In this document: positions 1 to 64,000 of the stretch, piece after piece
Layout: each line of letters starts with the position of its first letter
Position numbering within the stretch: the first letter of the stretch is position 1
Assembly: GCA_023078555.1 (NCBI GenBank)
Contig: CM041200.1
Location: 3,651,921-3,715,920, forward strand
Length of the DNA stretch: 64,000 nucleotides
From: Ulva prolifera
Lineage: Eukaryota > Chlorophyta > Ulvophyceae > Ulvales > Ulvaceae
Direction: 5' to 3'
Program-made: the position numbers and the translations under genes
The notes under the pieces: model-generated
Databases searched by the model: none
What the model saw: the letters and a program-made list of their open reading frames with translations, nothing else
Told to the model about the DNA's origin: nothing

Positions 1-238
1 GTCCATGCACTGAAACAGTCCCAGCATATTTGTGCCGGTACACAACGGTGTTCAGCAGCCCTGCAAAGGAAGCGCAGAGTGTACGCGCGCTGTCTACTTG
101 CTGCCGGTTGACTAACGCATTCATGGTGTGGCCCGTTACATCGCGGATCTGCCGACGCCAATACCTCTTCACGATACGAAATACCGGGCGCCAGCGAATG
201 CATGCTTCTGCCACAATTGTGCAGTTGTGCGGGCACAT
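1..238 (-). CDS. unknown protein, partial, runs off the left edge
   Basis: A minus-strand frame stays open from about position 238 to the window edge. Its first in-frame ATG is at 238-236. The peptide is basic and helix-like, with segments such as WRPVFRIVKRYWRRQIRDVT and SARTLCASFAGLLNTVVYRH. I do not recognise a family. It lies head-to-head with the YchF gene that starts at 400, so the two could share a promoter. The ATG may not be the true start; the frame could equally be an internal exon beginning near a CAG at about 215. An open frame of this length can occur by chance, and the assignment rests only on protein-like composition and divergent placement. Confidence 0.3.
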   Translation of the reverse strand, partial: MCPHNCTIVAEACIRWRPVFRIVKRYWRRQIRDVTGHTMNALVNRQQVDSARTLCASFAGLLNTVVYRHKYAGTVSVHG

Positions 239-399
239 GCAATGTGCAAAGACTGCTTCTGCCGGTGATCTAATCGATACACATGGCGTCAGCTGCGTGT
301 TTCCTCCTCCCGCTGTCTGAGGGCCTCGTACTGAACTTGTTGAGCGTCGAGTTTGCCTTGCCTGTCTAGTTCTGAAAATATAAATCGTCCGAAGCTCCC

Positions 400-2577
400 A
401 TGTCACGCACCATGGTCACAAATAATGCACAAAGACAGTTGCTGTCACGTCTCGTGCAGCATAAGGAGCCTTTGGCTGTCGGCCACTTGAGGCCTCACGG
501 CCGTTGCTTGGCTGTGAAACGGTGTGGCAGCCTCTCTTGGAGTCAAGCGATCGCGACAGCGGCGATGACGTGCTGTCACCATTTGGGGATATTCACGTTT
601 TTTTGTGTGCTTCAATTGTGTTTAATAGAGCACGTTCGCTTGAGTCCGTAAACTGCACCCTGTGAGGTGTCCTTGGGTTGGAGAACAGAGCAGATTGAAA
701 GTTTCTCTGTGCTAGATTTGGCAGGGCCAATTGTGAACGTACCTACATCACTTCTGCATGATTTTCAGGCGGAATGTTTCTTCGTCAGCTCTCAAGACAG
801 GTATTGTGGGGCTGCCAAATGTGGGCAAGTCTACGCTCTTCAATGCTATTGTGAAGAATGGGGCCGCCCAGGCGGCAAACTTTCCCTTCTGCACCATCGA
901 GGTGGGCGTCTTACTGGGCAGTAGCCTGGCTGCATAATCGCCTGCACGTTCCTGAATTCTCGGTCCAAGTCTGCAGGTCCACACTGCTGCATTTTTGGGG
1001 CCATGCTTATGTGAGATGCAGCCACCTTGACATTCACATGCGCATGCAGCCCAACACTGGCATCGTCAGTGTTCCAGATGACCGGCTGCAGACACTGGCC
1101 ACTCTGTCGAAGACTGCAGCTTCAAATATCGTTCCCACTGCAGTGGAGTATGTCGACATTGCGGGCCTGGTCAAGTGCGCCACATGCATCACCTTTGACG
1201 TTCGTGTATTCAGCACAGCTGGTATGCATGGCTTGATCGCGCCTGTTGATCGAGGGCAACCAATGTATTGGCTTGCGCTCATAGTGTCCAGTACTGCAGG
1301 GGCGCCAGTAAAGGAGAGGGTCTTGGAAACCAGTTCCTTGCAAACATTCGAGAGTGCGATAGTCTTGTCCAGGTGCGCACTTCGGCGTCCGTTATTGCAC
1401 GCCGTTTCTCATCTTTGATACGTCCATCATGTATCCAGTCACTCCTCTAGCACAGCTGTATGCATATCCTGGGTTCAAGGGTATAGCAAGTACGGCGCTC
1501 GCCGGGTGTCTGCTTTACACATCCTTGCTTGAAGTGACCTGATTTGACGCTCACGAATGGGTCATCAGCGTTGCCGGTGAACAAAACGGTCGCCATGCTT
1601 TATTTTATATAATGGACTCCGTCTGGCGCATGATGCATGTGCATGCAGTCCAGCATCTCATCATCACTATGCCAATGAAGGCAACGATGCACATAGGTTG
1701 TCAGGTGTTTCGAAGATGAAAACGTGATACATGTTGAGGGCAAGATCTCGCCAGCTGATGATACTGATGTGATTAACTTTGAGCTTGCTCTAGCTGACGT
1801 TGGGCAAGTTGAGAAACGCCTGGCACGGCTCAACAAGGGCGCGCGTAAGACACCAGAAGAGAAAGCAGCTGAGGCTATGGAGAAGGAGACCCTGGAGGTC
1901 ATCTCTGAGGTCCTGGAAGCTGGGCAACCTGCCCGGGCTGCTGATCTGACAGCTGAGCAGAAGGATAGTGTCAAGCATCTGCAGCTGCTGACAATGAAGC
2001 CGCTGGTGTATGCTGCAAATGTTGCAGAGGACGAGCTGGCAGCGCCTGATGACAATGAGCACGTTCGGGTACAGTAAAGTCCAATTTTGCAACAGGTTCC
2101 CACAGTCAAAGGGTGTAGTTCAGGGCGTTTCGTGTTGCTTTACAGGCACTTCGAAGTGTTGCAGAGGACCATGGATGTGACGTTATCATTATCTCGGCTC
2201 AGGTAGAGGCGGAGCTAAACCAGCTCGAAGAAGGTGAAGCACAAGAGTATCTGGAGTCTCTGGGTGTCACTGAAGGCGGGTTAACTTCACTTATCCGGGC
2301 GACGTACAGTCAGCTCGGCTTGAAAACGTACTTCACCACAGGTGAGAAAGAGACACGAGCATGGACATTCAGGGAGGGGATGACTGCACCACAGTGCGCA
2401 GGAATTATCCACTCTGACTTCGAGAAACAATTCATTAGAGCAGAAACTGTAGCATTCACAGATTTCGTAGAGTGCGTAGGGTACGCAGGCGCAAAAGAAA
2501 AAGGCAAGCTTCGGCTGGAAGGGAAAGATTACATTGTTTCAGAAGGCGATGTGCTGCTGTTCCGGACGTCTGCCTGA
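400..2577 (+). CDS. ychF: YchF/EngD-type Obg-family GTPase/ATPase, probably organelle-targeted
   Basis: Six exons (400-521, 769-901, 1050-1174, 1300-1372, 1697-2068, 2146-2577) join in phase to 418 residues plus stop. YchF proteins are TRAFAC-class P-loop nucleotidases that bind ribosomes and prefer ATP in several species. The P-loop GLPNVGKST is in exon 2, [17 protein letters not shown] in exons 3-4, the NVIHVEGKI strand opens exon 5, and the C-terminal TGS-like domain ([20 protein letters not shown], ending SEGDVLLFR) is in exon 6. The first 41 residues are rich in R, K, L, H and lack acidic residues until Glu24, which looks like a transit peptide, and the ending resembles bacterial/plastid YchF more than cytosolic OLA1. 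The introns after exons 3 and 4 begin GTGCGC. A TGTAA lies 65 bases past the stop. Family identity is certain; plastid versus mitochondrial targeting is inferred. Confidence 0.95.
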
Positions 2578-2641
2578 AACAGCAGCTGACCCTCTTGATC
2601 TGAAACTGTATGCATGTCTATTTCAGACATCAGCGATGACA

Positions 2642-2646
2642 TGTAA
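2642..2646 (+). other. TGTAA poly(A) signal after ychF
   Basis: This TGTAA lies 65 bases after the ychF stop. It matches the usual chlorophyte polyadenylation signal, and the same word follows several other genes here. Confidence 0.5.
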
Positions 2647-2709
2647 TCTGCAGTACTTCGAATTTACCATAACACAACATCCAATCAGCGAGCGTTCCTG
2701 TTAAAATCT

Positions 2710-4270
2710 TCAAGCTCCCGTTTTTGCCTGCCTTGACTTCTTCTTTGGCTTCGCACCGTACTTTGCAGCCAGTGCATCAGCCATGGCATCCATCGCATTC
2801 GCACTCTGCACATTATACGTCTAACATCAGACCATGGTTAGTTTTGTGCGCTCTGATGTTGGTGATATGCCTAGTGCTACAGAGTAGTACCCGTTTTTGA
2901 ATTGCCATGACAAGATCGCCTTGTGGTGCAGAGGCTTTCTTTGGCTTCAATGGATCCTTTGGCCGCTTCTTCTTCGCTATTTTGGCCTTCCACTTCTTGT
3001 AGGCCGGGCTGTTGCTCAAATTCTCAGATTCGATTGCCTTATCAACAATGTCCATAAACCTGTGCAGGCGAAGAGCACAACTCATGTGAGCTTGGACGTG
3101 AAATCGTGCCTGTCACCAACACTCTGTATGACGGACGGCTTGATCTGAATTGCCACCCAAAACACGGTGAAATCATTGTTTGTTGCTCGTTGGCTGCGCA
3201 CCGATGGCTATCGATTGCCTCATCGCAGCAAGGGATGTATGCCATCACATTCACCATGTCGCCATTGAAGCGCTGGTAGAAGTCGAGAAGCTCACGTTCC
3301 TCTTCGTGAGAGCCACGATATTTATTGTGATAGTCCACGAGCTTGTCCTCAGTGATCTGCATTTGAAAATCGGTTGAACAACGGAAGTGCTCCGAATGGA
3401 TCCTGGATCAACAGTCATGGCGCAGGTTTGTATAAACCAGAAGCTGGGACATGCCTCTTCAAGTTGAGACTTGAAAAAATCATACAGGCTGTTGAAATCA
3501 CTACTATTCAATTCCTCAGCATCACCAACACTGCCGGTGTGGTCATAAACTTTGCGCCTGCATTGGCAGGTGTGAGATGCAATCTAACCTGATGTCCTTC
3601 ATGTGCTCAGCAAGGACAGATGGAAAAGGTTCGCGCACTTTTCAGGATCTGATAGGATGCTGTACACCCGTTGCAGCTGCTGAAACCTTTCCTGTGCATC
3701 TGGGGACGTGTTCTTGTCAGGATGAAGGTGAAGCGCAAGTCTGCGATAGGCTTTTTTGATGTCATCCTGCAGACTCTAGACTGTCGTGGAACTGACCTAG
3801 CAACATCGCAGCAAGGTTTGAGATTTAAGCTCAACGGAGCACTCGAGATCGTGTAGCCAAGAGAGCAAATCGCTTGCACATGCATCGGGCACTTGCATGT
3901 GATGTTAGGCCTAGCAACACACATGCCAATGACCAGCGCAGATTTCTACACTGCTGAATGCATGTACACGTTTGCGGTTGATGATGAGCTTATGTTCATC
4001 CTGTCCCATCACCATCAGAAGGAAAATTTGGAAACACAGCACAGGCAATTTCACATCGCTAGCAACCACAGACCTGCAGGCTACTGTGGCAATGGCAGGT
4101 CATAGGATAAAGAAGCGCACGGATGTAGCTTCTTCACTTACTCCTATAATCTGCACAGAGTCTCACGTCTTGCACAATGTTTAAGGCTGTGTGCCGTGGC
4201 GACGAATTTCCGGCATTGTTTTTGCGGTACACGGGCGACTAACCTCGTAAAGTGAAACCTCATCCTTCAT
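2710..4270 (-). CDS. DNAJC9: DNAJC9-like J-domain histone H3-H4 co-chaperone
   Basis: The gene starts at ATG 4270 (MKDEVSLYE) and ends with TGA at 2712-2710. Early exons are 4270-4244, 4150-4121, 3766-3639 and one starting at 3557, all joining in phase. They give helix I of the J domain (IIGVSEEAT), then [16 protein letters not shown] with the HPD triad, then [20 protein letters not shown]. Downstream pieces match the DNAJC9 middle and tail: [20 protein letters not shown], a lysine-rich block [17 protein letters not shown] at about 2960-3010, and a last exon ending [13 protein letters not shown]. In animals DNAJC9 recruits HSP70 to histones H3-H4 in the nucleus. Two introns begin GTGCGC. The exon edge near 3400-3470 is not resolved. 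Confidence 0.9.
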
Positions 4271-5351
4271 GCTGGGCCTACGTACGTAAGCAGCGCACAA
4301 TGTGGTGTCCTGATTCGACAGCTGACCGAGCACAGCTGCATCGAAGCCCGTATGCAGTTCAGCACCTGCAATCTCGGGTCAGAAATATGTTCCGAAACAC
4401 GCTGAAGTGGCAGACAATGGATGAAACGAGTGGTAAACATCTTGATGCAGTGGCATCCGGTTCCGTGTGTGCACTGGACAAGCACAATCATTCGTACCGT
4501 TTCGACGCATGCATATATGGCGCCAGCCGAGTGTTTCAGACACATCGCAGATTCAGCAGGAACGTGTGCACAGCAGAAATCGAGTGCATCTGGGAGCCTT
4601 GGCTGCTGCTTCAATATCATTACAGACTGAGAACACATGTCTGGTGCTTCAAGTGTGGGTGTGTGCATGCGGCAATCAGAGCACAGCTATCGCTTTCTGC
4701 AGGTTCCAAGAATATGTCATGATTCCATGTTATTACAGCTGAAGCAAGATACTTGCGACAGCCATCGGTCATGTAGAGCCTACAAGGTCGAACCACAAGC
4801 TGAGTCAGCCCCAGGGAATATCATACGAATGGCGCGATGTACCTTTCGGCTGGACCACGACATCACACATGAACATATTCACGCAGACGTGAACATCATT
4901 CTTGAATCAGACATGAATGAGAAAAGAGTATACCGGGCATGATGAGAGGAAGGGAGAACCTCAGCGATGACTTGTTTACTGCCATTGTGAACTATCATAA
5001 GACTGGCAGTCTGTATGAAGAGATGCGCAGCATCTTCTTCAGCTGCAAGCAGGTTGTGCAGTTGCTGTCTAGGGATCACAATAGCAATGATGACTGCATA
5101 ATTCTGGCACAGCCCGCTGTGCGCAACGTCTGATGAAACAAGCTCATAGGCCATACACGTTCTTGACTGGGTAGCTTGATCCTTGTACAGCCCAAGAGAG
5201 ACGGCTTGAAACTCACTCTGCTGGCTGTGAGTGGTAGCTTAGAAAGACCAGATGCTGCATAGACAGGCCTTCCAGTAGCAGAAAGAAGAAGTGCACGCCT
5301 TGATGACGGTGCGGGGATGAGGGAGAGGCATGGAACTCACATTCACGCGTT
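4271..5351. other. intergenic, no supported gene
   Basis: This stretch lies between DNAJC9 and SAP18, both on the minus strand. It has short open frames on both strands (for example 4939-5133 +), but none shows a known motif or joins to another exon. It should contain the DNAJC9 promoter and the SAP18 3' region. Confidence 0.5.
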
Positions 5352-6318
5352 TCATTTCCGACGGGACGCAAGGCCACGAGAACTTCCATTTCTCCGAGCA
5401 TCATCCCGGCTAGGTTGGCTAGACCTTAAACTGGGCGTTCTTATTGAAACATCCATGTAGTCACCCGTTTGGAATTTGATCAGCTTCAATGTTTTTGTGT
5501 CGTCTGGACCTCCTTGTGTCGAATGCACCGTGCCCACCTGTGCAAACCACACATGTTCTGGCGTTTGCGCTTGCAGAAATAAAAATGTGGCTGGCCGGGA
5601 GTGCCAAGAGCTGTTGTCCAGAGAGGAATACGCACCACCCTCATGACATTGTTGCCTCGTTTGTCTGGAAAGACAAGAGCAAACTCCATTGTCGCGTCCT
5701 TATGGCGTGCAACTGACTGTGTTTGTTTGACAAGATCCGCTAATTCTCGGAGATCCGCGTCCATCCATGTGTGGATGGACAACTCATTGGAAGGCATCGT
5801 TGCTTTGCGGTTGTTGTACTCCTGGATGTGATTGTGGCCCCCAGGTTTGGGAAACATGCGAAGCAGCAACGGACATCTCTGCACAGGAACTCCATTCATG
5901 AACGCCAGCTGGCACGTCCATCCTTTACTGGCCCATGGCTGTTGCTGTACCAGGTTGTGCATGCGCCACATCAGGTCTATGCCTACACAAACAGGTTCTG
6001 CCAATGCCATACGGGCAGACCAGTACTCCGAAATACCTGAGCAACTCCAATAACAAACTCGAGCCAAGGAAACCGATGATCGATGGTACAAAGGATGCAC
6101 AGGACGCTATCGCTTTGGACTCATGTGGAAGCACCGCTTCCGGCAATGGAAGCGATTGAACGGACCTTGCTACGATCTACATTTTCTTTAGGTGCACTGG
6201 CTTCTTTTGCAGCCGGCGCTTTCGCAGGAGGCTGAGATTCCGATGGCTCGTCTTCTCGCTGTCGTTTGTTCGGCTGCTCCCCATCTTCGGAGGTCCGTTT
6301 GACGGGGTCATTCGACAT
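5352..6318 (-). CDS. SAP18: SAP18-like Sin3/HDAC and exon-junction-associated protein
   Basis: Three exons (6318-6166, 5878-5636, 5537-5352) give exactly 193 residues, each intron in phase 0. SAP18 has a ubiquitin-like fold and works in the Sin3-HDAC corepressor and, with RNPS1 and acinus, in the nuclear ASAP complex. Exon 1 encodes a charged tail with a likely nuclear signal (PNKRQRED). Exon 2 carries the family core: RCPLLLRMF, then SNELSIHTWMDADLRELADL, then ATMEFALVFPDKRG. Exon 3 has TLKLIKFQTGDYMDVSI followed by a basic Ser/Arg tail. The ATG at 6318 is chosen because the codon before it in frame is GTG. The intron after exon 2 begins GTGCGT. Confidence 0.95.
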
Positions 6319-6763
6319 CACGCAAACACTTGCAGGTCACGTGAGTAAGTAATTCGCTTATGTGCGGCCCCGCTGTTAGCTGATCTGATGGATCTTGCTC
6401 AATGCAGACAGAGGACGCGAACAAGGGGCAATTGTTCTAGCGCATTCGTTGTGCAGACTGTTCTCGCATGTGTATGATGCAATCGAATAAGTGGAAGACC
6501 TCCACAAGGTTATGCTTATACGTTTGGGGACGACCTGCAAATATGCATGCTATGGCCCATGCACGCGGCCGTACGGCCACCCCCTCGCCCCGGGCCCCGC
6601 GCTCTCTTGTACATGACGGTTCCTTCCGCTATCTAGAATCCCAGATTGCCCCAGGCTCTATGCTGTCCAGCACGTGTGCCTTCCTTACGAGAGGGTGATA
6701 GGCACATCTCACTGGGGGTCAATGGGTCCGGACGGTCCAGAGAGGTCTCTGATGCCAAGTAAA

Positions 6764-6845
6764 TGTAAATCTGAATTTGCTTAGCCGTATCCTATTGGAT
6801 ACTGACAACACCGAGGTAACGGGACCATATATGCCGAATGTACTC
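6764..6845 (+). repeat. dispersed repeat A, copy 1 (truncated)
   Basis: The segment shares AAATCTGAATTT, GCCGTATCCTATTGGA and AACGGGACCA.ATATGCCGAA with 62915-62995. It lacks the stem-loop seen in the other two copies and diverges after GCCGAA. Confidence 0.65.
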
Positions 6846-6897
6846 TCTGCAGCATGCGGGCGTGCTGCACGCGGGCGTGCTGTTTGGGGCTCTTCTT

Positions 6898-6921
6898 GGG
6901 GGTGGGATTGGGTGATGGGGG
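6898..6921 (+). other. G-quadruplex-forming motif
   Basis: Four G runs (GGGGG, GGG, GGG, GGGGG) are separated by 1, 3 and 4 bases, which fits the canonical G3+N1-7 rule. It lies just after repeat A copy 1 and upstream of TAB2. A role is not shown by the sequence. Confidence 0.6.
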
Positions 6922-8275
6922 CGCGCGAGGCTGTGAAGTTGGGACTGGCGTGGCTGCGCCCGGCTCAGGTCCTGTGGTGGTGTCACGTCCCGCCTCAAGG
7001 GCTGTTCAACCTGCAGCATATAAACGTGGGTGCGTCTTCGACACACCAGGAGGAACTTGTGTAACAGGAGGCGTGCAGGGTCTGCTAGCTGTGCTGCGGA
7101 TTAGGGTACGCAGGGAAGGAGAGGCCGTCGGTATGTTGGATTTGTGCTGCAGAGAAGGTGTACGACTTCTGCAGCTAGCTACACGTGGAGGTCCCCTGAA
7201 GGGATTTTGCAGGTTCCCAGCTCATGGTTTCATCATGCTGGCACACCCGAGTCGAGCTTGTCCGGCGTAGGGACATGCATCAGCTGAGCCTGGTAGGACT
7301 ATAAGGATGACGCTGCCGCATTTCGTTCGTTCGACGGCGCTCGACACAAGTCAAAATGCACATAGATCATGCCTCCTGTTCTGTGGTTTGTTCACCTGAT
7401 CACCCACGAAGTTGCGTACTTGCTCTCTATGCTTGCAGTGCTGGGCGTTTATTGTACCCATGTATGAAGCAGGCTCTGTGTGCTTGATAGGCCACCATGT
7501 ACATGCTTCGGGTCACATATAACAAGCATACCGGTTGAATGCAAGATTGTTCTAGTTCGGTCCTGTCATGTTGCCGCTCCATACCACATGATATTGCACA
7601 CAGATAGCACAATGCTCCAAGAGCGTGATGACCGCAACTACGTGCACCGCACCGCACCCACACAGCCTGAGTGGATCACGAAAGATACACCACAGCTTGA
7701 GACCTCCGGCGGAAGGAGAGTGTGCACTGCATGAGCTTGCAACATGGCTATCAAAGCGTCCGCAATACCGGTGAGCAGTGTGGGCTATTCCCGGGAACGT
7801 GGATGAGCGCACGCCGATGGCGTGCTCCGCTCCATCTGGATCGTGACGCCGTTCGCTCAGAAGCACTGTCAACACTGAAGCACGTATTGTCGAGGAGTAA
7901 TGGCAGCTGTATCGATCACGGGTTCGTGCAGAATGTGGCAGTGTGGCTACTGTCTTCGTTCAGCGCTCAGACCTGCTGTTCTCTGCTGTCGTTACATGGA
8001 ACTGTGCAGGTTCGACAGTCCAGTCTAGACCTCCTGCGCGTGCACAGCGAAGGTGTGGTACGATAGGTAGTTGTGAATATATACTGCTTGCAACGTCGAA
8101 CTCCGAATGGCACATCTGAAGACACGGAACATTCAGGAAGATACCCGGGTAACGACCGCTACGGCCAACACAGGGTACATCACAGCATCTGCAGAGGTAA
8201 GGTACACGAGAGGCCCCAACAAAGTGAGCAGCAGAAGCTCTTGCGTATTTGTTTCGGAACTTTGCAGTGTGCTAC

Positions 8276-9352
8276 ATGTTGGCTTTGACGACACGCGCAG
8301 AGCCTCTAATCATGAAGGGTATCAGGCGGACGACCAGCATATGCACGAACGCCGCTGTGGCGACTCCAAGTAGGCAATGTAGGCGCCACAATCTTATACT
8401 TTTAGATCAGCATAGTCGGTGCATACGCGCACGCTGCGTTGCAGGCTCGACGGCCAGCGTCGAGCCCGCAGAGATCGACAACCCAGTTCCACAGAGCGAC
8501 GTTTGGGAACTCGACTTTTGCTCCCGTCCAATGCTGGACGTGCGGGGAAAGAAAGTATGGGAGCTTCTCATCACGGAACCATCAGGGAGGTGGGTTTATG
8601 CTAAGTATTTCCCTAACAACAAGATCAACAGCACAGAGCTCAAGGCTGCACTGAAGGAAGTCCTGGCTGAGAGAGGGGCACAAAAACCAAGCAGGGTGCT
8701 GTTCTTCCGAGGCCAGATGACAACCATCATCTCCAGGGCCTTGACGGATATGGACATCAAGGCAGTGCCAAGCCGGCGCTGCTTCACTCTGTTGAATCTC
8801 CTCGAGAAGCGCCTGGAGACCGTTTACAAGGAAGACGAGAGGTATTCCGAGAAAGCAGGCACAATGTTCCAACTCGATCTGGCACCTCCAGAGGACATTT
8901 CAGATGCACTACGCGGAGAGCAATGGGCATTTGTTCAACTGCCGTTGTCTGCCCTGATGGAAGAGATAGCTCCTGTGCAGCAACAGGAGTGCTTTGGGGC
9001 TGTTGTTCCAAATATTGAAGATCTGGGGCTGTCGCCGGACACTAATGTGCCAGGTGTTGCGGTGTTCAGCAAGCGGGCAATCCCGCTTGCAGCATGGACT
9101 AATGGTCTTGAAATTGCATGCATGAAAGCAGACACAGATCGATGCTGCTTGTTGCTCGAGGCAGGGGTCAGGGAGAGGTACCGGTACGGAGCTTGGCGTA
9201 GAACACCAGAGGCAACCACTGAAGCCAAAAGTTGGGAACAAGCTAAAGAAGGGAGCAAGGGGCTGCACTTCCTTGCAGTTCAAACTGGTCCTGATGCATC
9301 CGCTTGCTCAGGGCTTTGGGTAATGCAGGAAACAGGTTCTCCAGCAGTATAG
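8276..9352 (+). CDS. TAB2: Tab2/ATAB2-like plastid RNA-binding translation factor
   Basis: A single long exon, unusual here. Tab2 proteins occur only in cyanobacteria, algae and plants. In Chlamydomonas Tab2 is needed for translation of psaB (photosystem I), and the Arabidopsis protein also acts on photosystem II mRNAs. Diagnostic blocks in order are VWELDFCSRPMLD, GKKVWELLI, YFPNNKIN, RVLFFRGQM, KAVPSRRCFTLL, RLETVY, GEQWAFVQLP, GVAVFSKRAIPLAAW, RERYRYGAW and GLHFLAVQ. They cover the whole family length, so the gene looks complete. The frame is open further upstream, but the first ATG is 8276; a second at 8312 (MKGIRRTTS) is also a reasonable start. The first 65 or so residues are basic and Ser/Thr/Ala-rich, as expected for a plastid transit peptide. 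A TGTAA follows at 9397-9401. Confidence 0.95.
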   Translation: MLALTTRAEPLIMKGIRRTTSICTNAAVATPSRQCRRHNLILLDQHSRCIRARCVAGSTASVEPAEIDNPVPQSDVWELDFCSRPMLDVRGKKVWELLITEPSGRWVYAKYFPNNKINSTELKAALKEVLAERGAQKPSRVLFFRGQMTTIISRALTDMDIKAVPSRRCFTLLNLLEKRLETVYKEDERYSEKAGTMFQLDLAPPEDISDALRGEQWAFVQLPLSALMEEIAPVQQQECFGAVVPNIEDLGLSPDTNVPGVAVFSKRAIPLAAWTNGLEIACMKADTDRCCLLLEAGVRERYRYGAWRRTPEATTEAKSWEQAKEGSKGLHFLAVQTGPDASACSGLWVMQETGSPAV

Positions 9353-9799
9353 CAGACGGGTCAGTGCTCAATGTGCTAGTAAGTGTTGTGTGACATTGTA
9401 ATCCAGTGGCAAGGTGATCAGCGCATTTACCCACCAGTTCATCTGCGCACTGAGGAGTACTGCGACTGCTCCGGTGCTCGTGCATCAAATAGGGTAATAT
9501 AGTTCTGTTACTGTTGCCTGGTGACCATGCTCCAATTGTGGCATGCCATGATGTTCACAAGCGTCAGTTAACCAAACTTGTGCTCTCTTTGGCGTGACAT
9601 GTCTCGGCTGCTGTAGTGGCTGAAAGGGTTCTGGTCGTGACGAGATCCCGAATCAGTCTCGCGTGTTGAAGCGTTCCTGTCGATTCGCGCGATGATACTC
9701 GAATTTTTGTCCCAGGAGACACATGATCAATTGCCACAAGCCAGTGTTCACTTCTGCCTCCGTCGACTTCGATTCTCCCGCTCCTAAGTACATGTTCAC
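9353..9799. other. intergenic; probable promoter of the REX1 pair
   Basis: It holds the TAB2 poly(A) signal and then about 400 bases in which I see no coding exon or motif. It should include the promoter for the two REX1 reading frames. Confidence 0.4.
9397..9401 (+). other. TGTAA poly(A) signal after TAB2
   Basis: TGTAA 45 bases downstream of the TAB2 stop codon. Confidence 0.5.
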
Positions 9800-10242
9800 A
9801 TGGCACAGCTTCTCAGAGGGGTTCTGATTGAAAGGTGCCTGATCAATTTGGTCTCAGCCGCAACTTTGGTGAACATCACGGTCAAATCTCGCCACATTTC
9901 TGTTGTGCAGTGATATTCCGACGATAGCTTACATCACCTGGCTTGACGAGAAGCAGCCGCCAGGGTGTGATCACGGCATTATGGCTGCAATTTCGATGTT
10001 TTGCCATAGTATCAGAGGTGTTGTATGAAAGGCTGTTGATGGCGCGACTTTGCTCATGGGTGTCTACATGTGTCCTCGCCAATTGAATCAAGCCCGGTTT
10101 TTGCAGCAACAAGATCATCATCGAGCATTTGAGCGACAAACAAATTTTCATATACCAAGGAAAAGAGGACATGGTCCGGGAGCAAGTGAGGAAGTGGCAA
10201 CGATCCAACACCTACGAGAGTGCACAATTTGTACAGGCTTGA
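9800..10242 (+). CDS. TFB5: TFB5/GTF2H5 (TTDA) subunit of TFIIH; orthologue of algal REX1-S
   Basis: Three exons (9800-9834, 9911-9964, 10107-10242) join in phase to 74 residues, the normal size of this tiny TFIIH subunit. It stabilises TFIIH and stimulates the p52/XPB part during nucleotide excision repair. The order of blocks follows the family: MAQLLRGVLIE, then SDIPTIAYITWLDE, then NKIIIEHLSDKQIFI, then EDMVREQVRKWQRSNTYE. The usual Cys-Asp before the Pro is Ser-Asp here. Introns are 76 and 142 bases with GTGCCT and GTGTGA donors. In Chlamydomonas the REX1 locus encodes this protein (REX1-S) together with REX1-B. The same partner starts 43 bases downstream here, with no TGTAA between them. 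The gene is too short and too split to be found by simple open-frame searching. Confidence 0.85.
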
Positions 10243-10285
10243 TCAATCACAGTTCCGTTCGGACGTGTACATTAAGTGAAGAAGA

Positions 10286-11058
10286 ATGGCAATCAGCTCA
10301 GTGGGAGAGGCTGTACATGAAGTTCTGAGGGCCCAGACTCGAAGGGCTCACCTGTATGCAGCGTTTCAAACAGGTCAGTGTGGACCATGTGCATAAGATG
10401 TGATTCCACAAAACTGTCCCGTTCAGCACCACATCGCCAAGCTTGATTGTGTATGCAGCATTCCGGGAAATGTGCGCTACGAAGAACGAAGGGATGTACC
10501 TGAAGCTGCTGCCGCAGCTGACTGACGAATTTCGAACTGTTTCCGAAGTTGTTATAGCATGTGAGGAATTCTTGCTCAGTGAGGGGAAATCTGACCTTGC
10601 GAAGACTATCAGGCTAATTCAAGAGCAGGAGCGCGTAAAGCTGCAGGCCACTGTCAGCTTGCAAGCTCTCCAAAAAGCGCAGGCATTTGATACCTTGCCG
10701 TGGCAAAACGGCAGTGAAGCCGCATGGAGCGAACCAGATTCCATTTCATCCTCAGGTAAGGTTCATGCAGTGTGACTTGCTGTTGCTGATCATTCTTGCG
10801 CACTGCGAAAATCCAGCTTGGCTTGTCCTCAGAGCTGACACGTTTCTACTTGCTGCAGGACAGCCTGCCCATAGCGTACACAGTTGCTGCCACCAGCACA
10901 GCGGCGGACGCTCTGTCACAGATCCGTCACACATCACAGAACAGGAGTGGCATGGCGCTTGTTCAGAAGCTACAGCTGCGCTCGAGCATGCTGTAACTTG
11001 TATCAATGATGCGCTGGAGGAGATACGTTATGAAGAAGCAGAAGATGGCCTCATGTAG
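10286..11058 (+). CDS. REX1-B: REX1-B (Required for excision 1-B domain) DNA-repair protein
   Basis: Three exons (10286-10373, 10459-10755, 10859-11058) give 194 residues in phase. REX1-B was found in Chlamydomonas as one of two products of a locus needed for excision repair; the human homologue is REX1BD. The N-terminus AVHEVLRAQTRRAHLYAAF, the central helical part VSEVVIACEEFLLSEGKSDL followed by IRLIQEQERVKLQATVSL, and the C-terminal CINDALEEIRYEEAED are the family's conserved stretches. It is predicted all-helical. The ATG lies 43 bases after the stop of TFB5/REX1-S, and the intervening DNA has no poly(A) signal, so both may sit on one transcript. A TGTAA lies at 11210-11214. The biochemical role of the protein is not known. 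Confidence 0.85.
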
Positions 11059-12054
11059 TCGTCGGATTCAATAACTTGTAGACTGCGACAAACTGTGTTG
11101 CAGCCATTAGTGCCTGCTGAGCGCAGGATTGCTGGTGATGGCGGCGCTGCATCACTGTTAATTTGGGTGCTGTTTCAACACTAAGCATCTGGCTTGACCA
11201 AAAACCCCTTGTAATCGACTGTGCACCATTGCAGAGCAGCTGCATTGTTTTTAGGAGACCAGATGCTCCAGGATAAGAGGCTATGGAACCAATGGCCCTT
11301 TGCCCTGCGATGCTGGCACACCGGCAGAGTGCCTAGATGCTGACGCTATGCAGCACCATCTTACATTACGACCCAGCAGTTTCGGACGTGGTCTTCTTGG
11401 ACATTTGATGTACGGATCATAGATTCAGTAAAAGGCAAAGACGTCGAAGGCGTCAGTCGCCTGCCTTGAACTGTGTGTGTACATGCAATCCAGATGTCCA
11501 GGTAGCTGTCAGTGCACACATGAAATTTGTTAAAAAACAAACTTCAAGAGAGGAAAAAACAAATGACATGATCATTGGGGCCCGTGCCGTTTGTGTGGGC
11601 AGACCTGGTGTCTGCTCACACCAGCATCGGTTGGTCACTGCCCCTGGTACACTAGGCAGCATGGCCTTTCACGGACACATTGTATTCCGTGCACAACACG
11701 CAGTCATCCTGAGGCCATGAATGGCAGAGAATGATCACTGTGCCTTTTGCGGGCAGTCCAGGACGGATCGTGCAGTCTGCTACAGCGTTCAACATTCTTG
11801 TGCACTTGCATGAGTGGAACACAGACTTACACAGACTTCGCTGCATCTAGACAAAGCAGTTCAACCGACATCCATGCACAATAACTGACTTTGTGTTGCC
11901 AAAGAGTCGCGGAATCCTTCAAAGGTACTCGAATTTACTGTCGCAGAAGGCCGGTACCTGTGACATGGTCACCGCAACGTCGCGCTGATGCGGTATCAAG
12001 CTTACCAGCAGCACGTTCCATGAGGCCGTACACAAGTGCCGGCCCTGTTTTGGT
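11059..12054. other. intergenic, no supported gene
   Basis: Nothing recognisable apart from the REX1-B poly(A) signal at 11210. Short frames at 11466-11720 (+) and 11652-11846 (-) have no motifs. Confidence 0.4.
11210..11214 (+). other. TGTAA poly(A) signal after REX1-B
   Basis: TGTAA 152 bases after the REX1-B stop; the first such word downstream of either REX1 reading frame. Confidence 0.4.
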
Positions 12055-13215
12055 ATGGTTCAAAATCGCAAGGCCACTGCTCAGCACAGCATGCAGAGGA
12101 GAAGGCTCGCCTGGCGTCGCGACGACAATCCTTCTTTATTAGAGGCACAGCGTAATGACCGATTCGCGATGCCAGAAGAAACACTAGAAGCGCTTGTTGA
12201 TGGACGATTGGATCCATACCCAACTTCGTTAGGTTCCTCGGCGTTGCTCGCTAGTGCTTGTCCGCTCTGTTCATATGCCATGACAACGTCAGCCTGCGCT
12301 CCGTATCTCTGCTGTCCGTGTGGACATAGCATATGTTTGCGATGTGCTCCCAAATTATCAGCAGATGGTTCACGATGCCCTAGCTGCAACGCTTGCGTGG
12401 TGTGCACATACCCCAATGTTGCCCTTCAGCAGGTCTTGGCAAGTGACGCAGCAACGAATGACGATTACCACAATGGACGTGTCCAAAGTGTTGCACCACA
12501 TACTAAGCCACCATCGTCCTTAACGAAGGACTTCGCCAGGTGTGTTTCTATCTGTTTGCTGGGCTGGGTGAGTAGTTTTCGCTGGATGCAAGTACAGCGG
12601 CAACTACCGTCACTCCAAGATGCACCACCCGGATCAGTATCACCACCTGAAGCGAATGCTTGCATAGCCATCTTCGACTGCAGCTGTCCAGGAAAGCGCT
12701 GACAGCACACCTACAGTCTCTGGTGTCGTGGCGGCAACCTGGTATCGGACGTAACGTCGCATCAAATTGCAGGATGCAACATGACCATGTCAAGCAGTCT
12801 GTGTTGCTGGGAGCTCTGCAGAGCAACATTAGTGCTTTGACAAAGGCATTGGCATCGTGCCATGAGGAGGCATCATCAGGCAAAGCTGTTATGGCACGCC
12901 TGAAGAACGAAGAACACGGCATCCGTAAGCAGTATGCATCTCCTCCACACCGCACCTCATAAATTTCGCAGAATACTCCTGAAAAGGCAGCGCAATGCAA
13001 CATGCAGAATGATCAGCTTGAATGCGCAGTTAGAGAGAGTCATACAGGAAACTCAACAGCAACAGCACAGCCTCGCCCATTCTCAGCGGGAGGAGAAACG
13101 TATCACTGCAGAGCTCACAGATACCCAGGCGGCCATAGGTCCACTGCAGCAAGACGTCGACAAGTTGCACTATCTGCTGCAAGGAGCAATAGAACTCGAC
13201 ACAGGGGCTGCATAG
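12055..13215 (+). CDS. C3HC4 RING-finger protein with C-terminal coiled coil
   Basis: Three exons (12055-12539, 12692-12931, 13008-13215) join in phase to 310 residues. A canonical C3HC4 RING is formed by Cys69, Cys72, Cys89, His91, Cys94, Cys97, Cys108 and Cys111, so the protein is probably a ubiquitin E3 ligase. The rest is helical and heptad-like: LLGALQSNISALTKALASC in exon 2, then AQLERVIQETQQQQHSLAHS, then QREEKRITAELTDTQAAI and QDVDKLHYLLQGAIEL in exon 3, a likely dimerising coiled coil. I cannot assign it to a named ligase; RING followed by coiled coil is a common layout. The donor GTATGC at 12932 is needed to keep exon 3 in frame. The ATG at 12055 is the first in the open frame, but an upstream exon is possible. 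Confidence 0.75.
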
Positions 13216-15067
13216 CTGGACCTGAACCGGGTACTATGTGTCTGCAGGGCCTTGCTTGCACGTACCTGAGAGGAACAGGTCGGCTCCTGGGACGACCTGC
13301 GCAACAGCAATGGCAGCAAGGGTGGCACCACATATTTTTTGGGCGTGGAAAATGGCACCTGGGAAATGCAGGACTCAGCTCAGGATCAGTCCTGCAACCC
13401 TGGCGGCAACAGTATTGATTGCATCATAAGAACAGGGCCACAGCAAGGATTCTTTTCCGCATTGAATATGCAGATATGCCAGGGTAGGGTGTACTCATGC
13501 GCCACCATACACAATTTGATAACGCCAATCGAGCATGACACCACACCCAAAGGCGTCAGCGTCAGCGCGGTGAATCACAGGCACACATGCGATCACTCTG
13601 GCTTTTTCTTCTGCCGCATCGCGGGCCACACACAGCTACCACAGCAGCAATGCACGACTGGCTGCCACATCGTGCTGAGCGTACCTAAATGGAAGACCTG
13701 TCAGAGATACACAGCTCTTTTGACAGAGTTGGTGAAACACAATGATGAAAGCACAATGCAGGCTTCGGCCGTAGAGTATTATGTAGGTCAAACAGGAATA
13801 CTTTTGGCATGCATGCACCCATACAAAAATGCCTATGGAAGGAAAAGTAGGTGTTATGATCGCTGGAGGAACTTAATTCAGGACTGCTCCCATTGCCAAC
13901 ACATTTATGCGCACTCGGCATTCAATTGTCGTTGATCCGCTTGCAACACTCTGGAATGACGTGTGACCAAGGTGACAGCCTCCGGTTTGAGCGATGTTGG
14001 GACATGGGCGTGGGACATGGGCGTGCCTGGGTCATCAACTTCGAGGTCCAATGCGCATGATCCAGCGCACTTATGCCAATGGCACGAGAGGGGTTTCCCC
14101 GACCACCTGGTGACGATCACACAAAGCGGCACTGGGGACGGTGTACTCAAGATTTGCTCAATTGCATAATTGCAATTGCTGCAAGGAATATCATGTGATG
14201 TCCACGCGAGTTTGTAGAACAGAAGGGATTTGCTGAGGCACGACACCCATCCGCTGCTGTGTACCGAACACGAGCGGACAACGTCCAAAACGTCCAATTT
14301 CACCCCACAAGTTCCATCTGTTCTGCACCATCTTGCCGCCATCTTTTTGTTGCATGCTGCCCGCAAGCATTGCTGCTGGTACACAGGCAGCATTCATGAC
14401 GATAGTTGTTATAGAAGTGTGCGACGACACTGATGCAGAAAATACACTTGCACGACGAGTGTGCTGCTTCTATCGCGTGATACGTTTTCAAGCGGTCGTT
14501 GCATGGCACGGCATCGAAGAGGTGCATGTGGCCATATTTGCTACGGCAAGACGGCAGCCCTCAGGAAGAACGTTATGCATGACGCCGTGTTCTGTGGTGG
14601 GTCCATGCACAGCACTTACAGATGGTAGACTGTACGACCTCTGTAAGCAGCGTAGGTCTGCTGTGGATCAGCTGACTTGATCGAACTCGACATTATTCTC
14701 GGGCTGTTTCTGCTCATGTTATCCTGACCGGACTGCCCTTACATTTCCTGGCCTATCAGACAGCACTTGTCTATCCGTGTTGAGCCTAGCTAGGGCTCTG
14801 CATTTCTCGACCAATAAAGCATAATGTAACGCAGCAGCGCAGAATTTGTCTGCCAATGTATGGTAAATGTACAAGTAGCTCCGTTCACCACGTCGCAAGA
14901 GTTGAGTCTGTGGAGTGCTTGCAGCGTTCTAATGCCGACTCCACTGTACCAGCAGCCCCAGTTCTGTGATGCATGTTTCGAGGTTCTTGGCTCTTTCCTC
15001 AGCTCGAGATGAAACTTGCGAATGGGGTTGATGTGCGCTGTAGCTTGCCTGAAGTGCATGCTTCGTT
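13216..15067. other. mostly non-coding interval with one possible small ORF
   Basis: The plus frame at 13339-13935 is long (198 codons) but has no recognisable features and no splice partner. A 13-base tandem pair (GGGACATGGGCGT twice) lies at about 14002-14028. A possible 68-residue minus-strand protein is listed separately. Confidence 0.4.
14191..14397 (-). CDS. possible small unknown protein (68 aa)
   Basis: A single-exon frame from ATG 14397 to the stop at 14191. The peptide starts with a hydrophobic, weakly targeting-like stretch (MNAACVPAAMLAGSM) and continues with KMVQNRWNLWGEIGRFGRCP. I recognise no family. It may be a real small protein or a chance frame; only its composition supports it. 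Confidence 0.25.
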   Translation of the reverse strand: MNAACVPAAMLAGSMQQKDGGKMVQNRWNLWGEIGRFGRCPLVFGTQQRMGVVPQQIPSVLQTRVDIT

Positions 15068-16935
15068 ATGCAGGATATGATTGAACCCAGTCCAGAGTGC
15101 TTGCATCACAATCTGAATGAAGCATCCACCCAAACAGCTGCATGCTTCATGGAGGACTGCGAAACACAGGCTCCCATGCAGAACTCTGTTGCTGTCGAAG
15201 CATGCACTGCATGGGAGGTGAACGGGCATGAAGCAGAGTCCATAATGCGATTTTTGGAAAGTGAAGAGACAATGTGCGATTGCCATAATGAAATTTGAAT
15301 TTTCCCTAGTCTAATTAGATACTGTACATTGTTGAACAGTACAGGAAGATAAGTGACAGCCTGAGCAACGTGTACATGCAATCTGAATATACACTCTCGG
15401 CATTTGACACCAGCCAGGGACATGAAAATAAAGAGAACCTGGTAGCCACCCACATTGCATGGCATCCGAACGCAGTCTCTATCGCTGTCACACTAGGAGT
15501 GCAGCAGCCAGCGGCGTTCTGCACCCATGGCGGAGCACTGGCTATATGGAACCTTACCAGTGAGAAGTTTCAACCTGCGTCACCTCAGCTCCGTCTGGAG
15601 GCAGAATGCGCATTGCAGACAGCTGCATATCATCCTCATTTCCCAGCACTGATTGCCGCTGGAACAGCGAATGGGGGAGTCTATGTGTGGAATCTGGCCA
15701 ATGATCATGAAGACTTGGAAGTAGGAAGAAGTGCATCTTCAAGTAATGACACCATGCACTTGAGGTCCATCAAACGTATTGCGTGGGTCTACAGCCATGA
15801 TGAAGCATCACGGCATTCTGAGCATTCGAAGGCCTTCCTTGTGTGCACAGTTGGCAGGTGCGATCGATGATCTCGGTTTTGGAGGAGTTTTTGTACCCAT
15901 GGAACACATGCACTCGCTTTGCAGAGAAGGGAGAATTCTAATCTGGAAATGGCATGCATGTCAGCAGCCTATTTCTGGGATGGCGGTGCTGGGCACCGGT
16001 CTGAGTGCCCCGGTACCCTTGTCGTGTGCAGCATTTCCACAGAATCACAGCCTGAAGAACATGCCGCAGGCACCTCGATGCACAAAATCTGGAGTGAGTT
16101 ACACCTCCAGAATGGTACATTATTTTCTGGGCTACGATTGCTCACCATGTCTGTAACCTGCAGGTAGATTCATCTTTCATTGTTGGATCGCACGCAGGAA
16201 CGATATATGAATGTGGGCTCGCCCTCCAGTCAGCTGACCAAAAGGCCTGGGAAATGCTGAAAGAGGCAAAAGGTATTCCAACGGGCCTGCTGAGCATCTA
16301 GTCGCATAATTTGCATATTTTCAGATGGTGCAACATGGGCATGCAGGCGAATCGCGACCCAGTGTTTCATGGCGAGCAGCGAACACAGCCGGGACGTTGC
16401 TATTGCCAAAACAGCCCCACGTTGGTGAAGTCAGCGCAGTGTGTTATATTCCAGAGATGGACGACATGGTCATGACAACTGGGTCGGATGGCCGAGTCAG
16501 GCTGTGGACTTCTGGGTGCCAGGAGATATGCATGGTTGAGCCGTTTCCACATGGGATCACATCGCTTTCCATCTGCCCATACAAGCCATCCATCTTTGCG
16601 GTGCGCAATAGTCCATGGCGGGAGAGTCTTGCAGCGAGGCAGCAGTGGGAATATGATGGGCGTGCGATTTGCAGGTGGCTTCTGAGGGCGGACAACTTTC
16701 TTTGTATGACCTGAGCATTGACACCTCGTTCGCACTGCAGACCGTGTCAGTGGGTACTGAGGACGAGGCTGTTGCCCATATCTCGTTCAGCCCTCCAGCA
16801 GCTGGCCCCAAGTGGGTGGCTGTGACATCCAGGGACACTGTCATCCTCATGCGTGTTGGTGACCGCCTGATCCGAAACGGTCGTGATTGCCAACGTGGCA
16901 AGCAGTTCCTGCAATCTTTGGCAGACGCCGCTTGA
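15068..16935 (+). CDS. DYNC2I2: WDR34/DYNC2I2-like dynein-2 (IFT) intermediate chain
   Basis: Six exons (15068-15273, 15345-15857, 15925-16093, 16164-16272, 16347-16600, 16675-16935) give 503 residues in phase, close to the usual size. This WD40 protein is an intermediate chain of cytoplasmic dynein-2, the retrograde motor of intraflagellar transport. The N-terminal part has a light-chain-binding style segment (EASTQTAACFMEDCETQ). WD blocks follow: HIAWHPNAVSIAVTLG, AAYHPHFPALIAAGTANGG, GRILIWKW, SSFIVGSHAGTIYECGLAL (the dynein-IC signature), TTGSDGRVRLWTSG and SEGGQLSLYDLS. Donors GTGCGA or GTGCGC are used at 15274, 15858 and 16601. The last residues, CQRGKQFLQSLADAA, fall in a segment duplicated 750 bases downstream. 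Confidence 0.88.
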
Positions 16936-17050
16936 CATACAGCATGCCACAACCTTGATGGCACCGTCAGGATCTCCGCCGTCTGTTTGGCTATCTGACC
17001 CTGAGGACTCTCCTTGACGCATGTGTAGTTCAGCACCAGGTTGTGGCCTT
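16883..17050 (+). repeat. 3' end of the WDR34 gene, source of a local duplication
   Basis: This covers the last 17 codons and early 3' region of WDR34. It matches 17638-17810 over most of its length, including GTGGCAAGCAGTTCCTGCAA and the later CATGTGTAGTTCAGCACCAG. Confidence 0.8.
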
Positions 17051-17637
17051 ACCCATTTCACTCCTGTGGAGATTGGACGCTTCTGTGAAGCTGCCCAGGT
17101 GGTGCGACATGAGGACACATGCAATAATGGCCCCCTGCGCAGGAGTCTCTGGTAGCAGCAGTGTCACCGCAGATCCGCTGCAAGGCAGAGTACATCACGT
17201 GCCACAGAAACAAAAGAAAAAACCGTTTGAGGCGGGGGTTGAACGTGAGTCCACAGGTGTCGTGCGGGGGTGTAGCTTGCCCAGTGAAGAACCGGAGGAG
17301 ATGCAGGAAAGCTCGCGGCAGATTAAAGCAATATATTGATCTGCACAATAGCTTGCGATGTTAAATACTCCGACGAGGAAGTGTGTCGCTGAGTTATGAG
17401 CAAGAAACAATTATGGCAGGCTGCCAGCAGTCTCGAAATTTTGTAGAGCAGGCCTCAGAGCTGTTTGCCTGACGATTCACGAGCATCATTGTCATGCCCG
17501 CCTACGCATCAACTGCGGCTTCAACGCACCCATTTCGATCTTGCCACGCTATTCAGATGTTGTTGCTGAAGGCAACGGGCAGTGCATGACATCGGTAGCT
17601 TCCGTTGAACCCGTCAGTTCACCTCGCGTGCACAACT

Positions 17638-17810
17638 TGATTGTCAACGTGGCAAGCAGTTCCTGCAATCGTTGGCGAACGCCGCTTGACATACAACTTT
17701 GCTGGCAACGTCAGAATCTCCACCGTCTGTTAGGTTATTCCACCCTGATGACTCTCACGCATGTGTAGTTCAGCACAACGCATGTGTAGTTCAGCACCAG
17801 GTTGCGGCCT
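17638..17810 (+). pseudogene. diverged copy of the 3' end of WDR34
   Basis: The copy retains the same reading frame through the same stop: DCQRGKQFLQSLANAA against DCQRGKQFLQSLADAA in the gene. Upstream of this peptide the frame soon meets a stop, so only the 3' end was copied. The 3' flank is also similar, with a 20-base word doubled at 17757-17798. It could be a gene-end pseudogene or, less likely, an alternative last exon. Confidence 0.7.
17757..17798 (+). repeat. tandem duplication of a 20-base unit
   Basis: Two adjacent copies of ACGCATGTGTAGTTCAGCAC lie inside the WDR34-end copy. The matching gene segment has only one, so this duplication arose after the copy was made. Confidence 0.85.
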
Positions 17811-17854
17811 CCTGCTCTAAGGTCGTGGATCTGCCTCACATGTGTCACCTATAA

Positions 17855-18358
17855 TCTACACATGGCTAGGTGTTTCCCTACACCTCCATGTATGGTCTTC
17901 CTGTTGTAAGTGTTGGTCTGCGCTGCAAGGTCAAAGTTACCCCTCTCTATGGCATCCTGCCTCAGGTCGAGGAGCACTTGGCATTGTCTGGACATGCTTT
18001 CAAGGAGTGTTCACATCAATTTGCCGCCTAATATACATTCCAGGATGTGTGCACCTACTCTGGCCATGGCCCTCCCTGCTCTGAGTCATTGACTTGGGGA
18101 TGCAGCATATCTGACTCTTGGACCGCCATAGAGCGCACAATCAGACACATGAGATGAACTGTCATTATCTGCAGCAAGCTTCAGAGTGGGTTTGAGTGGT
18201 TCTTCGCTGGAAGCTGTGGCCGCATGTGATGTGTGAACGCCATGAAAACTGGCAGGAGACCTGTTCCTACAGTGCGTCAGCGTTGCTACTTGCAGTTGGA
18301 CGAACGTGGCCTTGTTCAGAAAAAGGATGGCGATTTAGAGGTTATTCCTTTCCTTTGA
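17855..18358 (+). CDS. coding-like islands, unknown protein
   Basis: Three plus-strand islands read like protein and are bounded by plausible splice signals: about 17870-18020 (PVVSVGLRCKVKVTPLYGIL, then PQVEEHLALSGHAFK), about 18172-18235 (SKLQSGFEWFFAGSCGRM), and a terminal piece 18296-18358 after TTGCAG (LDERGLVQKKDGDLEVIPFL and stop). I could not connect them with certainty or name a family. They may be a small gene between the WDR34 copy and repeat C, or remnants of one. Confidence 0.3.
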
Positions 18359-18597
18359 TCTATCAGACTATTTGCAGCTGCCTATCTCATCTGGCGGATT
18401 GCTAAGTTGAAGGCATGCTGGACGCATCGACGAGTGACGCACACGTCATCCACATGTTCCCTATGCATCGATGTGGCCACCAGCTCAGAGACCCAGGGTT
18501 TTCCAATCGCAGGTGCCAGAGGTGGTACGATGAGCTGTGCTCTTGTATCATGGAGTCTTGCAGAGGCTTTGAGCGTAGCATGATGCGCAAGTTTCTC

Positions 18598-18962
18598 GTG
18601 AGACTTCTGCGGTCATCCAGGTACAATGCTCAGTGCATATGCGGTCTGCTGTGTCGTCAATTACTCTCGTGTACCAAGCACTGACTGAGCAACACTGTGT
18701 TTGAAAATCGTTGGCAGATCATGCCGCCAGGTCCACGTCCTTGAACACTGGGGGCGTTTACATTGCAAATTTACACATCTGCCTGCTCTGTTCAGTTGCA
18801 TGTTTACAATCAAAGGTACCCACCGTGCTATAGCTGTTACCAACGGTCCAAGCTATGGGCATAAGTATGTTGCACTCTGGGTGTAGACTACAGCGTCGAT
18901 GTGCGTCACGTTTTGATTGGCGTCGGGCATGCTGGCGAGGCCTGCTGTGTCCGTGTTTCGGT
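18598..18962 (+). repeat. dispersed repeat C, copy 1
   Basis: About 365 bases align with 31182-31537 at roughly 75-80% identity by eye, in the same orientation. Shared landmarks include CTGACTGAGCAACACTG, CTGCCTGCTCTG.TCAGTTGCATG, GCACTCTGGGTGTAGACTAC and AATGTGCGTCACGTT-type words near the end. The match ends on both sides without obvious terminal repeats or target-site duplication. Confidence 0.8.
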
Positions 18963-20375
18963 CAGTCAACAGCCCTTGGTAGGACCGCCACGCGTTTTAC
19001 TGCACCACTCGTGCAGACAAGTCAGTGTATTGCATACCCTCATACACACGCGCAATAGCTCAACACAGGAGATCCTCACAATTTCTTCCTCTCTACTCTG
19101 GGGGGCGATCCCATAGGAGGCAACCCTATGCACGCGATCTGCAGATCGATCCGTGCATGTATGTACAGTATGCACTTGTATCACCTGTCACCACACTGCT
19201 GCCCGCAGACTCATGCATTGTGACAATCCAAATTAAAGCAGGCTATGTCTCATTGAAGTCGTCTTCATCACGAACAATTTGCAAAGGAGGACCGGGCAGC
19301 ACTTAGGTGAAACCATCTCCCAGGTGGTTGACAGCAACAACCCAACCTACCTGCATCTCATCCATCTGGACATACCCCCGCGGGGCCCCGCACTTGCAAA
19401 GAACGCCGCACAGGAGTGTGCTTGGACCTATCTTTGGACAGAGCACTTACAGCAGTGGAAACAGAGATCACAGGAAGCATGATCGATCAAGTGCCTATCT
19501 GGAGGTAACGACACAAGCTGAACTCGGCCGAATAATAGCACCTCGGTCACGGGTGATCACGTCGCTGAGAAAATTCCAGCAGATGGTGTGATGGCAGAGT
19601 TGTGGAGGACGCTTGTGTGCTGGACAATCTGCAGCAGGTCGAGCCGATGTTGTATGCATGTCAGTCTCTGGCAGGTGGGATCATGCTTGTAACATCTCAG
19701 TTGCAGGCGCTTGTACCGGCTTTGTCCACGATGTTGGTGCTGCTAGATGTTGCCAGATGGGTCGGTGTGTCACTCATGTGACCACCGCTACGTGCTGGTG
19801 CCACATGTCCTAGCAAATATGCCGTAATGTGTGGTTGATGTGATTTTCGGGTACCCAACGTTCAGCTAGAGTGATCAGGTGCGCAAACTCTCTACCTCAC
19901 ATGTTGAGCACCGGTTATCAGCTGAAACTTGGATGTAGGCCGATTCAAAGAGGTGGATCACGAAGGTGACTATCGCACGTCGGGGCTGGGTTATCAACTC
20001 CTTGCCAGCCAATGGCGCGTCATCATATTGCAGGGTCATAAGATTGCGCACAATAGTTACATGTGATGTCATCCATTCAGAAAGAACATAGTGCACCTGC
20101 ATGCCTCGCAGGCAGTCTGGATCTCTGTCACACACCAGAGCATCACCAGCAACTAGTGGGTTCATCTTTGGAGGTGGTGCGATACATAGCCCAGCACTGC
20201 ACCGGCGGCGGTCTCTGCATGGCGGTCTACACATGTGCGGCAGTCTGTATTAGGGGAAAGAATCCATGGTGGACATGTGGGGTCGGGTCTGCGGTCAGCT
20301 TCAGCCGTAATCTCAAAGCATTCGACAATCCAGTAACAGTACAATCCTATACTGTGACTGGATTGTCACCTGTAC
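18963..20375. other. intergenic before the 3' end of SecA
   Basis: One coding-like frame (19242-19482, listed separately). The rest shows no gene. A TTACA at 20057-20061 (TGTAA on the minus strand) could be the SecA poly(A) signal. Confidence 0.4.
19242..19482 (+). CDS. coding-like exon, unknown protein
   Basis: The frame opens after an AG at 19240-19241 and runs to a stop at 19482. It reads LIEVVFITNNLQRRTGQHLG, then ISQVVDSNNPTYLHLIHLDI, then AAQECAWTYLWTEHLQQWKQ. The composition is protein-like but I know no matching family and found no start codon or upstream exon. It could belong to a degraded element. Confidence 0.25.
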
Positions 20376-23300
20376 TTATGCAAGCAGGTCATGCGAGGCT
20401 AAAGTGACAAAAACATGTCTGATTGCAACACCAGGCACTTGGCTGAACTGCCGCTTGAATACACCTGCCAGGCGTGCCTTGTACTCCACATCCGGGTCCA
20501 GCTGCCCCAATGCATCCAAGCCCTGAGTGTGCTGCAGCACCTGCTCTGCCTGCACAAAAGGACACAGGACGCCATCAAGCAGGCAGAAGATATACATGAT
20601 ATACTGGAAAGGGTTGAGCATGGGTGGTCCAGATGCTGTGACCCAAGAAGCAGTGGCACCGGCGGCCTGCGCCGTGCAAAAGGTGATGCCCTCACGAACT
20701 GCAGCTTCAGATTGAGCTGGTGCATTGCAGGGTATGCAGTGAATTGTAAACCTGTAATCAGTCGATGCCGATGCATGATTCTGGCAACTTGCTTTTTGCC
20801 TGCAGGTGTACACTGAGCCAGAGAGTGTGAGCTCACCCGGATGACACTGCCCCAGGCCCTGTCCAGGGCAGCAAGCAGGGGGCCCCTCAGGAGGGAGCTG
20901 TCGAAGCAGGCCCCTTCAACCATCATGTTCCGCTGAACAAGCCTGGCAACCAGCAGTTGCGCGAGGTACTCTGTCAGGGCCTCAGCCTGCACCGCAAGCA
21001 ATACTGCAACACAAAGCAGGGCGCCTAGAGGCATCTTGTGTGTACCAGGACAAAATCGGAGCAGAGATGCATCATGAGTGAGTGATCTGTGCGCCCCTCC
21101 CCCTCCTCCTCCCACGGTGCAGACCAACCAGACATTTGGTAGAGGTGTGATTCCTGATTGATGGTGAACATATACTTTGGGGAAACTTTTTCCGTTCGTC
21201 CTGCCTTTCAACAGCGGCACACAAACAATCCCGGTCCACTGCATCACCTGCAACGTGCACTGCAGAGGCACAGAGGAGAGAAAACATGCCTCTATCCATT
21301 CCCAACATATACGTAGTGCTGTCTGTGTGCACATGGCTGTCTAAAGCAGAGTCGTCTGGATCAGAGATCTGTCCAGCCACCAGGTCCTACAATGCTCTGG
21401 AGGCATCTTGCAAACAGGCATCACTGCATACCCCGTTAGCAGCAGGCCGGTGCTACTGACAAGCTGCTCAGAACGTAGTGATGACAACGCCTGCAGCAGC
21501 ATCAGCAGCGGCCGCTTCTTCTGTGAACATGCAATCACCGCCATCACAACGTCACCAGCACCAGCCTGAATCTGGTCACGCTAGCAGCCCCGACACAGCC
21601 CACGCTGGGCACCCAGAGCGAGATCAACACCTGTTTCGAGTAGCGGCCCTTCCACTGAGACGGCTGTGCCAAGCCTCCGAGCGCCCTCAGTAGCCGCGGA
21701 CCCTGGGGCTCCCGAGCACTGCTCGCCCTGTTGGAGGCATACCACAGCTCCAGAGCTGGGACGTCGGAGCCCGGGTACGGCAGCACCCCGCCCCCCCGCT
21801 CACAGAACGCCTGCAGTGACGCGGCCACGACGTCGTCCATCACCTCCAGCTCCACAAGCCCGGGCACCTCTGCACACGGCCACGACACTCACGGCCGCCA
21901 CACAGAATGCACCATATGCGTGCGACCTGCCACGGCACAGCTGCTGCAGTCCACTCATACCGGTCCGGCCGCAGCCCCGCCCCACGATCGCAGGCGTGGA
22001 GCGCACGGATATCGGCAGCTGTTAGCCCCCTGCTACGGTACAAACCTACGAACATGCCTCCAAACAGGAACACAGAAGGGCACTCGCGGGGCAGCTCACG
22101 CAGCAGCGTCCATCAGCGCACCCATCACGGTCGAATTGACCAGCCGGTGTAGCTGCATGTCCAGCGCGGCGAGGTGCCACCGCCGCGGGTGCCGCCGCGC
22201 GTCCACCACCGCCTCCAGGCCCGGCCGCCCAGCCACGTCCAGCGCCGCCGGGTCCGCCGGGTCGACGCTCCGCTCTGTTAGCAGCTGCGGCAGGTAAAGC
22301 ATGAGGAGCTCTTGGTAGAGCTCTAGGAGGCGGCCGCGGTCCGCAAAGAGGGCGGCGGCGCGTAGGCGCTCGTACAGGGTACGCCAGACATCGAGAGTGC
22401 GGTCGAGCTTGATGCTGTTGCGCAGCTGCGCGTCTTCGTTCTGCAGCCGCATGCGCAGGTGCACGGTCATCAGGTTCTCGAAGACGGACTCGAACATCAT
22501 GTCGCTTGAGCCGGCGACTCCGGGGATGCGCCTGCATACACCCGCCGCTGCGTCCACTTTTTGTGGAGAGACGGCTGCACGCTAAGCTCGGCTGATGCCT
22601 AGGTCTGCGGTCCGCCACAGCGGGAAGATTGAAGCACAGGGGAAGCATGTGGCTGCACGCGCCATGCTGCCGTGTTCCCGGATCGCTGCATCGGGTAGCA
22701 TTCGGGGCAGCCAGGATGGCCGCACGTCATCTCCATGTTTGCGACCGTGCTGTGCTGTGTCACCAAATACAGCCATGCAATATACATACATACAGTCATG
22801 CATACAACATACATACATACAGTCAGTGTGGTAAGGTGAACCGTGCTTTGTTTGTGACGAATGCTCTGCGCCGGTTGAGTGTGGCGTTGTGCAAGGGGAA
22901 TGCTCTTGTGCTCCGTGCGGGGCTTCAATCTTTGGCTGGCATCACCGGCCGAGCTGTGGTACGCGCTCGTATGCGGCCTAGTGCCATGACTGTGTGAGTG
23001 GATTTGCGTGTGTGTTCCTGGCGATGGCTCGCTGCCCGGCCTGTGTCCTTTGTAACTACATACAGTCATGCATACATATGTGTGCATGTACATCAGCACT
23101 CTCACAGCGCTCAGCTCGGCACATGCATTGACGAACAGGGATCTAGGGGTGTGCGCCCTGGTGCTGGCAGGCCGATGTTTGTGTTGCACATGAAGCAGCG
23201 GCGTTCAAGCTCGAAAGCTCGAGATGTCCGTTCACTGACGCTGCAAAATCCGTGCTGCTGTTCCGCAACGCAGCGGCCCGCTGCGATGCGACCGATCAAA

Positions 23301-26300
23301 GTCTCTTGGACAGGCACCGACACAGGGCGCACATGTCGACGAGGCTCTGCACCGATGAGAACCCCCGGAAAATGGAATCGTCCTCGATGCTCACCAGGGC
23401 GTGGCTCTCCCCGGGGTCACCCTGGCGGCCGGCGCGGCCACGCAACTGCCGCTCGACGCGGCCATTCGGCGCGGCCCCCCACTGCACCACCGTCAAGCCG
23501 CCTTGCGGCGGAGTGCCGCCGTGCGCCTCAAGCTCCGCGCCGTGCGCCGCAACGAGTGGCCCCCCAAGGCAGATGAGCTTGCGGTCCTGCGCCGTGCGCC
23601 ACTGCAGCCACGCGAGTGTGGCGAGCGCGTATGTGACGGCGGCTGCCGGCAGGCCCTGCGGCACAGCCCATTCCTGTTGATACTGCATGAGCATTGACAA
23701 CGCGTGCGCAGAGGTAGAGCGACGCCCACAATGGAAGGCCAGATGCGCGTGAGGACTGCAAAGAAGACAATGTGCTGCTCTACTACAGCAAACCTCGTTT
23801 CACTGGACGCCTGTTGCAGGGTGCCATGGGACAGGCTACGAAGGGAACCAGATGTTTGATTGTGAGTTGAATGGTCACGGAGCGTTGTGCGCTTGCGCTG
23901 CAGCCACACCATGGTGAGAGTCGCTGTCCATGCACATGTCAAACGAGGTACCACTGCAGTGAGAAAGCTGTGAAGCCTCCAGAATAACACGTCTGCAGCC
24001 TGATGACACTCGGTGCCTATGCATGATGGCATCGCCACATACACCTTGAACCGAGTGATCTGCCAAAGTTCAAGGGCCCGGCGTCATCGATGCGCCCTGG
24101 ACAGCGTGTACATACAGCCTAGCGCATCACACGGGCTGGCCACCATGTCCCGCTGCAAGGCAGGCAGTACCTGCCCGAGTGTCAGGGAGCCATCTGCCGC
24201 TGCCGCGTCCACTGCGGCGCTGCAGGCCGCACACATGAGGTCTGCGCCCTCCACCGTGTCCGTGCCGGCCGCAGCGCCGCGGTCAAGCACCGCCGTGACG
24301 GCCACCGGCGCCGCGTCGCGGTCCACTGCTGCGATGGGTATCCTGCGGAGGAACGGGTCGCGGGCGTCGCGGGAGGCGTGGTCGACGAGGGGTGGGGTGT
24401 CGCGGGCGTCCAGGCGCAGCCCCATGAGGCGAGGCAGCATCTGTTCCACCTCTAGCAGTAGCGGCTGCGCAACCTCGGTCACGTGCTGCATCCACTGCGA
24501 GTACCTGGACACACAGTGCGAGCTGACGTCAGCGTGGGGAGCCGCTGTGGGACGCGCATTCAAAATCGGGTACACGAGCGCGCCACATCGCAGACCACAG
24601 CGGCAGGCGGAACACTAGATCATCTGTTTAAAGGACCCCTTCCACTCACGAGCAACATACGTAATGTCCGAGCCGGAGAAAGCCCGCGGCCGCCCAGGCC
24701 ATAAATGTAAGGCGTGTGGGCACGCACTGCACAGCCGTCCAGATCGCTTCGCCAGAGCGCCCCATGCGTGCGCGGAGCAGCGCGTCGAACACTGTGTGGT
24801 ACTGGAAGTGCAGCTGGCCGCCCTGCTGTCGCGATCGGTTCAGCCGCTGCTGCCACTCGCTGACAAGATCGCGGGCTGTCGGGTTGGCTTCGGGGTCGAA
24901 GCTGTCATGCCAGGCCTGCACACGGCGTAGCGCGTTGCGCACCCAGGGCAGGGGCCTCACCCCAGGCTGCTGAGTCCGCCTGAGACTGAGGGCCACCCCT
25001 ACAGGGCTGCAGCAGTGGACAGGACCATCGAGACTCAATTTGAAAAGTGAAGAAACACAATTCGCATCTCGCCATACCCGTGACTGCATCAACCGCATGC
25101 CCAGGCGGGAGTCTTGCCCAACCACTGAGACAGCAGCAAGCACCGAGCTCAGCTGTGAAGAGCCGGTCGCAGTAGCCCACTAGAATGCTCTAGACAAGTC
25201 TGGTGGCAGCAGCGACAGGAAACCAGGCAAGCTGAATCACAGCAGCCAAGGCTTGTCCTGCGGGACTCGGGCTGGAGATACGGCCTGCCAGCATGCAGGG
25301 TGCTTTGTGAGCAATCCTTGCATTGTGTTTGCTTGAGCCCCTCTGCGCTTCTCTCAACTACAGCAGCCAGTCCACATGCAATCGACTCCAACGTACACAC
25401 AGGTAAAAGCACATGATGCGATCGCGGCAACTCAGGCGGGCCCCCACCTGCAACTTTTGCGCAGCATTGCTCTCCGAGCTGCCCGTCTCAAGGCCGCCAC
25501 CTCCGGCAGCATACGCCGCAATGAAGTGCTGACTGTACGGCTGCGCCAGCAGCAGCAGCGACAGCTGCGCGGGGTCCCCTCCCAGGAGGATGTCGGTGCC
25601 GCGGCCCGCCATGTTGGTCGCCACGGTGATGCGGCCGAGCATCCCAGCCTGGGCAACGATCATCGACTCCTGCTGCGCGTTGCTTTCGTCCGAGTTGAGC
25701 AGCGCCGTGTGCACGCCGTTCAGTGTCTCGAGCATCGCCTCGTGCTCCCGGAGGCTGGCCTGATCGCCGCCTGGAGACAGCGCTGCGGTGGGTGCTGTGC
25801 TGGGTGCTGTGCTGGGTGCTGTGCTGGGTGCTGTGGTCCGTGCTTGGCCGGGGTTCACAGCAGCATGCGTGCGCGCGCGTGTGTTGTTTGGAGGGCAGAT
25901 GAAGCGGCCAGGGCAACGACAGGCTGGCATGACCAACCCACGTGCGTGTGTGTGGATGCGGCTCGGGGACGCACAGCACAACGCATCTGCGACCACCTGC
26001 TGCCTGATTTATGTATGACAGATAGAATTGGCCTGTGAACCTGCGGCCGGAGGAGCTATGCGGCTGTTGGAGTCGCAGTAACGCCGGCGACAGCTTATGC
26101 AAGTGCACTGTACACGCCAATGCGGCCGGGGTTTGTGGGTCACACATCATAAGTAAAACACTGCGCATATACAGAGACACAGGCATTCAAAGCAGGCCTA
26201 CGAACTATGCGAGACAATGTCGAGGGCATGCTGGTCGATCGTCGCAGCTATGCGGTGCCATCAGCGGAGCTCCTGGAGCCACTCACACAGAGAGAGTGTG

Positions 26301-29300
26301 CCTACTCACATTTGATCGAAAAGAGGCATCGCGAGGGATGCTGACCCGTCAAACTGGCTTATCACGGCACCCAGAGGTAGCACCGCGCGCTGCCCAAAAC
26401 CATGGGGCCACAATGGACGTGTCGAGCCGCAGTGGTGTGGCAGCCGCAGTGCCGCCATACACGGCGCAGCGGCACCTGCAGGCAGGCGCAGGGCAGCGCA
26501 CCGGCCCGCCGCTTCCAGTGCACCGCAGCCTGCATCGCCGCCTGCTCTTGCTGCACCGTCTGCAGCACGCTGCGGTGGATCTGGACTGAGGCGGAGGTGG
26601 AGGAGGTGCCGATGAGCAGCGGCCGGCGGCTCGTGAGCGCCTGCAGGACGATGCGGTCCCGTTCCTCCGCCGCAGCCGCGTCCGTGCGGAACGGCTGCCA
26701 GGGGTGGTCCACTCTCACGAGGGGCTTGTTGGGGGGGATCACAACCACCTGCACCACGTGCGGCCAGTCAGACAGGGCTGCCTAGGATGCACCACAGCTG
26801 CCTTTGGCGTATCTGGTGTGTGAGTGCGGCTGTTGTACGCTGATCCGGCCGCATGTGCCACTCACACAGACTGTCAGGTGCCTGCTTACCTGGCTAGAGC
26901 GGGCACAGAAGACTGGTCTGTCTGGCCTTGGCGCCACACATCAGCGGCTGCTGTGCGATCTCTGACCAGCACTGCTCATGCAGTAGCCTGTGTTGCCATA
27001 GGCCTGTGGTGTGAAACGGAACGAGAGAATACAAAGGCACACACCGAGAGGTTGTAGTGCTCCCAGAACGAGCTGGCGCTCTCTTGCGCAGTGCCAGTCA
27101 TTCCTGATACTTTGTTGAATCGCTCGAACAGTTTGGCGTAGGTGATCTTGTTCATGACCTTGGACGGCGGGCTGGGCTTAATGCCATGTTTGAGGCACAG
27201 GTTCTCGTGCATGAAATCCTGCAGTCTTGTGTCTGGCAGCAGTCGGTCTGTACACACCCGGGGCGCCTCAAGGCAGCGCCTGCCTGCCTAAGGAATAACG
27301 TGACTGCAGCAGTTGGTACAGGCTGACAGCGCAGCAAAGCGCTCTCATGTGCACGCTACATTAAGCAGCACAACAGAAATCCAGGCAGCAGGGCGTGTAG
27401 GCAGATTGCAATCGCTCGTGCAGGTCTGACCACCAATGATGGGCCTGACCAGCAAAAAGACCGGTGCAAGGCATCACAGAATCAATGCTGCTGTGCTCTA
27501 CAAGGTCGGCTGCCGACAGTCAATGGTAATGAGGCAGGGAGCTCACTTGTGCTCTGATCGATCAGCAGCACATCCTGCCTGCCAGTCCTTGGGTTCGCTG
27601 TGACAGCATAGTCTACGGCGGGAATGTATATAAGAGCTGCATCGAGCGCCTTGCCGATGTAGGAAGCCCACATCTGGTCCACCCACTCGGCCTCACTCAC
27701 TTGCCAGAGATCACGGAGTTGGCGAGCAGCACAAGCAAAGCCCAGCTTGGTCACCTTGACGCGTTTGACATCACCGTCATATTCAAACAGGTCCCTGCAG
27801 AGATATATGCCCGCTCAGCCATGGCAGTCAGCTGCCATCGCCGTCCTGTCTGCAAAAAAGGCAAATCCTGTCATGCAACTCGCATTCCTCGCAGCAACAG
27901 CAACGTGCAGGGAATGGTGCGAGCGCACATTGAGGCAGGTAGTCGGCCCAGAGCAGCATGGGACAGCTGGCTGAGTTCTTCGTACACTGTTTGCACGTGC
28001 TCCAGCGTTGTGGACTCGGTCACATCGATCCCAAGCCCGGCAAGAACGGTCCCCAGATGCTGGATTAGAGCCCCGTTCTGCGTGGCAGCACCAAGTGATA
28101 CACCCAACTGCCTGCTGACCAGGCCTTGTGCAACTGCAGCAGCCTTCTCGATGCGATCGAAGATGGTGTCAGTGCCTGCGTCATCCGGGCCGCTGGTGAT
28201 GTTTGGGTTGAGTGCGTTGTCTATGAGGACTTGGTCCACCTCATCGATGATGACGTGGCCGAACGCACTGGGCAGCAGCAGAGACTCTGGGGCTTGGCAT
28301 GAGCTGTCCCGGAGGTAGTCGAAGGCCAGAGTCTGGGCTGTGACATACACCACGGCACCCTCGGCATATGCTTGGCGACGCTCGTTGTCTGCCATGGAGG
28401 CAAGCGCATACGTGACCTGCACAATTGGTGTACTGAGACACTCCGTCAATGTCACAAGATCAGAGTCGAGGAGGCAGGAAGCACCGCCGGAATCACGCAC
28501 AAACACAGAAACACCAACGCCACCGCTACCAGTGGACGCAGGCACAGCAGCTCAAGCACAAGTACGGCATGAACGGAAGGACCACCATACACCCCACATC
28601 AACGCGCATGCACACACCCATAGACACGCACCCCCACATGCATTCCCTGATCACCCACGACCGCATGCGCAAAGAACGACGATGCCACAGCCAGTCTGCG
28701 GAGGTGGCCCACCCTGATCCCCCGAATGCCGCCGGCCGCACCAAATGCGGGACACCTCCCAGCCCCCACACCCAAACTCATCTCACAACACTCACACACC
28801 CTCAAACACAGCCGCCCCGCGCGGCACAACGACCCAGCAACGCCGACGCCAGAAGCACAGCCACGCCACAGCAGTGCAGTGGTACGCCAGCACTGTGCCT
28901 TGGCGGCCAGGCCACCGGCGCAGATGGCTGCGGCCACGCTGGCGCGAGGCAGCCGGCAATGCGCCCGGAGTTGGCGAACTGAAACACTCCGCCAATGTGT
29001 ATGGTGTGCCCAGCAAGGTGCGATCTCCCTGTGGGCGGTGGGGCACACCTTCATGCCCAGCAAGCTGAACACTGGCTCAAAAAGCTGCGCATCACGCTGA
29101 GCAAGATAGTCGTTGACGGTGACCATAAACACACTGTCTCCCTGAAGTGCATTGAGGTATGCCGGCAGGATTCCTGTCAAGCTCTTGCCTTCGCCAGTGG
29201 CCATCTCGGCGATGGCGCCATCGTGCAGCACGATGCCTCCTGCCAGCTGCACTGCATAATGGCGCTTTCCCAGCTTTCGGAACGTGGCCTCACGAACCAG

Positions 29301-29740
29301 CGCAAATGCATCGGGAAGCAAATCATCAAGAGATTCCCCGCGTGAATGGCGAGCGTAAATCTCTTGAGACTTGACCATCAGGCCCCGCTCCGACGAACTT
29401 GAGAGCAGGCCCGAACGCGCCTCGATCTCACGTACCCGCTGAGCACAGCTGCATAGACCACAAACATGAACTTACATTCAATGTGACGCTCTTCCAGTAC
29501 TTAGGTGCATGATCGGTCGTCTGTGGCATGGGCCCTGGAAGAATGTGGCCAGCCACACCTCTGCGGCAGGTCTTGCTGTGTGCGGGTATCATCTGTCTGC
29601 AGCTGAGGCGCCTCAAGCACTTCACTGGCAACAGCAGCATCGACACTTCTCACTGCGCCTGCATGAATGACACGACGCCGACGCTCCCCATGATGTCTCG
29701 GAACGAGGCAGTTCCCACGGCTGTGGTGTAAGCAGATCAT
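20376..29740 (-). CDS. secA: divergent plastid SecA preprotein translocase ATPase
   Basis: A gene of at least a dozen exons over 9.4 kb. It starts at ATG 29740 with a transit-like peptide ([20 protein letters not shown]). SecA motifs follow in order on the minus strand: [13 protein letters not shown] near 29500, MATGEGKSL (Walker A) near 29190, [10 protein letters not shown] near 29100, [12 protein letters not shown] near 28320, [13 protein letters not shown] (DEVD) near 28240, [10 protein letters not shown] near 27100, [17 protein letters not shown] near 26720, [16 protein letters not shown] near 25600, [13 protein letters not shown] near 23430, and the C-terminal [18 protein letters not shown] near 20490. 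SecA drives Sec-dependent protein import into thylakoids or the inner envelope. The long segment between GRGTD and QLRGR is typical of plastid/cyanobacterial SecA. Exons at 21.5-25.7 kb are GC- and Ala/Arg-rich. Motifs are more diverged than in SecA1, suggesting a SecA2-like paralogue. Exact exon ends and the stop are approximate. Confidence 0.88.
22780..22826. repeat. CATA-type microsatellite
   Basis: ACATACATACAGTCATGCATACA is nearly repeated in tandem here, and a related word (CATACAGTCATGCATACATA) recurs at about 23060. It lies in a SecA intron. Confidence 0.8.
25788..25836. repeat. 12-base minisatellite at a SecA exon border
   Basis: About four copies of GGTGCTGTGCTG. On the SecA strand they lie directly before the exon that encodes [14 protein letters not shown]. 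If translated in that frame they would give Ser-Thr-Ala-Pro repeats. They could be coding or form the intron's 3' end. Confidence 0.85.
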
Positions 29741-31181
29741 AGGCGAATGAATTGACCGCAAGCCCAGCGCATTTGAAAGCACTGTGAGAGCATGAACTGC
29801 TTCTGTGCACCATACAATTTAATCATGTCAACACTGCTTTCACAAGCCCTTGGGCAGCTAATGTGTATGCCAACGGCCTGCCCACATGAGACAGTCGTGC
29901 GTCACAACACCAGCGAGAGGATGCGCTGGAATCTGTCTGTGTGGGGCGCGAATACCTTTGCATGGCGATGGGCGGTTGCTTGTGTACTACTGGCTGTGGC
30001 GTAGGTGCGCTGTACATAGCGGTGGTGTCAAGTTGTTTGTAAACTTCAGCAAAGCCAAGAATATCTGGAATTTTCCATGTCCTGATCGGAAGTTGATACC
30101 TCCGGATTACCGGGAGCACATGCTGAAGGGGTAAACCACCTGGTATCCCCTTTCAGAAACCCATACGCAACTAAGTCTCCTCCTGTGCTAAGCGAGATGG
30201 TCACGCACGGCTGTTTCGATTCCCAAAAGCACACGGAGAACCGATCCCGTGACCGACCGGCAAAGGGGGTGGCTTCAAACTAAATACATTCTACATCGTC
30301 CAACCCATTGTTGTGCTGCATGCAGTTCCTGCGGTGCACTACACCTCTTCGCCTTTCACCATAACATGATCTAGGTGGGATGCTTGAATGCGTCTGCTGA
30401 ACGCAGCGGAAGGAAGAAGAGCTAGTCTCATGATACTGGAGTGCCGCCCTGTAGCATGAAACAGAGCTGCTCCGGCTAAGTACGCACACCCAAACCTTGT
30501 GGAGGCGTTCCCTATCTCGGCCGCAATGCAAATCAACAATGCACAGGCGAGGGGGTGGGGGATTAGTCCGGTACCACCTAGCTCTAGGAGGCGTATGCAC
30601 ACGCATGCCTCCATACATCGCATGCAGTGCAGAAATTGCCAACTTGGGCGTCCAGCCCCGGTGCTTGCTTATATACACAAGCCATACACCCGGTGTGTGT
30701 TGCTCAAATACGTGTCCAGTTCATGTTCACATCTGACACTGGACATTCCGACTGCCAATGACGGTGTGTCACAGCGCCCGACAACTGCGCTGCCCTCTGA
30801 GTGAGCCACGGCCCAGGAAACAAAACAGAGAGCCCCGCAGAAGTGTCAGAACCTAGTCATGTTGCCGCAGCAGCCCATCAGGCACATGCAGCTTGAATTT
30901 GTTTGCAACCGACGATAGTGGCGATGTCAAGGTTGCTGCAGGCACGACTCTTTCACTACACAACGAGTGCAACTTTCAAAGCTGCAAGCGCGAACATCTG
31001 GTACAGCCGTAATCGCAGCCAACAGATCCGCCGTCGTGCATCTTGTATGGACTCGTCCACGCTCGCAGTGAGTGCTTTTGCTGCAAGGAGGCTGGCGCTC
31101 AGGTTTGCATGTACAGCCCATCCTGCTCTCGCGCCTAAAATCTCTGCAGGTGTCTATCACCGCAGCTTCGGTGCCAAAAGA
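29741..31181. other. interval between SecA and repeat C, no supported gene
   Basis: Contains the SecA upstream region and repeat A copy 2. Open frames on both strands are short and unremarkable. Confidence 0.4.
30092..30170 (+). repeat. dispersed repeat A, copy 2, with stem-loop
   Basis: The core GAAGGGGTAAACCACCTGG is identical to 62990-63008. Here the core continues to CCCCTT, forming an inverted repeat AAGGGG(T)TA...TATCCCCTT around an AACCACCTGG loop. Flanks share ACGGGA.CACAT.. and CAGA.ACC.TACGC-type words with copy 3. Confidence 0.75.
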
Positions 31182-31537
31182 CTTCTGAAGTCGTCTAGGT
31201 ACAGTGCTCAGTGTATGTGCAGTCTGCTGTGTTGCCAATTCCTCTGGTATTCCAGGTATTGACTGAGCAACACTGCACTGAACAATCCTTGGCAGATTGA
31301 GCAAGCCACCAGGTCCAAACCGTTGAAGACTTGGGTCTCCAACACAAAAAAATATGCACCTGCCTGCTCTGGTCAGTTGCATGATTGCCATCCCCAGCAC
31401 CTACTATGCTACAGCTATCACAAATGGTCCAAGACATCAGCATGGGTGTGGTGCACTCTGGGTGTAGACTACCCAATGTGCGTCACGTTGTGCAAGACGA
31501 CGGTCATTCTGGTGAGGCCTCCTGTGGCTGTGTTTCT
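31182..31537 (+). repeat. dispersed repeat C, copy 2
   Basis: Partner of 18598-18962. Its right end overlaps the 3' end of the unknown minus-strand gene (stop at 31504), so the repeat covers that gene's last codons and probable 3' UTR. Confidence 0.8.
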
Positions 31538-33114
31538 TGGTGCCAGCTGTCCAAATTCCGGACCGCAATTTGGTCTTCTTTTGCTTGTGCTGCGTGGCTG
31601 TGCGGACCAGTGCACCGTTCTCGTTGAAATGTCCCAGAGCTGCCAACAGAATTGACTGATGCGGCAAACCGAAGAAATGCTGGGCTGTCAACCTCCTTGT
31701 GGGCAAAGTCCCTGTCCTCTTCCACCCGGGGACAGGTTCCACGAACAACTGTCATATCTCCTGCACGTCCACTGTTCCGGAGCGCCTCCAGATTCACACG
31801 CCTCTTACGTGTGATTTCTTCTTCGAAGGTCAGCTGCACATGCTTGCTTACACCTTAGTATTGCATCATCTGTCACCACCACATTTAGTGTGCTACGACC
31901 AAACAGAAACATGCCGAACGTGCGGCTAGAGTGTATATCTCTGAGAGAGTGCCACAGACGCAACTGTAGCCGTCACTCTCACTCCTAGATTGTCATATCA
32001 AAGCAAGGTAGGAACCAATAAATACGTCGTTCTTCCGCGGACTTTGTCGCTAGCACACAGGAAAATGTGTGTTGAATGTGCTAGGTCAGGTGCCGGGAAT
32101 CAGTGCCTATGTTGTCACCGTCCAATCATTGATGGCCTTTTGTCATGTGACCCAGCAGACTGACATCGAGCATCCTACTTACTGTCCCACATCACTTGCA
32201 TTTGAGTGTCTGTTCCCCAGAATGCACACCTCCTTGTCACACTGAGCAGTGCATGGAATTGCGTAGTCACGACCAAGTCTCATGGTACACGGCTGAGGAT
32301 ATTCTGGCCCTTTAAGGGAATTGTCGCCTGACCTCTGTCGAAACACCGTGTCCTTCTCACGGCGTTGTATTGGCCGCACTAGCTTGATACCTTCCTGCCT
32401 GTGTGTGATATTTCTCTTACAGAATGTTGCATAACATGTGAGGATAAATGTCAGAAGGCTCCTAGTCCACTGCCTAAGCTTGACACTCAAGACCATCCGG
32501 TGCTGCTTGCCTCAAGGCAAGTAACTTTGTTTCCAGGAGCCACTGCAAGAGCATGTCCAGGTGCACACACTGAGGCAGGCATGCAATTCTTCACACACCT
32601 TTCTGGTTTAGGCTGTTGGGGGACGCGGTGCATGTGGCTGCGATATGTTTGTGGGTCGCTTGCGTTGGTCTCCAACCCACGTCTGTCATAATATGAACAG
32701 TGTGCATCCACCAAGCACGGCTCTGCCATTGGCTTGCCCCGCCGCTCTGGCCTACACAAGATGTTGATAATTGCTCATATGAGCATGCATGCCCGTTGCA
32801 TGTCACACATGCAGCCGGGGCTGAGGCCTGCCCACAAACGATGGCCATGCATCAAGTGCAAGTTCATCGTCAACACCTGGCGGAAGCACAGTTGGTGCTT
32901 AGAGGTGCGGTCCATTCAGCCCAGTTCGCACTCAATGCCTGTGCGCACTTACCATGGTCACACATGAGCTCATCCGAATCACACGGGTAGCCCATCGGTT
33001 TTGTGTCAGCACCTCCTTTGGCTTGATTGTGCGCCTGACACCACGATCACCGAGATTCGCAACTCTCCAATTGGGGGCACTGCCTTCAACGTCGCCGATT
33101 GTAACACTGCCCAT
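31504..33114 (-). CDS. unknown multi-exon protein
   Basis: Exon 1 (33114-32953) starts with ATG and ends at a GTAAGT donor; it reads MGSVTIGDVEGSAPNWRVAN, then RTIKPKEVLTQNRWATRVIR. A middle exon ends near 32600 (DPQTYRSHMHRVPQQPKPER) and joins in phase to one starting near 32350 (QEGIKLVRPIQRREKDTVFR, then GPEYPQPCTMRLGRDYAIPC). The last frame, about 31850-31504, reads LTFEEEITRKRRVNLEALRN, then SPAFLRFAASVNSVG. I do not recognise a family. The small, basic, Pro/Tyr-rich character is like some axonemal inner proteins, but that is only an impression. The borders of the middle exons and the final join are uncertain. Confidence 0.45.
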
Positions 33115-33695
33115 GGTAAATTTGAACGAAGATACCGATAATGAAGCGCCTTACGGATCCATTTTCCAACGCATGTTTGATCTGAATATGCTTAAGACAG
33201 CCCGAGAAGTTGTGCCAATAATACAATGCGCAGCCTTAGTGCTGCTACAGCATTGACAGCGAACGACACTTCATCTGGTGCGGAGGCTTACAGTTTTACG
33301 TCTCTACCTCCCGATGGCTTGCTTCGGAGACTGTTCGCTTGCACCACTCACTGTCGTGCAAGTCGACATTTCGGCAACTTGATGGTCACAACGCGACATG
33401 CGAGCACACAAGCAGCCTTGCAAGGCAGGATGCCGCGTGCACGTTACACCTGTAGCCATACTGCGATATTGCGATATCATGTCATGATGCTACAAAGAGC
33501 TGTACTTGAAAGCGTCAGGATTCGCGATCGGAGATAGCAGGACGTGCGTTGCTCCGTGAGTCGACTCCTGCAAAGCATTTGGATTGACGACAGGACGTCG
33601 ACAAGGATTCCGCATGTCCAGTCGGCCGCATTCGTGTCACAGCAGACACCAAATGTCCTTCTAAAAGAGACTACAATAGTGAGAGTATAGGCGAC
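33115..33695. other. divergent promoter interval
   Basis: About 580 bases between the start of the unknown minus-strand gene and the CW-protein gene. No motif stands out. Confidence 0.4.
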
Positions 33696-34741
33696 ATGGC
33701 AACCGCACCTGCGCTACCCATGATAGTGGAAGAGAGCTGGGTAGCATGTGATTCTTGTGGGAAGTGGCGAAGGCTCCCCCCAAGCACCAACATTGATCCC
33801 GAATCGAGCTGGTAAGGAAGTAGTGTGCCCGTAATTGCTCTTCAGGCAAGTTGATGTTGATTTTGCACCACTACAGTTCGATATTGCATTTCACGCAGGT
33901 ACTGTTGGCAACATCCAGATCCAAATCAAAAGTCATGCGACGTTCCTGAAGAGGTGCTCAACGACTCACACCGATCTTCCTACTCCGATGCAGCTTTGAT
34001 GTCAATGTCTCTAATGTTCATGAATTTGTAGGTCGTTCAAGAGGGCACCATCTCCATCAGTGACAGCAGGTGCGGACAGTGCGGAACACATGCTGGCTTG
34101 ACTCGGCACTGACACCAGTGAAGGATGTACCTTTGCAGTGGGAAAAAAGGAGGCGTGAAAGGGAAGAAGCGCAAGAATGTCGCTGCGGCCTTGGCTCAGC
34201 TAGCTGCGGAAGCTGCTAAACCGGTCAAGGTCAAGGTAGGTATGATGAAGCATAGCAACCTGCCACGCCTGCGTGAGACTCAGGGGATGTGGATGAAATT
34301 GTAGTCTTGAGCAGCTCATGCCGACATCGCACCTGTGTATGCCAAGAATCGAAGAGATGATGCTGTGCAGAGGAAAGAGCAACTGGGAATGATCCTGGAG
34401 CATGCTACACCATTTTACGACCCCTGCTGGTGCGAATACCACGTTGTGCATGACTGCTTGAAAGCGCAGTGGCGTGCCATCCATTGTTCGTCATACCACC
34501 ACTTGACAGCCCTGCCATGCAGGAGAAAGTATGCCGGCAGGGGCTCGGCGGAGGTACAGAGATCGCCCTATCACGGGACGCGTACAATATTGTGTTGAAT
34601 CACTGTCCCAACAGCGGGCCTCTATTGCTGGAAGCGTTAAATCTGGTGTCTGCCATGGCTTATTTTCCAAGCACTCCAGATGTGCAGTCTCTGTTCTTAA
34701 GTGCCATTGTTGCATGTGTGATGGAAGCAAGAACTACATAA
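33696..34741 (+). CDS. small CW-type zinc-finger protein
   Basis: Exons 33696-33811, 33899-33953, 34032-34069, 34139-34235 and one from 34371 join in phase. The first two encode a complete CW domain: WVACDSCGKWRRLP followed by SSWYCWQHPDPN and SCDVPEE, with zinc ligands Cys18, Cys21, Cys41, Cys52 and the conserved Trp15, Trp24, Trp39. CW domains bind methylated histone H3 Lys4. After it comes a lysine-rich block (GKKGGVKGKKRKNVAAALAQ), probably nuclear. Two endings fit: donor GTGCGA at 34430 with stop at 34598 (146 residues), or donor GTGCAT near 34443 with an exon to 34741 reading SRDAYNIVLNHCPNSGPLLL. The CW domain is the only functional region seen. A TGTAA lies at 34920-34924. Confidence 0.75.
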
Positions 34742-35308
34742 TTACTGCGAGCTGTGTTTCTGGCCTGTCTCTGGGGCATTGGTTGGGCTGCTTTCGTGGT
34801 TGCAGTTGAGAGGCACCATGATGCAGCTCTCTGGAGTCGATGTCTCACCAAGCTGTACACGTGATGGTCACGGCCACAAGACAGACCTGGGACTATTAGA
34901 CATCGTGATTCATTTCGATTGTAAATTTGTGCTCTGCAAAAGTCAATCCTGGATGTCTGCGTTGCGGTTGGAAGTCTTGATCAACGAATAGTTTTGCCGC
35001 CAACAGCCACCAGTGGCCACGCACTGCTGAAGCGCTTTGGCGCGCAAATTCGACGGAGTTGGTCGTTGTTATTTCTCAAGTGGCTTATAAATCTTTATTC
35101 CGTAGGTGTCTGTAGGCATCACAGGCAAAGGCTGCTGCTTTGGATTGATAGCATTGGCGTCCTGCAGTCCCGTCGCGCTGGCCTGCCGGGGATGCATCGT
35201 TGATCGCAACGGGTCACATTGGTTCGGCAGTCTTGACAGATACCTTGCAGCTTAGCTCAGAATTTTACTCTTTTGTTCAGGGTGGCTTTGCAGAAAACAG
35301 GCAGATTT
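34742..35308. other. intergenic, no supported gene
   Basis: Holds the TGTAA at 34920 and the WDR4 upstream region; nothing else recognised. Confidence 0.4.
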
Positions 35309-37601
35309 ATGGTTGACTGTATTCCTTTAATCGCTGCCCCAAAGGACGGGTCGTGGATTGCGATCGCTTGCGGCCGTGATGTCTGCATTTTTCAGGGGTA
35401 CGTAACCTTAACCATCAATCTGGCCACAGATTCCCGACACACACTTGCCTTGCATGGCCTGATCGGTGGTGGCCCCGGGGTGCAGTGTTGACAAGCCAAC
35501 AGTGCTGTCAAGCTCAGAGAATGTGCGCACCCTGTGCGCCAGCCCCAACCAGGCCTGGCTCCTAAGCTCAGGAGATGACAAAGAAGTCAAAATATGGTCA
35601 ACACAGCTTTGGAAGTGCGACAGTCAAAGCACAGCTGCGAAGAAGGTGCATCGGGTCCCCGCTTATAAATTGCGCACCAGTCACTGAGGTCTCCATGAAA
35701 ACAATATTGATGCCTACTTGCAGGTTTCATCTGCTTGTTTCACACCTGATAGCGAATATGCAATTGTCGGTGATAAGTTTGGGGATGTCTACATCATGCC
35801 GACTCATGGCAAGGACACAGGGCTGAGGCCCCTGTTAGGCCACTACTGTTCGATACTCACAACAGTGTCAGTGGAAAGGACGGGCAGGTGATTCTCGTGG
35901 GCTAGCTTTCGTTGCTGTGAACTGCGTATTCACTGCTCTCACACTATCCAGTTTCGCAACTGTGCAGGTTGGTGGCTTCCGGGGACAGGGACGGGAAGCT
36001 GCGTGTGAGTATACTACCAGAAGATCCTCTGTCAGGAAGTTGGGAAATAGAGTCGTTCTGCCTGCTACATACGGCAGCAATCACATGCTCCGCCTTCACT
36101 TCTACTGGCGAAAGTCAAGAAGATATCCTGGTCTCAGGCGCACTGGACGGACAAGTCATCGCATGGAATCAAACCACTGGGGAGGATCTCTGCATTGTGC
36201 AGGCATCCAGAAGCACGGCAAGCAACGCCTCTGACAAAATCACAGGTACTGCCACCACCCTGCACTGGAATCATGTGTTGAGTTGTTCTGAAGGCCCTCC
36301 AGGACACCATCGGGTGGACAATTATCTGCAATGGTTTTGCAGTTCCTTTGCCAGCCATGTCCGTAATCCATAGCTCTTATGCTTCTGGTAGCATATGGCG
36401 AGTCCGGCTAGCATTGTTACTGTGTTTACTGCGAGTGCACTCTCGTAGGTCCGAATGCAGCCAACGACTTCACTGCTTGGGTGGCAAGCTTCAGGCGAGC
36501 GAAGCCTGGCGGGCGGCCGATACGGTGCATGTCAATGGCGAATCCCACGGACAGTGTCTTGTCCAGCCCACCGCCAACAGCAGCACCAAGACACAAAGCC
36601 CCGGTCGGCGACATCCTCAGCCATACGTGCATATGTGCTCCGCCTCCCCACGCAACAGCCACCCACACTCACGGCCGCTTCTGTCCAGAAAGCTGATATG
36701 CCACAGCGTCCAAAGTGGGGTATACATGCAGGCAGTGTGGTTGCAATGGCAGCACAGGGCCAGATGGTGGCTGTAGCATTGGAGGGGGAGGCAGCGGTCT
36801 TAGTGCTGCGCTGCTGCCGAGACGGCAACGGGGCTGTGCAGCTGCAAGAAGTGTCCCGGGCTGCCGCAGACGGCATATTGCTGCCCTCCAGCCTCGTGTT
36901 CACCTCTGCGCAGGAGCTGTGGCTTGTGGGCTGTGCATCTGCGGACGGCAAGGGAGCCGTGCGGGCTGGCTGCATACAGCAAAGAGGTGCGGACCGGCCA
37001 CCAGCGCTTGCCACAGCAGAGCTCGAGGCTTTTGCTTCACATGCTTCCTGTCCTCCGGTGTGTCGGCAAAGTGCCTCGATAGACACCTTCAGGCAATAAG
37101 TTATGGTATGGAAAGTTGCAGCGGCTGCTGGCGTGCTGTGCCCTTGCATGATGCCAATGGAGATCGAGTGCATCTGTTGCATGTGTGCATGCTACATATG
37201 CCGGGTATTGCTTCCACGTATTACTTTCCAGGTGTCTGGACCTGCTCTTGTAACCAGTGCAAGACCTGGGCTGGCTGGTAGCGTCCATTTGGTGTTGTAG
37301 GGGTGGGGAGTTCGGCCCTTCTGCTTGTGGCAGGGTACAGTGTGATCTGATCAGTTTTCTGTATGAAGGTGACGGCAGCTGGCACTGCTGCCGTGAGTCA
37401 GAGCTAGCGGCCAGAATTTGCGAGCACATGGACACGCTAGCCTTCGAGAAGGTTGCACAGTATAGTTCGATGTTGCACAAACGCGAGTATCTTCCTGAGG
37501 AGAAAGCAGAGCGCCAGGGACAGAACAAGAAGCGGCATCGGAATGGCAATGAGGCAGTAGCCGCTGACACTGCGCAGTTGGAGCCAGTTGTTGTGCAGTA
37601 A
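35309..37601 (+). CDS. WDR4: WDR4/TRM82-like non-catalytic subunit of tRNA m7G46 methyltransferase
   Basis: ATG 35309 opens MVDCIPLIAAPKDGSWIAIA, first blade of a WD40 propeller. The next exons join in phase: SSSENVRTLCASPNQAWLLS then DKEVKIW; SACFTPDSEYAIVGDKFGDV then LRPLLGHYCSILTTV; LVASGDRDGKLRVSILPED then IESFCLLHTAAITCSAF; ILVSGALDGQVIAWNQTTGE. These are the Trm82/WDR4 signatures, especially DKFGDV, LLGH and DRDGKLRVS. A later exon has VVAMAAQGQMVAVALEGEAA then SSLVFTSAQELWLVG, and the last exon (from about 37365) has the charged tail FEKVAQYSSMLHKREYLP and ends at 37601. The partner METTL1/Trm8 methylates G46 of tRNA; WDR4 scaffolds it. Exon borders at 36250-36740 are not fully resolved. 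Confidence 0.9.
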
Positions 37602-37860
37602 TGCACTTTTTGCACATGATCTGAGTGCCGGCACATCTTGAGATGCGCGGACCGAGTCCACCTGCGTTCCTGTATTGTATACAATGCCAAGTCAGTGCTG
37701 TCTGAGATCACATTTCAGCATTCAGCACAAACATCTGCGTCCATATGTACCGCCATCAATTATGGTTCGTTGCCTACCCCAACTGGTGCCTCGTATTAAT
37801 GGCATCGGTATTGGTGAAGCACATCGAACAATACTGCTGCACACTTGCCCGATCATGTGT

Positions 37861-38310
37861 TCATAGGAGTGCAGCCTGGAACTCGATGTAGTCGATGTTC
37901 CAAGGCGCCCCATCGACGACACGGTGGCAAACCAGGTGCTGTGGTAGCCTTCGTGCGTCGCTGAAGCCTGGGGGCAAAGGCAATTGCCTACATGCATTTA
38001 TGTGTGAGCTTGCATGGACTCTGTGAATGCCAGCGTATCCAAGCAGGTCACAGTCACGCAGACGTTAGCATTGTGAATGTTAGGCTGTATACAGCAAACG
38101 TCATCTCTTGGACAGGATCTTGTCCTAAATGACACTTACTGTTCGGTCCTTCAGGCCAGCGTGATGCGTTGTTGCAGAGATCAAGCACCACACCAGTATG
38201 ATCACCACAAAACAAGCCAAGGTGAAGAATTGTTGTGCCATGAACGATACAAGTCAAGCATGAGCGGCTCGATGCAAGCTCCAGGTTGTCAATCTCACAG
38301 AAACAGCTTC
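37861..38310 (-). CDS. unknown protein, two C-terminal exons
   Basis: Two minus-strand exons join in phase across GTAAGT...CCCCAG. The first (about 38290-38140) reads EIDNLELASSRSCLTCIVHG, then LFCGDHTGVVLDLCNNASRW. The second reads RRLPQHLVCHRVVDGAPWNI, then DYIEFQAALL and stops at 37861. No start codon is visible, so there must be an upstream exon. The nearest upstream gene on this strand is the DUF716 protein, whose stop is at 38356. A donor CAG|GTGCCA inside its last exon would join these in frame, making them an alternative C-terminus. Otherwise this is a separate unknown gene. It faces WDR4 tail to tail. Confidence 0.45.
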
Positions 38311-38355
38311 AGCTGTCATAGGTACTGAGATCATGCACGCTGTGGATGACAGAGC

Positions 38356-40042
38356 TCAGACGCTGGCCTTCAGTGGCACCTGATCATCATGCTTGTAAGT
38401 TGAGACCAGCTCCTGCAGGCGCAAGCGGCCGGACTTCCCGGTATTGGCACGCTCGATGATCTCAAACCCACGCTGAGCTCTGGGCTTCCCAGCAAAGCAG
38501 TGCACAACGACTACAAACGCAAGAAGCATCACCACTGCCACCAACATGGCATGAGTCACGAAAAGCGTAGGCAGGAACATAGTGGCACCCATCCGATTTG
38601 CATCATCATCTTTCCATGCTGGGTTTCCCAAAAACAGCACCCTTCCAGCCTGCATCAGCAGTGCAGGCATGTCTCACCTGGCAGCTATCCAATGGGCCAT
38701 TTGGGCCATTTATGGCACAAAGAAACAATGGAGTGTGCTTCATGCGCACACATGCATCCATGCAGCGCACCGTACGAGGTCATTTTTTGACACACCTATA
38801 GAGATGACTGTGAACAGGAAGGGGCAACAGGCTTGCTTGGGCCGCTTCTGCGATGCTCGATGAAGGAGAAACAGAAATCGGGTAAGCAAGGAACAGACAA
38901 TCAGTGCGGCATGATGGAGCGATTGCACACCTGACACCACCATGTCCCTTGAAGCAAGACGGCCCAGCACCGGGCGAGGCTCACCAGCACAGATGTAGGG
39001 AATACCACCTCAAGAAACACAAACAGGGCACATGCTGCTGTGATCATGACCAGCAGCAGGTGCACCAGTATTTCTAGATCTGTGCCTTTCAGGTGGAAAG
39101 CGAGGAGGATGCCCTCGACTGAGAATGCTGCGCCCAAGAACACCTGCACGGCAGCACTATTGAAGCAGATAAGGGCGACATGGCGAATTAAAACATGGTA
39201 ACAATGACAGGTTGGGCGTGAACAATCAAATATACTTTTTCATGAAAGGTGCCAAAATGCGGGGCTGTCGATGGCGGGACTCCCGTCCTCAGGAGCAGAC
39301 AAGAGCGCGCAACTGAAGTAAATTACTCAACGAGCAGCATGGGCATGTGGGGCAGAAAACCCACAGCGGGAGCATGCAGATACAGGGCGTGGCTGGCGTG
39401 CAGTGCTTTTACCTGTTCAGTGCCCGGGGGAAGCTCAATTGCCGCACCAACCAGATCGACACACCCTGAGACCATGACAGCGCCAAACATGGTCGCATGC
39501 TGCCAATTGTTCAGGTGTCCAGGTATGAACTGCCCTTCATCGCTGTAAAGGGTCCTGCAGATTACGCACGGTCACAGGTAGCTGCGACTTTGCAATACAT
39601 CTGCAGGATCTGCATTCGTGTGGGCAGACAACACATGCACATTTGGGGCCGACACGTGGCTACTCGCTATATAGAGTGCTGCATGCCAATGCGTGCGACT
39701 GCCACATGTCACAACTATGGCAGTGTGCAGCTTTGCAGTTGTAGGCTCGTACCGCCACTTCCCATGAGACAGCCACAGCTCCCCTAAGATTCCAATAAAT
39801 GGCAGCACAAGCTTAGCAAGTGGCTCCAAAGGCAGCTTGCTGAGGTATGTGGAGTGGTAGTATGATCGGCTTGTGAATTCTTTGCGGTGCTGAGCTCTAT
39901 GTATTTGGATGCTGACGATATTGGCGAACCACCAGGTTGCCCAGATCAGAAAGAAACTACCAGGAAGCACATGTCCGCCGAGGGAGCCATGTTGATGTTT
40001 GTGAGCGGTATGGTCGTCGCCCGGGCTCATAGTTTTGTCCAT
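38356..40042 (-). CDS. DUF716/TMEM45-family multi-span membrane protein
   Basis: The start is ATG 40042 (the codon before it is GTG). The first exon has GGHVLPGSFFLIWATWWFAN, the DUF716 signature, and later LPFIGILGELWLSHGKWR. The second joins in phase and carries the family motif HLNNWQHATMFGAVMVSGCV. Two more exons, about 39125-38930 and 38650-38356, encode hydrophobic spans (LEILVHLLLVMITAACALFV and HAMLVAVVMLLAFVVVVHCF) and a basic tail ending at TGA 38358-38356. The family has about seven membrane spans. Plant members respond to viruses and herbivory and animal TMEM45 proteins sit in endomembranes, but the function is unknown. It is divergent from DLEC1, with about 510 bases between the starts. 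Confidence 0.85.
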
Positions 40043-40555
40043 CACCGTTTACAGAGCCATCTCCGAGATGACGAGCGTGATAACGCGTTATTGGCAGAGT
40101 GTTCTGCGTCCCAGCAAGCGCGCGCATGCACGTGGTATGAAAATCATACATCCTGAAACAACGTGAAACATCTGAGCTATCGTCGCGATGCGTGAGACCC
40201 AGGAGTCTCGGATCGACTCCATGCCGAATGCCGCATGCAGGGCTGCCCTGGGACATGCTTCGTCAATGCATTGGCCGATGCACACTGTACTGTCGACCAC
40301 AGATCAGCCTGCCTTCGCCCTCCTGTACGCATGCACAGCCTATGGTCACTGCTTGACGACGGTGTGCATAGCCACACTGTGCGTATGTCGAGATACGGGT
40401 AATCGACGCCAGCCTGGGCAAGTTGTCTCCGTTAATGCAGCTAAACCAGCACAACTCGTCGTTGGAGCTGTAGCTGTGTCATATCAATCTATCTGCATGT
40501 TGTAGTGTACCTCCTCTATCTGTGCGGTAATGTCCTCGCTTCCAGGCAGTTGAGC
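40043..40555. other. shared upstream region of DUF716 and DLEC1 genes
   Basis: A 513-base divergent promoter interval. No TATA box or other element can be called with confidence. Confidence 0.4.
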
Positions 40556-43500
40556 ATGGGGACCGAAGCAGTGTCGTCCGTTGGGCCAGGCCTAGAGCAT
40601 GCGTCACCAGACCTACTCGAGCTCTTCGACCGTATAACAAATGAGATTTCAAATGATACGCTGTTTCAGACGGAAGAAGCTCCTGCGTTAGCTGATGATC
40701 CGATAGAATCGGAGGCAGCTGTCGAGGATGGCACAAAGAACACACAAGCAGCAGCAGGCACTAAAGGTTGGTCGAAGAAAGAGTCTCCGAGCACAAAGGA
40801 CAAGGCAGGACCTGAAGCTGCCGCGACGGTGCCTGTGGATGCTGCTTCTGCTGTCCTTGAAACACCTGATCCCGCGGCTGAAGACGAATTTGATGCGCAA
40901 ATCAAAGCTGTGCAAGCCAAAGTGAGTGATCTGCTCGTTCTTGAATATGAATGTCACTCTAGGGCGTCTTTTGGCCGTTGATCAAGCCTTTCTGCACAGG
41001 CAGAGGAGGATCTCAGGGCCAGCATTGCCCTCGAGCAGCACTTGATAGAGCAGCATGACGCAATGGAGCGAGCTACTGCAGCTGATATGGCCGCAAAAGA
41101 TGAGCTATACACAAGGTTTTGGCGCTATTCCGGAGTTCCACATGCTCCTGCTAAGCTTCAGCTGGACAGCGAGCGGATCAGAGCTGCGGGGCTGGTGGAC
41201 CCAACGGCTGTGCTTCAAGCATTGAGAGACACCCAACAGAAGACTGTCCTGAACCCTCCTGTTACAAAGGCATTTTCTGATAATACAGCCCTTCCACATT
41301 ATCTAGCCAGCACGGCGGCGAATAGAAACCGAGAAAGTGGGAGACAGGATGCGATAGCCAAGTGCAGGAAGTCTATCCGGGAAGGAAAAGCTTTCACATG
41401 GCATTCTCTCCCAAAACCACAGCTAGATGCAGCCGTCAAAGCAAGCCGCCAACGGCAGAAGCTGACCAGCCTGCGCATGAATGGTGCTTTCCTGATGTTG
41501 GAGTCCTGTAAGCGCAACAGCTGCAACATGGATCGTTTGGTTCTAGTCTGCACATCAAACGAGTGCAGGAGATCAATGGGATGCTGAGCGGCGAGTCATC
41601 CAGCGGATAAAAGACAAACTGAACTTCACGAGGAACCCACGCTTTCAGGATACAATGTCAAAATCAGAAATTCCGGCCATACAGGATCCGTTGATGAGCA
41701 GACCCAGATTTGGTGTGGGAGTCGTAAGCAAGGGCACAAAGAAGAAGCCGAGCCTGACATCTAGAGCCGATGCTAGCTTTGTGTGCGAGCCTGCCGATGT
41801 CCTTTTCACAGACTGGCATCCAGGAAGTGTATATGAAGCTGTGGTGCAGGCAGGTTCCAGCTGCATCATTCATGCCCATGTTCCATGCCTACACCATATC
41901 TCCTAGCATTTTTACATGTCTAGTCCATGTTGGTTCATGCTGCAGATCCGCAATGTGAGCGCCACATTGCAGCGGGTCCGCGTTCTCCCAGCCTCCACTC
42001 AGTACTTTCATGTATCCCGTCTTGCACTCCCAGCAGCTGAAGGCGTGATTGCCCCTGGAGTGCATGGAGAAGTCCGGATAAAGTTCACTCCAGACTCACT
42101 GGCAGACTTCTCAGATGAACTGACGGTCGTCACCGAAAAGGGCGCAATTGCAGTGCCACTGATCGCTCATCGGGATCCCCCCATGCTGGAGCTGGAAAGT
42201 TGCGTGAGCTTCGGGGCCGTATATGTTGGCAACAGTGTCACGCGCGAGGTGGTGGTGCGGGCACATAGCGGCGGGGGTGCATTCAGAGTGGTGTCCTCCC
42301 GTGCCTGGACCGACCAGGCACTGGATGTGCATGAGACGGATCACATCTCGCTGCCCGGGGGCCTCACCATCAGCCCTGCAATTTTCTCTCTTGCTGCTGG
42401 CAACACAGTCATCATGAATTTCACCTTTGCCCCAATCGCACAAGGTATGTGATGACATTGTATATCGTTGCCCGGGGAGTTGCTGACCCCCCCAACTTGG
42501 GGTCACCCAATTCTCATCCATGTTGGACAAGACATGGGCCGGAGTTCACAGCCTCTGGAAGTGAAACAGGTCCAGTGAAATATGTGCTGTTGTGTAGGTC
42601 CTGTCGAGGCGTCTTACATGCTCCTCTGCGATAATTGCCACCACCGTGAAAACACAGTCACAGGTAGAGGAGTCGAGCCTGACGCAGTCATCGTGTCCCT
42701 TGATGGCCGACCTTACAACCACGCGGCCGGCATAGTCCGCTTTCCCAGCACCATGCCTGGGAGCTGCGCCAAGCGCACCCTGACCATGCGAAACGCTTGC
42801 AGTGCCCCTCTGCCGTTCAAATGGGCCATCAGCAACATTGCTCCACATGCCAACCTCTCCAAACTCAAGTCTCACGCTTTCAAGCTGCTGCCAGAGCATG
42901 GTGTCATGGCGCCCCGGGAAGAAGTTCTGTTCGATGTGTTATTTGCCCCCGACTGCTGTGGAACTCTCGTCAGTGCCGCCAATTTCGAGATGGAGCCCAG
43001 TGCTGTCAACGGTACCTGTAGCGATGCAAACGCAGCGGTGCGGCGGATCCAGCTTCGCATGGAGGGCTTTTCTCCTGTCCACCCCGCCTCGGTGTATCCT
43101 CGCATGCTGCTTGCACCCGAGGACCTGGAGGTTGGCAGCACATTTTCTCAATCATTCGTCATTAAAAATCCTGCAGACACGCCAGCCAAGTTTCGGATTT
43201 CGGGGGCGTCTGATGGCCCGGTGGCGGCGTCGATAGAGCAGGGCACGGTTGCGCCTCGGTCCCAGGAGGTCATCCGTATCACCGTGGGCACATGTGAGGA
43301 ACTGGAACTGGAACAAACGCTGCGATGCCACATTGAGCATGGCTTCGAGTACACAGTCCACGTGTGTGCCGCGTTCACGCGGTACCTGCCAGTGCAGCTA
43401 CTTACAGCAGGCATCGATTTCGGCTTGGTGTGCCGGGGCACAACAGCAGTCGCGACACTTGAGCTACGAAATCCTAGCTTGATCAATGCCGCTCCGTGGT

Positions 43501-46328
43501 CTGTGTCCTGCGTGGCACCAGCAGTGCACACTGTGGCCATGGTGGAGGCCCCGCAGAAGTACGAGTCGCTGCAGCCAGATCAGTCTTGCACCGTGGAGCT
43601 GCAGTGCACAGGAGTCGCCGCTGGCCTGCTTCACGGGCATGCACGTGTCTGCAGCCATGGGGCAGTGATGCTGATGCCGTTTCGAGCGAGGGTCGTGGCT
43701 CCACACATTACACTTGGCCCGGCGGGGGACAGCTTTGACCTGGGTACGTCATACCTCGGGGTACCGGTCACTCGACGTCTGGAGCTTGTTAATCGCGCAG
43801 ATGTTGAAGCCCACTGGCGACTGCGGCCGAGGCTACTCGGGAGCGGAGCAGATACTGTGCACATTGCCGGTCAAGCAGACAGTGGAGTTTTGGCTGCCAG
43901 AGCAGCGCAGGTGATTGCTGTGACAGTGACGCCACAGCATGTGGGTTGCCTGGATGGTCTACTTGTCGTTGACGTGGACCATGCAGAACATCCAGTCATT
44001 GTACCCGTCTTTTGCAGCTCAGAACGTCTGCGAGTGGAGTACAGCGTTGTGCATGGTGAACTTGAGGGAGAGGCTGTGCCCGGTGCTGCGAACACTGTAC
44101 AGGCGCTTGACAGTGGGGTGATTAGCTTTGGTGAGCGCATAAGTGTGGGAGATGTGGTGACATTGAATCTGACTCTGACAAATCCAACCGGCATTGAAGC
44201 GCCTGTGGTGATATCGCTCGATCACTTTGCAGCAGCTGGCGATGTCACATCAGTTTCCCAAGGCATGGATGCTTCATCGGACTCCTTGCCGACCAGTGGC
44301 GATAAACCTTGTCGACGTCAGCTTCTCCTGGGGGATGAACACGAGCATAAGGCTCCCTTTCGGTCCCGGATCGGGGCGGACCTCATGGCGACCCGGGCTG
44401 TGCAGGTATGCACATCAGTGTTTGTGCCACAAATGGTGCACTGGAGCACATGTGCAGTGCTCAGCGGAACTGGTGCTGATGCAGAAGGCTGCCCGAGCAC
44501 TGCTAGTTGATCGTGGTATTGCAATCAAGCTATCCACAACTGAAGCTACTCTGCCGCCGTTTGGGAGGTGTACTTTTCGGCTGCAGCTAGTCAGCAATTG
44601 TGTGGGATCGTACTTGGATCAGCTACACTGCAAAGTGGGTGATCTCAAGCCCACTAAGTTTTGGGTCCAGGCGGGGATCATTGGGTCAGCAGTGTGCTTC
44701 TACCTCAGTTTCCTGCACTTTTGTTGTACCAGCCCTACTCCAACATCAAGCCTGTCCAGGTGCACGTTCAACGTGAGGCTGCATTTATAAGCGGCCTCCA
44801 TAAGCAAGTCAGCACAACTACTCGCATCGACTTCGGAGCTGTGCCACAAGCAATCCCAGTAACCAGATCATTCTACGTGTTCAACCAGTCAAGTTTTGAC
44901 GTCGACCTTCAATTGGGTGTACATACTTGGGAGAAGCAGCCAGGTGCCCGACTCGTCGATGTCGGCCTCCAAGTGCAAGCAGATGGCCATGTTATGCTAT
45001 CAGCCAGGTACAGCCACTGCGTTGTCCCGCACAGGAGCCACCTATCCACAAACACAGCATCTGGCGACACAGACTGTTCATATTCAGAACGATGCAAAAA
45101 TGCACGCAGCGCCTGCAGGGCAAGGACCACAGCGGTAAAAGAGTACGCAAGCTTCACCATCCAGCCGCAGAGCGTGCAACTGGAACCAGGCATGAGCAGA
45201 AAAGTCGCAGTCCATTTCTCGTCGCCCCTTGCGATTCATCATGAAGCGTTTGTGCTGGGGACACAACAGCTGCGCTATAATGCTGAGACGCCCACCACTG
45301 CAACGATAGTATCACATGCAGACACTGAGCCGGCCGAGGTGGTCCTGCGAGGGTCTTTCCACCCACATGCCGGGCCACCGCCGGAACCTGTGCTGCCGTT
45401 GAAGGTGGCCCTGTCATCGCATTGCATTCAGGCCAGGCTGGAGCACGGACAGCGAAGGCCGCTAAACTGGGTGATCCACAGAATCCATGGACCAAGCGCA
45501 GGCAGCAGGCAGCAAACCATAACATTCTGCAACCGCACCGCCAGCCCATTGCGATTTCACATCAACACCCAGGGGCCCTTTGAAGTCGTGCATGTCGTGA
45601 CGTCAGTTCCACAGGAGACGAGCATGTACATAGGGGCAAAGGGATTCGTTGCAGCGGAGGGAGATGAAGGAGGCGCTGATTGGAGGTTCTTGCCACCGCA
45701 AGAGAGTGTGGATGTCACAGTGCTATGTGTCCTGGCTGCTCCGAAACACTCAGCGCAGGACTGCAGTGCGACAGGGGTGCTGAGGCTGTGCTTTGGCAAT
45801 GGGGACGTTCAAGAGGAAGGCCTTGTGGCATCCATGCTGCATCCACGGCTGCGGTGCAAGGGCATGGGTGGTGCCCCCATGCAACACCTCGATTTCGGCC
45901 ATGTGGCCGTTCGCTCATGCCGGATGCTGCAGATTGTGCTAGAAAATCCTAGCGAAGTGGATGCAGTCTGGTCTGCTGCTGTGTGCGATCTTGATGCTGC
46001 TCTGTCCGTAGCATCTAGTGCTGCGCTCGCAAAAGCAAATGTCTGCAAGGATAAACAAGAAGATTCATCGGGCGTGAACAGCGTAGTTGCACTTCATGGA
46101 TTTAGTGCAGCACCTGGCAGTGGTTTGCTGCATGGATCACCACCGGAACGACCTTGTGCACAGGCAGTTTTGCGGGTGAAGTTCAGCCCAGACAGTGCGG
46201 GTGTGTTCGCAAAGGAGCTGCGCTTTATGACAACGGGCGGAGACCCCTGCAGCCTGGCAGTGAAAGGCACTGCAACGTTGGATGAAAGGGACGAACCAGA
46301 ATGGAAGCAGACAGGGCTCTTCCAGTAG
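40556..46328 (+). CDS. DLEC1: DLEC1/CFAP81-like ciliary ASH-domain protein
   Basis: About 5.8 kb coding a protein of more than 1,400 residues. DLEC1 (Chlamydomonas FAP81) is an axonemal protein built of ASPM-SPD2-Hydin immunoglobulin-like domains. ATG 40556 leads to an acidic Ala/Thr-rich N-terminus, a coiled coil (ALEQHLIEQHDAMERATAAD), then LNFTRNPRFQDTM and LFTDWHPGSVYEAVVQ. ASH repeats follow, such as RVRVLPASTQYF with GVIAPGVHGEVRIKFTPDSL, SYLGVPVTRRLELVNRADV, RIDFGAVPQAIPVTRSFYVF and LDFGHVAVRSCRMLQIVLEN, and it ends with GTATLDERDEPEW. Order and spacing match animal DLEC1 from end to end. Exon 1 is 40556-40921 and exon 2 starts at 41000, both in phase. The intron 41850-41945 appears to be GC-AG. 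Large exons (about 42.66-44.4 and 44.77-46.33 kb) hold most repeats. Confidence 0.9.
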
Positions 46329-46842
46329 CTGTTGATGAATCGGACGTTTGACAGTATTGAGGCAGGAGTCATAGATATGATGTGTAAACTAGATGTCATG
46401 GGTGACAGAGGATGCATATATGGGCAAAATTACTGAAAATTATCCTTCTGCTTCACGCGTAATGATCTTGTTGAGGTAATATTCGGGCCGGTGTTCTAGC
46501 CGCATCCGTAGGTTTAGCATATTCAGCAAAGAACAAGTCACATGCTCATGATGCTGTTGCACGATCAAACACTTTTGAACTCAGCTGTGGTGTTTTCTGA
46601 GTGCACATTCACTGGTGCACGATGGCGTTGCAACGCGTTCAGCTGTTGGCGTCGACGAGCGATAATAGCTCGAACGACTCGGCGGCGCGACAGGGGGCCC
46701 GGTGCTCATGCATACCTGCACCGGGGACGTCGGCTTGTAGTTGTCTGAGCTGAACAAAAGATAACACCCCGATACTTATTCCAGACACGTCTGGCAAACC
46801 TTCCTTTCTGTGGGTTGGGGAATTTCCGGAGCGTCCTGCGCA
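46329..46842. other. DLEC1-RPL9 intergenic region
   Basis: Contains the DLEC1 TGTAA at 46383 and the RPL9 promoter and leader. Nothing else recognised. Confidence 0.4.
46383..46387 (+). other. TGTAA poly(A) signal after DLEC1
   Basis: TGTAA 55 bases past the DLEC1 stop codon. Confidence 0.5.
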
Positions 46843-47843
46843 ATGAAGCCCATTTTGGCAACAAAGGAACTCGTGATCCCCGAGGGGGTCGAGGTGACCG
46901 TCAAGTCGCGACGCATCACTGTAAAGGGTCCACGGGGTCAGCTCTTTAAAGATCTGTCTCACATTGCTGCCGACATGTTCCTCGTGGAGGAGGATGGCGA
47001 GAAGAAACTCAAGGTCGAGATCCACTTCAGCTCACGCAAGGGCCTGTCCTCTCTGCGAACAGTTGTCAGCCATGTCAGCAACTTGATCATTGGCGTGACA
47101 AAGGGATTCAGGTGTGCCGGCTTTCAATGCTGGCGATGCTATGTCAGTGCCAGTGGCCCGCACAAGCGCTTGCCTTACCCCGGTCAACGTGATCAAACTT
47201 CGTGAAGCCTGTACTTTGTCGCTATTACGCAATATCTTATATTCCGCGAGGCTTCCGGATTGTATCCTTACGCATGGCACCTGTGATGGCATGCTCAGGT
47301 CTTTCGCAGCATTCTCGCCTTTCCGTTAGGCCACTGGCTGAATAGATTGCTATAACCGTGCCCAACTTCATCACTATAATGAAAGCTGTGCAGATATAAG
47401 ATGCGCTTGGTGTATGCCCATTTCCCTATCAATGCTAACGCAGAGAAGGGTGGTGAGGAGCTGTCGATCCGTAACTTCCTTGGGGAGAAGATCGTGAGGA
47501 GCATCCCCATGTGTGAGGGTGTGAAGGTGACCAAGGATCTCGATGTTAAGGATCAGCTGCTGTTTGAGGGCAACAGCATTGAGAATGTGTCCCGGTATGC
47601 ACCAGCTTTCTACACATTACAGGCACCAATCAACATGTGTGGCGTGGTATCAACACACCTCTTCGGAGCTGTTAGATTGTAGGAGGTATTTATGGTCTTT
47701 CCTTTCTCTCTTTCTCATTCTGCGTTTGTTGTTGCAGGTCATGTGCGCTTGTGCACCAGTCGTGCCTGGTGAAGCACAAGGACATTCGGAAGTTCCTTGA
47801 TGGAATCTACATTCAGGAAAAGGGCACACTCGAGCAGCAGTAG
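46843..47843 (+). CDS. RPL9: 60S ribosomal protein L9 (uL6)
   Basis: Three exons (46843-47111, 47394-47594, 47738-47843) give exactly 191 residues, the normal length of eukaryotic uL6. It binds 28S rRNA near the sarcin-ricin loop and GTPase centre of the large cytosolic subunit. Characteristic blocks are [20 protein letters not shown] then [32 protein letters not shown] crossing the first intron; [14 protein letters not shown]; and [13 protein letters not shown] near the end. The start is the first ATG of the exon. Donors are GTGTGC and GTATGC. A TGTAA follows 7 bases after the stop. Confidence 0.97.
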
Positions 47844-48369
47844 ATGCTTTGTAACCTCCTTCATGCGCCTCGTATTCACTGATCACACATTGACACAACA
47901 CGAAGTGACAGAATGTATCGAAGCGCAGCATATACCTTCGGCGGTGCAGTGCAATGCTTCGAAGACATGTTGCGGAAGGTGTCCTCTGCAAACCTCGGCC
48001 GAGATGCAGCCATGCATATGTGCAAATCAACGTGGAAAATCATGAGCTTCACACTCGTCAGAAGCATGGTGCTGATACATTGGTCAGCTCAATTAGCATG
48101 CATTCCACATTCGTACACATAAGCAATGTCACGTGAAACATTATCCACCGATCGCCTGACGAAGCGGCTTTACTGAAATGACACCTTGCACGATAAGGCA
48201 GGTCCGGGGAGCTCTGCGGCGTGGAAGTGTGGGAGGCCAGAAGATGGGCTGGTCACCGTGGGGCTCACGAATTGCTTAAACAGACGCACGGCGTTTACGA
48301 GTGCGCAAAATTCATCTGAACCTCTTGATTTATAAAGAATTCATGCCCTACATCCTTAATTAAGACGCA
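47844..48369. other. RPL9-hydrolase intergenic region
   Basis: Contains the RPL9 poly(A) signal and the upstream region of the hydrolase gene. No coding exon recognised. Confidence 0.4.
47850..47854 (+). other. TGTAA poly(A) signal after RPL9
   Basis: TGTAA begins 7 bases after the RPL9 stop codon, so the 3' UTR would be very short. Confidence 0.5.
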
Positions 48370-51300
48370 ATGAGCATTCCAGAGGCGTTCAAGGGCGCTG
48401 CCATCGAGTGGAGCAGGCTGCCGTCCACAACCGCTCGGGTGAAGTATGTTGCGCGAACGTCGCGATTGTTTTTGGAGGTAGGCATCGTACTCCATCATTG
48501 TACATACTACGGTCACAGTGAACTCGGCGCCATGCACATGTTTCGGATGGTGCGCATCAGCCAGTACTGCTGGACTGCGCTATTTGGCGCATCTGCAAGC
48601 ATCACTTTCTGCGCAGAAGTTTGCAGCAAAGGACTGAAGCGCACGATTGCTATCTGAAGTTGTGAGCAAAGTAGCAATTGTGAAGGCGTCTACACAGCGC
48701 TGCATCTGTCCCACAAGCGAGTCAGCTGCAGTGAGCGACTGCTGTAGACCAGAGCACGTTAGATTGAGCTTTGTCAGACCAGACCCCGCACTAATACAGC
48801 GATGTAGCTTCCCGCCTTGGCTTCTCTCCGCGCGCCTTTGTCTTGTGTCTGAGCTTCAGCCTGCTACCACCTGCCTGTAATACAAGCGCAATTGTGGCTG
48901 TGCAGGAAATTGTCGGCACCATCTCGGCCGTGCCGTTCGGTGTACGAAGCCTCAGCCTCTTCAAGACCTTGAAAAAAGGCTCTGACCCAAGTGAGTGCTC
49001 ACGACCACCTGCTACTGCGTGCAAGACCTCACTGCCACCGTGCAACCTCCCTGCTTGTCTCTTCGAAAGTAGGCAACCGTGTACATCACTCGTGCCTGGC
49101 CGCTCTTAAATGCCAGGTGCACTACGTTGTGCATATCACCTTCCCCTGCCACTTAGCACTTCGCTGCCGATTGCAGCCACCCGTCCGCACCATGTCAGGC
49201 TCCGCCACAGCTGTTCACCATCAGCAGCAGCACTGCCGAGCAAGGTGAACCATCCCCCTCATATGTTGCACCCCAGCTGCAGCTCTCACAGTACACAGTA
49301 AGCGCACAAGCGCCCATTCGGGCATCACCGCCAGTCCGCAACGCCATCGGCGTCAGCACCGTGAAGGGCGGACACATTCCAACAACCACCCCCCTCCGCC
49401 CCGGCCCGTACGCTTCGCCACAGCCTTACCGCCGATGCCTGCAGATGTGTGCATCCAGCTGCGGCCCGATGTGCGCTATGGCCCCGCGCCGCGCAACACC
49501 ATGGACATCTACTCCCCGCCAAAGCTCGTCCGCGGCACGCCCGGGCCGCTGTGGCCCGACAGCGGCGACGCAGACGATTGGCAGCCGCAGCATGCGTATG
49601 CTGCAGACGCCCCCGTGCCCCGCGCGCTTGCGCCGGTCGTGCTCTTTGTGCACGGTGGCGTGTGGGCGACCGGCTCCAAGTGGCACTACACCCCAATGGC
49701 AGCGCGCCTCTGCCAGGCCGGCTGTGTCGTCTGCGTACTGGAATATTCCCTCTACCCTGCCGCAGCGGCAGACTGCATGGTGCGCATGCATGTCAGCATG
49801 AATTGTGGCCGGCGCCCCCTCAGATCACGTCACTAGGGCACACAGGGGGGCTGCGCACACCTCTGCAGCCTGCTGTTGCAGATGCATGCTGCTGTATGCG
49901 CCTTTGGTCTGTGTAGGCGATGCGCGCATCTCTCACAGGCCGAGGCTGAGGGCATGAATTTGGCAATGGGATAATGCTATGATCGAGCTGAAACGACCTC
50001 ATGGCCAGCACTCGCAAACACGGGAAGCTGAGGTGACTCAGCAGTGCTTACTGCATTTGCCGAATGTGCTGGCGAGCTGCACGGGAGAGCATCGGCTGGA
50101 ATCAAAGACTTAATAACAGTGCCCTGTGCCCATAGACTCGTTTCATGTGTAGGTGAGGGAAGTCAGCGACGCACTGACGTTCGTCCAGGACAACGCGGCC
50201 ACTTACGGCGGGGACGCCGGCCAGATCACACTTTTCGGCCACTCGGCGGGTGCGCACCTCTGTGCGATGGCACTGCTGCACCGCTGCGCCGCCGCGGCCG
50301 ACGCGCCAACCGCGGCGGCGGACGACGGCGGGCTTTGCACCCGCGACGCACGCATGCCGGCGCGTACTCTGCTAGCCGCGGGACCGTATGACATTTCGAA
50401 GCATTACGAGTACGAGGAGCGGCGGGGTGTGCACATGCTGTCCACGATGGAGCGGGCGCTGGGAGGTTGGGCCGCGTTCCGGGCACGCTCGCCGGCGGTG
50501 CTCATTGCTTCGGTCCTCAACGCGGCGGCAGACGCTCCTCCGGCGGCCGCGGCGCGCCTCGCTGAGTCAGCGTCTGCGCTGAAGCCGCGGACTGCGGCTG
50601 GGTCGAGCGCGTTTGCGGCAGCGCAGGGGCGTGCGGGGGGGGGCGCGGCAGAGGTGGACGCTGGAGATAGCAACGGAGGCAGCGCGGCTGCTGTAAGCAC
50701 GGTTGTCGCCTTGCCTAGCGAGATTCAGGCGGCGCCCGCCTCCGAAAACGGCGCTGCTGTGTCGCTGTCCGAAGTCACTAAGCCGCCGTATGTTGTGGCG
50801 AGCAGCGGGGGCGGGGAGGATGGAGCTGCCGACGCTGCCAGTGCGGCGCGTGGTGTGAAGCGGGCACGGGCGGAGGAGCCGGGCCGTCCGGCAAGGGAGG
50901 CGTCAGTCCCACCCGCTGAGATGCTCAATCCGGCGGACCGACAGCGTTTCTTCCAGATGTTCCCGCTGGGTGGGGATGCGATCGCAGCACGCGCTGGGCA
51001 CCTGGCGGCGGTGCATGCGGGAGCAGAAGTCGTCGCAGGCAGCGAGGCGGCGTCTGCCATCATGCTGGATGGTGCGGCGTTCCGAGCGGACGCCACTGAT
51101 CCCGCGGAGCGATTTGCTGCCACGTTGACGGCTGCGGACGTTGCGCGGCTACCACCGGTGGTGCTGCTGAGTAGCTCCCGGGACACGACGGTCCCTTGGC
51201 ATGAGAGTGCTGAGATGTTCAACGTGCTGCGTGCTGCGGGAGTGCGCACGCGGCACCTGATGTACGATGACGTGGCGCATGCGGGTTTTGTGATGGCGTG

Positions 51301-51421
51301 GCGCCCCGAGCGAGATATTGACGGTGCACCCATTGGGTCCGACGGGGGGACCGCGCCAGGCGCATCACCTAAGTTCATGCAGGACACGATCCGTTTGGTA
51401 AGAGGGGAGGTTGACGTATGA
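48370..51421 (+). CDS. isoprenylcysteine methylesterase-like alpha/beta hydrolase
   Basis: Four exons (48370-48477, 48906-48990, 49445-49779, 50153-51421) join in phase to 598 residues. Plant ICME removes the methyl ester from prenylated proteins at endomembranes. The order matches: an N-terminal part before the hydrolase, RYGPAPRNTMDIYSPP, the oxyanion motif VVLFVHGGVWATGSKWHY, VCVLEYSLYP, then in exon 4 FVQDNAATYGGDAGQI, the nucleophile elbow LFGHSAGAHLCAMALL, SSSRDTTVPWHESAEMFNVL (acid) and YDDVAHAGFVMAW (His). The protein is some 150-200 residues longer than plant ICME because exon 4 holds a Gly/Ala/Ser-rich insert with a basic patch (GVKRARAEEPGR) before the C-terminal acid and His. Exons 3-4 are far more GC-rich than the flanks. 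Substrate specificity is not proven by sequence; related carboxylesterases share these motifs. Confidence 0.82.
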
Positions 51422-51523
51422 TGCGGAGGGTTGCATGCAATATTCGGGCTGGCGTGGTGTGCTGAGTGTGCCTAGATGCTATGATGATTCCAGGATTCAA
51501 CGAGTATGTAGATCAAGAGGCGA

Positions 51524-51528
51524 TGTAA
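51524..51528 (+). other. TGTAA poly(A) signal after the hydrolase gene
   Basis: TGTAA 103 bases after the hydrolase stop. Confidence 0.4.
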
Positions 51529-52320
51529 TGATAAGCTTCGGATGCAGTGAGGTCAAGAACAGGGCCAAGCTGTGTGCTTTGCTGGGAGAATGGGAGCCAT
51601 GTTTGCTGTAGAAATGTGCCTGAAGTGTTAGGAAATTGTTCAAAGATGCTCCCAAGCCCCTCTTCTCGCCTCAGGAACAGCGGGGCTCCAAGAACAGGCC
51701 AGTGCCACGTTCAGAGCCCTCTGAGTTTGCAATTTGTCAGGAGCCCTTGCCCGTCCAGCAAGTGCGCACACGGCACACTCATTGGCTCCTGTGGACGTCA
51801 ACGTCTGCCTGCGTCACAGCGGCCGTCAAATAAGCAGCTCTCATTCCGAAAGTCCTGGCAAGTGTGCATGTAGCAATGCCCTTTCACTGGCAGCCGCAAG
51901 CCCTTCACGGGTGAACTATGATCCACAGGCAATTGCCACATTCAGCGCAGATACCCTGCCGCTCGGCGTGTGTATGTTGGCCCACACATGTTGGTAAAAG
52001 TCTCCCAGCTGGACAGTGTTCGACAGTGATCAAGTGGGATCACAAGAACTGGAGCAATGCACACACACAAGCAACCGCCGTCACTCCACATAGCACCTCC
52101 CCCAGACTCTGCAGCCCGCCAACACCACCCGCTCCTCCACACAGCCGGTCTCGCACACATGCATGCACCCACCCCGCATGGGTACACTGCGACACACAGG
52201 GTGATTGTCTATGGCATTTCTGGGGAGAGGGGGGCCTGGTCGGGCATCGCCTTGTCCCTGATGCAATGCGGCTCGGGCCGGGCGGGCTGTGCGGCGGTGT
52301 GCCAGGCAGGTAGGGTGTGT

Positions 52321-52346
52321 GGGTGAGGTGGGGGTTGGGGCGGGGG
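52321..52346 (+). other. G-quadruplex-forming motif
   Basis: G runs of 3, 5, 4 and 5 are separated by TGAGGT, TT and C. This fits the canonical rule and sits at the start of a G-rich strand segment. Confidence 0.65.
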
Positions 52347-54849
52347 CGCCCCGGTGGTCAGATGGCCCTGACGGGCGGCCTCGGGTGCGTCAGGCGCGGC
52401 CTTGTCGTGTGGTCAGTGGCACTGAGGTGTTAGGGGTCAGGTGAGTGTGTTTGGGGCGGGGTGTGGGTGTCCGCGCGCGTGTGAACGGTGGTGTTACAAG
52501 GACAAAGCCGGAGTGGCCGGTAGCACCGCCACAGCAACAAGCAAACACACCAGCGGACCGACGTACGCACGTCAAGAGAATGTCACCCACGTCAAATTCG
52601 CCCGAACGCAGCGCTCAGTCACAGAGTGCGCGTGTGTGGCTGTGGGTGTGTGGCGCTCTGGGAGTCTCTGTCGATTGGTAGGGGCATTGTGGGTTTTGCG
52701 TGAATTGCGTGGGTGTGCCGGGAGCGCTTGCACGGGTGTGTTGGACCGGGGTACGTTGGACCGCTGTGCTGGGGGTGTTCTTGACCTGCTTGCTGTTTTC
52801 GCGGTGCTGCCCGCCTCGCCTCCTTTATCCTTGTAACACTGCGACATACTGCTAGAGAGCCCCAACGCACGCGTGGCCGGGGTGGCGAATGACCTAGCGA
52901 CAACACTGCCCGGCGACCATCGTGCACAGCGAGTGCAGGGGGTCCCCAGCCAGCACGCCCATGCCCCCTCCCTTCACCACACCCGCAACAAAGGAGAGTT
53001 GCCGTTGAGCGGGACGTGCCACCCATGTCACCAGCGTGCAGCATGGTGCTTGCGCACACCCAGTCCACCGCCAACAGTGCCAACAGTGCGGCGCGCCAGG
53101 TCCATCCAACAAACCCTGCAACAGGTATGTGGCCTTTTGCTGCTGTCGGGACGGGGAGTGTGGACCATTGTTGGCGCCGTGCGCGGCTAAAGAAGCTGCT
53201 GATGTTCTATTTTGTATGCCGAAGAAGCTGCTGAGGCTGTTTTTGGTAACCCCCCTTGTCACGGCAACGTGCTGAGGCCGGCCCATTGCGGTGCCCTTGT
53301 AGCTGTGAAAAGATGCCAGATTGTTCGATTTTGCCGGTCATACGGCTCGAAGGCAGTCGTGCTCACGTTGAATCATGGGCACAGTCATGGAGAGTCTCCA
53401 TTGGAGACACTGGTCAACGCTTGACTGGCAACCTCTAGCAATACGTTTGCCAATGCTGGCCTGCGCAGCCGCAGTATCTGTCGCGATTACACTTTGAGGC
53501 TCAAGGGGGCATGCAGGTGCACGTAACAGACCAACCGTCAGGTCGGCCCGGCAACATAGCATGAGAGCAACCGTCGTGTCGCCGACACAGGACGGCATCG
53601 TGTGCACAAGCCGATCGGAGGTGCTTATGCAAAGACGTGACTGCTACCGCCTGTAGCTGCGAAGATGATGAGCTAGTGGACGAGCAGTGAGTCTGATTGT
53701 AGAGCGTCGCTTAAGATTTCTGGCAGTGATCCAGGATGGTCAGCGCTGGTGCTTGCCAGGCCGTGTCTGCACCCGGCGTCATCAAAGAGTGGGAGATGCA
53801 GATTGCCATATTCAGATGTTTTGATTTCTTTTAAGGTCTTCTGCCATGGAATAGCCCGTACCCATACAAGCTGAATTATCCCATTCCAGCGGGAGCCTAG
53901 CATGCAAAGAAAATCTGTGGTGCTTATGCAACCTCGAGCCATGCTACAATCGAAACGCCGATACTGCCCTTCCACAAACGCGTTAGATGAATGTGCGTCA
54001 CCATGGAAGCAACACAAGTCGCTTTCTGCTGCTGTAGATTCGCAACCTGCTCTTTCGACGCGACGGTGACACCGCGACACAGGCCAATTTCCAACCTGGT
54101 CAACCGGCCGCGATGACACGCTACACTTGGAGCATAGTGTCTCTGTTGATTGGTACGAAGCTAGCCACTGTATGATTGTGTTACTTGTACGGCAGTTGTG
54201 CAGTTGCGCCTGCCGGTCGGTGGAAGTCACACGGATGACGAGACATATCCCCGAGCTGTGTACAGCCTTGCCAGGTCTGAGAGCAACGCTTCAGAGCATA
54301 ATCGTCATCGCAGGGTCACTGAATGCGTCATGGTGACATGAATGCTTGTTGTATGTCGGATCGAGCGTGATCAGGCTGGTGCTTGGCAGCCCAGTTTCGC
54401 AATGAGGGCGTAGGTCGAATTTCGAGCTGCCTGGATTGTGCAAGAGAATGTAGTACAACTGCAAGGTGGCAAACATATAAACATATATAAACGAGAGCAC
54501 ACTCAGGCGTGGTTCAGTATTTGTGCGTTCGCGTTGATACAGGCAAATTGCAATGACGTAACAGGCGTCTGGCACATCGGTGTGGCACGCTGGTGACATG
54601 CTCTCGCCGATCACAGCAGCAGAACCAGACGGGTGAATGTAGTGCCAAGCCCACTACTCTTTGAACATGGATTAGGTCACAGACTTTCAACACAGCGTTC
54701 ATGCTTGTAAATGATGCCATGTATCCTGTTAATAGCACATGTGCTACACAAGTGCACAAGTACACAAGTGCCAAAGCAGGTTCGAGTACTTGTCGTGTCT
54801 GGCTGTATGCACGGCTCCTACAGACGCTTATCACCTGAATGACGATCCT

Positions 54850-57218
54850 TTTGATGCAGGTTGCCATGTCGCAAACTGCCGCAGGCAGGATGCCATTGGC
54901 ACTGATGTGACGGTCGATGGTGACCTGCTTCTGTCTCTACCTTCAAACGAAGAGCTTGCAGCTCACCCGATGTCGGCTGTTTCGAGAACATTGCACAGAC
55001 TGGGAGATGATGACAAGAAATGCGTTGCAACGTGCAATGAAGACAAGATTCCGGCGGACACTGTCATGGACGACACAGAGTTCTTCGAATGCTGGGGTGA
55101 TTTCAAGTGGGTGCGCCGTTGAAATCTGTGCAGGTGCAAGCTAGAATGTGTGACTATGCAAGTCACGGTCAATGTCCAGCTGTGGAGATGTTTGCATGTA
55201 TTTGGGTACCGTTCAACGATCCCGGGCCTGCAGGGGTTCATGCAGTACATACATGCAGTACATATAGTAGGTATAATTTCAAGAGGTCAAATGCATGCCA
55301 ACATTGAGGCTTCCATGGGGCGCAGTGGCGTGACAGCTGAGCCTGACAGCAGGCCGTGACATTTTCGTCATGCAATAGCTCATCTCCGACGCTGTGCAGG
55401 AATGCAAAAACCCCAGCCCTAAAGTGGACACGGTTACGTATACTTGCCATGGAGCATTTACGTCCTTCCCTGAACACCATCATGGAATGTCTGTGGAGGT
55501 TGACCATCTGCAAGGGCTGGCTGACTTGATAGAAGATGATGATGAAAACTCTACGATCAAGATGTCTACATGTGAGGGCAATGCTATGGCTATTTCAAAG
55601 ATATCTGTAAGCGAGTCCAGTCATGGATCTGAAGACAAGGGCATGATGGCTATCCAGGGGGTCGGTTGCTTTGGTATATCCAAAAGTATCATCGCAAGTA
55701 CGCAGCTTCCAACAATGTGGTGTTTGTGGATGTGGCAAAGTGACTGGTAGCACTTGTAAAAGGTGGATCGGGTCGTCCATTTATGTGCCACCGGGTGGTT
55801 GCGACGGAGTGATGTGATGATGGCACCTGTTGGTTTTCGTCAAGAGAATGTGCCAGCATGCAGAACTGAAGATGCACCAGCTGCATCAAGAGCCATCCGC
55901 AGACACCATACACATTTGCCTCATAGTTGTTTGTGTGCTCGCCTGCCAAGCAAAGCATCCAACATGAGGAACACCCGGTCTCCCCGACTGTGCTGCTGCT
56001 CATCAAATCCAGTGTGTCGGTCCGGTGCAGAGTCTTCAGAGCAAAACGAGTCTTACTGGCGCTGTGAAGACTTAATGATCTCTGGTGGCGCCGTCAAAGC
56101 ACGAGACAGCTCCTTGTCTGCCCCCAGTGCTGCTGAGGAGCTTGACTGGGCTGCCGGCCACTTCACCCACCTTCTCACACAAAACGGGATGTATTTGGCT
56201 GACATGGATGATGCTCCGACATCAACACCTGGTGTGGCTACTTTGCAGCAGCAGGAGTCCAGGCCTGACGAGTCGATGACAGCCAGTAACTCCGCTGAAG
56301 CAGGCCTGCAGTCTGATTCTGATTTGCCACAGATGGATGGTCCTGATGCTTGGACGCTCTGGGGCAAGCGGCATCCCGGATGTGAGGTGACTTGCAATGG
56401 AGGCCGCCTTCCACTGTATGGATGGTGGCCATGCAGGTGCGCTCTGCCGTGTGTGTTCTGGATAGAGCTGTGAGCAGCGCAGCTGTGTCACCCCAGACTC
56501 ATGTCTGGTGTGGCTTCTGTGTTGTGATCTGTGCGGTCTTTCCATGCAGCCGCGTCGTGATGCGGGTGTGGGGTGTGTGCCGGGTGGACCTGTGATGGAG
56601 CTCTTCTTGATGCCACCCCGGATCAGCAGCCATGGCTATCACATGGCGATCATGGTGTGCAGGGGCAAAACTGAGCTGAAGTGCAAGGGCGAAAAATCGG
56701 ACACCTGCTACGAAGTTGACTTTGAGTGCCTCGGAGTGGCGTTCCCTGCGTTCAAGACTTGCAAAGGCCTGACAACGCAACACATCACCACCAGCACCGG
56801 CGAGGTGCATCTCGTTCTCAGCTCACTGCCTTGCCTATGTTGCACTACAGCCCTTGGACGTCCTCGTGTGGCGCCGCACTGACTGCTGCCCCAAATGCAG
56901 GCGTCAAGTGAGATTATGGCGATCACCAGTGGCAAATCACGCGCGAGCAGTGTCCATGCGCGTGGCTGGAAGGGAACCATCAATATGGACTTTGGCCATA
57001 CCACAGTTCATCAACGCAGCTCCAAGGATTGAATGTTTCTGTGAGAATGTTTTGTTTTGTACTGCGTCCTCTGGATTTATGGCCATGCACCTTTTCCCTC
57101 TGTTTTCTCTGTGTCCATCAGCTTGGATTTCATCACCGCTGCTGTGCCCTTTTTTGAGCAGCATGCTGTTTCAAGGGCCAATGCCAGGCTCCTTCACGAA
57201 GCGTACGCGTATGTACAT
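54850..57218 (+). CDS. unknown acidic multi-exon protein
   Basis: Several plus-strand pieces read as exons. One ends at 55110 with donor GTGCGC (AVSRTLHRLGDDDKKCVATC, then DTVMDDTEFFECWGDFKW). The next, 55400-55606, is in phase (ECKNPSPKVDTVTYTCHGAF, then DHLQGLADLIEDDDENSTIK) and ends at GTAAGC. A third ends at 56436, again with GTGCGC (AEELDWAAGHFTHLLTQNGM, then TLWGKRHPGCEVTCNGGRLP). Others lie near 56590-56830 (SHGYHMAIMVCRGKTELKCK, then CYEVDFECLGVAFPAFKTC) and end at 57218 (LDFITAAVPFFEQHAVSRAN). The protein is rich in Asp/Glu and Cys. I recognise no family and cannot say whether all pieces belong to one gene; the joins after 55606 are not resolved, and neither the start nor the stop is known. 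Confidence 0.5.
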
Positions 57219-58040
57219 GTGAGTCATGTTGAGCCATGGAAACCGTGGTTTTTCCTGTGTAAAGTATTTGATCACATCCCGATGACTGCTGTAGTAAGGA
57301 TGGCTCGTGTATGTGTCGGATGTGACATGACAGATTTGGTCGTGTATGCATGTTACACTCCAGACCAGGCTGGTCCAGCTATGATGGCCAGAGCTGTCAC
57401 AGAACAAGCTGGTCGCAGATCCTGGAACACGGGTGCCTGCATCACACAGCCTGCTTGATAGAGCAGCCACATACAACCAGAATCTAGTATTCTGCACAAA
57501 AGCTGTACAATCACCTGTACAGTCGTCATGCAATTGCCGCCTGAGCTCAAAATGAATGCGTTATGCTGGGCTACAGTCAAGACGCGTTACTCCACAGCAA
57601 CAACTCTGATAACATGTTCAATTCCAATAAGTGAATGTGCAGCAGAGACGTTGGTACCATCATGGACCGGTGGTACGGACCGGTGGCAAGGACGGATGGT
57701 TGATGTTAAGGACAGGAATGGTGCACACCACATGCAATGCAATGCACGTCAGACAACATCTGGAAGCCTATCCTGTGTCGGACTCCAGGGATAGCAAGCA
57801 CTGTCTGCTTCACGCAATTAACATTATCAGCTCATCTACCTTCAGCACCCAGGAGTCATTCCCTGGACAGCATGCTGCGCTTGCGATTAAATATTTGTGC
57901 CTGGCACATTCGGACATTCGAGACATGTATGCCATCGCTGCGTAGGCTCGGCACATCAACTGCTGATACATGGACACGTGATATAATTCAATTTTTAACA
58001 CAATGCAAGCAAACATAAAACGCTGCAACACGACAGCGAT
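57219..58040. other. interval before the aminopeptidase 3' end
   Basis: A plus frame continues to 57458 without recognised features. It may hold the last exon and 3' UTR of the unknown acidic gene. Nothing else is supported. Confidence 0.35.
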
Positions 58041-60947
58041 CTACTGCACTTCCAGATCTGCAGCAATCATCTTCCTTGCAATTGGGTGATATGTGTCCTG
58101 TAGCTCCTGAAATTGCGTAAAAGCCTTGTCCTTCCCCATTTTGCTTTTGTACAGGGCTTTGTACAGGGGCCTCACGAACTTCATCCTGCCCTGCTCTCGT
58201 GCAAATGCCAGTGCATCTTCCAGTGCGGCATCATCTTCTGCTGCGATACACACCTTCAGCCATGCCATTCGTACCTGCAATGGTCGGCTAGGTGTCCTCT
58301 GTTTCCAGATGTTGCAACCAATCTCCAGCTAGGTGCAGCACAGTTGGGCAGGCGATAGGAAAGACACTGTCACAGGTGGGTGAACCCGCTCGCCAAGATG
58401 AAAAGTCGGACCTCTGGGTTCCGCATAGCATCGAGCTTGTACGTGGTCCCAATGGCACGAGTCGAGGCCTGAGTCAGTGGTTTTGAGGAGGTGATCTGCC
58501 CCAGCTTTGAAGCAAAAGCACACAGCATGTCTGGCGCCCAACCTTCCACATCTGACGGTGACACGCTGCTTGGCAGAGCGCCACTGCGGTCCGGATCTGC
58601 TTCATGCCATCGCTTCGCAAGATCCTCTGCAGCCTCCATAAGTGTGTTGTCGTACTCATTCACATCTGGAGGCATGCCTGCACACCGACGTGGCACGCTC
58701 ACAAGGTTATGTCAGTGAGATGGTACCCAACATCGTATGTCGAAACCACCAGTACCACATAAGAATCAAAAGGAAAAGGCATGCATGGCAGACAGTGTGC
58801 AAGAAAGCGTCATGTCCCACTTGAATTGGCATGGTCTTGATGGTGGAAAGCAAGGGCCATCACACAGGGTGCTGACGTGAGCTACATGGAGTCGGTGCAC
58901 AGCTCAAGGCTGGCGCAGCCGCACCTGGCTCATGCAGCCATTTCTGCCAATCAAAGGCCTGTATGGCATCTACATCTTTGAAGTGCTGCAGCAGCAGCTC
59001 CTTGAACGCTTGTGTGGTGGCCGTGCGCTTGCCAAACATGGACAGGTACGCAGCAGTGAACTGTGTGAACGCCTCAATGCCCACGAGGCTCTGGAGGTGG
59101 TACAGCAGATAGAAGCCCTTCTCATAAGGGACCCGACTGAATGAGTCATCTGGGTCTACACCCTGCAGACTAGGTACGAGGCACGTGTACGGATGGCCAT
59201 CGCCAAAGTCTGCAACAGTCGCCTTGAGGGAGTCGAGGCCCCGCATCGCGTGGAACTGCTCCACATTTCTGCCAAACACATGGCCGATGATTTTCCGCTC
59301 GAAAAATACCTGGACATGTACGGAAATATCAGGGACACAGGCCGGCTGAGGACAAAACACCCCGGCCATTGGCGACCTTACTGGCCACGACTGTGCTGTA
59401 GGTCAGGCTTTGGCCTGCGGGGCTGTTCCTACCCAGCTCAGAGCCTCAGGCAGGAACTAGGAACTGGCAATGAGACTGTGCGTGGCAACGAAAAGTGCTG
59501 GAGAGTGTTCTGGGGTGCTGTCGCAGAGGGTGAGAAGGCTTTACCGTGAAGCCCTCATTCAGCCAGAAGTGTTCCCATGTTGCATTGGTGACCCAGTTGC
59601 CTGTCCAGGAGTGGGCAATCTCATGGGCAACCACAGTGGTGGCGGAGCGGTCGCCAGTGATGAGAGTTGGGGTGACAAACGTCAGGCATGGGTTCTCCAT
59701 GCCACCGTATGGGAAGCTGGGGGGGAGCACCAGCAGGTCATACTGGCCCCACATGTACGGCTCGCCAGCTACAGCCTCCGCTGCAACATATGCAGCTTGC
59801 TTGCTAGTCAGTCTGAATACTATCGAGTTCATGAGGAGCAGCGACTCAATGCACTCTTTTGCGGTCCTTTAGTGGCAGCACATCAATATGGCTGCTGGCA
59901 GCGCATGGTGAGGTTCGTGGGTTTGCAACCTGGCAAGATGATTGCAGCAGCCTTAGAGGGGCGCCACCTGCTTTGAGGTACTGTTCTGTCTCCGCAAACT
60001 CCCATGCGGCTGCCTCAAGAACGGGTGGCTCAGCCCAGACTCTTGACCGTGGCCCGATCGTCTGGCTTTGTACTTCTCCCACAGCGAGCGCGAGCAGATA
60101 TGACGGGACTGGGATGTCCTGCTTGAAGTGATAGCATGTAATTGGCCCTTCTAGCTTGTCAGAGAACCGGGACTGCTTTGTGCCGGCGCCAGGTTCAACA
60201 GTCCGAGCACTCATCAGCGCCCTGAGAGGCTGCTGGACGGCCACAGTAGCAGTGTATGTCATTTTCACAGAGGGTGTGTCCTGCAAGCGCCTGCTGTGGC
60301 GTGGTAGGGATTTCTGGGAGGACGTTGATGCTTGTCGGCATGGTGCCATAGCACAGGCATGAGCAAGGTGGGAACTATATCTTACCTGGCAGGGTACGAG
60401 TGCTCGTGCGTGGATGGCTTGGCACTGCGTGAAGAGGAACGGATGATTTTTGCCCGATGTTTGCTGGGGCTCGAGGAACTGAAGAGCAGAGGAAGACTCG
60501 TCCACCTCGAAACCGACTCCCACAGATAGTGTATCGCCTTGCTTACAGCCTCCAGGTAGACTGGCAGTAAGTGGCTGCCCTAACACAGGGTCTGTCTCAC
60601 CTAGTTTCCACTCCAGCTTTGAAGCAGAGATGGACTGACTCCCCAAAAGCTCAACGGCAAGGATTTTCAGTCCCCTTGTGTCCAAAGTTATTGTGTCAGT
60701 GCCGCACTCCAAACAGGTGAGGTTGAGAGTGCAATACCCATGCAACAGCTTACTTGCCATGTTGACCCCGAAGTCTGTAACGTGCTTTCTTGGTGAGGAG
60801 GTGAAACAGAAAAGAGACCATGAAGTATTGCGGCTGTGCATAGCTCATGTTCGTACCGTAGTCTGCATGTGTCGTCTGCAGCTGTGTGTAATTGCTCTGT
60901 GTGTGATGGTCCTTGATGACCTCCATCGCAACATCTGGCGTCGCCAT
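58041..60947 (-). CDS. LTA4H: LTA4H-type M1 zinc aminopeptidase
   Basis: It starts at ATG 60947 ([20 protein letters not shown]) and ends with TAG at 58043-58041. Family blocks appear in order: [70 protein letters not shown] with the GGMEN substrate-binding motif; the zinc site HEIAH (59625-59611) and the third ligand Glu in FWLNEGF (about 59555); [18 protein letters not shown]; and the C-terminal helical domain ([20 protein letters not shown]). It removes N-terminal residues from peptides. The mammalian enzyme also opens leukotriene A4, and plant and algal members act as cytosolic aminopeptidases. All catalytic residues checked are present. Introns are many and short; borders were not all tested. 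Confidence 0.93.
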
Positions 60948-63900
60948 CAGTCGGGAAGGTGATCTAGTGTTTCGAAACGTAATTGAATCCGAGCTCACAA
61001 CTGCGCTGCGCTTGCTGCAATTGCTCAAGCGCTGGCAACATGTCCACATACACTAGGCGCTCCGCATCTAGTACTGCACTGCGGAATTGCGATCAGTCTA
61101 CCTTGACGTCTGCCAGAATAAAACATCTATCCAGTCAAGCTGTGCATGCACCGAATTGTCGCGCATATGCAGTATCCATACAGCTCGGAAGCAGGACCGG
61201 CCGCGGGAGATGTTTGGATCAGTCCGCAACCTGAGTCTGGACCACAGCTGTTCGCAGCCGGAATCTATCCGGCGATTGCATTTGGGACGGCTTGTGGCTC
61301 ATGGTGTGATTAATGGTCTGAAGTATGTCGATCACTAGCGTGCAAGGTACGGCACTCTGCTCGACAGTGGCGACAGGCATGCCTCTCACGCTGCCTCCGC
61401 TGCGGCCAGGGCAAGCGCTGCAAGGCCGGCTCTGGCTGCAGCGACGCCTATGATGCATCGAGGCGACCACCACTCCGGTACCCTCACACGCCGGGGGCAT
61501 TCTTGCAAGCAGGGAGATCGGGGTGATTCTCAACTAAAGAAGGCCGCATCACTGGCATGTGGGTTGGTATTCAAACTTCTCTGCATAGCGCGACAGCAAG
61601 GATGGACTGCTCCCCACCCCGCACGGCAGTGTCCGAATCCGCACACGAACAGCTGCGCACGGTTCTGCCACACCCCCACACATCGATGGATCCATGCCAT
61701 GAAACCCAGCATGCGCAGATTTCCGGACACCGGCAACCCGGGTCCTTGAGCGGATGCGCACAGGCCCCATGCATGGCCCAGCTTTACGTTACGCCACCCC
61801 GGTTTCCATGGCCCCCGCCCGTACACTCCCCTCTGTGCTCAATCCAGCAGCCGGTCCAGTCGGCGTAGAGCGCACACAAGACGCCGTGCGCCGTCACAGA
61901 CGCACAACAGTGCACTCCAGCGGATGTGTCTGGATCCACATGTCAAGCGCTTTCCGCATTCGCAGCCATAAGATCCGCATGCAGCACGGATAGAAAGCAT
62001 GCCGGACTTTGGGGTGGTGAGGGGGATGCCGCTTGGGGCACCGCTTCGGCAGTAGGCCCAAGTCTGAGCTGCACCAGATTCGCCGGCGCTCCCGCGCTCC
62101 GGCGCCAAAATGAGCCGCAGGGCCCCCCGCTCCCGCTGCTGCAGCTGGCATGTTATGGTCGGGTGTAGATGATCGATACATGTTCTGAGGCAGGGCTAGG
62201 CCAGCATGTGCGTGGCTTAGGGTGCCACAGTGATATGATGCAGGAGCTGAAGTGAGCTTGAGGGTGTTTGTGCATAAAACAGTCACCACATGTATGTTGA
62301 GGATCGATGCATGCGGTCTCAAAATTCAATGATCTTTTTGAACACGTACGTGAACGCCAACCATGCATGTTCAACTTGAAGTTCAAATTGATAAGGCAAT
62401 TTTGTCTACAAGATCGTAGGGTACATACCCTTCAGTTTGAGTTTTAATTCAAGAGCTTATCTTGCACCTTGTACACGTGTCTTGGAGTATGCACCATCAT
62501 GACACCATAGTACTGCTCAGCACTTGTTGACTGGCGGCAGAGCCCTCCTTGTACCTTGCATGCTCACACTGGAAGCTGTGCAGCACAGAGCGCCTGCGCC
62601 CATCCAGCCAAATGCCTTTAAATTGCTCTCCTCAACTTGCCTTAAGGCAATTGTCGTGCAGTACATATCGACTTGCTATAGCTATTCGCACGGGGAGTTA
62701 TTCTCAGCCCCCAGGTCGGATCTTCGGCGTCCGCAACAATGATGGATATGCCTGAATGGGGTCTTGAAAGTTGTGAACTGTGGCTGGACGAAGGCAGGCT
62801 GAGGCTAGGACGCCTGCATGCAGCTCTAGCCGTGCACACATGCTGATCGCATGGCTGCTCGCGCAAGCAGATCTATAGACATGCATGCACGCACTTCGTG
62901 TGCTTTGTAAAGTAAAGTGAAATCTGAATTTACTGTGCCGTATCCTATTGGACATTTGCATCTCCGAGTGAACGGGACCACATATGCCGAAGGGGTAAAC
63001 CACCTGGAAACCCCCCTCAGACGACCGTACGCTTGTTGTTCTTCAACCGTTAATTCTTCTGTGACCGCAGCATGCACAGCATGCACGCATCTGCGCTGAC
63101 ACATGATGTGCATGCGCCAGCTGGGGAACAGGCGCCTGCGCAGGCCACGCCGCGGCGCGTCTCTAGACCTTGTGTATAACATGTACACACATCTTCTGAC
63201 GCAGCGAGTTCAGCGCTTCTAAGCCCCTCGATCGTGAATATAGATATGCGATATCGCATGCGCAGAATGGAGTATCAGTGCACCATGGTCGCTTGTTTGC
63301 CCCTCAGCTGAGCCGGATTTCCGACGGGCAAGGCATGATACCGAATTCGCGCGGGATGCATGTGCTTGTGTTTGTGCAGCGCTCCATGCACGACCGTGCA
63401 AGTCTTCTTGGCAAGCGTGTGTCGACGCATCACACCGTACACGTGAATGCATCTGGACGTGTAAGTTTGCATGGCATGGCAACTTGAGTCGAATTTCGAG
63501 AACACGCGACAGAATTTAGGTTTCGAAGGTACATGTGCACCCGAGCTCGGCCGAGGTCACCAGCATCTCTAGAGCCGCATACGCATACGTCACGCACGCA
63601 TACCAGCATTTTCGACACATGAGAACGAGGGTACATGCGCATGAAGCATGTGTGTGTGACGGTCGGCATGCATATGTGGGCATGCATCGACAATTCCGCC
63701 ACGTCATGCATGTGATTCGCCTTGCACGTGCACAGCTATGCATTCTCTACACGTGCGGCGACGCCAGTGATGGGGCACACATGCACGACGCACGCATGGC
63801 GCCGTGCGCATGGCTGCAATTGCTAGGTACGTATACAGAACGTTTCGATGGCATTCATCCGAGGAGCTCTGCGCGAGTCGAGGCCCATGAGCTCATATAT

Positions 63901-64000
63901 ATTGCTGTCGGAATGCTCCTGCTTCATCACTGCAGCTCAGCACGAGTAGCTACGCAGCGCTTCAGACACATTCAGAGCTCCTGGTGCGCCCAGCGGACAC
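60948..64000. other. right end of the window, no recognised gene
   Basis: Contains repeat A copy 3 (62910-63035). Frames at 61219-61533 (-) and 61894-62322 (-) are Arg/Ala/Pro-rich, with no motif. From 63500 on, TGCATG/CATGCA words are very frequent and no coding signal is visible. Confidence 0.4.
62910..63035 (+). repeat. dispersed repeat A, copy 3 (most complete)
   Basis: Joins the left half shared with 6764-6845 (AAATCTGAATTT, GCCGTATCCTATTGGA) and the right half shared with 30092-30170 (GAAGGGGTAAACCACCTGG and CAGAC.ACCGTACGC). It therefore defines the family as one unit of about 125 bases. The centre can fold as AAGGGG...CCCCC. Confidence 0.75.

What the first reader, a model, noticed from the sequence alone, without database searches (positions are those of the whole stretch)
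9800..11058. TFB5/REX1-S and REX1-B in tandem with a 43-base gap: a probable dicistronic repair gene
Hand splicing yields a full 74-residue TFB5 ending at 10242 and a full 194-residue REX1-B starting at 10286, with no TGTAA between them and one downstream at 11210. In Chlamydomonas the REX1 locus is known to encode the same two proteins. Finding the same order at 43 bases here suggests that a two-protein mRNA is an old, conserved device linking a TFIIH subunit to a poorly understood repair factor. The shared transcript itself is inferred.
Basis: partly seen in the sequence, partly recalled or inferred. Interest (0 to 1): 0.75.

Follow-up and report, generated by a model that had tools for sequence, protein, structure and literature searches.

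The report
Green-alga TFB5–REX1-B two-protein gene
Two small genes, one for a part of the TFIIH transcription and repair machine and one for a poorly understood protein called REX1-B, sit 43 bases apart in a green-alga genome and are very probably read from one messenger RNA, as is already published for the same pair in other green algae.

Summary
TFB5 (74 aa; exons 9800-9834, 9911-9964, 10107-10242) and REX1-B (194 aa; exons 10286-10373, 10459-10755, 10859-11058) lie in tandem on +, 43 bases from stop to start. Both pass their Pfam cut-offs; each family gives one match in the 88.9-Mb genome, here. A database protein from a 1,015-base contig equals the spliced TFB5. REX1-B's last exon is inferred.

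This alga's only named REX1-B hit is an Ulva protein. A second published pair, CDC26-TTM3, is also colinear and close here. Start contexts suit leaky scanning, with one obstacle, a strong in-frame AUG at TFB5 codon 52. No transcript spanning both ORFs was seen, and no REX1-B protein from a 1,015-base contig appeared, a mild point against. Calling REX1-B a repair factor is shaky: human REX1BD was linked to the proteasome lid (PMC12222714).

The parts
9800..9834 (+). TFB5 / REX1-S exon 1
   Evidence: protein equals P0007
9911..9964 (+). TFB5 exon 2
10107..10242 (+). TFB5 exon 3 with TGA stop
   Evidence: PF06331 exon match G000:C5:3662025-3662141
10171..10173 (+). in-frame internal ATG, TFB5 codon 52, context GAGGACATGG
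10243..10285 (+). 43-base inter-ORF, no ATG, no TGTAA
10286..10373 (+). REX1-B exon 1; start context AGAAGAATGG
10459..10755 (+). REX1-B exon 2, most of the PF14966 domain
10859..11058 (+). REX1-B exon 3 with TAG stop; acceptor inferred only
   Evidence: alternative 134-aa end with intron 2 retained
11210..11214 (+). TGTAA, candidate poly(A) signal of the unit (that TGTAA is the green-algal signal is recalled)
   Evidence: chance of one or more in 160 bases about 9%
9792..9827 (+). possible 11-codon upstream ORF overlapping the TFB5 start; matters only if the mRNA begins upstream of it
8228..9352 (+). upstream neighbour: stop-to-stop frame with Tab2-like domains; TGTAA at 9397 follows; a separate unit by inference
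   Evidence: PF20429 and PF06485

Best explanation
A conserved green-algal bicistronic nuclear gene, the REX1S-REX1B locus. One capped mRNA starts between the Tab2-like gene and 9800 and ends near 11210. Ribosomes that start at 9800 make TFB5; that start has a weak context (C at -3). Some ribosomes miss it, scan through an ORF1 and a gap without any out-of-frame AUG, and start REX1-B at 10286 in a strong context (A at -3, G at +4). Shown: gene anatomy, one match per family in the genome, spacing. Supported: TFB5 splicing, by an identical database protein. Inferred from print on the same pair: the shared mRNA and leaky scanning at this locus.
For: Anatomy and 43-nt gap. Pfam matches. One match per family in the genome, both here. 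The same pair is called bicistronic in C. reinhardtii and A. protothecoides; the A. protothecoides set came from Iso-Seq and nine loci, not listed in the text read, are bicistronic in both algae; median inter-ORF there 40 nt against 2,518 nt between monocistronic colinear genes. TFB5 (225 nt) has 0 out-of-frame ATG and the gap none; REX1-B (585 nt) has 10. Start contexts weak, then strong. CDC26 and TTM3, another published pair, are colinear and close in the same genome.
Against: No transcript spanning both ORFs was seen. The 1,015-nt contig that gives TFB5 gave no REX1-B protein in two searches (candidates of about 107-340 aa, about 51-161 aa), although TFB5 start to REX1-B stop is only 853 nt when spliced. 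ATG depletion in TFB5 is not significant: P 0.11 by synonymous resampling, P 0.23 by within-gene codon permutation. Joint with CDC26 P is 0.034, but that test was made after seeing CDC26 and rests on exons I chose. The in-frame AUG at codon 52 has a strong context and should stop many leaky ribosomes.
Confidence: 0.85

Rival explanations
1. One mRNA, but REX1-B is reached by reinitiation: ribosomes that skip 9800 start at the strong in-frame AUG of codon 52, translate 23 codons, stop at 10242 and reinitiate 43 nt on; or they translate the overlapping upstream ORF 9792-9827 and reinitiate.
For: The codon-52 AUG has G at -3 and G at +4 and 23 codons remain to the stop. The ATG at 9792 ends inside TFB5. 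PMC11892635 says that the effect of an added inter-ORF AUG fits either leaky scanning or reinitiation (passage).
Against: 43 nt is short for reinitiation in other eukaryotes (recalled). The published Kozak-strength experiments in A. protothecoides favour leaky scanning (abstract and passages). Whether 9792 is in the mRNA is unknown.
Confidence: 0.2
2. Two independent genes with overlapping transcripts: TFB5 has its own 3' end inside REX1-B, and REX1-B its own promoter inside TFB5.
For: A TFB5 protein is known from a 1,015-nt contig and no REX1-B protein from a contig of that length was found. A TFB5 intron could hold promoter elements (inference).
Against: 43 nt leaves no room for separate UTRs without overlap. 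The pair is bicistronic in two distant green algae. No TGTAA in the gap, though that alone is weak.
Confidence: 0.1
3. The order is a leftover of chance adjacency without function.
For: No functional data from this alga.
Against: Chance spacing about 2.4e-7; same pair in distant green algae in print.
Confidence: 0.03

Closest known systems
REX1S-REX1B bicistronic locus of Chlamydomonas reinhardtii and Auxenochlorella protothecoides (UTEX250_A11.30960 / 30955)
   Same: Same two proteins by name, same order by the locus name, short inter-ORF (PMC11892635 passages)
   Different: Gap 43 nt here, 14 nt in A. protothecoides; another alga, whose only named REX1-B hit is Ulvmu1, read as Ulva mutabilis; transcript not shown here; strong in-frame AUG at codon 52 here, not compared with theirs
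CDC26-TTM3 bicistron (described in land plants, then C. reinhardtii)
   Same: Same class; the two genes are colinear and close in this genome
   Different: Other proteins, other locus (L003, G000:C5 about 5.47 Mb); last CDC26 exon and 14-nt gap there are my splicing
TFIIH subunit 5 (GTF2H5 / p8 / TTD-A; yeast Tfb5)
   Same: Residues 1-67 match 1-67 of chain 28jm_G, 71 residues, E 3.1e-6 (human by recall)
   Different: Whether that gene is ever bicistronic outside algae was not tested
Fission yeast Rex1BD, C4H3.06 (PDB 8j0h)

Membership tests
TFB5 / REX1-S | PF06331 match over cut-off along the whole protein | tested here: met
   59.3 bits, cut-off 23.5, profile 1-66 of 67 (P0007, identical to the spliced window protein)
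REX1-B | PF14966 match over cut-off | tested here: met
   77.7 bits, cut-off 24, profile 2-93 of 94
green-algal bicistronic locus | Two separate complete ORFs, colinear, short inter-ORF | tested here: met
   43 nt; published medians 183 and 40 nt
green-algal bicistronic locus | Ortholog pair bicistronic in another chlorophyte | not testable with these tools
   Other algal genomes are not held; in print REX1S-REX1B is bicistronic in two, orthology to them not computed
green-algal bicistronic locus | Mature mRNA carries both ORFs, exclusively | tested here: inconclusive
   No RNA reads on hand; a 1,015-nt contig gives TFB5, and no REX1-B protein from it appeared
green-algal bicistronic locus | Weak ORF1 start context, stronger ORF2 context | tested here: met
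   C at -3 against A at -3, both G at +4; judged by the general Kozak rule quoted, no consensus computed for this alga
green-algal bicistronic locus | AUG depletion before ORF2 | tested here: inconclusive
   0 out-of-frame in TFB5 but P 0.11 and 0.23 by two nulls; one strong in-frame AUG; upstream ATGs lie at 9723 and 9792
green-algal bicistronic locus | Both ORFs translated | not testable with these tools
   Needs ribosome profiling or proteomics

The most novel reading that the evidence does not exclude
In this alga REX1-B is not reached by simple leaky scanning but through the codon-52 AUG: a 23-codon internal mini-ORF in the TFB5 frame ends 43 nt upstream and feeds REX1-B by reinitiation, so that TFB5, its C-terminal fragment and REX1-B are set by one ladder of AUGs, tying a TFIIH subunit to a protein whose human counterpart was placed with the proteasome lid.
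Probability: 0.12. Interest if true: 0.5.

Novelty: new member of a known kind. Interest (0 to 1): 0.25.

Why it matters
It adds to a published ancient bicistron an alga whose only named REX1-B hit is an Ulva protein; no ulvophyte is among the species named in the section of PMC11892635 that lists them (their classes partly recalled). A second published pair is also colinear and close in this genome, so the device is probably general there. The strong internal AUG is a test case for how ribosomes reach the second ORF. And the label 'repair' for REX1-B may be wrong.

Full report
What is there. On the + strand the DNA encodes, by GT-AG splicing, a 74-residue protein from exons 9800-9834, 9911-9964 and 10107-10242, then 43 bases, then a 194-residue protein from exons 10286-10373, 10459-10755 and 10859-11058. 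The first matches Pfam Tfb5 along its length (59.3 bits, cut-off 23.5) and the solved TFIIH subunit 5 over residues 1-67 (E 3.1e-6). The second matches DNA_repr_REX1B (77.7 bits, cut-off 24) and the solved fission yeast Rex1BD chain 8j0h (E 5.1e-5; title). Each family gives one match in the genome of 88,887,114 bases, both here; the search goes exon by exon and scored 3 and 1 candidates, so a divergent second copy could be missed.

How sure is the splicing. P0007, a database protein from a 1,015-base contig, equals the spliced TFB5 over all 74 residues. The genomic introns are 76 and 142 bases, so that contig is cDNA or an intronless copy (inference; no intronless copy was found in this genome). 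For REX1-B, the Ulva protein P0001 reads AAFQTAFREMC across the first junction as here, while P0002-P0005 have other residues before AAFREMC, as the unspliced window frame does, and look genomic. P0002-P0006 have a Gly close to our exon 2 end and then diverge (by eye), which fits the donor. The second acceptor is inferred; a 134-residue form with intron 2 retained is possible.

Is the spacing meaningful. A given start codon falls within 43 bases downstream on the same strand by chance with probability about 2.4e-7. The Tab2-like frame upstream ends at 9352, has TGTAA 45 bases on at 9397, and lies 447 bases before TFB5; the TFB5-REX1-B gap has none. A TGTAA also lies at 10992 inside REX1-B exon 3.

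Is it known. Yes. Of PMC11892635 (PNAS 2025) I saw the outline with abstract, passages and sections 5, 6, 7 and 8; of its preprint PMC11291117, passages. They say that REX1S-REX1B, experimentally analysed in C. reinhardtii, produces a bicistronic mRNA (citing the 2003 paper, not held), and use the 14-nt inter-ORF of the A. protothecoides locus in a reporter. They report nine loci bicistronic in both algae (not listed in the text read), small ORF1, short inter-ORFs (medians 183 and 40 nt), weak ORF1 start contexts and AUG depletion before ORF2. The species named in section 5 include no ulvophyte. A search with Ulva, bicistronic, polycistronic, nuclear and green algae (25 papers hold at least four of the five terms, 10 listed) showed no title on nuclear bicistrons of Ulva among the 10; the other 15 were not seen. 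One listed paper, PMC2075485, reports a conserved upstream-ORF peptide group reaching Ulva ESTs (passages), a related matter but not this pair.

Does this genome use the device elsewhere. I tested one other published pair, CDC26-TTM3 (named). The CDC26 family search failed; the CYTH search gave two places. Beside one, L003, on the same strand, lies a frame whose hand-spliced product passes the CDC26 cut-off (29.1 bits, cut-off 24.5, residues 1-34 of 58). By my splicing its stop lies 14 bases before the TTM3 start; the last CDC26 exon is not covered by the Pfam match, and the safe statement is that CDC26 exon 1 ends 306 bases before the TTM3 start that I chose. So one of one further pair tested is colinear and close.

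How it probably works. The TFB5 start has C at -3; the REX1-B start has A at -3 and G at +4. TFB5 holds no out-of-frame ATG, with 1.7 expected by synonymous resampling (P 0.11) and 1.1 by within-gene codon permutation (P 0.23); TFB5 plus gap holds one ATG beyond the start, with 6.1 expected from the window's ATG density, which is not codon-aware; REX1-B has 10 out-of-frame, 7.7 expected. TFB5 and CDC26 together hold none where 2.6 are expected (P 0.034, tested after seeing both and resting on my CDC26 exons). This fits leaky scanning but does not prove it. Against the simple version, the in-frame AUG at codon 52 has G at -3 and G at +4 and opens a 23-codon stretch ending 43 bases before REX1-B; leaky ribosomes must pass it or reinitiate after it. 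ATGs also lie upstream at 9723 and 9792, both with ORFs ending at 9827 inside TFB5; whether they are transcribed is unknown.

Result against. If the 1,015-base contig behind P0007 were a spliced bicistronic transcript, a REX1-B protein should probably have been predicted from it, since TFB5 start to REX1-B stop is 853 nt. Neither search showed one from a contig of that length: (6 proteins of 167 candidates) nor (6 of 6). In one search, P0008 (98% identical, 2,127-base contig) and P0009 (100% over 55% of the query, no source given, as for a protein that the window itself encodes) both end in the intron 2 frame, so they look genomic. The contig cannot be read with the tools here; assembly or gene calling could explain the absence. 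I count it mildly against.

What REX1-B does. The name says DNA repair. Extracts of a rex1 strain have lower excision repair (PMC4192114 passages), which loss of TFB5 alone could explain (inference). In human cells REX1BD was placed with the 19S proteasome lid (PSMD13, PSMD14, PSMD7) by integrated proteomics and an AlphaFold3 model (PMC12222714 passage). A model of the Ulva relative is three long helices (mean pLDDT 69) and its fold matches are not specific.

Verdict. A real, correctly read and conserved bicistron-type locus: a new member of a known kind in an ulvophyte-like genome. Transcript and translation are inferred from the published relatives.

Noticed in passing
L003 (G000:C5:5469423-5473058, minus strand): CDC26 exon 1 at L003 2655-2602, TTM3 start at 2295: CDC26 and TTM3 colinear and close (14 bases apart by my splicing), the pair known as a bicistron in land plants and C. 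reinhardtii.
   Followed up: yes
window 10171-10173: Strong in-frame AUG inside TFB5 (codon 52) upstream of REX1-B, an obstacle to simple leaky scanning.
   Followed up: partly
window 8228-9352: Tab2/Atab2-like frame (PF20429 E 2e-44, PF06485 E 5.1e-31) directly upstream on the same strand.
   Followed up: no
window 10756-10858: If intron 2 of REX1-B is retained the protein has 134 residues, the same length as the Ulva protein P0001.
   Followed up: partly
L004 (G000:C6:4972701-4976027, minus strand): Second CYTH place in the genome; frames beside it include a GASGSGKST P-loop, which looks like a kinase fused to CYTH (TTM1/2 type, recalled).
   Followed up: no
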